Shown: positions 1-64,000 of the stretch, piece by piece
Layout: every line of letters starts with the position of its first letter
Position numbering within the stretch: position 1 is the stretch's first letter
Source: Thermomucor indicae-seudaticae
Taxonomy: Eukaryota > Mucoromycota > Mucoromycetes > Mucorales > Lichtheimiaceae
Length of the DNA: 64,000 bases
Reading direction: 5' to 3'
Assembly (NCBI GenBank): GCA_000787465.1
Contig: JSYX01000023.1
Location: forward strand, 28,357-92,356
Translations under genes and position numbers: made by a program
The notes under the pieces: generated by a model
The model's database searches: none
The model's input: the letters and a program-made list of their open reading frames with translations, nothing else
What the model was told of the DNA's origin: nothing

Positions 1-1260
1 GATTAGCATTATCAAATTTAATTGATAAACCTGTTGTTAAATTAATCACCCAAAGTACTTTAGGATAACCTTTTGATTTTAATTTCATTAAAGTTTGAGG
101 ATTACATACAAAGTAAAAATTACCTAATCCTATTTTAACTAATCGTTAATTTAAATATCTCGAAATATATCGCCCTAGAACATCACCATTATCTTTTTCT
201 AATTTTTCAGAATCTAAATGTATAGCTGCAGCTATTGCTGTCTTAAATTTATATTTAATTTAAAATTTAGATAAATTTAATGCATAAATAAAACCTTCTT
301 TTAAAGAATTAATATCATAATTTTTAATTAAAGGATATTGTTTTGGTTTAAAATGCGTAATAGGAGATTCACCAATTGTAACATTAGGTAATTTAACAAA
401 TACCTTACCTTCTAAATATTTACTTTCAAAAGAGTAAGGCTTATTAAGATAATTTGATATTAATGAGCTAGATACTCCTAAATTATCTGCTGTTTTTCTA
501 ATAGAAGGATAAGTAGTTAAAATCGACTTATAATCTTCTAATCAAACTTCAACCTGTGTACCATATGAACTTTCAGATTTAAATGATTAATCTAAAGTAG
601 CAGGATCCCAAGATGTAAATGTTACATTATATGTATTAAACTCGGAAAAATGAGTAATTAAAGACTGTTCAAGAACTCTGGACTCTAAATGAGTTAAATG
701 AGATAAAATAATCATCTCACCATGAGATAAAAGGTATTCAGGATGTTTATATTTAAATTCTGTTAAATAATTAGTATTTTCATATACTGTACCAAATACA
801 AAATCATTCCATGCATTTTCTGCTACAAATTTATGAAATTTAGTAGATGAATGCCGTGCAGCATGTAGGTGCATAATAACTCAATCTTGAAAATTCATAG
901 CATATCTAACATATTGTTTACCAGTTAATGTATGAGTTAATAGATATACTCCGGCGGATTTAGAAATACTTGGATAGAAATAATCAATTAGTCTTAAACA
1001 CTGATTTCTTAGAAAATTATAATTTATTGTTTGAGTTAATAAATCTTGTAACTTTAACTGATTTATTAGCATTTTCAGTAATAAACCTTTTTTACTAAAT
1101 TATCTTGTGGTAAATCTAAACAAATTGTTTCAGCTAAATGCATAGCGTTCTCAATTTGTTTAGTGTGTACTAAATTTGTATATAAATTAGTTTGAGTGTT
1201 TTTTCTTTTCAAGAATGTAGAAGATTTAAATAAATTTAATAATTTTTTTCATAGTATATA
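1..1260 (-). pseudogene. decayed GIY-YIG homing endonuclease gene (cut by window edge)
   Basis: Read on the minus strand, several frames carry pieces of one GIY-YIG nuclease. Positions 1072-881 hold the catalytic start (AGVYLLTHTLTGKQYV), 874-587 the next block (KFVAENAWNDFVFG, then EMIILSHLTHLE), and below 560 a C-terminal DNA-binding-like block (SSSLISNYLNKPYSF). Stop codons and frame changes separate the pieces, so no intact protein is encoded. The same domain order and very similar residues are seen in the nad4 intron remnant at 41.4-39.6 kb, so the two are related copies. The host gene or intron is not visible because the window begins inside the element. Confidence 0.7.
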
Positions 1261-1456
1261 TAAGTAATATAATAATATTAGCCTAATTAATATCTTTCAT
1301 AATTTCCTTAATAAGTAGTAATAAGATAACGGTAAAAATTGAATTTACCGTTATCTTATAAAAAATATAGTATTTTCTAAATAATGGGAATGAGATGAAT
1401 AATACTATTATTCAATTCAATAATTTAGGATAATAAAATTCAATTTATTAATTTTA

Positions 1457-1465
1457 ATATAAGTA
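1457..1465 (+). promoter_or_regulatory. yeast-type promoter nonamer just before trnG
   Basis: The nonamer ATATAAGTA, which is the mitochondrial promoter of budding yeast, ends two bases before the tRNA-Gly. In DNA this AT-rich several chance copies per window are expected, and basidiomycete promoters are poorly known, so position is the only real support. Another copy lies at 1258-1266. Confidence 0.25.
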
Positions 1466-1466
1466 A

Positions 1467-1539
1467 GCAAGTGTAACATAATGGCTAATGTGGTATCCTT
1501 CCAAGATGACGATTGCGAGTTCAAGTCTCGCCACTTGCA
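1467..1539 (+). tRNA. trnG: tRNA-Gly (TCC)
   Basis: Folds as a 73-nt cloverleaf: acceptor GCAAGTG/CACTTGC, anticodon loop CTTCCAA, T arm GCGAG/CTCGC with loop TTCAAGT, discriminator A. The anticodon stem has one G-A mismatch. Confidence 0.9.
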
Positions 1540-2838
1540 TATTTATCTAATTAAAATAATGAATAATCATATCTCTCTATTAGTATTAAATTAATTTTTA
1601 TCTAAGTTATATAATGATATATAAAAATGCTATAATTATACAATAAGATTATTTAACTTCTATACGATTTATATTGTGATTCAGAAATATATAATTATAG
1701 GCTTGAGACGAGCCATCGCCCACTTTTATTTATAAAGTTATTTTATATAAAAGGTTTGATCTAAATCTGGTATCTGCATGAATTTATAATAAATAATATA
1801 CCTAAATAAGCTTTTATAACTCAATTTGGGTCTAAGGACCCGATTTTATGCAAGAGTTAAAGGGCAAACTAAAAATTTAATTAGAATGCGGATTAATTGT
1901 ATAACTCATCTTGATAAGTATTTAATTCAACCACTCATAATGCAGTTTAATAAATTAGTTTTCTACTTATTCGTCTTTTATTTTATTATTAGCAACAATT
2001 AATTTTTATAAAAATAATTTAGTCAAAATTAAGGTAACTTGCATCCAACCAAGGCGAGAAGACCAGCGCTGCAGGCGCTGGTAACTTTTTTCTAAACTAC
2101 TTAAATAAATTCATTCTTTCTTCAAGAAGAAGGATTTTTTGAATCTTTTATCCAAATGTTTTAATATTTTAGATTAAAACTCCCTTCGGGTCTAATACCA
2201 TAAGAGTTCAAAGTTAAAAATTATGGATTTTAAAATAAAAAATTTAATTTTTAACCCCTCCGGCTTTAGATAGATTATATAAGAATATTTTTAAGTCTCA
2301 AACTAATTAATTTAGCAGTAATTATATTTTATAAATTTGTTAGTCAATTTTTATTATTTAGATTTATATAAAATAAATTCTTGAAATCGGGATTACTCTA
2401 AATGTTAAATTTAACATTTAACATTTTAAAATAGTATTTAAGGGTTTATTATTTAAGACTAGCCTGAAGGAGCGAGGTAAGTCCCCGAAGGGATACTAGC
2501 TCCGCCGGGGCTTGAGGCTTGCCCACCCCCAAGTTTTAAAATTTATAATTTTAAAATTAAAAAGATTTATTTAAATCTTTTTAATTCGAATTAGCCCGTA
2601 GAGTATCTGACCTTATGTACAAGCTATCTGTATACTCGGCTTAATTAGATTAATTTACTATAAGTAACATACAACCGGTTTCTCACATTTTATATATTAA
2701 TTTATTTAAAAATTAGTATTTAAAATGTATTTATTATACTCTATCTATTTAAATAGATAACAAATTTCTATTTTCTTAAAATAGAAATTTATTGTGTTTT
2801 ATTGCACTAGCATCCATACATGGTAGTTAAAACTTTTT
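1540..2838. other. intergenic, no recognised gene
   Basis: AT-rich spacer between trnG and atp9. It holds an 8-bp hairpin (ACCAGCGC/GCGCTGGT, 2062-2082) and a cluster of GC-rich palindromes at about 2460-2530. I find no long reading frame. It presumably contains the atp9 leader. Confidence 0.6.
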
Positions 2839-3874
2839 ATGGTAGCAGCAGCAAAAATTTTAGGAGCTGGATTAGCAACTATTGGTCTAGCAGGAGCTGG
2901 AGTTGGTGTTCAATGCCAATAGATTATATTTTATCCATTATAAATCTTAAGAATGGATAAATCTAATCTTAGTATATCACTATATGCTGGAACATCCTAT
3001 AAACTTAAATACTTTACAAGTAATAATTTTAAGTATATAATAAGGACAATCAGCAGGAAACATATTATTATTCCTCAGAGACTATATGTGATGTCTCATT
3101 ATAAACATAATGAGAGAAGAAATAGTCCAAATTAATATCTGATTAAATCAATTCTATTACAAAAAAATTGATTTAATTCTAATATTAAAAAAGGTTGGAC
3201 TAGTTTTCGCAGCTTTAATTAACTCTACTTCTCGAAACCCAGCATTACGACCTCAATTATTCTCTTACACAATTCTTGGGTAAAATGCGTGCCCCCCATA
3301 ATTGTAAAATTATGTGGAAAATCGGGTGAATTGCAAAGAAATCCAATAATAATATATTGGACAATTTGCAGCGAAGCATGTATTAGTGTTTTAAAGATAC
3401 ATGAACGTTCAACGACTAATCAGTGAGTAACACTAGCAATAATCTGAACACGAGTGCCCGACAACATTGATAATTACTTATTGATGTTGATGACATAGTC
3501 TGAACAGTCTGGTAACAGACTGAAATAGAGGATAAAAAGCCTCTATGATAACAAATATTGTCGCATTAACAGAAGCAATTGGTCTATTCGCGCTTAAGAA
3601 ATCTTAGGTCCTAGTTTTTACTTTGAATAGTCACTAAATGCGAGGAAACCCTTAGAGCCTTATTAACTTTAGAGTAACATAATAAGGATTGGGTAATTCG
3701 CAGGTATAATTTTTATTACCTCAGAGACTATATGTGACTAGTATTCTGAATGGAATATTAAGATGTAGTCCCCTCATGATTGAAAAATTATGGGATATAT
3801 TTAATATCCGCGAATAATTTCAATTATTCGTAAGAAATGGTATGATGGCATTCTTATTACTATACGCAGCGTAG
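2839..3874 (+). CDS. atp9: ATP synthase subunit 9 (ring subunit c), four exons
   Basis: Subunit c of the F1Fo ATP synthase forms the proton-carrying ring in the inner membrane. Exons: 2839-2907, 3194-3281, 3561-3594, 3841-3874. Each 5' exon ends in T and each intron in G. The spliced product is the usual two-helix hairpin of about 74 residues: a Gly-rich first helix (LGAGLATIGLAGAGVG), the polar loop with the conserved RNP (NSTSRNPALRPQLF), and the second helix with the proton-binding Glu in FALTEAIGLFA. The ATG gives the conserved AAAKILGAG start; the stop is TAG. Two strong hairpins follow the stop. Three introns in a gene of about 225 nt is unusually dense, and partial copies of exons 4 and 3 lie downstream. 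Confidence 0.95.
2908..3193 (+). ncRNA. group I intron 1 of atp9 (no ORF)
   Basis: A 286-nt ribozyme-sized intron. The core blocks are visible as ATCAGCAGGAAA, CTCAGAGACTATATG and GAAATAGTCC, matching those of many introns here. A 60-codon frame inside it is not a recognisable protein. Confidence 0.85.
3282..3560 (+). ncRNA. group I intron 2 of atp9 (no ORF)
   Basis: A 279-nt intron of a different subgroup, with core blocks GAATTGCAAAGAA, CAATTTGCAGCGAAGC, CGTTCAACGACTAA and GATGACATAGTC. It is strikingly similar to the 3' part of cob intron 6 (about 51160-51420, minus strand). Confidence 0.85.
3595..3840 (+). ncRNA. group I intron 3 of atp9 (no ORF)
   Basis: A 246-nt intron with core blocks ATTCGCAGGTA, CTCAGAGACTATATG and GATGTAGTCC. 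It ends in GG before exon 4, which begins with the T that completes the Leu codon. Confidence 0.85.
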
Positions 3875-3887
3875 TAAACTGCACGGG

Positions 3888-3960
3888 TTATCAGCTGAAA
3901 GCTGATAACCCCCCTCTCCTAAATGCCATCCTACCCTGACTTAAGGATGGCATTTCTAAT
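3888..3960 (+). terminator. two hairpins after atp9
   Basis: An 11-bp hairpin (GGGTTATCAGC/GCTGATAACCC) is followed by a 12-bp hairpin (AAATGCCATCCT/AGGATGGCATTT). They start about 15 nt after the stop and probably stabilise or define the mRNA 3' end. The second stem shares GATGGCATT with exon 4, so its 5' arm is complementary to the coding end of atp9. Confidence 0.5.
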
Positions 3961-4085
3961 TCAGATTATTATTTCGGATAATTTTAATTTTTAAAAATTA
4001 TCGTAATTGATATTATATATTTCTCTTAAATACTGCTGCTATTATATACAAATAAACTAGCCTTGGCCTGATAATAAATATTATT

Positions 4086-4766
4086 ATGAAATTATACATT
4101 TATTCAAAGGATGTTTTTGTACATCCAATTGCTGAAAGACTTAATATTAAATTAGCAACTTCTAATAAACCCGGAGTATATCTTTGGTATAATAAAATTA
4201 CAGGTAAATATTATGTAGGAAGTGGTAAGGATTTGTATAAAAGACTTAGTAGATACTATCAAAAAAGTTATTTAAATTATCCTGTTCATAGTGATCTTCC
4301 TATTGCAAGAGCAATCAAAAAATATGGTTTAAATAACTTTATTCTTGTAATTCTAGATTATCCTGACAAACGTTATCTTTATCATTCAGAACAATATTTT
4401 ATTGATTCTTTACTTCCACTCTACAATATCCGACAAACTGCAGGATTTAGAAGTGATAATAAAATAATTAGAGGTCCTATGTCTGAAGCACAGAAGTTAA
4501 AATTATCACTCAAAAGAGGAAAAGATCATCATAATTATGGTGTTAAAAGACCTCCTGAAGTCTTAAATATAATGAGAGATAATCATCCAAAAACAAAAAA
4601 ACTCTATCAATATTTAGAAGATAAAGTAACTTTAGTAGCTAAATATAATTCAATAAGAGAGATGCAAAAGAAGACTGGTATTACTAAAGAATATGTATCG
4701 AGATGTATTAAAGCCGATAAATTAGTACATAATAAATATTACTTTTCATTTAATCAACTATCTTAA
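4086..4766 (+). CDS. GIY-YIG homing endonuclease, free-standing after atp9
   Basis: A 226-aa site-specific DNA nuclease of the GIY-YIG family. The N-terminal catalytic domain shows GVYLWYNKITGKYYVGSG (residues 31-48), then the Arg-containing helix KDLYKRLSRYYQ and the metal-binding Glu of HSEQYFIDSLLPLYNI. The C-terminal half has NUMOD-type DNA-binding repeats (HNYGVKRPPE; then KKLYQYLEDKVTLVAKYNS, EYVSRCIKADK). It lies outside the atp9 introns, 211 nt after the stop, and is followed by a damaged copy of the last atp9 exon, which suggests arrival by homing into the 3' end of atp9. The frame is intact with an ATG start. Confidence 0.85.
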   Translation: MKLYIYSKDVFVHPIAERLNIKLATSNKPGVYLWYNKITGKYYVGSGKDLYKRLSRYYQKSYLNYPVHSDLPIARAIKKYGLNNFILVILDYPDKRYLYHSEQYFIDSLLPLYNIRQTAGFRSDNKIIRGPMSEAQKLKLSLKRGKDHHNYGVKRPPEVLNIMRDNHPKTKKLYQYLEDKVTLVAKYNSIREMQKKTGITKEYVSRCIKADKLVHNKYYFSFNQLS

Positions 4767-4843
4767 TTTAATAAACAATAAATCGGAAGGTATATCTATT
4801 GGATGTATTTTCCATTCACCACCTTCCGTAAACTAAACTTTTT

Positions 4844-4876
4844 AAGGAGGCATTCCTATTACCATCCGGAGGGTGG
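4844..4876 (+). pseudogene. damaged copy of atp9 exon 4
   Basis: The stretch beginning GGCATTCCTATTACCAT aligns with exon 4 (GGCATTCTTATTACTAT), about 22 matches in 28. The 3' part has drifted, and there is no T|G splice boundary that would keep the frame. It lies 3' of the GIY-YIG gene and looks like the displaced original end of atp9 or a duplicate of it. Confidence 0.45.
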
Positions 4877-5378
4877 AAATTCAGGTAAATTATTCAGAGA
4901 TATTTATTACATTGTTCCTAAAATTTAATTATTAATTTTAAATCTAAATAAATATCCTCTCCCCCCTATTATAATAAAGGATTTATAAGAATATTGGTTA
5001 TAGGTCTCAATAAATATATTTTAAAGGTTACTTTTTACAGTAACCCCTACTTATTACTTTAAATTATTTAGGCCCTCCTGGCCGCCCCGCCTGAAGCCCC
5101 GGCGGGGCTTTAGAATATTTATCCAAATTTCCTTGAGGCTGATACCCAATAATTTAATGTTTTAAGAAAGATAAAAAGATTGAATTAAATAAAAAATTAT
5201 AAGACTTTTTATTATCAAAAGTTAATAATAAACTATTATTATTACTTTAAATAATGTTTTTTATTAAAATCTTATAATTTAAGTTATTAGTTATTAACCT
5301 ATAAGATCTTAGCTAAATCCTAGGCCGGGAGCCTGAACCTTGGGCCGAGCCCGCGGGGCTAGGTTAAAAAGAATATTT
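4877..5378. other. spacer with GC-rich palindromes
   Basis: No gene seen. It contains GC palindromes at 5070-5112 (GCCCCGGCGGGGC type) and, from about 5300, the leader sequence that is repeated upstream of the cox1 intron 10 copy and of nad4. Confidence 0.5.
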
Positions 5379-5419
5379 ATAACTTAGAATTAAAATGACA
5401 ATAGTAAATTCTAAGTTAT
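5379..5419 (+). promoter_or_regulatory. hairpin presenting the orf323 start codon in its loop
   Basis: A perfect 13-bp inverted repeat (ATAACTTAGAATT / AATTCTAAGTTAT) encloses a 15-nt loop that contains the ATG at 5395. The right arm is the first codons of the gene. The same hairpin is kept at the cox1 intron 10 copy (about 13187-13226) and before nad4 (about 42340-42382). It may control translation or be the end of a mobile unit; I cannot tell which. Confidence 0.55.
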
Positions 5420-6366
5420 ATTATTCCCCCTATTTAAGAAGTTACAATTTTTTTATTATGGTTATCTTATTCTTTTCAATTTATTTAGGTTGGGTTTTAG
5501 CTAGTATTACAATTGAACTTGTAAATTTTATCTTAGCTAAATTTGTAAATCCAATTCCATGGCAATTAAAAGTATTATCAATTTTTATTGGTGGTCTGTT
5601 AGTTATTATTGTAATTAGCATGATTCCATCTGATTTTACTAATCATACTATAGATGTATATTGTTCTGGTAATGAGGAAAGTCATAATCCTTACTTAATT
5701 ACTGTATCTAATGAGCATTTAGGTGTAAACTTTAGTTTTGATCCTAGAAAGATTACGGATGTTTTATTACTTGGTACTGTAGGAAAAATAACTTTAAGTA
5801 CAATTAAAGGTGCTCCTGCATCTGTGAAAGCATCTGTTGCAGCTTCTACTGTTTTATCAATGGGAACGGTAGCTGTTATGTTAAAAGCATTTAATAACGT
5901 TAGTAATCAAAGTAAAGTTTACGAAATTTCTAAAAATAATCAAAAAGTCCAATTAGAAATTTCTCTTAATATTGAAAAAGGTGGAAGTTTTAAAGATGTA
6001 GAAGAAGTAGCTAAAGTCCCCCCTCGGGGGGTCTTAGCTCCCTTCGGGGCTAAATATATTAGCATTAATTCACCTTTTGAATATTTATATTTTGTTGAAA
6101 CTCTAAAAGTAATTATTTTATGTATGGAAATTCTTACTATTTTATCAATTATTGGTTTTATCTTGTTTGCTTTATTTATGTCTTTTACATATTCAGGTAT
6201 TAATAATTTTGATAAGACAAATAATATTCTATTAAAAAAATTAATTAATTTAACACAAAAATCTGGTAAAGTTTATGCATTAATTTGGGGAACATTAACC
6301 CTATTTAATTTAAGTTGGATTTTATATTTTACAATTAAATTTATAGAATTATTAAATAATCTATAG
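5395..6366 (+). CDS. unidentified four-helix membrane protein (orf323)
   Basis: A 323-aa protein I do not recognise. Hydrophobic segments lie at about residues 19-45, 58-78, 235-265 and 297-318. Between them are an acidic Cys motif (DVYCSGNEESHNPYL, about 89-103) and an Ala/Val-rich stretch (PASVKASVAASTVLSMGTVA, about 142-161). The end is LIWGTLTLFNLSWILYFTIK. Decayed or frameshifted relatives occur in cox1 introns 10 and 4, at 7.4-8.2 kb and in the cob 3' region, so it belongs to a multicopy family. Codons 208-217 (PPRGVLAPFG) come from a GC-rich double hairpin inserted in frame. Location is probably the inner membrane; function unknown. Confidence 0.7.
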   Translation: MTIVNSKLYYSPYLRSYNFFIMVILFFSIYLGWVLASITIELVNFILAKFVNPIPWQLKVLSIFIGGLLVIIVISMIPSDFTNHTIDVYCSGNEESHNPYLITVSNEHLGVNFSFDPRKITDVLLLGTVGKITLSTIKGAPASVKASVAASTVLSMGTVAVMLKAFNNVSNQSKVYEISKNNQKVQLEISLNIEKGGSFKDVEEVAKVPPRGVLAPFGAKYISINSPFEYLYFVETLKVIILCMEILTILSIIGFILFALFMSFTYSGINNFDKTNNILLKKLINLTQKSGKVYALIWGTLTLFNLSWILYFTIKFIELLNNL

Positions 6367-6402
6367 TTATAAGTAATTTTTATTTTAAAATTAATCTTGA
6401 AA

Positions 6403-6429
6403 GCACTAACTGAAGCAATTGGATTATTG
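6403..6429 (+). pseudogene. fragment of atp9 exon 3
   Basis: 27 nt encode ALTEAIGLL and match atp9 exon 3 (ALTEAIGLF) at about 22 positions, mostly differing at third codon bases. It sits 37 nt after orf323. It is too short to function. Confidence 0.5.
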
Positions 6430-6599
6430 AGAATACTCTAATGCATCTAGCTGTATCTAATTTATTAATCTAATTAATTTAAATTAATTCCCACCCATAT
6501 CTGTTTTTATGTAAAGGGGATAATTTATAAGATAATACTTTATCAAAATCCTATATAGTATTAGCTGTTATCCCTCCGGGATAATACCCGGGCTTAGAT

Positions 6600-7264
6600 T
6601 AATTACATTTCTACCACTAATAACAATAAGAATAATACAATATACTTTATTTTCTGATAGAATAGATAAAATTTTCTGAACTTTAATTTCAATATTTTTA
6701 TCACCTAAGTTAAATAATTTGATCTATTTATAATTATATTTTTTCCATGAATATTTAGGATTTCTAAGTAAATCAAAATATAATAAACTGCAAGAATAGA
6801 ACCCACCCCGCAGGGTGGGTCTTTCAGCCCGAGGGGCATTAGGCCCCCCGGGCCTAAAGAATTTAATACATTAATTTCAGAAAAGAATAGAAAATTTCGT
6901 TATTTTGCAGTGTTGATTGTTGCACGGTGTTATTAACTAAATTATCCTTGTTAATATTTGTAGACTCAGAACCTGTAATGTTATTACCCTTATTATTAGA
7001 TGTAGAATAGAAAGCATAGTTATAATTATATCCTAATAGTTCATTAGATCTAGTAAATAGATAATTAGATCTAGTCCCGGAGGGACTTACCCGAACGGGA
7101 CAAGCCCGTCCGGGCTAGTTTTAACCATTAAAACTATTAGTAACTTGAAATAATCCCCCAAAATTTTGGTAAAGATTAATCGCAGGAATTCTAAGGAATC
7201 TAGGATAATCGCTAAATTATTGTGTAAATTTGTTCGTTTCATGATCATAATTTGAAATTTAGTT
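6600..7264 (-). pseudogene. possible remnant of the orf323 family
   Basis: On the minus strand, a frame from about 7259 gives a hydrophobic N-terminal stretch (FLRLIFTKILGDYFKLLIVL). It runs into a GC-rich palindrome (7071-7119) and continues as an Asn/Ser-rich stretch. At about 6760-6600 a piece DKNIEIKVQKILS then NKVYCIILIVIS resembles the C-terminal part of orf323 (DKTNNILLKKLIN, KVYALIWG). Frames are broken. The family assignment is weak. Confidence 0.35.
7071..7119. repeat. GC-rich palindromic element, 49 nt
   Basis: Begins CTAGTCCCGGAGGG and ends CCCGTCCGGGCTAG. An identical 49-nt copy lies at 59032-59080, and an inverted, slightly longer copy sits inside the cob intron 3 endonuclease frame at 56284-56334. 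It consists of adjoining small stem-loops bounded by CTAG. Confidence 0.85.
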
Positions 7265-7310
7265 ATAAATTAAACAATGGTAGCATCATTCAATCCAAAG
7301 TAAAAAAGAT

Positions 7311-7382
7311 AGACCTTTGGTTTCTCATTCAAAAATGATATTTATAGAATCCACCACGTAAAGGTAGGTCTAATTGGATTCC
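7311..7382 (-). promoter_or_regulatory. conserved 3' element downstream of the 8.2-7.4 kb pseudogene
   Basis: Near-identical to the element after cox1: stem GGAATCC/GGATTCT around ACCTACCTTTACGTGG, then a small hairpin (TCATT TTTG AATGA) and GAAACCAAA. It lies about 40 nt after the pseudogene stop, the same relative position as after real genes. Confidence 0.6.
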
Positions 7383-7419
7383 AGGGGTGGTATTTATTTG
7401 TTTAAAAATTAAATTAAGT

Positions 7420-8204
7420 TTAAATATTTATTAATCTTAAGAAATGTAATAAATAACATAATCCATAAAACATAGAACATGAACCAAATAATACCATTAC
7501 TAACATAAATAAAGTTGTATAATCTCTACTTTTTAATGATAAAGAAACCCATTTCTGTAATTTAGGTCTACTTTTTACAAATTCTAGATATTCTAAATTA
7601 AATAATTTAATAATAAAATTAATTAAAATTAAAATAATTCTTAACTCCTAAATTTACGATCATAATACCTACTACTAACAGATCTAAATTACTTAATTCT
7701 TATAATGGTGAATTAATAAATGTATTTGGATCTAATTCTGGAGAATTAGTTAATGATTTATCATAATCAGGAGGTAAACAAAAATCAGGTTTATTTTCTT
7801 CAATAGCAAAATTACTATTACCCTTATGGCTAATCCTTCTTTGAATTAATTCCGGATTAGAATTATTATCCTTAATGATTGTTTGAATAGTTTTAATTCC
7901 TTGTGAGAAAACAGCAGTTCCACCAGTAATTAATCCGGCTGTAGCTATAACACCAGCTCTTTTATCAGGTGGTAGAGTTTTTAAAATAAACAGAAGGCGT
8001 AGGAGAATTATTATTAGAAAGATTACTTACATTTTCAGTAATCTTACAAACTTCATCTGTAAGATTAGAAGAATTAGCTAAAGAATTAGTTTGATTAATT
8101 AAACTATCTGTATTTTTTACATTATTTTTTGTAGAATAAGAAGCTTTACTAATGAAGATCGAGTTCATAATCAATGTTGTTTTAAATAATGTTGTCATAA
8201 TCAT
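7420..8204 (-). pseudogene. frameshifted membrane-protein gene of the orf323 family (B-type)
   Basis: The first 78 codons are open from ATG 8204 (hydrophobic start, then Asn/Ser-rich). A frame change near 7970 leads into RAGVIATAGLITGGTAVFS, the Ala/Gly-rich stretch typical of the family. After a TAA near 7703 and another shift, the C-terminal part appears: LEFVKSRPKLQKWV, then a final hydrophobic segment with MFYGLCYLLHF. The block matches FEKYKWIKNRPRLLKML and the YGLN ending of the copies in the cob 3' region. At least two shifts and one stop make it a pseudogene. Confidence 0.6.
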
Positions 8205-8487
8205 AATTAAGAACTACCATTAAATTAAAATTATATAATTAAAACTATATAATAGCAGCAAATAAAATTTAAGGAGTAAACCTTTAAACAGTTAATCACA
8301 GTCTATAGAATTTTTAGTAACCTATGCAACTTGAGTATTAATTTACCATACATAATAAAAGGACGCAGGCATTTTCAGTAGGAATGTTGTCCCGTGATGA
8401 AAACGTATAATCAATCAATGATGAATAACGAAAGATTATAATCTAATTATGGAAATCCTTTAAAAATAGGAAAAGGGGGGGAAATAG
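8205..8487. other. spacer before the 3' end of rns
   Basis: AT-rich with no gene seen; a run of C on the minus strand (about 8473-8481) lies just past the rRNA 3' end. Confidence 0.5.
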
Positions 8488-9900
8488 TAATAACCATTCA
8501 GCCACTCGTTCCCGAACGGCTACCTTGTTATGACTTCAGACCAGTTGTTTACTATCCGTGGATATCTATTTCAACAGATACCTATTATTAAAATTAATAA
8601 TGACTCTGTTGAAAATCAACTACTTCGGGTATAGCTCACTCCCAGCCCGTGACAGGCAGTTAGTAGATCTTGAAGATTTAATTTCACCGCGACGTGATGA
8701 TTCGCGATTACTAGCAATTCCTAATTCATGAGCTCGAGTTTCAGAGCTCAATCCACAAAGAGGAAATTTGGGGATTACCTCCAAGTTACCTTATTGGATC
8801 CTTTTGTATTCCTCCTAGCAGCACGTCTGTAGCCCACTCCATAAGGGCCATGAGGGCTTGTCTTAGTCCTAATTATTCCAGTTTGTCACTGGATACTCAA
8901 TTAGAAATTAACTAATTGCAAGGGTTTTGTTCGTTTTGCGGACTTAACCTTACATCTTACGACACGAACTGAAGACAGCCATGCAACGCCTGTGTAACAT
9001 TCAAGGAGTGGTAAGATTTTGTGCGGATTATCACATTAAACAACATGCTTCACTGCTGGTTTTCAAGACCCTCTATACTTTTGGGTTTCAACCTTGCGGC
9101 AGTACTCCCCAGGTGGAGTGCTTAAATCTACATTTATAGACTGATTTATTACCAATCTAAGGCACTCATAGTTTACGGTATGGACTACACGGGTATCTAA
9201 TCCGTTTTGCTCCCCATACTTTCGTACCTCAGCGTCAGTGTTTAGTTAGAAAGAAGCCTTCGCCTTAAGCGGTCTTCCGGGTATCATAAGATTCCATCCC
9301 TACTCCCGGAGTTCCTCTTTCCTCCATTACACTCTAGTTTCATAGTTACTAAAAAGCTTTTTTTCATTTAGTTTGAAGCAAATTTAGTCTTGTGAAACAG
9401 CCTACGTACCCTTTAGACCCATTAATGATGAATAATGCTTACCCCTCTCGTATTACCGCGACTGCTGGCACGAGATTGGTCGGGATTAATAGGAAAGTAC
9501 AGTCATTATCCTCCTTTCCGTTAGGACTTTATCAAATTAATGTATCCGTCCTTCTAGGTGACTGGTTCAGCCTTCCGGCCATTGACCAAGATTCCTCACT
9601 GCTGCCGAGTCTTTGCTCGTGTGGGCCTTTTTCATTCCCACTGTGGTTGATCATCCTCTCAGACCAACTATAGATCATTGGCTTGGTAAGCCGTTACCTT
9701 ACCAACTACCTAATCTATTCAATAGGTACATCCATAGGCGGAAATTATCCTTTCAATATTTGGTATTCCACCAATCCTATGGGTAGCTTGCCTATTCATT
9801 ACTCACCCGTTCGCCATGGTCCAAATATATAATATTTGGCATTCGACTCGCATGTGTCAAGTCCCTAGATAGCATTCACTCGAAACCAAGTTTAAATTTT
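8488..9900 (-). rRNA. rns: small-subunit ribosomal RNA
   Basis: The minus strand carries the universal small-subunit signatures in order: ACACATGCGAGTCGAA and GGCGAACGGGTGAGTAA in the 5' domain, the 530 loop GTGCCAGCAGTCGCGGTAA (about 9452-9473), the 790-900 region with ACCTGGGGAGTACTGCCGC, GCATGGCTGTCTTCAG, and at the 3' end GTCATAACAAGGTAGCC with the last hairpin. Length is about 1.4 kb with no intron visible. Ends are placed by comparison with typical small-subunit rRNAs and may be off by tens of bases. A 93-codon frame on the opposite strand is a by-product of the rRNA sequence. Confidence 0.95.
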
Positions 9901-9946
9901 TACTTAAAATTCTGATAGAAAATATCAGAGATTATAATCTTATTGT

Positions 9947-9955
9947 TACTTATAT
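9947..9955 (-). promoter_or_regulatory. yeast-type promoter nonamer upstream of rns
   Basis: ATATAAGTA on the minus strand (inside TTATATAAGTAACAA), about 50 nt before the estimated rRNA 5' end, a sensible distance. The motif is expected several times by chance in this base composition. Confidence 0.35.
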
Positions 9956-10223
9956 AAAACTTAAGATTATAATTAGTCTGATTAAATTTTTAAATAAAAC
10001 CATTTATTTTAGAAAGCTCGTTCTTTATTGACCCGCAGAGAACTAGTGGAAATCGACATTTAATAAACCTATTTATTTAAAAACTTTATAATAATTGAAC
10101 TTAATCTTTAATTCAATTTAAAAACAGATTAATTTTATATATTAAACCCTTTACCTAACTGGTAGAATACCTAAAAATAAAAAGCTTTTGGCTTTATATA
10201 ATTAAGAAAGAGTAACTTTCTAG

Positions 10224-10293
10224 ACCTTTGGTTTCTCATTCGAAAATGATACTTATAGAATCCACCACGTAAAGGTAGGTCTAATTGGATTCC
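10224..10293 (-). promoter_or_regulatory. conserved 3' element downstream of cox1
   Basis: Starts 37 nt after the cox1 stop. Stem 1 GGAATCC (10293-10287) pairs with GGATTCT (10263-10257) around ACCTACCTTTACGTGG. Stem 2 is TCATT with a TTCG loop and AATGA, followed by GAAACCAAA. Similar elements follow nad5, nad4, atp8, two ORFs of the cob 3' region and a pseudogene. Probably an mRNA 3'-end signal. Confidence 0.6.
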
Positions 10294-10329
10294 GGGGAAT
10301 TAGAGAAGGGTAAGTTTAAATTTAAATTA

Positions 10330-25667
<15,338 letters not shown>

Positions 25668-25699
25668 ATTAGAAGTTGTTAAATTCTTTATATTCTTAT

Positions 25700-25708
25700 T
25701 ACTTATAT
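25700..25708 (-). promoter_or_regulatory. promoter-like nonamer 33 nt before cox1
   Basis: ATATAAGTA on the minus strand, part of the TATATAAGTAATAAGAATA block also found before two GIY-YIG genes. If it is a promoter the leader would be very short; it could equally be a leader or processing signal. Confidence 0.3.
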
Positions 25709-25813
25709 ATAAATATAAATTTATAGATAAATTTAAAATTTTTAATTTGAAGTAAAATTTTAATAAAAATCCACCAGACTTTTACCTCAAAATTAATCGA
25801 GTCAAAGTAATTT

Positions 25814-25917
25814 ATTTAGTTTCAACTTATTATAAATAATTAAGTATTAGCCTTTGGCTTAAATATAATAAGTTTACTTACGGTATCACCACGAGAAGGT
25901 ATAAATTATGATACCAA
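25814..25917 (-). promoter_or_regulatory. conserved 3' element downstream of nad5
   Basis: Stem GGTATCA (25915-25909)/TGATACC (25888-25882) around ACCTTCTCGTGG, then TAAGT, a long AT hairpin (AACTTATTATA/TATAATAAGTT) and GAAACTAAAT. Compared with the cox1 copy, the first stem has changed on both sides (A-T to T-A, C-G to A-T) while the pairing is kept. Confidence 0.6.
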
Positions 25918-25933
25918 GGGAGTTAATATTAGA

Positions 25934-28900
25934 TTAATTTTTATTAGAATTAGTGTTATTTGGTAATAATAATACAGCCCAGAATAGAAGTAAGAATAAT
26001 CTTGGATCTCCAATAAAGAAAATTAAAGTGATAAATAAGATTAAACCACTAAAAATATACATTGCATATGAAGGAATAAATCCTGAATCTAATGATGTAA
26101 TTTTATTAGAAGCTGTTCTAAACACATTAACTAAACCATATGGTCCAACTAATTCAATAGCTCCTCTATCAAGGATTTTATTAGTAGTATAACCAAAATT
26201 TAAAAGTTTATTTAAGATTAAATTATTGTAAATATTATCAAAGAAATATTTTTGGTTAAAGAATCGGTAAATTGCTCTACCAAAACTAGAACTAATAAAT
26301 TGGTTAGGTAATGAATCAAAAATCCAATAGATAGCAAATACTGCTAAAGTTCCTAATAGACTACCAATTAATGGTAATAATTTAATTGAAGTAGGAAGTC
26401 CAAATTCAGTATCTACTAAAATAGAATTATTTGGATGAATAAATAAAGAATTATTCCAGAAATCAGTTCCCATTCCTACAAATAAATCTTTAGTAACGTA
26501 ACCAAAGAAAATACTGAATACCGCTAATACAACTAATGGAATAGCCATAATTAAAGGTGCTTCATGAATATTTTGATAATTAATTTTTGGACCATTTGGA
26601 TATCCTAAGAAAGTTAAATATAAAGATCGGATAGAATACATAGCAGTAAATACTGCTGCTACTGTTGCTAACCAATATACTAAATTACCTGAGAAACTAA
26701 AATGTCCATAAGCTAATTCAATAATTAAATCTTTAGAATAGAATCCAGTTAAGAATGGTAAAGCCATTAAACTTAAAGATCCAATTACCATCATAGAGTA
26801 TGTAAATGGTAATAAATTAGCTAAACCACCAAATTTTCTTAAATCTTGTTCATCATTCATTGCATGAATTACAGAACCAGCTGATAAGAATAATAGAGCT
26901 TTAAACCATGCATGATTTACTAGATGGAATAATGCTACATTATATTGAGAAAGCATATTCTATCGAAAAGTTTAAATGATATAAACTTTTACAATCCAAT
27001 TCTATAGTATATTGAAAGATGTAAATAATCTAGACCCAGAGGGCTAGTCCCGATGGTACTTGTTCCCGTCGGGGCAAGTTCCCGAAGGGAACTAGTATTG
27101 GCAATCTTGTATTGTCAAAACAAGTATGACAAGACTTGCTCTGTCAAGACAAGAAGATGATTTAAATATTGAGTATTATAAATAAACTTTCACTTAAACT
27201 TATCGATTTTATGAATTGGACTATTTCTTAGTTTTGTTTAAATAACAAAAACTCATCATGTGTAGTCTCTGAGGTATATTTAATAAAATACCTGCTAATC
27301 GTCCGTCCAGTAATAAAGATTGTCACTATTAAAGTACCTTATACCTTGAGATTTATTAGCATTAAATGATGTTTTTTATTTGAGGCCTTTGACCACAAAC
27401 TAGGAATAGAAGACCTAATTGAGAACAAGTAGAATAAGCAATTACTCGTTTTAAATCATTTTGTAGTAAACCTGTAGTTGCAGCAAAGAATGCTGTTAAA
27501 GCACCTACCCAAGTAATTAGAATTAAAGCTGTAGATCCATATTCTAGTACTGGAGAAGATCGTAGAAGTAAATATACACCTGCTGTTCATTATGTTGATT
27601 ATTATATAGGATTTCCTACATAATAATGCACCCACTTTTTTGAGTGGGATCGGACTTTACCTTAATCCCTAAGCCCAGGGGGCTTTCCCCCAAGGGGAAT
27701 ACCTGAGGGGAAAGATTAATTACATAAAGTCTCTGAGGAACCTAGATATATAGTTTCCTGCTGATATTTCAATCCATAGAATTATTACTAGACTTCATTT
27801 GTTATAATGGTGTTCGTAATGAGCACCTTCTTAAAGTTTTAAAGTATCTATGGCTCTAAGAAATTTCCAGCATATAGTAATTTAATAATAAAATAACTTT
27901 CGTTATTTTACAGCAACATATAATTACAATTACATATTTAATTAAAATTTCTATAGGTATTCATTCTATAAGCTAATTGTTTCAATTGTGCTAATCCTTC
28001 TGAAGTTAAATGTCCTTTTCTACTCATAATTTTAACCTCTTGAAATAAATATTTAAAATATAAGTATTTAGCACCATAAATTCTATATTTATTAAAAAAA
28101 TGAATAATAACGATTAATAAAGTATTAATATTTGTTACAGAAATTCCAGATGCTTTTCTATTAGGATAATACTTACTATATTTCCACACCCTAGGGTCAA
28201 TAAAATTCGTTTAAAAATAATTCTCTCTCATGCTAGGATATTCGGAACTATGGATTACAAGTATAACTTAATCTTATTTCTTCAAATTTAGTAAAGTTTA
28301 ATCCAAACCTACCGTCAGCTTGTACAAATCTTGCGATCCAGTATGTATTTAAAGGTTCAGTAGAATAAATTCATTCGGGTTTCATAAGAATAGCAATATT
28401 TGGAAACGCTTCTTTAATTTTTTGCTTAACCCTATAGAGAATAATGCTTTAATAGAAAGAACTTCTTTAAATTCTTCTAAAGCCCCGCCAGGGCTTCAAG
28501 TGGGGCGGCCCCCGGGCTTAAATTTTTAATCTTTATATTAAAACATTTGGTATTAAATCTTTGATTTAAACTTAAAGTCAAATGTGATTTATTTTCTAAA
28601 TGATCTAGAACTTGACACCATAATTTAAAATTAATTTAGTACTTTGTAAAGGATAAGCTAAAAATTGATTTTTTACAACATATAAAATTTTTAATCCATG
28701 AATTCGATATCTATATAAATTTTTTCTTTTTCAATTTTACTTACTCCCCAAATAATTCTAGAAATTTCTCTAATAAAATTAAATTATTTGGATTTATTTC
28801 TATAACAATAGAAAAAATCGGAATAAATTCAAATTTAAATCTTGCTCTTTATTTTGCTCTAAGAGAAAGAAAAATGATCCTTCTACGTCTGTATATCCAG

Positions 28901-31228
28901 TAATAAACTATGGATTTATATTTTATAATTTATTAGAAGTAGATAAAGGGTTGATTTTTATAGGTTTAACTTGGTGAAAGATATTTTTAGAATTAATTTT
29001 TACATTATTAGATGAAATTAGCTTATTGAATGTTTGATTAATAAATAAGAAATTATTCTTTAAATATGTAATTGTAAAATTATCGTTTACCATCGTGGCT
29101 GCGTGAATCAGCGCACTTACAGGTGTTGGACCTTCCCATTAATATTCACTATGAAACAGTGAAATTGGACTTTATCTTCATCATTTTATGATGTTTAGCA
29201 TATAGTCTCTGAGGTCTTCCGGGCATCAGGCACCCGGCCCGCCAGCGGGCCGGGTGCCTGATGTTTAATACCTGCTGATAGTCTAAAATAATCTATTATT
29301 ACTTGACCCTTTGGCTATGCCCTTGTGGCGTGGTTCCTACGGGCTATTAAAGTAAGATTACATTTAAAGACTTCCCAGCATATAGCTAAATTTTATTGCG
29401 ACAGAAGTTTATTGTCATCGCATCTGGTAACCAAGCATGTAAACCTAGTTGAGCAGATTTAGCCATGGCTCCAATTAGTAATAGAATAGAAATAATAGTA
29501 ATTAATTCTTCGTTAATATATGGGGCTAATGAGAAAACAGTAGTAAAATCTAAGTTACCAAAAGTCCAGAAAATTGTCCATAAACCAATACTGAATCCCC
29601 AATCACCAATTCTATTAGTTACTAAAGCTTTAATTGCAGCTTTGTTAGCTTGTAGTCTAGTAAACCAGAAGTTAATTAATAGGTAAGATGAAATACCTAC
29701 ACCTTCCCACAGATGTTATTTATAAATGTGAAGAAATTATAATTTATACAGCATACTTTGATGCATATAAGGTTAAACAAGGTTATATAATTTATTTTTA
29801 ACATCTTGTTTTACTTGAATATATAAAAAATATTGAGATTTAACCTTTTCTTCTAATCTAGGCCCAGGGGGGCCTGACCCCTTGGGCTAAGCCCGCGGGG
29901 CTAGAATGCTTTTTATTCTATTTATTCTTAAAGAGAATTCAGGACCTGGACCTCCGGTCCGGTTTTTATCTTGATATACTTGCTCTGTCAATACAAGTCC
30001 CCCTGGTCCCAAAATTTGTCCAAAATATCTTTTTGAAGTAATTCTACTTCAAATTTAGTATAAGATCTTGTATGAATAATAGTTTGTCCATAATAAGATT
30101 TACCTCTATCGTCCATAATTAAATAAGCCAAACTTCTTGCTATTAATAAATCATCAATATTATTAGGAATAATATTTTTTTTCCGTTAGGATAGAATAAT
30201 TCATAATAATAATTTAAACAAGGTAAAGATAAAGTTAAAATTTAATACTCTTATATACTTTACCAGTTTTAATATCTGGTTTTTTATTAGTAATTTTAGG
30301 ACTAGAAGCAGTAAGAGGTTCAAATACTTCATATAAATGAAGTAAATAATCTTTATGTAAACTATTAGATTGATCAAATACTAATTTAGTATTATGACTA
30401 GGTTTTGGTCTTCTTAAATAGGCATCTCCTAATAAAACTTAAATTAAAATTTGCTTTTGAATATCTGATAATTGTAAATTTTCTTTATACCGTTTAGAAT
30501 ATCTAATTTTTTTATCAGAATTAGATACAATAGGAATCATATAAGATGTTTTAATTAAGAAATCAGACATATTATTAAAGTTAATAATTTTTCACATTTA
30601 TAAATAATCGGACTTAATCATTATTCATCAATACAATTTGAAGAATATCTCACATAAAGTCTCTGAGGATTAACTCTAATATTTCCTGCTGATAACTCAT
30701 TTAATCTCTCTGAAATTATTACCATTTAGGTATTCAGAGTTTTAGAGTGTTCCAGCATATAGCGAGATTACACCATATATCTTACGATTATAGGCAGGCC
30801 GGGATAATGTGACCAATAAACATTAGAATATAGTTATCTCCTGTTACAAGCATTAACATAAAGAATGTGAACATAGATAAATATGAGAAGAATCTTTGAT
30901 TGTGAGGATCTTCACTCATATAACCTACAGAGTAAATATGTACTAGTGCAGATACAATAAGAACTGGTAGTAACATTGATACTGTTAAACTATCGTAGAT
31001 AAATCCCCATGATACTAATAAGAATTCAGAATCAATCCAGCTCATTAATTTAATATAAACAGGTGATTGACATAATCCTACTTCGTAGAAAGCTACTAAA
31101 GCTAGTAATGCTGTTAGAACTAAAGAACTACAAGTAATTAAATGACTACCTGTTCTACCAATTTTTCTTCCTAAAAATCCTGCTACTGTAGCTGATAATA
31201 GAGGAAGTGTAAGAATAGCTAAATACAT
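25934..31228 (-). CDS. nad5: NADH dehydrogenase subunit 5, five exons
   Basis: Proton-pumping antiporter-like subunit of complex I, inner membrane. Exons (minus): 31228-30812, 29709-29417, 29136-29089, 27587-27392, 26953-25934; total 1974 nt, 657 codons plus TAA. Diagnostic blocks: [58 protein letters not shown] (spanning the exon 2-3 junction), [16 protein letters not shown] and [13 protein letters not shown]. The ATG overlaps the last base of the distal nad4L stop (TAATG), the common fungal arrangement for co-translated nad4L-nad5. No TGA codons. Confidence 0.96.
26954..27391 (-). ncRNA. group I intron 4 of nad5 with GC palindromes
   Basis: 438 nt between LVCG and LSQYNVALF. Core at 27.2-27.33 kb. 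A run of palindromes of the CTAG/CTTG type (27035-27165) fills a peripheral loop. Confidence 0.75.
27588..29088 (-). mobile_element. group I intron 3 of nad5 with decayed LAGLIDADG gene
   Basis: Splits the Val codon of HAATMVTAGVYLL. Core near 27.63-27.86 kb; endonuclease remnant upstream. Confidence 0.75.
27938..29085 (-). pseudogene. decayed LAGLIDADG endonuclease in nad5 intron 3
   Basis: Readable pieces in order: [14 protein letters not shown] (near 28.9 kb, a clear LAGLIDADG motif), a middle region with many stops and a GC-rich palindrome at 28.48-28.52 kb, and a clean C-terminal piece from 28189 to 27938 ending [15 protein letters not shown]. Not translatable as a whole. Confidence 0.7.
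29137..29416 (-). ncRNA. group I intron 2 of nad5 with a 20-bp GC palindrome
   Basis: 280 nt, no ORF. A near-perfect inverted repeat of about 20 bp (29224-29265, centred on CAG) sits in a peripheral loop between the CTCAGAGACTATATG and ATCAGCAGG core blocks, the same place as a similar palindrome in the nad4L intron. Confidence 0.8.
29710..30811 (-). mobile_element. group I intron 1 of nad5 with decayed endonuclease
   Basis: Lies between LMFIG and WEGVG. Core at 30.6-30.8 kb (TTATCAGCAGGAAA, CTCAGAGACTTTATGTGA, TTAAGTCCG). A 16-bp inverted repeat just after the core (near 30.6 kb) and just before the 3' splice site (29.716 kb) closes a loop holding the endonuclease remnant. Confidence 0.8.
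29960..30562 (-). pseudogene. decayed LAGLIDADG-type endonuclease in nad5 intron 1
   Basis: Begins about 30535 with [18 protein letters not shown]. The motif region reads [21 protein letters not shown], one TAA in place of the usual Gly, and continues [20 protein letters not shown]. Later parts have many stops and end in GC palindromes near 29.95 kb. It belongs to the GSLLGDAY / WIxDDG subgroup found in several cob introns. Confidence 0.7.
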
Positions 31229-32675
31229 TATGCTTTAATTGCAATGCTACCTCTTACAAAAGTTCTGTATATATTATATTAATCTGTGATGGGGAGGAAG
31301 ATGGGGTGATTATTAATAAAGTTTATACATTATAGTTTTATAAAAATAAAGAGTAATTAATGTTTTAAATTTAGATATAGATCTAGCTGTAATATAAATT
31401 TTATATTGAGTTTTATGTCTATGAATATTACATTCTAAACCTAATTTAGACATAAGAGCTTTTTGAATTAATAAATGTTCAGCTTTAGAAAAAGAATGAG
31501 TATTAATATAAAATCCTGATTCCGCTTTACTACCATCATATATAACCCAATAAGCTAAAACGACTGGAGTTAATAAATCTTCAAAACATTGTGGAAGAAT
31601 TTTTACTCCATCCTTATAGAATAATTCATAAAGTTCTAATAAGGCTAGTAAAGATCTGGAATATAATTGTAAATAATCAGTATCATATTTTCGTATATGA
31701 TAATTTGGTAAATGTGTACAATAATGAGATAAAGTATTAAATAGATGAAGCACATAATCGGTTATAATAACTGATTGATTATATTTAAAATAGGCTACTG
31801 TTTTAGATTTATTAGTTTTTAAACTACCATCACCTAATAATAAACCAATAAATACTTCTTTATGATATTCAGTTAGTTGCATTAGGTTACGAGCATCTTG
31901 AGTTAATTTTAACCCTACTGTTGAACCAATATTAGTTCCATAAAGCACTAATGCTTTACAAGAATAATTAATTTCCATTTCTTTAACCATTTTTCATCGT
32001 TTTTGAATTAAATTAACTTGAGTATTGTTAATAGCAAAACATGTTAAGTTTTAGTTAAAATTTTTAACATGATAAATACTAATACTTCCTCTTACATAAT
32101 ATTAATATAATATATACAGTTGTATATTTATACAACTCAATCTTTCAATTGAGATCGGACTATTTCTTTATTCTTTGATTTTTGCTATTGGATTTGATGT
32201 TTTTATTAAACATAAGACCTGCAAGAAATCATAAGAATTTATCACATATAGTCTCTGAGGTACTTCGGGCCTTAGGTACCTAGCCCGCCGGCGGGCCGAG
32301 TGTCTGAGGTGTAAGTTACCTGCGAATGATCCATAATATTCTTAAGATTCTTACTATTATAGTACTTAAGACTTAAGGATGTTCTCGCATATAGTGATAT
32401 ACAAAGCAATAATAATATGCTAAGGACCAAGAGATAGATCTATAATATGCTACTAAAATTCCTAGTCCAATAGCTGATTCTGCTCCAGCAATAGCAATAA
32501 TATAAATTCCATAAGTTTGACCTAAAATATCGTCAAAACTAAATGAACTTAAAATAATTAAAAGTGCTACAGCTAATAGCATAATTTCGATGGAGATAAG
32601 CATTAGGATAATATTTTTTCGATTAAGAATAAATCCTAAAATCCCAATTAAAAATAATACCATCGATAAATTCAT
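31228..32675 (-). CDS. nad4L: NADH dehydrogenase subunit 4L with two alternative last exons
   Basis: Small three-helix subunit of complex I. Exon 1 is 32675-32438 (79 codons plus one base), with [17 protein letters not shown] and [17 protein letters not shown]. Two terminal exons both start TAAGAGG after an intron-final G. The proximal one, 32094-32051, gives [14 protein letters not shown] (93 aa in total). The distal one, 31256-31228, gives LRGSIAIKA (88 aa, the usual length) and its stop overlaps the nad5 ATG. The distal exon is therefore probably ancestral. Both keep the frame. An endonuclease gene lies between them. Which is used cannot be told from DNA alone. Confidence 0.92.
31257..32437 (-). 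mobile_element. group I intron of nad4L with nested terminal exon and endonuclease
   Basis: The ribozyme core is complete between 32437 and about 32120 (CATTCGCAGGTAA, CTCAGAGACTATATG, GAAATAGTCCGA). Perfect 19-nt inverted repeats at 32101-32119 and 31265-31283 flank the proximal exon and the endonuclease gene, so pairing would bring the distal splice site (ACTTTTG|TAAGAGG) next to the core. The short form of the intron ends at 32095. A GC-rich palindrome at 32263-32302 sits in a core loop. Confidence 0.8.
31313..31990 (-). CDS. LAGLIDADG-type homing endonuclease between the two nad4L end exons
   Basis: 225 aa, intact, ATG start, not fused to an exon. Motifs of the second LAGLIDADG subfamily: [17 protein letters not shown] (about residues 47-63) and [18 protein letters not shown] (about 151-168). 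It lies in the loop closed by the 19-bp inverted repeat, so it is intron cargo in the long form of splicing and 3'-untranslated cargo in the short form. Confidence 0.88.
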   Translation of the reverse strand: MVKEMEINYSCKALVLYGTNIGSTVGLKLTQDARNLMQLTEYHKEVFIGLLLGDGSLKTNKSKTVAYFKYNQSVIITDYVLHLFNTLSHYCTHLPNYHIRKYDTDYLQLYSRSLLALLELYELFYKDGVKILPQCFEDLLTPVVLAYWVIYDGSKAESGFYINTHSFSKAEHLLIQKALMSKLGLECNIHRHKTQYKIYITARSISKFKTLITLYFYKTIMYKLY

Positions 32676-33221
32676 TATGTTATTTGTATTTAACTTTATA
32701 ATTGTAAAATATTTTTATTTCATTTATTTCTTTTTGACCTAAACACATCAAAACTTATAAAACATTGGTACCTCAAAAGGCTCGCAGAAATATTTTTAAT
32801 AATTATTGAAACATTAATTTTTAGCAGGTCCTAGTAAAGAAATAAGATTAATTTCACAAAAAATATCATTTTTTTAAATAAAAATCCAAAACTATTCAAG
32901 AGACAAAATGTTAAATTTTACCTTTCTTCTAAATTAATGGGTTTCATCCTATTTTATTAATCAAGATAAATTATAAATAACAACTCTTAAGGAAAAATTT
33001 TTAATAAAACACAAAATGATATTTCTTACTTTTATCTATAAAATTTTATTTAATTTTTGATTTATTTTATTTAATTAGTATCATATGACCTTTACATAGA
33101 ATGTGTTAAGTCTGGGGCTAAAATTAATAATTTAAAAAGCCCTCGGATGTTAGTCTTTCGAGCTAAATAGATTTATCTTACTAAACATACAGTACTATTT
33201 AAGTAAAGAAGTTAAATTAAT
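32676..33221. other. spacer between tRNA-Phe and nad4L
   Basis: AT-rich with no gene or strong hairpin seen. It should contain the nad4L-nad5 leader. Confidence 0.5.
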
Positions 33222-33293
33222 TGTTTTGGGAAGGAATTGAACCTCCTCACTACGAACTTCAGTCATATGCTCTACCATTTAAGCTACCAAAAC
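33222..33293 (-). tRNA. trnF: tRNA-Phe (GAA)
   Basis: 72-nt cloverleaf: acceptor GTTTTGG/CCAAAAC, anticodon stem TATGA/TCGTA with loop CTGAAGT, T arm GGAGG/CCTTC, discriminator A. Confidence 0.92.
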
Positions 33294-33707
33294 TATTCAT
33301 TTCTTATAAGTTTTATTTATGTAAAATAAATAAAGTTATTCTAATTACCCGAGGGGTAATTTGGTATTTAAATCGATTTAAAACCTAATAGATTTATTTA
33401 TTTTATAATCAAAAAATAATTTGGTTTTTATAAACTAGCAATTAGAAAACAAATGAAAAGCTATAATCTAATAAGTAAATTTGATAAAAATTGATTTAAA
33501 AATTCTTTAAACATTATAATTTTTAGTTCTGAGTATTTAAAGATAAAATTTAATTTAACTATTCTAACTTTGATAAATAATTTTTGGTAAAAGGTCTTAT
33601 TAATTTAATTATTGAAGTACCATTATTCAGTTTTTGCGGGACATTAGGCCCCATGGCCTAAAGTTAGAAGAAATTTAATAAATGGTTTTTATTTTAAAAA
33701 GATTAAT

Positions 33708-33779
33708 TAGGTATAGTAGGATTTGAACCCACATATGTTTTATTTCAAGTAAAATGCTTTACCAATCAGCCATATACCT
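33708..33779 (-). tRNA. trnQ: tRNA-Gln (TTG)
   Basis: 72-nt cloverleaf: acceptor AGGTATA/TATACCT, anticodon stem TTTTA/TAAAA with loop CTTGAAA, T arm GTGGG/CCTAC, discriminator A. Confidence 0.92.
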
Positions 33780-33902
33780 TAATTATTAAAAACTTAATTA
33801 AATACTGTTTAGACATCTCCTTTATTAAAGATAAAACAGTACCCGCAAGGTGTATTTCCTATTTTATTCAAAAATTTAGATTAATTTCAAATCTAAATTT
33901 AA

Positions 33903-33975
33903 TAGTCTGAAGAGGGCTCGAACCTCTAACTTATACGTTATCAACATATCACTCTACCTATTGAGTTATCAGACT
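33903..33975 (-). tRNA. trnI: tRNA-Ile (GAT)
   Basis: 73-nt cloverleaf: acceptor AGTCTGA/TCAGACT, anticodon stem ATATG/CGTAT with loop TTGATAA, T arm AGAGG/CCTCT, discriminator A. A promoter-like ATATAAGTA lies upstream at 34061-34069. Confidence 0.93.
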
Positions 33976-34239
33976 TATATAGTCTATTTTTCAAAGTAAA
34001 AAATTCACCCTGTATTAATTAAAATAAATCTACAGAACTTTCAATTAATAATTATTATATTACTTATATAAAATATATACTAATGCTCCGTTGGGCCTAA
34101 AGTTTTAATCTAAAAGATTAAAACGGAGAAAGATTCGAATAATATTTCTTCTTGAAGAAGGCAATAATAATTTAGAATAGGACCAAACAATTTGCTTTAA
34201 ATTTTAATTTTTCTTATACAACTATTATTAATAAAATTA

Positions 34240-34312
34240 CAGGAGTGGTAGGATTCGAACCCACGACCAGGATTTTGGAGATCCCTATTATAACCAACTT
34301 AACTACACTCCT
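34240..34312 (-). tRNA. trnW: tRNA-Trp (CCA)
   Basis: 73-nt cloverleaf: acceptor AGGAGTG/CACTCCT, anticodon stem GGGAT/ATCCT with loop CTCCAAA, T arm GTGGG/CCTAC, discriminator G. The anticodon is CCA, not the TCA usual in fungal mitochondria that read UGA as Trp, so it should decode UGG only. Confidence 0.93.
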
Positions 34313-35143
34313 TTATTAGTTGTTATTTCATATAAAATTTGAATTTTAATAAAATTAACAATTAATCATTATTTAACTATTAATCTTCTCTTATACGTAA
34401 ATTGTATTAATTAATTTCTATACTCATTATCTTGTAAAGCATATTTTTAAAGGGGTTTAATATATACAAAGGTTTTAACATTTGTAAAGATAATTTATTT
34501 TAATAATATTATTTAACTCGCTGTAAGTTAATGAAAATATTTTATTACTAAAAAGAATCTAATTAATTTTTTATTTTTCGATTTCATTCTATTTTTCCTT
34601 TATAAATAATGAAGGTAAAGTTAATGGATTAATATTATAAGTTGGAAATAGTTTCTTAATAAAATATTGTTTTAAATAAAAACGATAAGCTTCTAATTTA
34701 TTGGTTAAGGTTTATAAATATTTGCATCATATAATACAACTTATTTTAAATTTATATAATGATTATTACCTTTATATAAAGGCAATAATACTTTTTATAC
34801 CCTTTATTATAGCTAAACTTAATATTAAATCTTAAATATCGCCATTGGATCCAGTTAAATTTTTTATTAATTAATTTTTAGATCCTACAAGTCCATCCCG
34901 TAGGTACATAAAACCAAAAAGAAAAATCCTTTAATATTTTATAACAATCTAATACCAAAGAACACATCTCCAGTATCCCCATTCCTCTAGACTTACTAAA
35001 AATAATTTAAATTGATTTGGTCTAGCTACGATAGGTATCTATCTAAACTTATCAAATAAGCTAAAAATAAATCTATTTTTTGAACTTAGATAAATTACAA
35101 AGTATATATAAAGAAGGTCAGTCAGTTAATTTAAAAATAAAAT
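34313..35143. other. spacer between tRNA-Lys and tRNA-Trp
   Basis: AT-rich, no gene recognised. Short stretches resemble broken coding sequence but no family could be named. Confidence 0.5.
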
Positions 35144-35216
35144 TGAGGTTGTAGGGACTCGAACCCTAATAAAACCGATTAAAAGTCGGTTACTTTACCT
35201 ATTAAGCTACAACCCC
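35144..35216 (-). tRNA. trnK: tRNA-Lys (TTT)
   Basis: 73-nt cloverleaf: acceptor GGGGTTG/CAACCTC, anticodon stem CCGA/TCGG flanking loop CTTTTAA, T arm TAGGG/CCCTA, discriminator A. Confidence 0.92.
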
Positions 35217-35798
35217 TTAGAAAGATTACTTTTACTTATAAAAAATTAATAATCCTCGACAGCGTAACTGGTAATTATCGCTGGATAGTAATAAATCTTA
35301 AAAATTTTTTAATTACTCTGTTATCATAACAAAAATAGATTAACCAAAACCTCATAAAGTCCATTATATATTTAATACAAAATAAAATTATTTTAAATAT
35401 TTATAAATCTTCTCCGGACCTAAATTTATAATTTTAATTTACCTGCAACAATTAGAGTTTACCAAGACCACAACTTAAATTTGGATTTTCTTTTTATGGG
35501 TCCTAAGTCTCCATTTTAATTTTAAATAAATAATTTATTAGAAAATTAATCAGCTTATAAGGCCAAAGTTATAATAAATTAGTTAATTATTAGTATTTCA
35601 GAAGGATAGTTATGTAAATGTTAAAATTAGAAAGAGATAATATAAAGAATTAAATATAGAATTTTTATTATTTTTATTAAAGTTTCTAAACATAAATTAT
35701 TAAAACCTATTCGATTCAGTCTTTTTAATAAAGATTATTCAATTATGCCGCTCTTATTATAAGTAAGCCAATAGGTTAAAAATTAATTTTTAACCTCA
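35217..35798. other. spacer between divergent tRNA-Lys and tRNA-Cys
   Basis: AT-rich, no gene seen. The strands of the tRNA genes diverge here, so promoters for both directions are expected; weak TTATAAGTA matches lie near 35233 (minus) and 35757 (plus). Confidence 0.4.
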
Positions 35799-35871
35799 GA
35801 CCAACTAGCATAATTGGTAATGCAATAGATTGCAAATCTTCCAGATAAGTGTTCAAGTCACTTGTTGGTCT
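35799..35871 (+). tRNA. trnC: tRNA-Cys (GCA)
   Basis: Acceptor GACCAAC/GTTGGTC, D arm GCATAATTGGTAATGC, loop TTGCAAA (anticodon GCA), T arm AAGTG/CACTT, discriminator T as is usual for Cys tRNAs. The anticodon stem has two mismatches at its outer end. Confidence 0.85.
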
Positions 35872-36441
35872 ATTCTGTATAAATTCTAAATAAAATAATA
35901 TTTTATTGAAAAAATTTTTTAATAATTAATTTTATTTTATTAATTAGATTAATTTCTACAAATCTTCCTATGCCTGCTTGATAACTTAGGGTATAGATTT
36001 AAATACTTTTATAAAAATTTATTTAAAGCTGGCTGGCCAATATTTTCTATTTTTTGGTAAGATAAACTTAGATTAATAATCTCTATTTGTCATCATTTCT
36101 GGTGATGGTCAATCCCTAACCTTTTAATAAAATACTTTATTAATAATGATTATAGATTAATAAGAGAGAATAATAAATTATACTTATCCTTAACATTTTA
36201 TATTTATTCAAATCAGAATTTACTAAAATCTTTATTTATTAAAAAATTAATAATTATTAATTATTCTATAAGTAAACAAATTTTTTATAAATTTTATTAT
36301 TTGGAGAACGATATTCTTTAGGGGCTAGTATTTACATACTTGCTCTGTCAAGACAAGCTCGACAGAGCTAGTTTTGTTAAAACAAGTTTTAACAAAACTA
36401 GCTTGTTAAAACTAGAGGAATAAAATGTGTTTACAAACTAC
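35872..36441. repeat. spacer with CTAG/CTTG palindromes before tRNA-Tyr
   Basis: AT-rich with no gene. 36333-36420 carries nested palindromes: CTTGCTCTGTC modules and TTGTTAAAAC modules, each joined at CTAG or CTTG/CAAG. The same modules recur at 27.1, 37.25, 41.5, 42.8, 59.0, 61.95 and 63.9 kb. Confidence 0.65.
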
Positions 36442-36524
36442 GAGGAAATTACTGATTGGTCAGTGAGCGAGCTGTAAACTCGTGAGCCTAGTGCTCCTTG
36501 GGGGTTCGAATCCCTCTTTCCTCA
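36442..36524 (+). tRNA. trnY: tRNA-Tyr (GTA)
   Basis: Acceptor GAGGAAA/TTTCCTC, anticodon stem GCGAG/CTCGT with loop CTGTAAA, long variable arm GAGCCTAGTGCTC typical of this class, T arm GGGGG/TCCCT region with loop TTCGAAT, discriminator A. Confidence 0.92.
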
Positions 36525-36931
36525 AATTTCAAAATACCCATCAGGGTTCGTAGACCATTTTTGATAAGGGCTCCGAAAGAAGAATATTTTATTCATATTG
36601 AATAAATTTTTCAATAATAAGTAATTGAATTTATTCATTAATTCTAAATTTTTCTTAAGCCAGCTTAAAATTTATTTTCAATAATTATTTTTAATTATTA
36701 TTTATGCAGTATTCAATACCCTTATTAATAATTTCCGAAAGCTACACGGTCTTTTTCGGAGAATTCTAGAATATACCTCGGAGAGGGGGATTCCGAACCT
36801 ATGGGCCTAGAATCTAATTAAATTTTCAGTAGCTTAAAGTAAGTAAGAGCCTAACCAAATTTTTAATTACTTAAAATTTAATTTTTATTTTAAGTAATTA
36901 TAAGTAATAGTTTATAATTTAATTAATTAAA

Positions 36932-37002
36932 TGCGGATTTATGTAATGGAAGCATGCTAGACTCATGATCTGGAAGTGGTAGTTCAAATCTATCATCCGC
37001 AC
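36932..37002 (+). tRNA. trnM: tRNA-Met (CAT), initiator-like
   Basis: 71-nt cloverleaf: acceptor TGCGGAT/ATCCGCA, anticodon stem CTAGA/TCTGG with loop CTCATGA, T arm GGTAG/CTATC, discriminator C. The weak T-A first pair fits an initiator better than the other Met tRNA at 38168, but that assignment is tentative. Confidence 0.88.
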
Positions 37003-37381
37003 TACTTATTTTTTGTTTTATTTAATGAATTATATTTGGCTATTTAAATCTCTATTTATAAACTAAGCCTTGCCTCGTGGTTTTGAAAAACCATACGCAA
37101 TCTCTCGCTCCGGGTAAAGTGTCTAAAGCCTGCGGGCTAAAAATTAAAATTTTAGTACCCTCAGGCGATTTATAAAGCATATTTAATTTAATAATTATAG
37201 ATTAAAACTTTTAAAGAAAATATTATATATTTTTGAATAAAATTATTCAACCTAGTTTTGTTAAAGTTTTAACAAAACAAGTTTGTTAAAACTAGATCTG
37301 AAAGTATTACCTACCAGTCAAGTCTGTAGAACTTGTCCTGGAGGACTATTATTAAATAAAAGTAGAGTTAGATTAATCTTA
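37003..37381. other. spacer before rnpB with GC and TTAAAAC palindromes
   Basis: No gene seen. Palindromes of the CTAGTTTTGTTAAA type lie at 37250-37296. Confidence 0.5.
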
Positions 37382-37902
37382 GGAACTTGAATGGTTAACC
37401 AATTATTTATTTGGAGGAAAGTCCGGGGCTTTAAAATCGAATAATAAATTTATATTATTGAAATATATAATTCGATTGAATAAACCATAATGGAATAACA
37501 TCTGGTGTGAATCAGGGTAATAGGAAGAAAATATGCTATTTATTTTTAATTTTATTTGTTATTATTTCTAAAATTGTCTCGTCCTAAAATTTTATTTTTA
37601 TTTAATTTATCATAAGATAAATTAAACTTTGGGACGGACAATTTTTATCCAGGGTATCTACCCTTGGGATAAAATTGAAATAATTTAATAAGTAAAATTA
37701 TAGCAGAGTAATTTAACCTATGGAAAGCCTTTTATTTACTAAATTTTATATTTTGGTCTTTCTACGGCCCGATGTGTTTTATAATTTATTAGAAATTAAA
37801 ATAAAAATGTTTTAAACTTAGGGTGAGGAGAGGCTTTAAAAATTTAAATTTAGTATGTATAGATAGATTAACTTTATTACAGAATCCGGCTTATCAAGTT
37901 CT
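37382..37902 (+). ncRNA. rnpB: mitochondrial RNase P RNA
   Basis: RNA subunit of RNase P, the ribozyme that cuts tRNA precursors at the 5' end. Both universally conserved strands of helix P4 are present: GGAGGAAAGTCCGGGG (about 37412-37427) and ACAGAATCCGGCTTATC (37880-37895). The ends form helix P1: GGAACTTGA (37382-37390) with TCAAGTTCT (37894-37902). The 520-nt length is in the range of AT-rich fungal mitochondrial versions. It lies among tRNA genes on the plus strand, fitting its role. Ends are set by P1 and may extend slightly. Confidence 0.9.
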
Positions 37903-38167
37903 AAGAAAAATTTAATTCTCTTGTCCTTCTTTCTGTGGTAATTCTCTTCTAATTTATTAAAAATTTTTTAATTTTTTAAACTTAGGAAAAGGTACTCTTC
38001 TTCAGGTTTTAATTTTTAAAAAGACTGTTTTAAATTATTAAAATTTATTTTGGTCCAGCCATCTTACTCAGAAAGTTACCGAAAGAGGACTGTATTTTGT
38101 AAGTATAAAAAAATAATACTTTTGAATATTTAAGTTTTTAATCTAAAAGAAACAATATAATTTTATT

Positions 38168-38238
38168 GCCGGGATAATTTAATGGTAAAATGTTTATCTC
38201 ATACATAAAACTTGGAAGTTCAAGTCTTCCTCCCGGTA
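38168..38238 (+). tRNA. trnM: tRNA-Met (CAT), elongator-like
   Basis: 71-nt cloverleaf: acceptor GCCGGGA/TCCCGGT, anticodon stem TTTAT/ATAAA with loop CTCATAC, T arm GGAAG/CTTCC, discriminator A. I cannot exclude that its C34 is modified to read Ile AUA. Confidence 0.9.
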
Positions 38239-38253
38239 TTTATTATTCTCTTC

Positions 38254-38335
38254 GCTTACTTGGAGAAATTGGTAAACTCTCCGAACTTAAAATTCGGTGC
38301 CGCGAGGCTTGTGGGTTCGAGTCCCACAGTAAGTA
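38254..38335 (+). tRNA. trnL: tRNA-Leu (TAA)
   Basis: 82-nt class II cloverleaf: acceptor GCTTACT/AGTAAGT, anticodon stem CCGAA/TTCGG with loop CTTAAAA, variable arm TGCCGCGAGGC, T arm GTGGG/CCCAC, discriminator A. It starts 15 nt after the preceding tRNA-Met. Confidence 0.93.
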
Positions 38336-38419
38336 TCTTTCAAAAATTAATTCTTAGAATTAAGTTATTTCAAATAATTAAATTAATAAATTTATTTAAG
38401 ATTTATTAATTAGAGACTG

Positions 38420-38479
38420 ACCATTTAGTTTTCTATTATTATAAGGAGCTTATTGAATCCATCACATAAGGTAGATTTC
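38420..38479 (-). promoter_or_regulatory. conserved 3' element downstream of nad4
   Basis: ATCTACCTTATGTGATGGATTCAATAAG followed by a short AT hairpin and GAAAACTAAATGGTC, matching the cox1 element in order and spacing (split here: ATCTACCTTATGTG, then ATGGATTCAATAAG). It begins about 70 nt after the nad4 stop. The 5' arm of the first stem is less clear than in other copies. Confidence 0.5.
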
Positions 38480-38546
38480 ATTAAATTTTCAATAGTTAGT
38501 TTAAAGGTATTAATGTATAAAGGGGAGAAGAATAAATTTAAATTAA

Positions 38547-41500
38547 TTAGATTAATAAATTAGATACAGCCAGATGCATTGGTTCTAGGAAAAGATTTGG
38601 GAATAATCCCATTACAAACATTAAAACTAATAATGGTAATAATGTCATAAATTCTCTTCGGTTAATATCTCCTAATGGAACAAGATATCTACTTTGTGCT
38701 CCAAAAGCTGTTCTATTATATAACCAAATACCATATCCTGCACTTAGGATCATTCCTAATCCACCTAATACAGTTAATACTGGATTTTGTTGGTAAGCTC
38801 CAGTGAATGTCATGAATTCTCCAACAAAATTAGCTGATAATGGAACTGCAATATTTCCTAGTGTGAATAAGAAGAACATAACTGACCATACTGGCATATG
38901 TAGAGTAAGTCCTCGATAGTATTTTAATAATCGAGTATGATATCGATCATATAAAATTACTACACAAATGAATAAAGCAGGAGATACTACTCCATGAGCA
39001 AGCATAAGAATTAAAGATCCTTCAATTCCTTGAATAGTATTACTGAATAATCCTAATAAAGTAATATTCATATGACCTACAGATGAATAAGCAATAATTT
39101 TCTTCAGATCAATTTGTCTTAAAGTAGTAAAAGACGAATAAATAATACTAATTACAGCTAAAGAATACACTAAAGGAGTGAAGAATACAGAAGCATCTGG
39201 TAAAATACCAATTGAATATCGTAAGAAACCATAACCTGCTAATTTTAATAAAATACCAGCTAAAATAATTGATCCCGCTAAGCTAGCCTCTACGTGAGCT
39301 TCTGGTAGCCAAATATGGAATGGGATCATAGGAACTTTAACTGCAAATGATAAGAAGAATCCTAACCATAAAATTCTTTGTCTAGTTTCGCTAATATCCG
39401 CTACAGCTAATACTTGATAGTCTGTAGAACCTACTTCGAAGTAGATTACTAAAATGGCTAATAACATAAATAAAGAACCTAATAAAGTATACAGGAAAAA
39501 TTGATAAGCTGCATGGATTTTTCTTTCTCGAGCCAAAAGAAAAAGTATTAACTATGATCAATAAATATAAATAAATAGATATATAAATTCCTAATTCATA
39601 AGTAATCCAGAATAAATAGAATATACCTAATCCTTATTTTAATTTCTAGCCCAAAGAAATCTAGTTTTAGATTTAAGTTTATAAATTGATAAATCAATAT
39701 TATTTGGCACATTAAATGTACTTAAACCTAAATACTCAGAATAATCAATTAAAAATGGTTTGGCTAAAATTGTCTTGTATTAAGTATTCCTAAATACATG
39801 ATTAATAGACTTTAAGGCATGAATAAAATTCTAAGGAGTTACATTAATATACTTAGCAGCATCAGTTCTGCCCCGGCAGCCTTATTTGAATTAATATCCA
39901 CAAGTAATATTGGTACTTCTAAACCAGGTATAATTGGTACTAATGGATTCTAAGCTAAATATACATTACCTGTATCTGATTAATATAATCTTTCTTTATT
40001 AACATAATTACTAATTTTAACATTATCTAATTTGAATGTATCCAAATTACTTTATCTGTTAGAATTTAAATTTTTATATGCTTCTTCTAAAGCGGCATAA
40101 AAATTTAATTTTTTATTTTAAAATTAAGAATTTTAAAACTTTTACCCATCTGGGTATTAGATCTGAAGGGCTAAAGAATCAAATACGGTAATAAACTATT
40201 TATTTTCATTATATACATGAATTAAATAAGGAGGCAATAATTCTAATTCAAATCCTAAATCCAAAGTAACATCATAAGTTGTATTAGAAGATAAATAGGG
40301 TCGATATGTAGGAATTGTACCTACAGTATTAACAGTAATTAATTGATTTAAAGTATTACTCCAAAATTATAAAGTATTGTTAATATAATTTCTTTATAAT
40401 GTCTTAGGATCAAGGAGGGCCGAAGGCACCTCCTTGATCCAGTCGGGCGGATCCCGGTCGGATCTCTTCCTACTACTTTAGGTTTAAATCAAAGATTTAA
40501 TACCAAATGTTTTAATATAAAAGATTAAAACATTTGGTCCAGGGCTTTAAATGCTTCAAGTTTATAATTTACAGTTAAAATTATTTCATTATTTACCCTG
40601 ATTTTTACTGGTTTACTTAGAATATTAGTAACTTCTTAGACTATTCAACCAATCTGAATTCCAAAAAGTTACAACAAAAGTCACATTATCCTCTTTATTA
40701 TAATCTGATTTATATGCCTTGATTAATGATTGTTCTAACATTCTAAGTCGGGCTGTCTTACCCGTCCGTGCTAAGCCCGGAGGGCTAGCTTCAATATGAG
40801 TTAGATGCATTAGATATAATGCTTCCCCTTGAGATAGAATATCTGATGGATAAGTGTTTCTGAAAATTTTTAAGTAATTAGTTGTAATATAAACCATGCC
40901 AAAATTAAATTTATCCCATCTTCCATTTTGTAATACTAATTTTCTTAATGATCCATCTTTCATTCGTAAATGATTAAATCTTATATTAAAATTCATAGCA
41001 GAGCCAATATATTGTTTATTGGTATTGATTTCAGTAAACACTTATACTTCTGCATTATTATTAAATTTAATACTTGGTTTATCATCAATAAAATTTACAA
41101 TTGTATTAGGGAAATTACATTATTATTAAAGTTTGCTACGACTTGTGCAGGATTATTAACCGTTTTATTTACAAACTGTTTAATCAAGTTATTCTCAGGT
41201 AAACTTGTATGAATATGATTAGCTAATGATACTGCTTTATGGATATTTAAATTAATATCTAATGATACTAATAGATTAGTTTAATATAGAATACCCTGCA
41301 TTAATTTATCATTAGTAATATTAATATTTTAACTGAATCTTTCTTGAAGCCCCAGAGGATTCATGCCTTTGGTTGTCAAGCCCCCAGGGTTTGAAGAAAT
41401 AACTTGATATACATAATTCATACATCAATATAATAGTTAATAATTTATATTATAATTTTATTATATAATCCTGACCCTTGGCTTCCGCCTGGGTCTAGCT

Positions 41501-42297
41501 CTGTCGAGCTTGTCTTGACAGAGCAAGTTTTGTTAAAACTTGTTCCCCCAGGCGGAATGAACTCACCCTGGGACAAGCCCCCGGGCTAGTTATATAAATT
41601 ATATTGAATAATGAATACAAACAATAATAACAGTAAAATTAATTGGTATTATCTAAATTGACCATAGTTAATACTTAATTATGGACTATCTCTTAATTAA
41701 CAATGTTAATCTTTTGCATGTAGTCTCTGAGGTTTCCCATAAGGGTTTCCTGCTGGTTATTTCGATTGTAAAATTATTACCAATATGGTATTTACAATAT
41801 ATAAAATATTCCAGCATATAGCAAAATTTTATTGAAGCGCTCTAATAGAAAAATACACCCCAAATACCAATAATTAAGAACATTGGAATTAAAACACTCT
41901 CGAAACAAATATAGAATAATAATAAATCTAGAACTACAAAAACCGCAATTAATAAAGTTTCTAGAACTAAGAAAGCAATTAGGAAATTTTTAATTCCTGT
42001 TTTAATACTATCCCAACTAGATAAAATACAAATTGGAGTGATAAAAGTGGTTAATAAAACAAAAAATAAAGAAATTCCATCTACTCCTACTACTTCTTTA
42101 GTAGTAACAGTAGGAAAAGAACTAACAAATTGGAATCCGTTATAATTAGAATCAAATCCAGCCCAAAGAACTAATGATAAAACAAAAGTTAATAATGAAC
42201 TAGCAAGAGCTACTTTTTTTTGTAAAGATGAATTTTCTCCTGATAGAATAACACCAATAACACCTAAAATGGGTGTAATCAATAGTGATAAAATCAT
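38547..42297 (-). CDS. nad4: NADH dehydrogenase subunit 4, two exons
   Basis: Proton-pumping antiporter-like subunit of complex I. Exons (minus): 42297-41857 and 39533-38547; 1428 nt, 475 codons plus TAA. Blocks: GVDGISLFFVLLTTFITPI, FESVLIPMFLIIGIWG | ARERKIHAAYQFFLYTLLG, FHIWLPEAHVEASLAGSIIL and GQ-type helix ILAHGVVSPALFICV. The ATG overlaps the TGA of a 23-codon leader frame that derives from the orf323 5' end. One large intron separates the exons. The conserved 3' element follows the stop. Confidence 0.96.
39534..41856 (-). mobile_element. group I intron of nad4
   Basis: 2323 nt between IGIWG and ARERK. Core at 41.68-41.85 kb (ACCAGCAGGAAACC, CTCAGAGACTACATGC, AAGAGATAGTCC). The remainder holds a decayed GIY-YIG gene and GC palindromes. 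Confidence 0.8.
39600..41440 (-). pseudogene. decayed GIY-YIG endonuclease in the nad4 intron
   Basis: The catalytic start is readable as TEINTNKQYIGSAMNF (near 41.03 kb), but a TAA replaces the Tyr of the GVY motif just before it. The frame is then open to 40625, including DKFNFGMVYITTNYL and the helix GEALYLMHLTHIE. A 39-nt GC palindrome is inserted in frame (ASPPGLARTGKTA) between HIE and LRMLEQSL. The rest, to 39.6 kb, has many stops and another GC palindrome (40.41-40.48 kb). It is related to the remnant at 1-1260. Confidence 0.7.
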
Positions 42298-42365
42298 AAT
42301 TGTAATTTTAAATTGTAACTTCTTAAATAGGGGGAATAATATAACTTAGAATTTACTATTGTCAT
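42294..42365 (-). CDS. 23-codon leader frame overlapping the nad4 start
   Basis: Starts MTIVNSKLYYS, identical to the start of orf323, and ends with TGA that overlaps the nad4 start codon (ATGA). The start codon lies in the same hairpin loop as in orf323. The sequence upstream to about 42470 also matches the orf323 leader, so nad4 has acquired a foreign 5' end. It could couple translation of nad4. If UGA were read as Trp it would run on only a few codons. Confidence 0.45.
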   Translation of the reverse strand: MTIVNSKLYYSPYLRSYNLKLQL

Positions 42366-43161
42366 TTTAATTCTAAGTTATAAATATTCTTTTTAACCTA
42401 GCCCCGCGGGCTCGGCCCGCGGGGTCAGGCCCGGGGGCCTAGGATTTAGTTAAGATCCTATAGGTTAATAACTAATAAAATTTAATTTTTTCTATTTCGA
42501 TCCTTAAGGTATAAGTACCTATTATCTTTTAATTAATTCCAAATTAATAAAGAGAATGCCGAAGGGTAATAAAGGATAAACCTAAAATAATTTTATTTAA
42601 AAGCTGATTGCTCTGTGAAAACTAAAAATATTTTAGAGAATTTACTTTTTTACTTTCTTTTAATTAAAGTTCATTTTCTAAAATAAAAATGGAATATATC
42701 CTTTAGCCCAGAAGGTAGCTTTAGGGGTATATATCTATTATCAGCCTTTGTGATCTATTAAGCGGACTAAAATTAAATTTAGGATTAATCTAGTTCCCTT
42801 CGGGAACTAGTATTGATAGACTTGCTCTGTCAAGACAAGCTCGACAGAGCAAGTTTTGTTAAAACTTGTCCCGGGCGGGCTAAAGGTAAGTACCTTCGGG
42901 ACAAGCTCGACGGGGTAAAGGTAATAAATAATTTCTATTCGAGTCCTAGGTTATATTAACCTCAAGGATGAAAAGCAATCTATTACAACTTAGGTTCATT
43001 ATTAATTAATAAATAGCTGTTACTATATTATTTAATAATAAATCTATTAATTATCCTACCTTATAGCTCTCCGGAGAGACTGTCCCGGCCTGGCTGTCGG
43101 AACTATTAGTTATAAATATTTTATATAAAAATTATTATTATTGATAACATAAAAGAAACAA
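42366..43161. other. spacer upstream of nad4
   Basis: To about 42470 it is the orf323-type leader with GC palindromes; 42785-42915 carries CTAG/CTTG palindromes. No gene recognised. Confidence 0.5.
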
Positions 43162-43233
43162 GACCCCATGGTCAAATGGTTAAGACACCATAACTTCACT
43201 GTGGAAATATCGGTTCAATTCCGATTGGGGTTA
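43162..43233 (+). tRNA. trnE: tRNA-Glu (TTC)
   Basis: Acceptor GACCCCA/TGGGGTT, D arm GGTCAAATGGTTAAGAC, anticodon stem CCATA/TGTGG with loop ACTTCAC, T arm ATCGG/CCGAT, discriminator A. The base before the anticodon is C instead of the near-universal T. An alternative register would give TCA but breaks the stem. Confidence 0.8.
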
Positions 43234-44209
43234 TTATAAAATTTTACTTAATTATTGCTAGCCCCGGGGGCTTGCCCACTGGGGTCAGTATTCGCCCCCG
43301 GGGGCTAGACCTTATTTGATAAATTAAGGATTTATTTATAAAAACAAGGTAACTTAAAATTTATTTTTAATTTATTAAATTTGATCGATTTAGTTTCAAT
43401 TTATTCAAGGAAAGATCTTCATCAGCTCCTCATCAATACCTGCTTCAAATAAATGGGAGATCTGAATTATTTTTTCACAATTTATCATTATCATTAATAA
43501 AAGAGTGAATAAACATCACATCCTCATTTTATCATCATCTTTTGCGGGGGCTAACTCCCAAAGAGCAAAAGTTTTTAAATTATTAATTTTAAAATAATTT
43601 AATTTTTAGGCCGTTTTAGATTAATATAATTAATGACCTTTATTAACCGTGTCTATAAAGATTTAGAATATAGATTTAAACCAATTAAATCCAATTTAGA
43701 ACCTAATGAGAAAATTTATAAAGAAAGTGGAGCTGATTTTGTTGATTAATTTTTAAAATTCGAGAATAAACCATATTATTTCTATGTTAGGATTTTTAGT
43801 ACTACAGCTGCATACTTAAAATGTATATTAATAAGTTCAAACTTTTACCAAGAAATTTATGTCTTATTCTGATACAGATTCATTAAACATTTATAGTTGT
43901 ATTACTATTTTTATAAATTGTTTATAATTAATTACCATTAATTCCTTTAGTTAAAATTAGGGATAAATATTAGGCAATTAAATTTAATTTAGTTTTGGTT
44001 ATAATTTTAAATAAACCGTTTTTGAATAATTGTATGTATTAGTTTCATTCGGGAATTCCTCTCCACTCCTCCCACTTTTTAGAATAAAACACTCTTTTAT
44101 TCTTTACCATTAAGAACCTTAAAGTATTACCTAGCCCGGGGCGGGCTTGTCCTCTCCGGTCCCCAAAGGGGACAAGGTATATTAATTTATAAAATTTAAA
44201 TGATTTATT
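43234..44209. other. spacer with remnants of an unknown reading frame
   Basis: On the plus strand a 38-codon frame (about 43634-43750, MTFINRVYKDLEYRFKPIKS then SGADFVD) is followed after a stop by further coding-like sequence (ENKPYYFYVRIFSTTAAY). I do not recognise it; a plasmid-derived gene is possible but unproven. Around 43385-43410 the minus strand repeats GAAACTAAATCGATCA, the tail of the conserved 3' element. Confidence 0.35.
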
Positions 44210-44274
44210 TGGTTTCAACTTATTTAAGTTTACTTACAGTACAGCCACGAGAAGACATAAATCAAGGTACCAAG
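44210..44274 (-). promoter_or_regulatory. conserved 3' element after the 44.85-44.30 kb pseudogene
   Basis: Stem GGTAC/GTACT around GTCTTCTCGTGG, then TAAGT, hairpin AACTT/AAGTT and GAAACCAAA. The arms differ from the nad5 copy but still pair. Confidence 0.55.
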
Positions 44275-44301
44275 GGGTGGTATTGTATTTAAATATTTAG
44301 T

Positions 44302-44853
44302 TTATCTAATAAATGTCTTAACTCTTAATAGTTCAGAGATAATACCATTTAATCCATAACAAATCATAATTAAACTAATTAAAGATAGAAAAAATTGTGC
44401 TAATAATAAGCCTTTTCTAGCTGTTTTATATTTATCTAAGAATTTTAATAACTTAGGTCTAGAATTAAACCATTCAATTTTTTCAAATTCTACAAAAATA
44501 AAAAGAAGATTAATTCTCATTAATATTAAAAAGAAAATACTTAATTCTGATAATTAGAGCATACTATTAAGAACTCTAAATAAATACTTAGTAGTTTCAA
44601 TACTCTCAATATAGGATGATAGCCCATTATCTCCAGGCTCATACATACTAAATACTGTAAAATATGATCCTGTCAAAGACGATGGATCATTTTATGGATT
44701 AGAGCTAGGTCCTACACTAGTATTAATTTTAAAGAATGAATCTTCTTTTTTAACTTCTTGAATAATAGCGCTTGCCGCAGCAGTCGTAGCAAACGTTCCT
44801 GCTACAACTGTAATTTTACCTCCAACACTAGAAACAGAAGCAGCAAGGTCCAT
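44302..44853 (-). pseudogene. truncated membrane-protein gene (B-type) joined to a cob end
   Basis: Frame from ATG 44853: MDLAASVSSVGGKITVVAGT, directly the Ala/Gly-rich block without the usual N-terminal helix and linker. Two in-frame TAA codons follow (near 44697 and 44562). The C-terminus is intact: IFFLILMRINLLFIFVEFEK, SRPKLLKFLDKYKT and ICYGLNGII. The ATG lies inside, and in a different frame from, the preceding cob-like C-terminus, so it looks like a deletion derivative of the cob-end plus membrane-protein unit at 47.99-46.88 kb. Confidence 0.65.
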
Positions 44854-44980
44854 TATTTTCTACAATTTCAATTACTGGAACAATAATTAAAAACCAAGCA
44901 AAATAGAATCCTGTAGCAAATTGTCCAAGAGTAATAAATGGTGAAGGAGAAAGAATACAATAAATTAATAGAATTAGCAT
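44828..44980 (-). pseudogene. third copy of the cob C-terminus
   Basis: Reads SPSPFITLGQFATGFYFAWF then [15 protein letters not shown], closely matching the cob end exons at 47994 and 46832 but without the GQHVEEP start or the splice boundary. It has its own ATG (44980). The ending ENNGPCC is shared with the 47.9 kb copy, so these two are more closely related to each other than to the 46.8 kb copy. Confidence 0.65.
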
Positions 44981-44989
44981 ATGTGATCG

Positions 44990-45060
44990 ATTTAGTTTCA
45001 TTTATTCAATAGATGACTTGCAAGACTACCACAGGAAGAGTATAGATATAATATTATAGG
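44990..45060 (-). promoter_or_regulatory. conserved 3' element after the 46.4-45.1 kb pseudogene
   Basis: CTCTTCCTGTGG, then GCAAGT, a hairpin CATCTATT/AATAAATG and GAAACTAAATCGATCA. More diverged than the cox1 and nad5 copies. Confidence 0.4.
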
Positions 45061-45077
45061 GAGTAAGTTTTATATAA

Positions 45078-46376
45078 TTAATCTGTATTTAATGGATAAG
45101 AATAGAATCTATATCCTTCTAATAATTCACCTTTATCTAATATTCTTCTAATCCTAGTAATACCTAAATTAATATCTCTATTAGTAGAAGCAATAGATTT
45201 ATGTACTTGAATTAAATTTAAATCACTATCATATTGATAAATAGATTTACTATTAGTATTTTTACTGGCTCTTTGAGCTAATACATTTTGAGGTAATCCT
45301 GATAAATAATCATAAATAGGAGTACTATTTAATAATTTATTAATATCTGTTAATAATACTGGAATTGGTGTAATACCAGATCGTTTAATATTAGAAGTTA
45401 ATCTTCTCTTATTTGTATTAGATTCTAATGATTTAATTAAATCTAATCTATCAGTTGTAGTATGAAATCCTCTTCTATGTAACATTACAATATATCTCTA
45501 ATGAGCATAATCGAAACCTTTAAGAGACATAAAATCCATACTATCAAATAGAGGTAATAATTTATCATGTAAATATTGAATATCAGTAAGTTTATAATAT
45601 CCCATTTCATTATATTGATTAGGTTATACATTACCTTGACTATCTAAGAATGCTTTAATTGCATAAAATACATATGTAGATTCATTATTATTAGCAAGAA
45701 TAAATCAAGGATATCTGAATTTACCATTACAATTAAATTATCCATCACCTTCTGTAAAACCTAATAACCAATATTTAGTAATAACTAATTTATGATCAAT
45801 AGGAAGATTAAAATTAGATCTTTTACTATTCATATCTAATTTAAGATTTAGGATAACCTTTTGTCCATCAATAGATAAATAAGTACCTTCTTTAATTAAT
45901 TGATAGGCTTTATACCAATCAACATAATCTAGGTATTTCTTAGTATTTAAATTAAAATATTCAAAAGTAGGAATAATAATTCTTTCTAATGTAGCTAATT
46001 CAGATACTCTTAATACACAATTATTATTATTTTTATCAATACTTAAACTGGCATTACCAAATAGATTACTTTTCATCCATTCTAATAGAGGATATTCATC
46101 TAAATGTAATTTAATTAAGAAGATTAATCTAATTTGAATTCTACCTGATTTATGAGTAATATAATCAATTAAGAAGCATCCTTCTGCATCAGTAAATCCA
46201 ACAAACCATTCTACAAATTTTTTAGGTAACTTATTGAATGGTACTCTAGACCAATCTTAATTTCTCCAATTATTAATAGAATAATTAACAGTAATTAATT
46301 TATCAGAAGTAGTATAATTTCCACTGAATCATTCAGTGGAATATAAAGAAGTAAATTTAGTAATTAAAGTAGTCAT
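45078..46376 (-). pseudogene. decayed LAGLIDADG endonuclease after cob
   Basis: From ATG 46376: STE-TGA-FSGNY (TGA where Trp is common), then [14 protein letters not shown] near 46.2 kb (first motif), an open stretch 46076-45738 and WLLGFTEGDG followed by a stop (second motif). The last frame (45485-45078) has a NUMOD1-like ending (SIYQYDSDLNLIQVHKSIAS; GYRFYSYPL). At least four stops in all. It lies between the second and third copies of the cob C-terminus. Confidence 0.7.
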
Positions 46377-46688
46377 ATGTAATATATATATATAATATAG
46401 CTTTGTAAACGTAATCTCTTAATTATTTCATCAAAGTAATACTCTGGATATATATTACAGCAAAATTTATTTATTTATAAATAAATTTATGTTCTTTATA
46501 TTTAATAATTAGTCAATTTATTATATAAAATCTAATAAATTTTTATGTATTTAAAGACTAATTAGATGTTTTTACATAAAGTATATAATCTAAATTTTCA
46601 ATTTATTACCTTTATTAATATAGAGAGGGGTGAGAATTATTTAATTAAATATTATCGTATAAATATGTTATTATTAATTTATAATTAA

Positions 46689-46832
46689 CTATTTCTTATT
46701 AGATTCTGATGCTAAATCCATTAGTGTGTTCTCAATAATTCCAATAGCAGGTACTAAAATTAAGAACCAAGCAAAATAAAATCCTGTGGCAAATTGCCCT
46801 AGGCTAATGAATGGTTCTTCTACGTGTTGACC
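46689..46832 (-). CDS. cob: distal terminal exon of cob (canonical C-terminus)
   Basis: 48 codons starting GGTCAACA after an intron-final [21 protein letters not shown], ending IIENTLMDLASESNKK and TAG. The IENTLxDL ending is the usual one for fungal cytochrome b, so this is probably the ancestral last exon. It joins exon 10 in frame. An exact 23-nt inverted repeat just upstream (46836-46858) pairs with 48241-48263 near the intron 10 core. Confidence 0.8.
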   Translation of the reverse strand, partial: GQHVEEPFISLGQFATGFYFAWFLILVPAIGIIENTLMDLASESNKK

Positions 46833-46882
46833 CTACTCAATTATCTTTAATACTTACATAATTTTAATTATAAATTATTAAT

Positions 46883-47794
46883 TTAGGAATCAAGTGATTT
46901 ATATTTTAATAGTGCAATAATAATAGCATTTAATCCATAATTAGAAATAATTGAACTAAATAATAATAAAAATAAAATAGGTACCAACAAAGTTTTTCTT
47001 ACAATTTTATATTTATTTAACATTTTTAACAGTCTAGGTCTATTTTTAATCCATTTATATTTTTCAAAATCAACAAAAATAAAAATAAGATTAATTGCTA
47101 ACACAATTAGAAAGAAAATATTTAATCCTGATAATAATAACAGATTTTCTAGAACCTTCTGTAGAGAATCAGTTGATTCAATACCAGGTAAAAAAGAAGA
47201 GCTATTAAAATCTTCAGGTTCATATGCACTAGGGAATGTAAAACTTGTATCTGTAGGAGATGGTGATCTATCTTCTACATTACGTGATTCTGTTTTAATC
47301 TTAGGGAATAATTTATTTTTACCAATTTTTTCAATAATAACTTTTGATGCTGAAGTTGCAACTACTGTTCCTGCAATAATTGCAGCTTTACCTGTAGGAT
47401 TCGAAACAGTGGCAGCAATTTTAGAACCTCCATAAACACCAGTAGCAGTAGTAAGTGTTGATGCTACAGTATTTACTACTTTTTCAAAAGTAGGAGTTAC
47501 ATCTAATCTAACTCCATCTTCCCTAATTGATTTTATAATCTCTTTAGTTTCATTTAAAGTGTTTAAGACTGCTTTTTTTAAACTATCATCATCTCCTTGA
47601 CAATATTCTGTATTTAAAATTTCTACAGACCAAGAACTGGGAGTGAATGAAATTTATACAGACCAAGAACTGGGAGTGAATAAAATAACAATAATCCCTA
47701 AAATACTAATTACCATAGTATATAATGATAATCTTTCAATTACAAAGAAAATTTTATTTACAGTTAAATATTTTGATATAGAATTATTTAGCAT
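46883..47794 (-). pseudogene. near-intact membrane-protein gene (B-type) between two cob end exons
   Basis: 303 codons from ATG 47794 to TAA, with one in-frame TAA (47656-47654) caused by a 33-bp tandem duplication; the second repeat copy has GAA at the same place. Features: N-terminal helix (LSLYTMVISILGIIVILF), NTEYCQGDDDSLKKA, Gly/Ala-rich block (KAAIIAGTVVATSASKV), AYEPEDFNSS, helix NIFFLIVLAINLIFIFVDF, basic NRPRLLKMLNKYK and a last helix with SNYGLNAIII. It belongs with orf323 by layout. Function unknown. If the stop is real the gene is silenced by a very recent event. Confidence 0.75.
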
Positions 47795-47865
47795 TTTTTT
47801 AATTTCAAATAAATTGTGTCTAATTTATTTGAAAATAGTCTCGGAGTATTAAAGATGATTTTTCA

Positions 47866-50800
47866 TTATTTTTGGCAGCAAGGTCCATTATTTTCTACAA
47901 TTTCAATTACTGGAACTAAAATTAAGAACCAAGTAAAATAAAATCCTGTGGCTAGTTGCCCTAAACTGATGAATGGTTCTTCTACATGTTGACCCAATTT
48001 TATTATCTTAATTACTTTATCTGGAAATAAGTAATCTTGAACTTTGTATATAGATAATTTGGGTTTAATAAAATTTAACAATATTTTAAATATCTGTTAA
48101 GGACAACCATTTATTCAATTTATTTATAACCTCTTAATAAATATTTTGTTTTAAGTAGATTATAATTTGGGTAAAGGGTATATCTTTACAAAATTATATA
48201 TGGATTTAATTAAGTTAATAAATTATAACAGATTTAATTTTGTAAGTATTAAAGATAATTGAGTTGGACTATCTCTTCGCTTATATTTATATCGCGCATT
48301 ACATATAGTCTCTGAAGAAACATTACGTTTCTTGCTGATTATCCAACACTTAAGATTATTACTATTTAAGTACTTAAGTTATAAAGATTTCCCAGCATAT
48401 AGTAATATTTTACGGTTAATTACATCCGTAAGTGAGGCAGTCAATTATTTACCACACCAAAGTAAGATTAAGAAATCTACTACTAATAGCCAGAAAGCTA
48501 ATTTCATTAATGGTCGGAATGCTGATCCTCTAACTCTTGAAGTATCTAATACTGGCATAGCTAGAAGAATTAATAGAGAACCAAACATTGCAATTACTCC
48601 TCCTAATTTATCAGGAATAGATCGTAGAATTGCATAGAATGGTAATAGATCATTATTTCAAGTTTAATCGATCTTGTAGCACGTAGATAAGCACATATAA
48701 AGTTTAACTAAAGCCCCGCATGGCTTTAGCCCAAGGGGTGGCCCCCTCGGGCCTAAAGATCTTAGATGATCCATAGATTCTGCCCAAATATAAATTCTGG
48801 GTTTACCTCCTTTGAGATGAACAGAACATTTTAATTCAAATTTATTTTTAAGTGTACCAATTAATCTATCTATATCTTCAATAGAAAAAGCATACACGTT
48901 AAGATGTTAACCTCTTCCGTGTTTAGATCCATCATCCATGATCCAATGTGCTAATCAGATTTCTATTAATAGATTAAAGATATCTGAAGGTACTACTTTA
49001 GTATTATTTAGATAAAAAATTTGTCTATATTTATTGAAACAAGGTAAAGCCATAGTAGCAAAAGATAGATATTCATAAATCTGTTTTGTCCTTTTATCTT
49101 CTCAAGATTTATAATAATATTTAAAATATTTAGTACAATAAGGTTTAAAAAGATCAAATACTTTTTGGTAATAGTCCTTATGTTTAATATTCGTTTGAGT
49201 AAACAAGAATCTACTATTACCAGTAACAGATCTTTGTTGAATATGTCTATCTCCAAGCATAATACCTACTAAAGCTTGAGCTGTAGTATTAGAAATAATA
49301 ATTCTCTTGTTCGGGAACCAGTCTGATTTTACCTTTAGTAGAAGTACTATATAGTGCTAAATTAAGTGCGTACAAAGTATCGCCCATTGGGAATCTAACT
49401 TGAAAGTTTGGATTGTATCTTCGTGAAATATAATTCACGCTTTACGTGCAATCTCTGAGGTAATAATACCTGCTGATTACCTCTATCGAGAGAGTTGTAA
49501 CCTTTAAGGTATCTCGACAATAGGGAGATTTCTCAGCATATAGTAAAGTTTTATTGAGAGGCATCTATTTACCACTCAGGTACAATAGAAGCAGGAGTTT
49601 GCATTGGATTAGCTGGAATATAATTATCTGGATGCATTAAATGGACTATATCTTTTTCCGATTTTTGAAGATTTTAATTAAATTATCAATTCTATATTTG
49701 AGAGGATGATTTTTTAAATGATAACCTCTTTCAATAAACAGAACTAATCTTCTTATTGTGATGAAGTCCGGATGTTTTATTGTTTTTAATGGATATTTTT
49801 CAAAATATGCAAGCATTGTTTTAATTCCTTGTAAGTCAGTAATGACATAATTATAGCCATTCCAACTTTTATCATAGTAAATATTACCTACTCCAAAAAC
49901 TTTTTGAATTTCTTCTAAAATTTCTTTAGATTTTTGACTTACGCTAATTGTTAAAGTATAATTATTTCTAATACTAAAATAACCTTCTGCATCAAAAAAT
50001 CCAGTAAACCAACTATTATTTTTACTTATTTTATTATTAATAATTGGTTCAATGTTTAATTTGTTACACACTTTAATTAATTGTGCGCGTTTTGAGTCAG
50101 TTAATAATTTACCATTAATAGAATTAATTACATCTGTTACATATAATTTTTTAGAAACTCTCCATCTATAAGCTTTTACTTTACTTCTTTTTAAAACAGA
50201 TCCATGAAATCTTTGTTTAATTTTATATAAAGTTTTAACATCTTCTTCACCTAAAGTAATTTCACATACTTGAGCGTTGCTTTTATAGATAGATAATGTT
50301 CCATCTCCATCGATTAATCCGGCTAACCAATAATTAAAATCTTCATCTTTATTTAAATCATTTACATCATTTGTGTTTGATTTATATAAAGTTAAATCGG
50401 AAATATCGCGTGTAGTCTCTGAGGATCCCTTTGTACTATAAAAATTTCGTAGGTTTCCTGCTGATTGGTCTACAATCGAATTGATTTTAACTGAAAAGGG
50501 CACTAAAATTGCACTTACATTTCGAGTACAAATTCGATCTAAACTGTCCCAGCATACAGCGATATCATAATTCAACAGTTTACATTGTTGAACGGCCATC
50601 CCTGAAGTTTGACCAAGTTTATTTGGAGCATAGAATAAGAATAATCCAAGTACTAAGAAGAATAAGAAAATTGTTACTAAATCTTTGAATGTATAGTAAG
50701 GATGCATATAGAGTCTATCTGCATTTGCTGTAACTCCTAATGGATTACTTGATCCATGTTCGTGAAGTGTAATTAAATGCATTACTGCTAAAGCTGCTAA

Positions 50801-53800
50801 AATGAATGGTAATAGATAGTGAAGACTGAAGAATCGGTTTAGAGTAGCATTATCTACGCTGACAAATATATTAGTTTAACCGAATTAGTTTCGATTATCA
50901 TTTTATAATATACCTCCATAATTTTCATTATGGTTAGGACTATATTATCATTTATTAAATAAGATAAATGTCTCATATATAGTCTCTGAGGTTTTACAAC
51001 CTGCGGATTACCTATTGTAGCATATCAAGCATTGTTATTCTTAGAATAACTTGATCTTTAAAGCTTCCCCGCATTTAATGAGATTTATTTACAATAATGT
51101 AATGAGGGCTCAGCGTCTACCCTCCCCAAATGACATTTTTATTATCGATATAGCATTTAACTATATCTTCTCATCATCACTGATGAGATTAGACTATGTC
51201 ATCAACCTTTCCAAATCTATGTAAATTTGGATTAAGTTGTTGGGCGCTCGTGTCCGGATTATTGCTAGTGCGGCTCACCAGTTAGTCGTTGAACGTTCGT
51301 ATACCTATTAAAGCACTGATATACGCTTCGCTGCAAATTGTCTCCTTTTTGGAGAGTTCTTTGCAATTCACCCAATTTGCAATTAAGCCTTTCAGCTTAA
51401 TGGAACTCACTTACATCTAGAAAATATTTTTATTTTTAAATATTTACCCTGGTAATTTTAAATTACAATATCGTGAACTTTGTTTAGGATCATTAATCTA
51501 TTTATTATATTGTGTAAGTTTATAACCTACAAGAAAATGTAAACCTGAAAAAGAAAAAATTTAACTACCTTTTGAATATATTTAACAGAACTAACAATAA
51601 ATTTAGAATCACCTCCACTGTTTTCACCTTTCGTTTCTGTATTAAATATAATTTTTAATGCTTCAAATATAATAAATGTGTTCATTGTCGTAGTGAAAAG
51701 CAAATCTCTTTATTTACCTTACTAAAAAATGATCTTTCTGTTATAGTAAACCCAATAATACAGTTATGAAAAAAAGGTAATTTAGTATAATATTCTGCAG
51801 TTTGAAGTAAACTATTATAAGCAAGAATTACAGTAGGTAATTCATAATATTTTTAAGGTTATTTTGTAAAATAAAAAATTGCTTTATCAAATCGTGCTCG
51901 ACGAGTATCAGTTAAAAAGTATAAATTATGATGAATAATTAGTGGAAATACTAATACTTGTAGGTATGTTTTAAAAATAATTTTACAGTATTAATTTTAA
52001 GATATTTGTCGATACGACCCACCTTAAGTACTGAATGGATATATTTAATTAAATATAAATATCGAATATCCAAAGAAATTATTAGTTGAATTATAATATA
52101 ACCTCCTGGTGTTTTAGTGATAGAAATATATCCATCACCATCAATTAAACTAATTAGTATAGATAAAAATTGTATGAAATATTAAGTGCTTCTCGTTTTT
52201 CATTTTCAATACGAATGGTAGTTTTACGTAGAGCTTTATTATTTACTGAACCAATAGTAGGTAAAACACTTGAACAAATAAAAATATTTCTAGATTTGGG
52301 AATTCAACTAAATCTTTACCAATCCAAGGGATAGCAGATAATAAATTAGTAATTACTGTTGCCTAAATCTTTAAAGTAAATGAATCCAAAATGGATGCTT
52401 TTTCATTTACTTTTCTGTACTTTATTACCTATTAAGGATTTACATAAAGCCTTGGACACTACTATTAACTATTAAGTAGTGAAGATTCCGACTGTACATT
52501 AAGCACCATTTCAGGCACCCATCAGTGACCCAGTCTGTAGCGATGTTACACACCACCGACGGTCTCTAAACAAAAGCTATTTATTTGACCGTTTTCACTG
52601 ACATCGCCAGAGATAATTAATCTCCAAGATCGTTGTCACGATCTTCTATCATATAATAACTATTTTTCTGTGTAAATTGCATAGTTAAAATGATAGGACT
52701 ATAGTTGATTTAAATTAATAACCATTTAATTTATAATACATACCTCTTTCTGATATCCTATTATATTTGACATATGAATAATTTTCTAATTTGTAAATAT
52801 TACCCACCGTACCACCAGTTTACCTAAAAAGTGAACACTCAACTGAAGAAAATCATCATTATTTAAATAATTTTTATATTGATTGTATTATCTATATAAT
52901 AGGATTAAAGTTTACTTAAATTAATAATAATTTAGTTTATAATTTATTAAACCTATTGGATTATGACAATCCTACCCTATAAGCCATATTAAGGTGAATA
53001 TAGTCTCGTACGATATTTTGAAATTTTAAAACATGTTTATTAGGAACTCGAATTCGATACTGATTTTTATTTCTTTGATAATAAGTTGACTCAATATCAT
53101 ATTTTTCTAATAAAATTTGTCTTAATAAATTAATTTCTCTAATGTAAATAAATCAGTACATAAATAATAATATTATGACTTTTACTATATATTCCATCTC
53201 CTGAAGCCCAATTTTTTAATATAACAGGTGAAAATTCATCATATAAATTTAGTGGAACGATTTTTTATTCCTTAAATTTTCTTTTCTATACCATTTTTAT
53301 ATAATTTAGTAAAATAAGGTAAAGTGGTTAAATTATAGATTATATAAGTTTTATTAGTATGTTTATCAAAATAAGAATATTCTCTAATTGATGCTCCTAC
53401 AATTTATAAAGTATTAAAATAATCCCAAATATATTGGACATATTCTTTATCTTTCATACATAGTCTAAAAGAGGCTTCATTACCGTTTAAAATAAGACTT
53501 CTATCTCCTAAAAGTTGTCTTACAATTAAGTATTTATTGATTTAATCGTAAGTTTTCTGAAATTTGATCTTTTTAGTTAAAGAAAGTCGTTTTCTAATAT
53601 TAATAGTAGAATAATGTCTCTTTAGTTCTGATCCTTTATAAATTGAAGTTTTAAGAGAAATCTTCTTAATCTTGTATTTATTAGAATTATTAATAACATT
53701 TGATTCTACTTTGTGTCTTATTGAAGGAATCATATATGGTTTTACTAATTTAGATAAAGTCTTCATTGAATTTTTTGGGAAATAAATGATATATTTATCA

Positions 53801-56800
53801 GGTACACCTGCAGATTGAGGTTTCAGATTGAGTTGATATTTATCATTTAATACTTTACATAAAAATTCAATTTCTTGAAGAGTAAAACTATTGGTTGCAA
53901 TCTTTAATCCTGCTGAAGTTTTACATCCATTATCTTGGATCCAAATAGCTAAAGCTAAAGGTGTTAAATATTCACCAATATTATTAGGAATAATTTTAAC
54001 TCCATTATGATAAAATGATTCTTTAATCCAATCAAAGCTAGTGAAAGTAAAAGTTCTAAATCTATATAAATATCTAACTTTACCATTTTTACTTAATCTA
54101 GTAGAAACTTTAGGTTTAGTATCTGAACAATAACCTCTTTCTGCAAAAAATTTATGAAACCATACTAAATATTCCATATTAGATTCTTCTTGTTGAAAAG
54201 TGAATCTAGTTCCTTCACCATGTTTTTCTGCGTAACTATCACCAAGCATCGATCCTATAATTACAGAAATAACATCTTGATTATGTGGACCAATTCTTTT
54301 TTGCGCTCTAGCCTGGTGGTACTGATATTGAGCCGAGGAGCAAGAGCCCCCGGCTCTAGTTTTAGGTTTAATAAATGGTAATGTATTTGATAAGATTAAT
54401 AAGTCATTATCTAAATCAACCATTTGGGACACAAAAATACCCCATAAACTCATTTGCGTTTATCTAACCGTGCCTAAATTCCGTTTTTTATTGGCATGTA
54501 ATTTATATTTCATAGAAGAATGCATATAAGGTAAAACTAAATTTCGTAATTTAGGTAATTCAGATACAGGTACATAAATAATATAATTATTATATTTTGG
54601 CCAAATATTTGTTTTAATATTAAATTTATTAAGAAGAACAGATTGTAATAATTCTACATCTTTTTTAGTATAACTATTTGTATGAAGAATTAAACCAGAT
54701 GCATGATATCCACCGTCGTCTTGAATCCAGTATGCTAACCCCCTAGGAGTTAAATAATCTGCAATATTAGAAGGAACTACTTTTTTTCCTTCAGGATAAA
54801 ATATTTTTCTAAACCAAGTATATTTAACAGATGTACGAGTTCTAAATCTTAATACCAAATGTTTACCACCTTTTCCATCCTTGGTTTTAAATGGAACAGG
54901 TACTGTTGTAGAAGCTAAACCTCAAAACAAAAATTGGAAATAGATAAAATATAAATAATTTGCATGGTTTAATCCTTGTTTGAATTCAATTCTTGCACTG
55001 TTACCTCGTTTTTCTACAATTGCATCTCCTAATAAAGAGCCAATAATTAAATCCATAATTTTTTTTGGTAATTTAGGCGCCCCATTAGAGATTGTTACAG
55101 GATTAATAGCTGAATATAATAAAAATTCAGCTGAATTTTGCTTTTATCCTGATCTCATAGGAGTCAAACAGATAAAATGGACTATCTCTTAATCGTTAAT
55201 TAAATTGATTATTACGTATAGTCTCTGAGGACAATGATTCTAAATATCTGATATAATTAACCAGTTATAAAGAATTATCTTCCTGCTGATAACTCACTAT
55301 TACATACTTAAAATTATTAGGATTATCCTATTTAAGTTTCTAGAGTGTCTCAGCATATAGTAATTTATTTAATAAGGGCCAATTAACCCCATGGAAGAAC
55401 GTAACCTAAGAAAGCTGTCAAATCTTCAAAGCTAAATTTATACCAAAAGGTAGATAGAAAATTTAGCTCCATGTACCTTATCAGTTTATTAATCCCCGAG
55501 TCTAGGTTAAAACTCTTTATAATAAACATCATCTAAGGCCTTGTGAGGAATTTATTCCCGAAGATTCCGACTGTACATTAAGCACCATTTCAGGTACCCA
55601 CCAGTGACCCAGTCTGTAGCGATGGTATACACCACCGACGGTCTCTAAAGTCTATCACTTTGGTTGACCGTTTTCACGGCATCGCCAGAGACTATAATTA
55701 TATAGTCTCCAATACCCCTGTCAGGGTATTCTATTATATTTAATAATTTATTCAATAAGTTGTTGATATACCCATCATCCCACCGTTTACCTTTTAAGGT
55801 AAACACTTAATTGAATAAACATTAATAAATAATTTATCTGTATAAATTACATTATTTAAATATAATAGGACTATACACTAATTTAGAGATATTAATTTAA
55901 ATCAACCAATACACTCAATAAATTTATAAATATCCTTCTAATTTGTAAGTCATTTCAGGAATAATATGTGATTTTACAATTTCAGCAAGCTTAGGCATTG
56001 ATTCTTTCCAAATGCTAATTATCCATTGATTTTCAATACCTGATTTTACTACTGATGTTCGTAAATCATATAATTTCGTTAATAAATTAGCTAAAATTTG
56101 TACATCTTGATAACTAAAACTATGAGTAGCAATATTTACTCCTTGTCCTTTTTGTCGTGAACCGTCATCCATGATCCAAAGTGCTAGACCAAAAGGAGTA
56201 AGATACTCATTAATAAAAGGCGGTACTACTTTAACCAATTTTCCATCAACGACTTTATAAAATGCATCATAAATAAAATTTAAACTAGCCCGGACGGGCT
56301 TGTCCCGTTCGGGTAAGTACCCTCCGGGACTAGTGTAAGTATATGTTACAATTCTATAATTAAATTGTTCCTCCTCTGGAAGATGAGATTTACCAGTTTT
56401 TCTTACTAAAATTGGTTCAGGAGAGTTAGAATAACCAAAGTCATACATTAGCTTAGCACAATATTTAACATAAGCTGAATGTGTAACACCTTGCTCAAGA
56501 TAAAATCTAACACTTGGAAGTGTTTTACCTTTAACTCTCATACACTACCAATCTCCTAATATACCACTAATTAGTAAAGTAAGAATATTTTGTCATGAGG
56601 ACCAATTCTTTGAATTGCTTTTACCCTAGGAGCACTAAATGGCAAAAGTGTAGATTGTAAAATTAAAATATCTAAATCAGTGCATTTTGGCCCACAATAA
56701 GCCATCATTAAAATTAAAATGATAACACCAATACTCCATACTTTAGCTCTAGGAGCTTTGTAAGATCCATAATATAATCCTCTACCAATATGTAAATATA

Positions 56801-58815
56801 CAAATAGGAAGAAGAATGATGCTGTATTAGCATGAAGATATCTAATCATCCATCCATAATTTACATCTCTCATAATCATAATTAAAGAGTTTAAGAAAAA
56901 AGGGAATGTTAAATTTTCTTAATTATTTAGAATAAGAATAAAATGTATACCGTCTCCATATACTTTATCTGTATCAATATATCTACTAACAGTTCTATTA
57001 CCTTTGAATCCTACAAACCATTGAATCCAATTAGAATCTAAATTATTAATATTAGAATTAAATATTAATTGATTCAATAGATTTTGATACTGAACTATTA
57101 TATACAGTTTTAAAGAATACAGAAACGGAAAATACGTAATATACAAGTAATTTAATCGTTATTACAAAGTTTCTTAAACCCTTTTTGGACTTTATCTTAG
57201 TAATTAACTTTCTGCGTAAAGTCTCTGAGGCTTAATTCCTGCTGGTTAATCAAATAAATTAGATTATTACCAATAAGGTACTAATAATTAAAGATACTCC
57301 CAGCATATAGCAGAATTTAAAGAACACATTTGAGAGAGTGTTATGTTCTACACTAATGAAAGCTAGATCAATATTTGGAGTATAGTGCCATTTGCGGTCA
57401 CATCAATTTAATTTATGAATTAGATAATTTATTGATTAAATTATCAATTTTTTATCTCTTTCAGAAGATCTTACAGTTTCTAATGATAAAACATTAACAA
57501 TTTGTAACCAAATAAAATATTGTAATTCTTTATAACCTAATAAAGGATAATTATTAAATTGTGAAACTAATTTTTCTAAAATATCAGCTCGAACAGTTAA
57601 TCTAAATTTTGATACTCCATTAGTCCCATGAATTACCTTACCAGCATTAAAATAATGTTGAATAGCAATTAAAACAAAGCTATCTTGTGTTCTTTGAGAC
57701 ACTTCCATTACTAAAGTATAATCTTTAACAGAAATATCATTTTTATTCTTTCTAGCCCCGCAGGGCGGGATTTAAACCGAGGGCAAGACCCCCCTGGTCT
57801 AGTTTTAGTAAAATAAGTGAAAGCCCCTTCACCTGCAATAAATCCAGATATCCAGAATAGATTTAAGTCAGGGTTATAGTCTAAAGTAGGACTTTCGAAA
57901 GTAACGTTAGGTAATGTTCCAAATTTAGATAAATTTGTTAATAACGTATCAGATAAAGGCTTATTTAACTTATTAGCTAAGGCTGATACTTTAAGGAATC
58001 CTATTAATTTAGTATGGGTTTTTCATTAATTATATTATAAATATTCACAAATATAGCAAAATGAGTTAATTTAGAAGTATGAAGAGGATATTTTTGAAAA
58101 TGATCAATAATCACAATTCATCTCTAGATCTAACTCTATAATGAGCTAGTTTATTACTTGTAGTAATTTTTCCTACCCCATTAAAAAAAGCTTGAATAGC
58201 TTTTAATGTCTCAATATCTCTAATATGTAAAGTAATATTAAAGCAAGGATTTTACAGTCCATCCAATAACTGTAAAATTAGATTTGCTAATAAACATAGA
58301 AAAACTTGATTTGGCATCACAGAAACCTGTTACCCACCAAGGATTTAAAACTGGTAAAGAATAAGGACTAGCTTGAACGTCAGACTTGTTCAAGTAAGTC
58401 CTTCTTTCTGGAACAAGACTTAGTAAAATATTTATATCTAGAGGATGAATAAGATCTTCTAAAACTTTTAAATGAAATAAATTCAATTAAATTGATGTGC
58501 ACTAGGACTATCTCTTCACTTTATAGTGTTTTACATATAGTCTCTGGGGTTATTCTAAATAACCTGCTAATTGTCCTAAAACAACTTATTATTACCATAA
58601 GGTAAAGTTGTATATAAGGACTTTTTAGCATATAGTAAAATTTTATAGCTACACACTTTGATAGCTAAAGTAACTCCAGTTACAATTTGGATTCCTAGAC
58701 ATAAAGCTAGTAAAGATCCAAAATTCCATGTGTAATTAAGATTTGAAGGTTGAGGTGAATCAATTACGTAACTATTAGCAATACTTAAGAGGGAATGACT
58801 CTTTAGTGTTTTCAT
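47866..58815 (-). CDS. cob: cytochrome b, eleven exons (proximal end exon)
   Basis: Haem-bearing core subunit of complex III. Exons (minus): 58815-58661, 57388-57343, 56876-56700, 55418-55386, 54456-54439, 52362-52302, 51133-51119, 50862-50612, 49634-49571, 48650-48451, 47994-47866; 1149 nt, 382 codons plus TAA. Exons 1-10 alone are 340 codons exactly. Blocks: [60 protein letters not shown] (across three junctions) and [25 protein letters not shown] quinol pocket (IVPEW at the exon 9 end). The proximal end exon gives [14 protein letters not shown]; a canonical distal end exon lies at 46832-46689. Small exons of 15, 18 and 33 nt are notable. Confidence 0.95.
47995..48450 (-). mobile_element. 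group I intron 10 of cob (short form; long form to 46833)
   Basis: Core directly after exon 10 (ATAATCAGCAAGAAAC, TTCAGAGACTATATG, GAGATAGTCCAAC). The repeat arm 48241-48263 follows the core. The short form ends at G 47995, the long form at G 46833, which the 23-bp stem would place next to the core. The long form contains the proximal end exon and the membrane-protein gene. Confidence 0.75.
48651..49570 (-). mobile_element. group I intron 9 of cob with decayed endonuclease
   Basis: Splits the Tyr codon of VPEWYLLPFY. Core at 49.4-49.56 kb; remnant gene 49.36-48.66 kb. Confidence 0.75.
48664..49362 (-). pseudogene. decayed LAGLIDADG-type endonuclease in cob intron 9
   Basis: Readable: [20 protein letters not shown] (from 49260), [38 protein letters not shown] and a C-terminal part that ends in a GC-palindrome insertion ([15 protein letters not shown]). 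Both TGA codons stand where Trp would be natural; a separate TAA near 48910 also breaks the frame. Confidence 0.7.
49635..50611 (-). mobile_element. group I intron 8 of cob
   Basis: Lies between PNKLG and HPDNY. Core blocks at 50.4-50.6 kb (CAATCAGCAGGAAACC, CTCAGAGACTACACGCGA) precede the endonuclease domain, all read in the exon 8 frame. Confidence 0.85.
49646..50611 (-). CDS. LAGLIDADG homing endonuclease fused to cob exon 8
   Basis: Intact frame continuous with exon 8 (378 codons from its internal Met). Motifs [14 protein letters not shown] (about residues 154-167) and [14 protein letters not shown] (about 262-275). It ends in a basic tail 11 codons before the splice site. Both motifs keep the catalytic acid. 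Probably functional, perhaps also as a maturase. Confidence 0.9.
50863..51118 (-). ncRNA. group I intron 7 of cob (no ORF)
   Basis: 256 nt between the 15-nt exon 7 and exon 8; core TAATCCGCAGGTTG, CTCAGAGACTATATATGAG. Confidence 0.85.
51134..52301 (-). mobile_element. group I intron 6 of cob with decayed LAGLIDADG gene
   Basis: Ribozyme at the 3' part (51.14-51.42 kb) with GAATTGCAAAGAA, CAATTTGCAGCGAAGC, CGTTCAACGACTAA and GATGACATAGTC, a close relative of atp9 intron 2. The 5' part (52.3-51.5 kb) has protein-like fragments of an endonuclease (a GDGYISI-like motif on the minus strand near 52.13 kb) with many stops. Confidence 0.75.
52780..53535 (-). pseudogene. decayed second LAGLIDADG-type endonuclease in cob intron 5
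   Basis: Readable: [36 protein letters not shown] and [17 protein letters not shown], with stops and frame changes between. Same subfamily as its intact neighbour, arranged head to tail. Confidence 0.65.
53542..54438 (-). CDS. LAGLIDADG-type homing endonuclease fused to cob exon 5
   Basis: 303 codons, in frame with the 18-nt exon 5. Motifs of the second subfamily: [18 protein letters not shown] (about residues 64-81) and [17 protein letters not shown] (about 170-186). A GC-rich palindrome (about 54300-54360) is inserted in frame before RIGPHNQ, adding roughly [20 protein letters not shown]. No stop results, so the protein may still be made. Confidence 0.85.
   Translation of the reverse strand: MFVSQMVDLDNDLLILSNTLPFIKPKTRAGGSCSSAQYQYHQARAQKRIGPHNQDVISVIIGSMLGDSYAEKHGEGTRFTFQQEESNMEYLVWFHKFFAERGYCSDTKPKVSTRLSKNGKVRYLYRFRTFTFTSFDWIKESFYHNGVKIIPNNIGEYLTPLALAIWIQDNGCKTSAGLKIATNSFTLQEIEFLCKVLNDKYQLNLKPQSAGVPDKYIIYFPKNSMKTLSKLVKPYMIPSIRHKVESNVINNSNKYKIKKISLKTSIYKGSELKRHYSTINIRKRLSLTKKIKFQKTYD
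54457..55385 (-). mobile_element. group I intron 4 of cob
   Basis: Between VLPWG and QMSLWG. Core at 55.19-55.38 kb (ATCAGCAGGAAGAT, CTCAGAGACTATACG); endonuclease gene follows. Confidence 0.8.
54460..55056 (-). CDS. LAGLIDADG-type endonuclease in cob intron 4 with an in-frame TGA
   Basis: From ATG 55056: [18 protein letters not shown] (first motif), then FLF-TGA-GLAS (54924-54922), and on to [17 protein letters not shown] and a basic end at 54460. The only interruption is the TGA; if read as Trp the 198-aa protein is complete, if read as stop only fragments result. Because tRNA-Trp here has anticodon CCA, its present activity is doubtful. Confidence 0.75.
55924..56699 (-). pseudogene. LAGLIDADG-type endonuclease of cob intron 3, first motif broken
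   Basis: In frame with exon 3 as far as [12 protein letters not shown], then a frame change. The first motif, [10 protein letters not shown], is followed by TAG. From ATG 56541 a clean 205-codon frame holds the rest, including [19 protein letters not shown] and the end [15 protein letters not shown] 49-nt type GC palindrome (56284-56334) is inserted in frame, giving [16 protein letters not shown] between TYTYT and LNFIYD. Without the first motif it is probably inactive. Confidence 0.75.
56284..56334. repeat. GC-rich palindromic element inside an endonuclease frame
   Basis: Inverted copy, with one extra base, of the elements at 7071-7119 and 59032-59080. It keeps the reading frame of the host gene. 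Confidence 0.85.
56877..57342 (-). mobile_element. group I intron 2 of cob
   Basis: 466 nt between SVEH and IMRDVNYG. Core at 57.2-57.32 kb (TAACCAGCAGGAATT, CTCAGAGACTTTACGC). Contains only a stub of a LAGLIDADG gene (57146-56919: [13 protein letters not shown]). Confidence 0.75.
57389..58660 (-). mobile_element. group I intron 1 of cob with decayed LAGLIDADG gene
   Basis: Splits the Met codon (AT|G) of LAMHYTPNI. Core at 58.49-58.64 kb (ACAATTAGCAGGTTA, CCCCAGAGACTATATG). Confidence 0.8.
57436..58486 (-). pseudogene. decayed LAGLIDADG endonuclease in cob intron 1
   Basis: First motif degraded but recognisable ([18 protein letters not shown], near 58.3 kb). The second, [12 protein letters not shown], is near 57.85 kb and is followed by a GC palindrome (57.76-57.80 kb). 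The C-terminal part from 57708 is clean ([35 protein letters not shown]). Several stops between. Confidence 0.7.
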
Positions 58816-61157
58816 TAAAATATGAATTATTATAGGCAGATAAAAGGAAAACCTTAAATTACCGAAAATTACATTTAATTGAAATCACAATTGATTCACT
58901 TTGATAAACTTAATTATTAAAAACGTGTAAAACGCAGAACCATTAGACAAAGCCTTAATTCAAAAAATTTTTCTCGAACAAGAGAAATCGGGAGCTAGTT
59001 TTAACAAACTTGTTTTGTTAAAACGTTTTAACTAGTCCCGGAGGGACTTACCCGAACGGGACAAGCCCGTCCGGGCTAGTCTTGACAGAGCAAGTTTGTC
59101 TCAAAGGACAAACCTGAAGGTAGATTAAAATAAATAATTTAACCTTTAATTATTCTACCCTACAGAGATCTAGTATAATAAACCGCTCTAGATATCCATT
59201 TGTTTTTCTTTTCAGATAAAATATAGCCAAAAGGTTCATTTGTCTAATTTCAAAGAAAAGAAAAATACCTAAGCCCTCGGGTAGTAGTTCCTAGGCTACC
59301 TCTAGTTATCGACGGCGAAGATACCGATAATACAAAAATAAAATTTTATAATTTCTGCCTCAAATGAAGGCAGGAAATTATGTATTGCGGAAATAGAGAA
59401 AGTATATTAGTTTAAATATTCAAACCAGAATTTTTATCTTAAACTCCTTAAGTTTTACTGAAGTACATTAGGATAAAATTAAAGCTAGAATATTAATATA
59501 AATAAATTATAGGCTATTAATAACTTTCTCTTACTTATATTTATGTATTTAATAGAATAATCTAAGCTTCAATATCACTTCGATGTTCCGCAGGGCTAAT
59601 AAACAAAATTTTCCCTAGAAGTTCTATTTTTATTTTATAAAACGGAAACTTCCTATTTAATGAGATAATAAACATTATCTATCTATTTAATAATTAATTA
59701 AATATAAAGAATTTTGGAAAACTATTACAAATCTAGCCCCGGGGCTAGTAAGGATGTTTACCAGAATAACCGGTAAGGTTGATGCCTGTTCACTTGTAAT
59801 AATAATAAAAGTTATACAAATTAATTTATACATTATGACTTATTGATACCTAATTATATAATTAATAACCTTTACTTATTTTTATTTTTAAAATTTATAG
59901 AAGAAACTATTTAAAATATTTTAATTTAAAAGTCTTATGTTTTGCCAAATTAGTCTAGTTTTATTAAAATTTATTGGGCTGTAAGTTCTAAGGAAATTTT
60001 GGATTAATTTAAAATAAAATAGTAATATTATAACCCATAGAATTAGTATACCGGGTAATTGAACCCTAGTCCCAGACTCACCCGAAAGAACAAGCTCCTC
60101 CGGGATATAATATTTAAAAATGGTAAATTTATAAATTTTGCCCAGTGGGAGCCCAGGCTTTGACCAGCTCTGCCTCCGAGGCAAAATAAGTATATTCTAA
60201 TAACAGTTTTCTAATAACATTATAAATTTAATTTATAAATCTTAATTTTAAAATTTATCTAATTAATATAACAATGTAATTAGTATTAATGAATATAAAT
60301 TTTTATTTGTTTATTAGCGGAGGTATTGCCCACTACGATGACAAATTAAGGTAATATGCCAAATTCAGTTTAAAAGATTAGATGTTGGTAACTAGAATCC
60401 TTTTTCAATCAACTATTTCCAAAATAAAGAATTTTGTCTATAGTCATAATAAATCTTAAGTAGTAATATATTTTTGGGATTTAATAAGTTTGTTATATTA
60501 TATAGTTAGAAAAATATTCAAACATAAACAAATTTAAAGTATCTATAAATTAAAATTCCACCCAGGTCTAATTTACAAAATTTAAAATATTATTATAAAT
60601 TATTCAAAAAAGATTGAAATTAGAAAAAACAAGTATTGAATTTGTTTTATCCGATTTGTATTTATTAAATTTTACCATTAAATTTTTAATAAATAGATTA
60701 CTTTTTTATTATTCCATCAGACCCTTATCTTAAATTTTTAAAATAATTAATTAACCAGTCCTTATGAGACAAGAAAATAATATCACTTAGATTAGGATTA
60801 ACTAAAATAAAAAGTAAATAATCTTAACCGAAGGTTAAGACCTTTTGGTATTATCTTTATTTTAAATTCAATTCGGATAAAGCTATTTGAAAAAATATTC
60901 TTTGAATATTTATCCAAATATCCCGGGGTAAAACCCGGGATATTAGAGCTTTGGTCTTTTTAATAAATAATTTATACAGGTTAAGTTATAAAAACTTATT
61001 CTATAAATAAGTCAATGTTAAAAAGTTACTTTAAATTTATTAGACTAATTTTATCAAATTAATTTAACTTAATGTTTATTTATTTAAATAAAAAGCCCCG
61101 GAGGGGACCTCCAGTACCTCCGGGTTACCTGGGCTAGCTTGGGGGTTAAAATTAAAG
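58816..61157. other. spacer upstream of cob, no gene recognised
   Basis: AT-rich with GC palindromes at 58.99-59.11 kb (including the 49-nt element 59032-59080), 59.74-59.75 kb and 60.06-60.18 kb, and 60.92-60.95 kb. A promoter-like ATATAAGTA lies at 59540-59532 (minus). The stretch TTGATGCCTGTTCACTT (about 59780) faintly recalls a conserved part of large-subunit rRNA, but no further rRNA sequence surrounds it. Confidence 0.5.
59032..59080. repeat. GC-rich palindromic element, 49 nt
   Basis: Identical to 7071-7119. It is flanked by TTAAAAC and CTTGACAGAGCAAG palindromes, so several families are stacked here. Confidence 0.85.
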
Positions 61158-61240
61158 TTAGACCATTTAGTTTCCTGCTGGAACTATCAGTACTTATAGA
61201 ATCCACCACGTAAAGGTAGGTCAATTGGACTCCAAGAAGG
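61158..61240 (-). promoter_or_regulatory. conserved 3' element downstream of atp8
   Basis: GGAGTCCA / GGATTCTATAAG arms around ACCTACCTTTACGTGG, then a hairpin with CTGATAG and CAGCAG and GGAAACTAAATGGTC. It lies about 145 nt after the stop, farther than in other genes. Confidence 0.55.
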
Positions 61241-61384
61241 GTAGTAATAATTTTATTTTAAAAATTTGAATTTAATTTTTAAATAACTTAAAAATTAAAT
61301 TCAAAACCTAATTCTAGAAAGTACTTCATAAATTAGATTTTTAAATATCATATTAAACCCCAAATTTTAAAAATTTTTAATTAA

Positions 61385-61531
61385 CTATTTAGATGCTAAG
61401 AACATTCGAGATAATTGTACTAACATAAAGTTAGGTAAAATAAATTTAGATACTACATATAATAAAACCATAAGAAGAAGGAATGCAAATGATACTTGGT
61501 TAAGGAAATAAAAAGGTACTAATTGTGGCAT
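61385..61531 (-). CDS. atp8: ATP synthase subunit 8
   Basis: 48 aa, one transmembrane helix, part of the membrane stator of ATP synthase. Begins with the family signature [20 protein letters not shown] and ends in a short basic tail ([12 protein letters not shown]); stop TAG. No intron. No atp6 is seen nearby in this window. Confidence 0.95.
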
Positions 61532-64000
61532 AATATAATTATTATATTTATTGGTTAAAGGAAAATTAAGAATAAGTAAATCTGAAGACTAAAAAGCCCA
61601 AGGCTACCAAGAATATGGCTATAAATTCTATAATTCTAAATAAAAATTTGTTATTACTTTTGCTCTTGGTCTTTGCTCTGGTTGGTTACCTGTAACTTCA
61701 CCTTGGAATGAGGTAATATTAATTAAAATAATGTGATATTAAATAATTAAAAAATAATTTGTTCTTCAATAACATGCTGAGTGTATATTTTTTTAGATAT
61801 CAAAATAAATATATTCTGTCTCCCAAAGGAAGTGGAACCTATACCAAGAAGTAGTTTCTTTTAATTAAAAAATTTATCAATAATAATTTAGTTTTTCAGG
61901 CCAAGGTCTTATATCCTATGAAGACGAGCTATGTTTTACTTTGGACTAGTTTTGTTAAAATTTTAACAAAACAAGTCCCGATGGGACTTGTTCCCGGAGG
62001 GGAATGTTCCCGAAGGGAACAAGTGTAATAATGAATATATAAGGTAAAAGTTTTAACAAATTCCTAAGTTAATTAAAAAGAATCTAACTTTTATTAAATA
62101 AAATGGATAATAAATTTATTATCAAAATATAATTAAGTTTAATTTTTCTTATACCTAAGCTAGGCTAAGTTTTCTTGGTTACAACAATAATAAACCTTAT
62201 TAAACATTAAAAATAAAGTTTATCTTTGTTACAAGAAATATAATACTAACCCCGAACGGGACAAGCTCGCCGGGCTAGATAAATATTTTCTTAATATCAG
62301 GTATCTTAACTAGAAATTTATCTTTTGTTATGCAAGATAAATCTATTTTTATTATGCCGTAAGAATAACTTAAAATTTTTTATAACTTACCTGTTAGGTA
62401 TGTCCTTAATAAATTATAAATTTAAAAATAAAAATATTTAACTTAGGCAAACCTTAGAAACTTCAAATAAATTTGATAAATCTTAGGACGAGTGTCGAAG
62501 AGGATGTATTGCTACCCGCCTAAAATTAATTTTTATTTTATTACTCATAATTAAGCTCCATCATAGGCAGTACTTTATTTATTTAATTTAGTAATAGAAT
62601 TCTAATTCGAATTAATTAATTATTCGAGTAACCAAGGGATTTAATAAAACTTTTTAGTTTAAAATATTCCACTAGGTATATCTTTTAAATTTATTAAAAA
62701 GGACATAATGAAACATTATGTCCCTCTGAGGCAGACTGGACTTTTATTTAAAATAGCCCGGGATAAGACCTGGAAGCTCAGGAATATGATATGCCTATTT
62801 TTGTGACTCTTATTAGTGAAACATCGAATTTATATTCATATCAAGAACAAGAATTTGCTCCAGTTCTTAATTAGAATAATAAAATTATTTTATTAAATTA
62901 AGGGGAGAAATAATTAACAAAGTAGGTAGATTAGAAGAATACTTTAGGAAGAAGATTACACCAAATAATGATTTTAAACTTAAACTTGAAATAGATTGAG
63001 ATTATTACCTTTATAAATTATTATGTAAGATCAAAGTTAAAAATGAAATTTTTAAAATGAAATATTATTTAAAATGAATAAATTCTAATTATTACAAAAA
63101 TTAACTTCTGACCAAAGATCTTATGTTATGAAGGGCGAACTTCCAACTTTTGTAAAAGCTGAGGGCCTACGACACTTTTCTAGAATAAATCCCATTTTTA
63201 TAAAAACAAGATTTATTCATAAATTATTAATTTTTATATACTGCAAGAGCTTTTAACTTCGCAATTAATATAAAGGATTTATTCTTATAATTAAATGATT
63301 TAAAATTATTAAATTTGAGGATGGACGAAGCCTGTCTCTTATCAAGTGCTTTCGGAACTTTATTACTTTTTCTTAATAAAATAGATTAGCCTAGCATATC
63401 TGTATGATTCAAATTGAAAAGTATTCTTGACCAATAATTTAATATTTATTTACTTTAATAATTATTTAAAATTTTAATTAAAAAGGTTTATTATTTAATA
63501 TTGCTAGCTATATAAATATTATTTTTCTAATAGTTGTAAAAATAATTAATAGTAATGAAAAATTAAATACTGTAGCATATTATCTAAGTGTAATAACTAT
63601 TATTTATGTATATCAATTTTGGATTTATAAAATAAGATTAAATTTTATTTAGATTAGATTTATTTTTTATAAGTAAAGAGTTAAATACGACTTTATTTGT
63701 ACTTATATTTAACTTATTTCCCACCTAATTCTAGTGTCCAGTGGAGCTTAACTCAAGTTTAATCAATCTTATGAGAAATTTATTTAATTAAACAAATCGT
63801 TTAATTCTTTTTAAAACAAGCGATGCCCACACGCCAAGCGTGTGGGCAAAAGTTAAGCCTTAAGTCTAATTTGTTAAAACTTGCTCTGTCGAGCTTGTCT
63901 TGACAGAGCAAGTATGTAAAAACTAGTTTTTACATACTTGCCCCCAAATAAGAGAAACTTGTATTGTCATACTAGATTTTAAGGTAGGGTATTAAAAAGA
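61532..64000. other. AT-rich end of the window, no recognised gene
   Basis: Contains GC and TTAAAAC palindromes (61.94-62.02, 62.25 and 63.88-63.95 kb), a 10-bp hairpin at 62702-62724 (GGACATAATG/CATTATGTCC) and a hairpin at 63826-63848 (TGCCCACACGC/GCGTGTGGGCA). Two short plus-strand frames near 62.79-62.87 kb (MPIFVTLISETSNLYSYQEQ) and 62.93-63.06 kb look like broken coding sequence of unknown kind. The phrase GACCAAAGATCTTATGTTATG near 63.1 kb is loosely repeated near 61.9 kb (quoted in part: CCAAAGATCTTATGTTATG). Confidence 0.4.

Follow-up and report, generated by a model that had tools for sequence, protein, structure and literature searches.

A spare cytochrome b end exon and a decaying reading frame within the last cob intron of Thermomucor indicae-seudaticae mitochondrial DNA

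The core of the last cob intron in Thermomucor indicae-seudaticae is followed by two in-frame copies of the final coding exon, with a reading frame between them, and this locus raises the question of how such an arrangement arose and which end completes cytochrome b. The stretch of DNA that was analysed, here called the window, is 64,000 nucleotides long and lies on a fungal mitochondrial contig of 92,356 bases (AT-rich, 27% GC). Among the best 120 matches listed, the nearest cob proteins were that of P0003 (metagenome), followed by those of Rhizopus microsporus and R. azygosporus, and then Umbelopsis, which most likely places this DNA within Mucoromycota.

Anatomy of the last cob intron and its ends

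On the minus strand the order is cob exon, intron core, proximal end exon (P1), cargo open reading frame (ORF), and distal end exon (D). The features are as follows.

48451..48648, minus strand: penultimate cob exon (LLPFYAILR...LLWCG), found by tblastn with P0003 (66/66 identical)
48264..48450, minus strand: 5′ part and core of the putative group I intron, sharing 75% identity across 168 nt with a different intron core in the same mtDNA
48444-48439, minus strand: P10 strand UUGACU, read by eye
48438-48432, minus strand: guide GCCUCAC, read by eye
48314-48266, minus strand: P7 motif
48241..48263, minus strand: LEFT arm, putative 5′ strand of P9, exact complement of 46836-46858
48033..48179, minus strand: segment between LEFT and P1, tentatively the remnant of an endonuclease ORF of GIY-YIG type (49-residue alignment with stops)
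47995..48017, minus strand: degenerate copy of the RIGHT arm directly before P1, 17/23 identical to 46833-46855
47866..47994, minus strand: P1, proximal end exon, 42 codons plus TAA, mosaic with a frameshifted tail
47845..47860, minus strand: 16-nt copy of the LEFT arm after P1 (15/16)
46883..47794, minus strand: cargo ORF with hydrophobic stretches by eye and a TAA at 47656-47654
47617..47682, minus strand: 33-nt tandem duplication containing the premature stop
46836..46858, minus strand: RIGHT arm, putative 3′ strand of P9, with the distal splice site 3 nt further on
46689..46832, minus strand: D, the canonical last exon in distal position, 47 codons plus TAG, matching relatives' C-termini

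The upstream exon (48648-48451) has the terminal sequence TGGTGTGGT. Both P1 (47994-47866) and D (46832-46689) start with GGTCAACA, have a G immediately before them, keep the cob frame, and finish with a stop codon. The layout that had been proposed in the initial annotation, namely exon, core, in-frame proximal end, ORF, and distal end, with both ends beginning alike after a G, was therefore confirmed. What that annotation had missed were a third end copy (P0) with an ORF remnant at 44941-44301, the arm copies around P1, the frameshift in P1, and a LAGLIDADG remnant.

A search with the Rfam group I model gave zero matches in 46600-48700 at E up to 1, and two introns of this mtDNA with the same P7 motif pass the Rfam gathering score. 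Because Rfam was silent at the cob intron, the group I assignment rests on similarity to local introns together with the pairings of helices P1, P10, P3, P4, P6, and P7, which were read by eye; the helix names used for this intron are likewise our reading of the sequence.

Over its 23 nt the arm at 48241-48263 is the exact reverse complement of the arm at 46836-46858, and their 32-nt extension is 94% complementary. Among perfect inverted repeats whose arms are separated by 500 nt or more, the longest was 24 nt, whereas 1000 dinucleotide shuffles of the intron gave none longer than 17. The exact 23-nt repeat claimed to bracket the first end and the ORF was verified. In a whole-intron fold, LEFT and RIGHT paired with a probability of 0.98-1.0. 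The LEFT-RIGHT duplex had an energy of -34.3 kcal/mol, as against -12.5 kcal/mol for LEFT with the arm copy before P1; several other intron windows reached -13.8 kcal/mol with LEFT, and thus the arm copy pairs no better than these. The LEFT arm begins 2 nt past the P7 motif and the RIGHT arm ends 3 nt short of D, which places the helix directly after P7 and beside the 3′ splice site. The P7-like motif was found at 18 sites in two mitochondrial contigs, the cob intron included. When the 75 nt after the motif were searched for a hairpin of at least 7 bp starting no more than 6 nt in, 10 of the 17 other introns had one (reaching 20 bp in the intron at window 3128), and 7 of the 17 had none by the same rule. 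Given these hairpins in the P9 place of local introns, and the position of the LEFT arm in the same place, the 23-bp stem is most likely the ordinary P9 helix of the cob intron, closing a loop that has grown to 1382 nt. Homing-endonuclease genes of fungal group I introns are described as lying mostly in the P1-P10 or P9 loop (PMC7487136, available text). In view of these commonly occupied loops and the hairpins of the local introns, the stem is probably not the additional, insert-spanning device that had been suggested.

Within this loop, the cargo ORF had been annotated as a membrane-protein gene. However, its frame is not open: codon 47 (47656-47654) is an in-frame TAA, which falls inside the 33-nt duplication. 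Pfam, NCBIfam, and viral-contig scans of the ORF were all without a match. Protein searches, one of which scored 8000 candidates sharing most words, recovered at least three homologues (P0001, P0002, and P0123). P0123 (60%), which comes from elsewhere, is unbroken (325 aa) and has a similar N-terminus; the cargo gene family is therefore real, and no Pfam family matches it. An AlphaFold model of the cargo had a mean pLDDT of 40.8.

Between LEFT and P1, segment 48179-48033 aligned with a GIY-YIG/NUMOD ORF of the window (15264-16025) with a score of 61, the best of 11 proteins tried, which 0 of 500 shuffles equalled. The region of this segment gave two weak matches (E 0.002 and 0.003), and a Pfam search of the segment gave none. 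We tentatively read it as the relic of a GIY-YIG-type endonuclease.

Three diverged copies of the cob end

Downstream of D, three further features were found.

45081..46256, minus strand: degenerate LAGLIDADG gene after D (PF00961), with three internal stops and a NUMOD1-like end
44840..44941, minus strand: P0, third end-exon copy, 5′-truncated and beginning at codon 7
44301..44839, minus strand: second copy of the cargo, into which P0 runs by way of the common bases TTGCTGC, with 2 stops (both TAA) in the matched part

PF00961 matched 46256-45741 at 6.9e-19, and NUMOD1 scored 0.00085, under the cut-off. The sequence from D through the LAGLIDADG remnant to a P0 that lacks its first codons is the pattern of a displaced end. 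The two cargo copies differ at dS 0.50 and dN 0.455, which is near neutral and gives no sign of constraint between them. An assembly artefact was ruled out as the source of the three cob ends by their differing from each other by 14-21% in DNA. A repeated motif, TTGAATAAAT..GAAACTAAATCGATCA, was also noticed by eye at window position ~45010, before P0, and again at ~43400 in the downstream spacer.

The ends were compared with 46 cob tails of relatives, these being the tails of cob matches of at least 240 aa with an HVE or HIE motif (others were dropped, and the 46 include near-identical tails). Every residue of D was found among these tails. Residues T21, E31, N36, G37, and P38 of P1, the last three of which result from the frameshift, were found in 0 of 46. 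By this comparison D is the canonical cob end and, unlike P1, now agrees with relatives. Seven IMG/VR loci with cob at 45-48% identity had been considered and were dropped as not being close relatives. On another contig (G000:C456:7251-7373), a cytochrome b-like end of 46% identity was seen, which may be a distant copy or else bacterial, coming from a contaminant or an endosymbiont.

P1 is a mosaic of a D-like start and a P0-identical tail. Informative sites between D and P0 split 9:1 toward D in its 5′ part and 0:13 in its P0-like 3′ part (Fisher 1.2e-5; 0 of 20000 permutations), and its last 42 nt equal P0 exactly, including a 5-nt gap relative to D that shifts the frame. The repeat shared by P1 and D is 127 nt long (83%) and extends upstream into the intron, where it takes in the RIGHT-arm copy; the 17/23 identity of that copy was matched by 1 of 5000 local shuffles. 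For the LEFT-arm copy after P1, 0 of 200 shuffles reached 15/16. A duplex of this copy (47845-47860) with the RIGHT arm would have an energy of -13.1 kcal/mol, and a simple insertion in L9 leaves the copy unexplained.

Of 35 codons compared between P1 and D, 8 have synonymous differences and 5 have changes of the amino acid, corresponding to dS 0.76 and dN 0.064 (dN/dS about 0.08) on just 23 synonymous and 82 other sites. When the P1 branch was simulated without constraint, five or fewer amino-acid changes were seen in 0.15% of 2000 runs; the same low count arose in 4.8% at omega 0.5 and in 42% at omega 0.2. By this substitution pattern, purifying selection acted while P1 and D diverged, and the reading of P1 as a plain neutral pseudogene copy was rejected. 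The paucity of amino-acid changes relative to the simulations argues that P1 worked as a cob end through most of the divergence, either here or in another lineage. As judged from the alignments, P1 is now damaged, and the damage to its tail is recent.

Core-versus-end comparisons were also made between this cob, with D as its end, and the relatives. Against P0003, it had 4 differences at 168 core sites and 9 at 39 end sites (p 5e-5); against Umbelopsis nana, whose tail is the nearest, the values were 23/168 and 1/39 (p 0.054). Only 1 of the 17 comparisons, that with P0003, was below 0.05, and the P0003 tail itself differs from each of 16 others at 6-10 of 39 sites. Since P0003 alone gave p <0.05 and its own end is far from the others, these data are no more than suggestive that the D end was itself acquired by a swap; the swapped end may be that of P0003 rather than that of D.

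Explanations for the locus

The account we favor, with somewhat better than even confidence, is that the cob 3′ end has been swapped repeatedly in the manner of Allomyces and Glomus, leaving a spare end and a decaying ORF in the P9 loop of the last group I intron. The source process would be an invading ORF that imports another version of the gene's C-terminal coding end. It would have acted more than once: D with its LAGLIDADG gene would have displaced the truncated P0 and its ORF, and P1 with its ORF would be a recombinant in which a D-like 5′ part was joined to a P0-like 3′ part. The P9 helix would close the 1382-nt loop that holds the degenerate P9 3′ arm, P1, and the decaying ORF. With the insert placed in L9, a splice that crosses P9 and joins D would take it out whole, giving normal cytochrome b, and the insert is probably spliced out in this way. 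The sequence itself shows the anatomy of the locus, the mosaic make-up of P1, the pattern of selection, and the canonical status of D; that the intron splices to D, how the events were ordered, and a horizontal origin are what we infer from it.

A purely local history, which we consider unlikely, would dispense with a mobile element. Here the P9 arm-to-exon module was duplicated in tandem (LEFT...arm copy-P1, then LEFT′...RIGHT-D), the ORF entered the second loop, and gene conversion from P0 followed later. The RIGHT-arm copy before P1 and the 15/16 LEFT-arm copy after it are what such a duplication would leave, and the identical tails of P1 and P0 do require a recent exchange within this mtDNA. 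However, a dN/dS of about 0.08 between P1 and D requires long function of both copies, and P0 with a cargo copy recurs outside the intron, which implies that the ORF accompanies the P-type end. It is rather improbable, in our judgment, that the intron has two working acceptors, its core splicing either to P1, which is near and made first, or, once P9 has formed, to D, so that two cytochrome b ends are made and the host survives, thanks to the spare end, as the insert moves. The shared GGTCAACA starts after G agree with this, as do the ability of both ends, read by eye, to form P10 with UUGACU at 48444-48439, the strong constraint during P1-D divergence, and the expression of all inserted ends of four genes in Glomus sp. 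(PMC3630166, available text). Against it stand the frameshifted end of P1 and its residues absent from 46/46 tails, the pairing of its arm with LEFT (-12.5, versus -13.8 kcal/mol for other intron windows) where the arm of D is exact, and the broken cargo. We regard as improbable the fuller form of this idea, in which one group I ribozyme would choose between two 3′ acceptors by which P9 3′ arm pairs with the single 5′ arm, cytochrome b would have two alternative C-termini, and a non-endonuclease gene would ride in the loop. In its favor, selection acted on both ends until recently, and nad4L shows this design again.

The parallel with nad4L was itself upheld, with the following features.

32101..32119, minus strand: nad4L left arm of an exact 19-nt inverted repeat
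31313..31990, minus strand: intact LAGLIDADG_2 ORF, 225 aa
31265..31283, minus strand: nad4L right arm of the repeat, before the distal end

This 19-nt repeat brackets a short proximal end (by eye) as well as the LAGLIDADG_2 ORF, and the presence of an endonuclease here favors an endonuclease-driven origin of such architecture. The proposal that a gene travels with host function safe under either splice gained no support, given the broken cargo with no Pfam or NCBIfam match and the P1 residues unseen in the 46 tails. In contrast, the suggested likeness to elements that replace a gene's C-terminus in Allomyces and in arbuscular mycorrhizal fungi was supported by three diverged cob ends, each followed by an ORF or remnant, and by a truncated end behind a LAGLIDADG gene. 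Such an element brings a further 3′ coding end that continues the host frame, as both P1 and D do, and encodes a homing endonuclease. The latter is intact in nad4L and degenerate (LAGLIDADG) with D; the ORF of P1 has no match in Pfam or NCBIfam, and a weak GIY-YIG relic lies before P1. P1 and its cargo were therefore not filed as a C-terminus-replacing element, and look like the relic of one.

Other repeats and ORFs were noted elsewhere in the window. A 1.16-kb repeat in inverse orientation (73.5%) links 5240-6383 (plus strand) with 12258-13362 (minus strand), and parts of it recur near 42282-42487 at 94% and 88%, upstream of an ORF read as nad4. At 53542-55056, two LAGLIDADG_2 ORFs flank a tiny exon-like QMSLWG near 54456 (weak tblastn match).

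Known systems and significance

The order of group I intron, extra end, ORF, and old end is already known: it was published for the cox2 hybrid of Glomus sp. DAOM229456 (Beaudet et al. 2013, PMC3630166), as inserted C-terminal end, ORF, and native end behind the intron. There, too, the end copies have diverged in DNA and are conserved in protein. In Glomus, however, the ORF encodes an endonuclease, the inserted end is expressed, and the native end is not, whereas in cob the ORF does not match an endonuclease in Pfam, it is the far end that is intact, and there is a third copy; the available account of the Glomus gene describes no stem spanning the insert. In atp6 of Allomyces macrogynus (PMC3630166, PMC4019555), an in-frame extra C-terminal end with an endonuclease ORF displaces the native end, much as in D, the LAGLIDADG remnant, and P0. 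The succession of D, endonuclease, and truncated end is thus the arrangement described for the C-terminal replacements of Allomyces and Glomus (PMC3630166). Allomyces shows one event and cob two, and no spare end in an intron-helix loop is described in the available text of these two sources, one of which mentions an additional intron with an endonuclease in A. macrogynus (PMC4019555). Phlebia radiata has alternative C-termini in cox2 and atp6 (PMC4019555), where two copies of the last end are split by homing-endonuclease ORFs and, in cox2, the first carries a premature stop. The ORFs between its cox2 copies are endonucleases, unlike the cargo here, its cob has a fused extension only, and that account, as available, describes no stem. 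The P9-loop ORFs of fungal group I introns (PMC7487136) share the insertion site, a terminal helix loop that leaves the core unharmed, but those described in the available text are homing-endonuclease genes only and not copies of the 3′ exon as here. Neither a duplicated cob end nor a stem spanning a spare exon was found in the available open-access literature; nor, within it, was a counterpart found for a P9 that spans the insert and holds the far acceptor, a non-endonuclease ORF, three ends per gene, or the mosaic.

The locus links two known processes of fungal mitochondria, ORFs in P9 loops and swaps of C-terminal coding ends, and within about 3.2 kb it has one exon in three versions, so that the order of the swaps can be read. 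It also carries a warning for annotation, as the first in-frame end exon past an intron may be the unused one. If a spare exon can be concealed by a P9 helix that leaves the older acceptor fit for use, the persistence of such insertions in essential genes would be accounted for.
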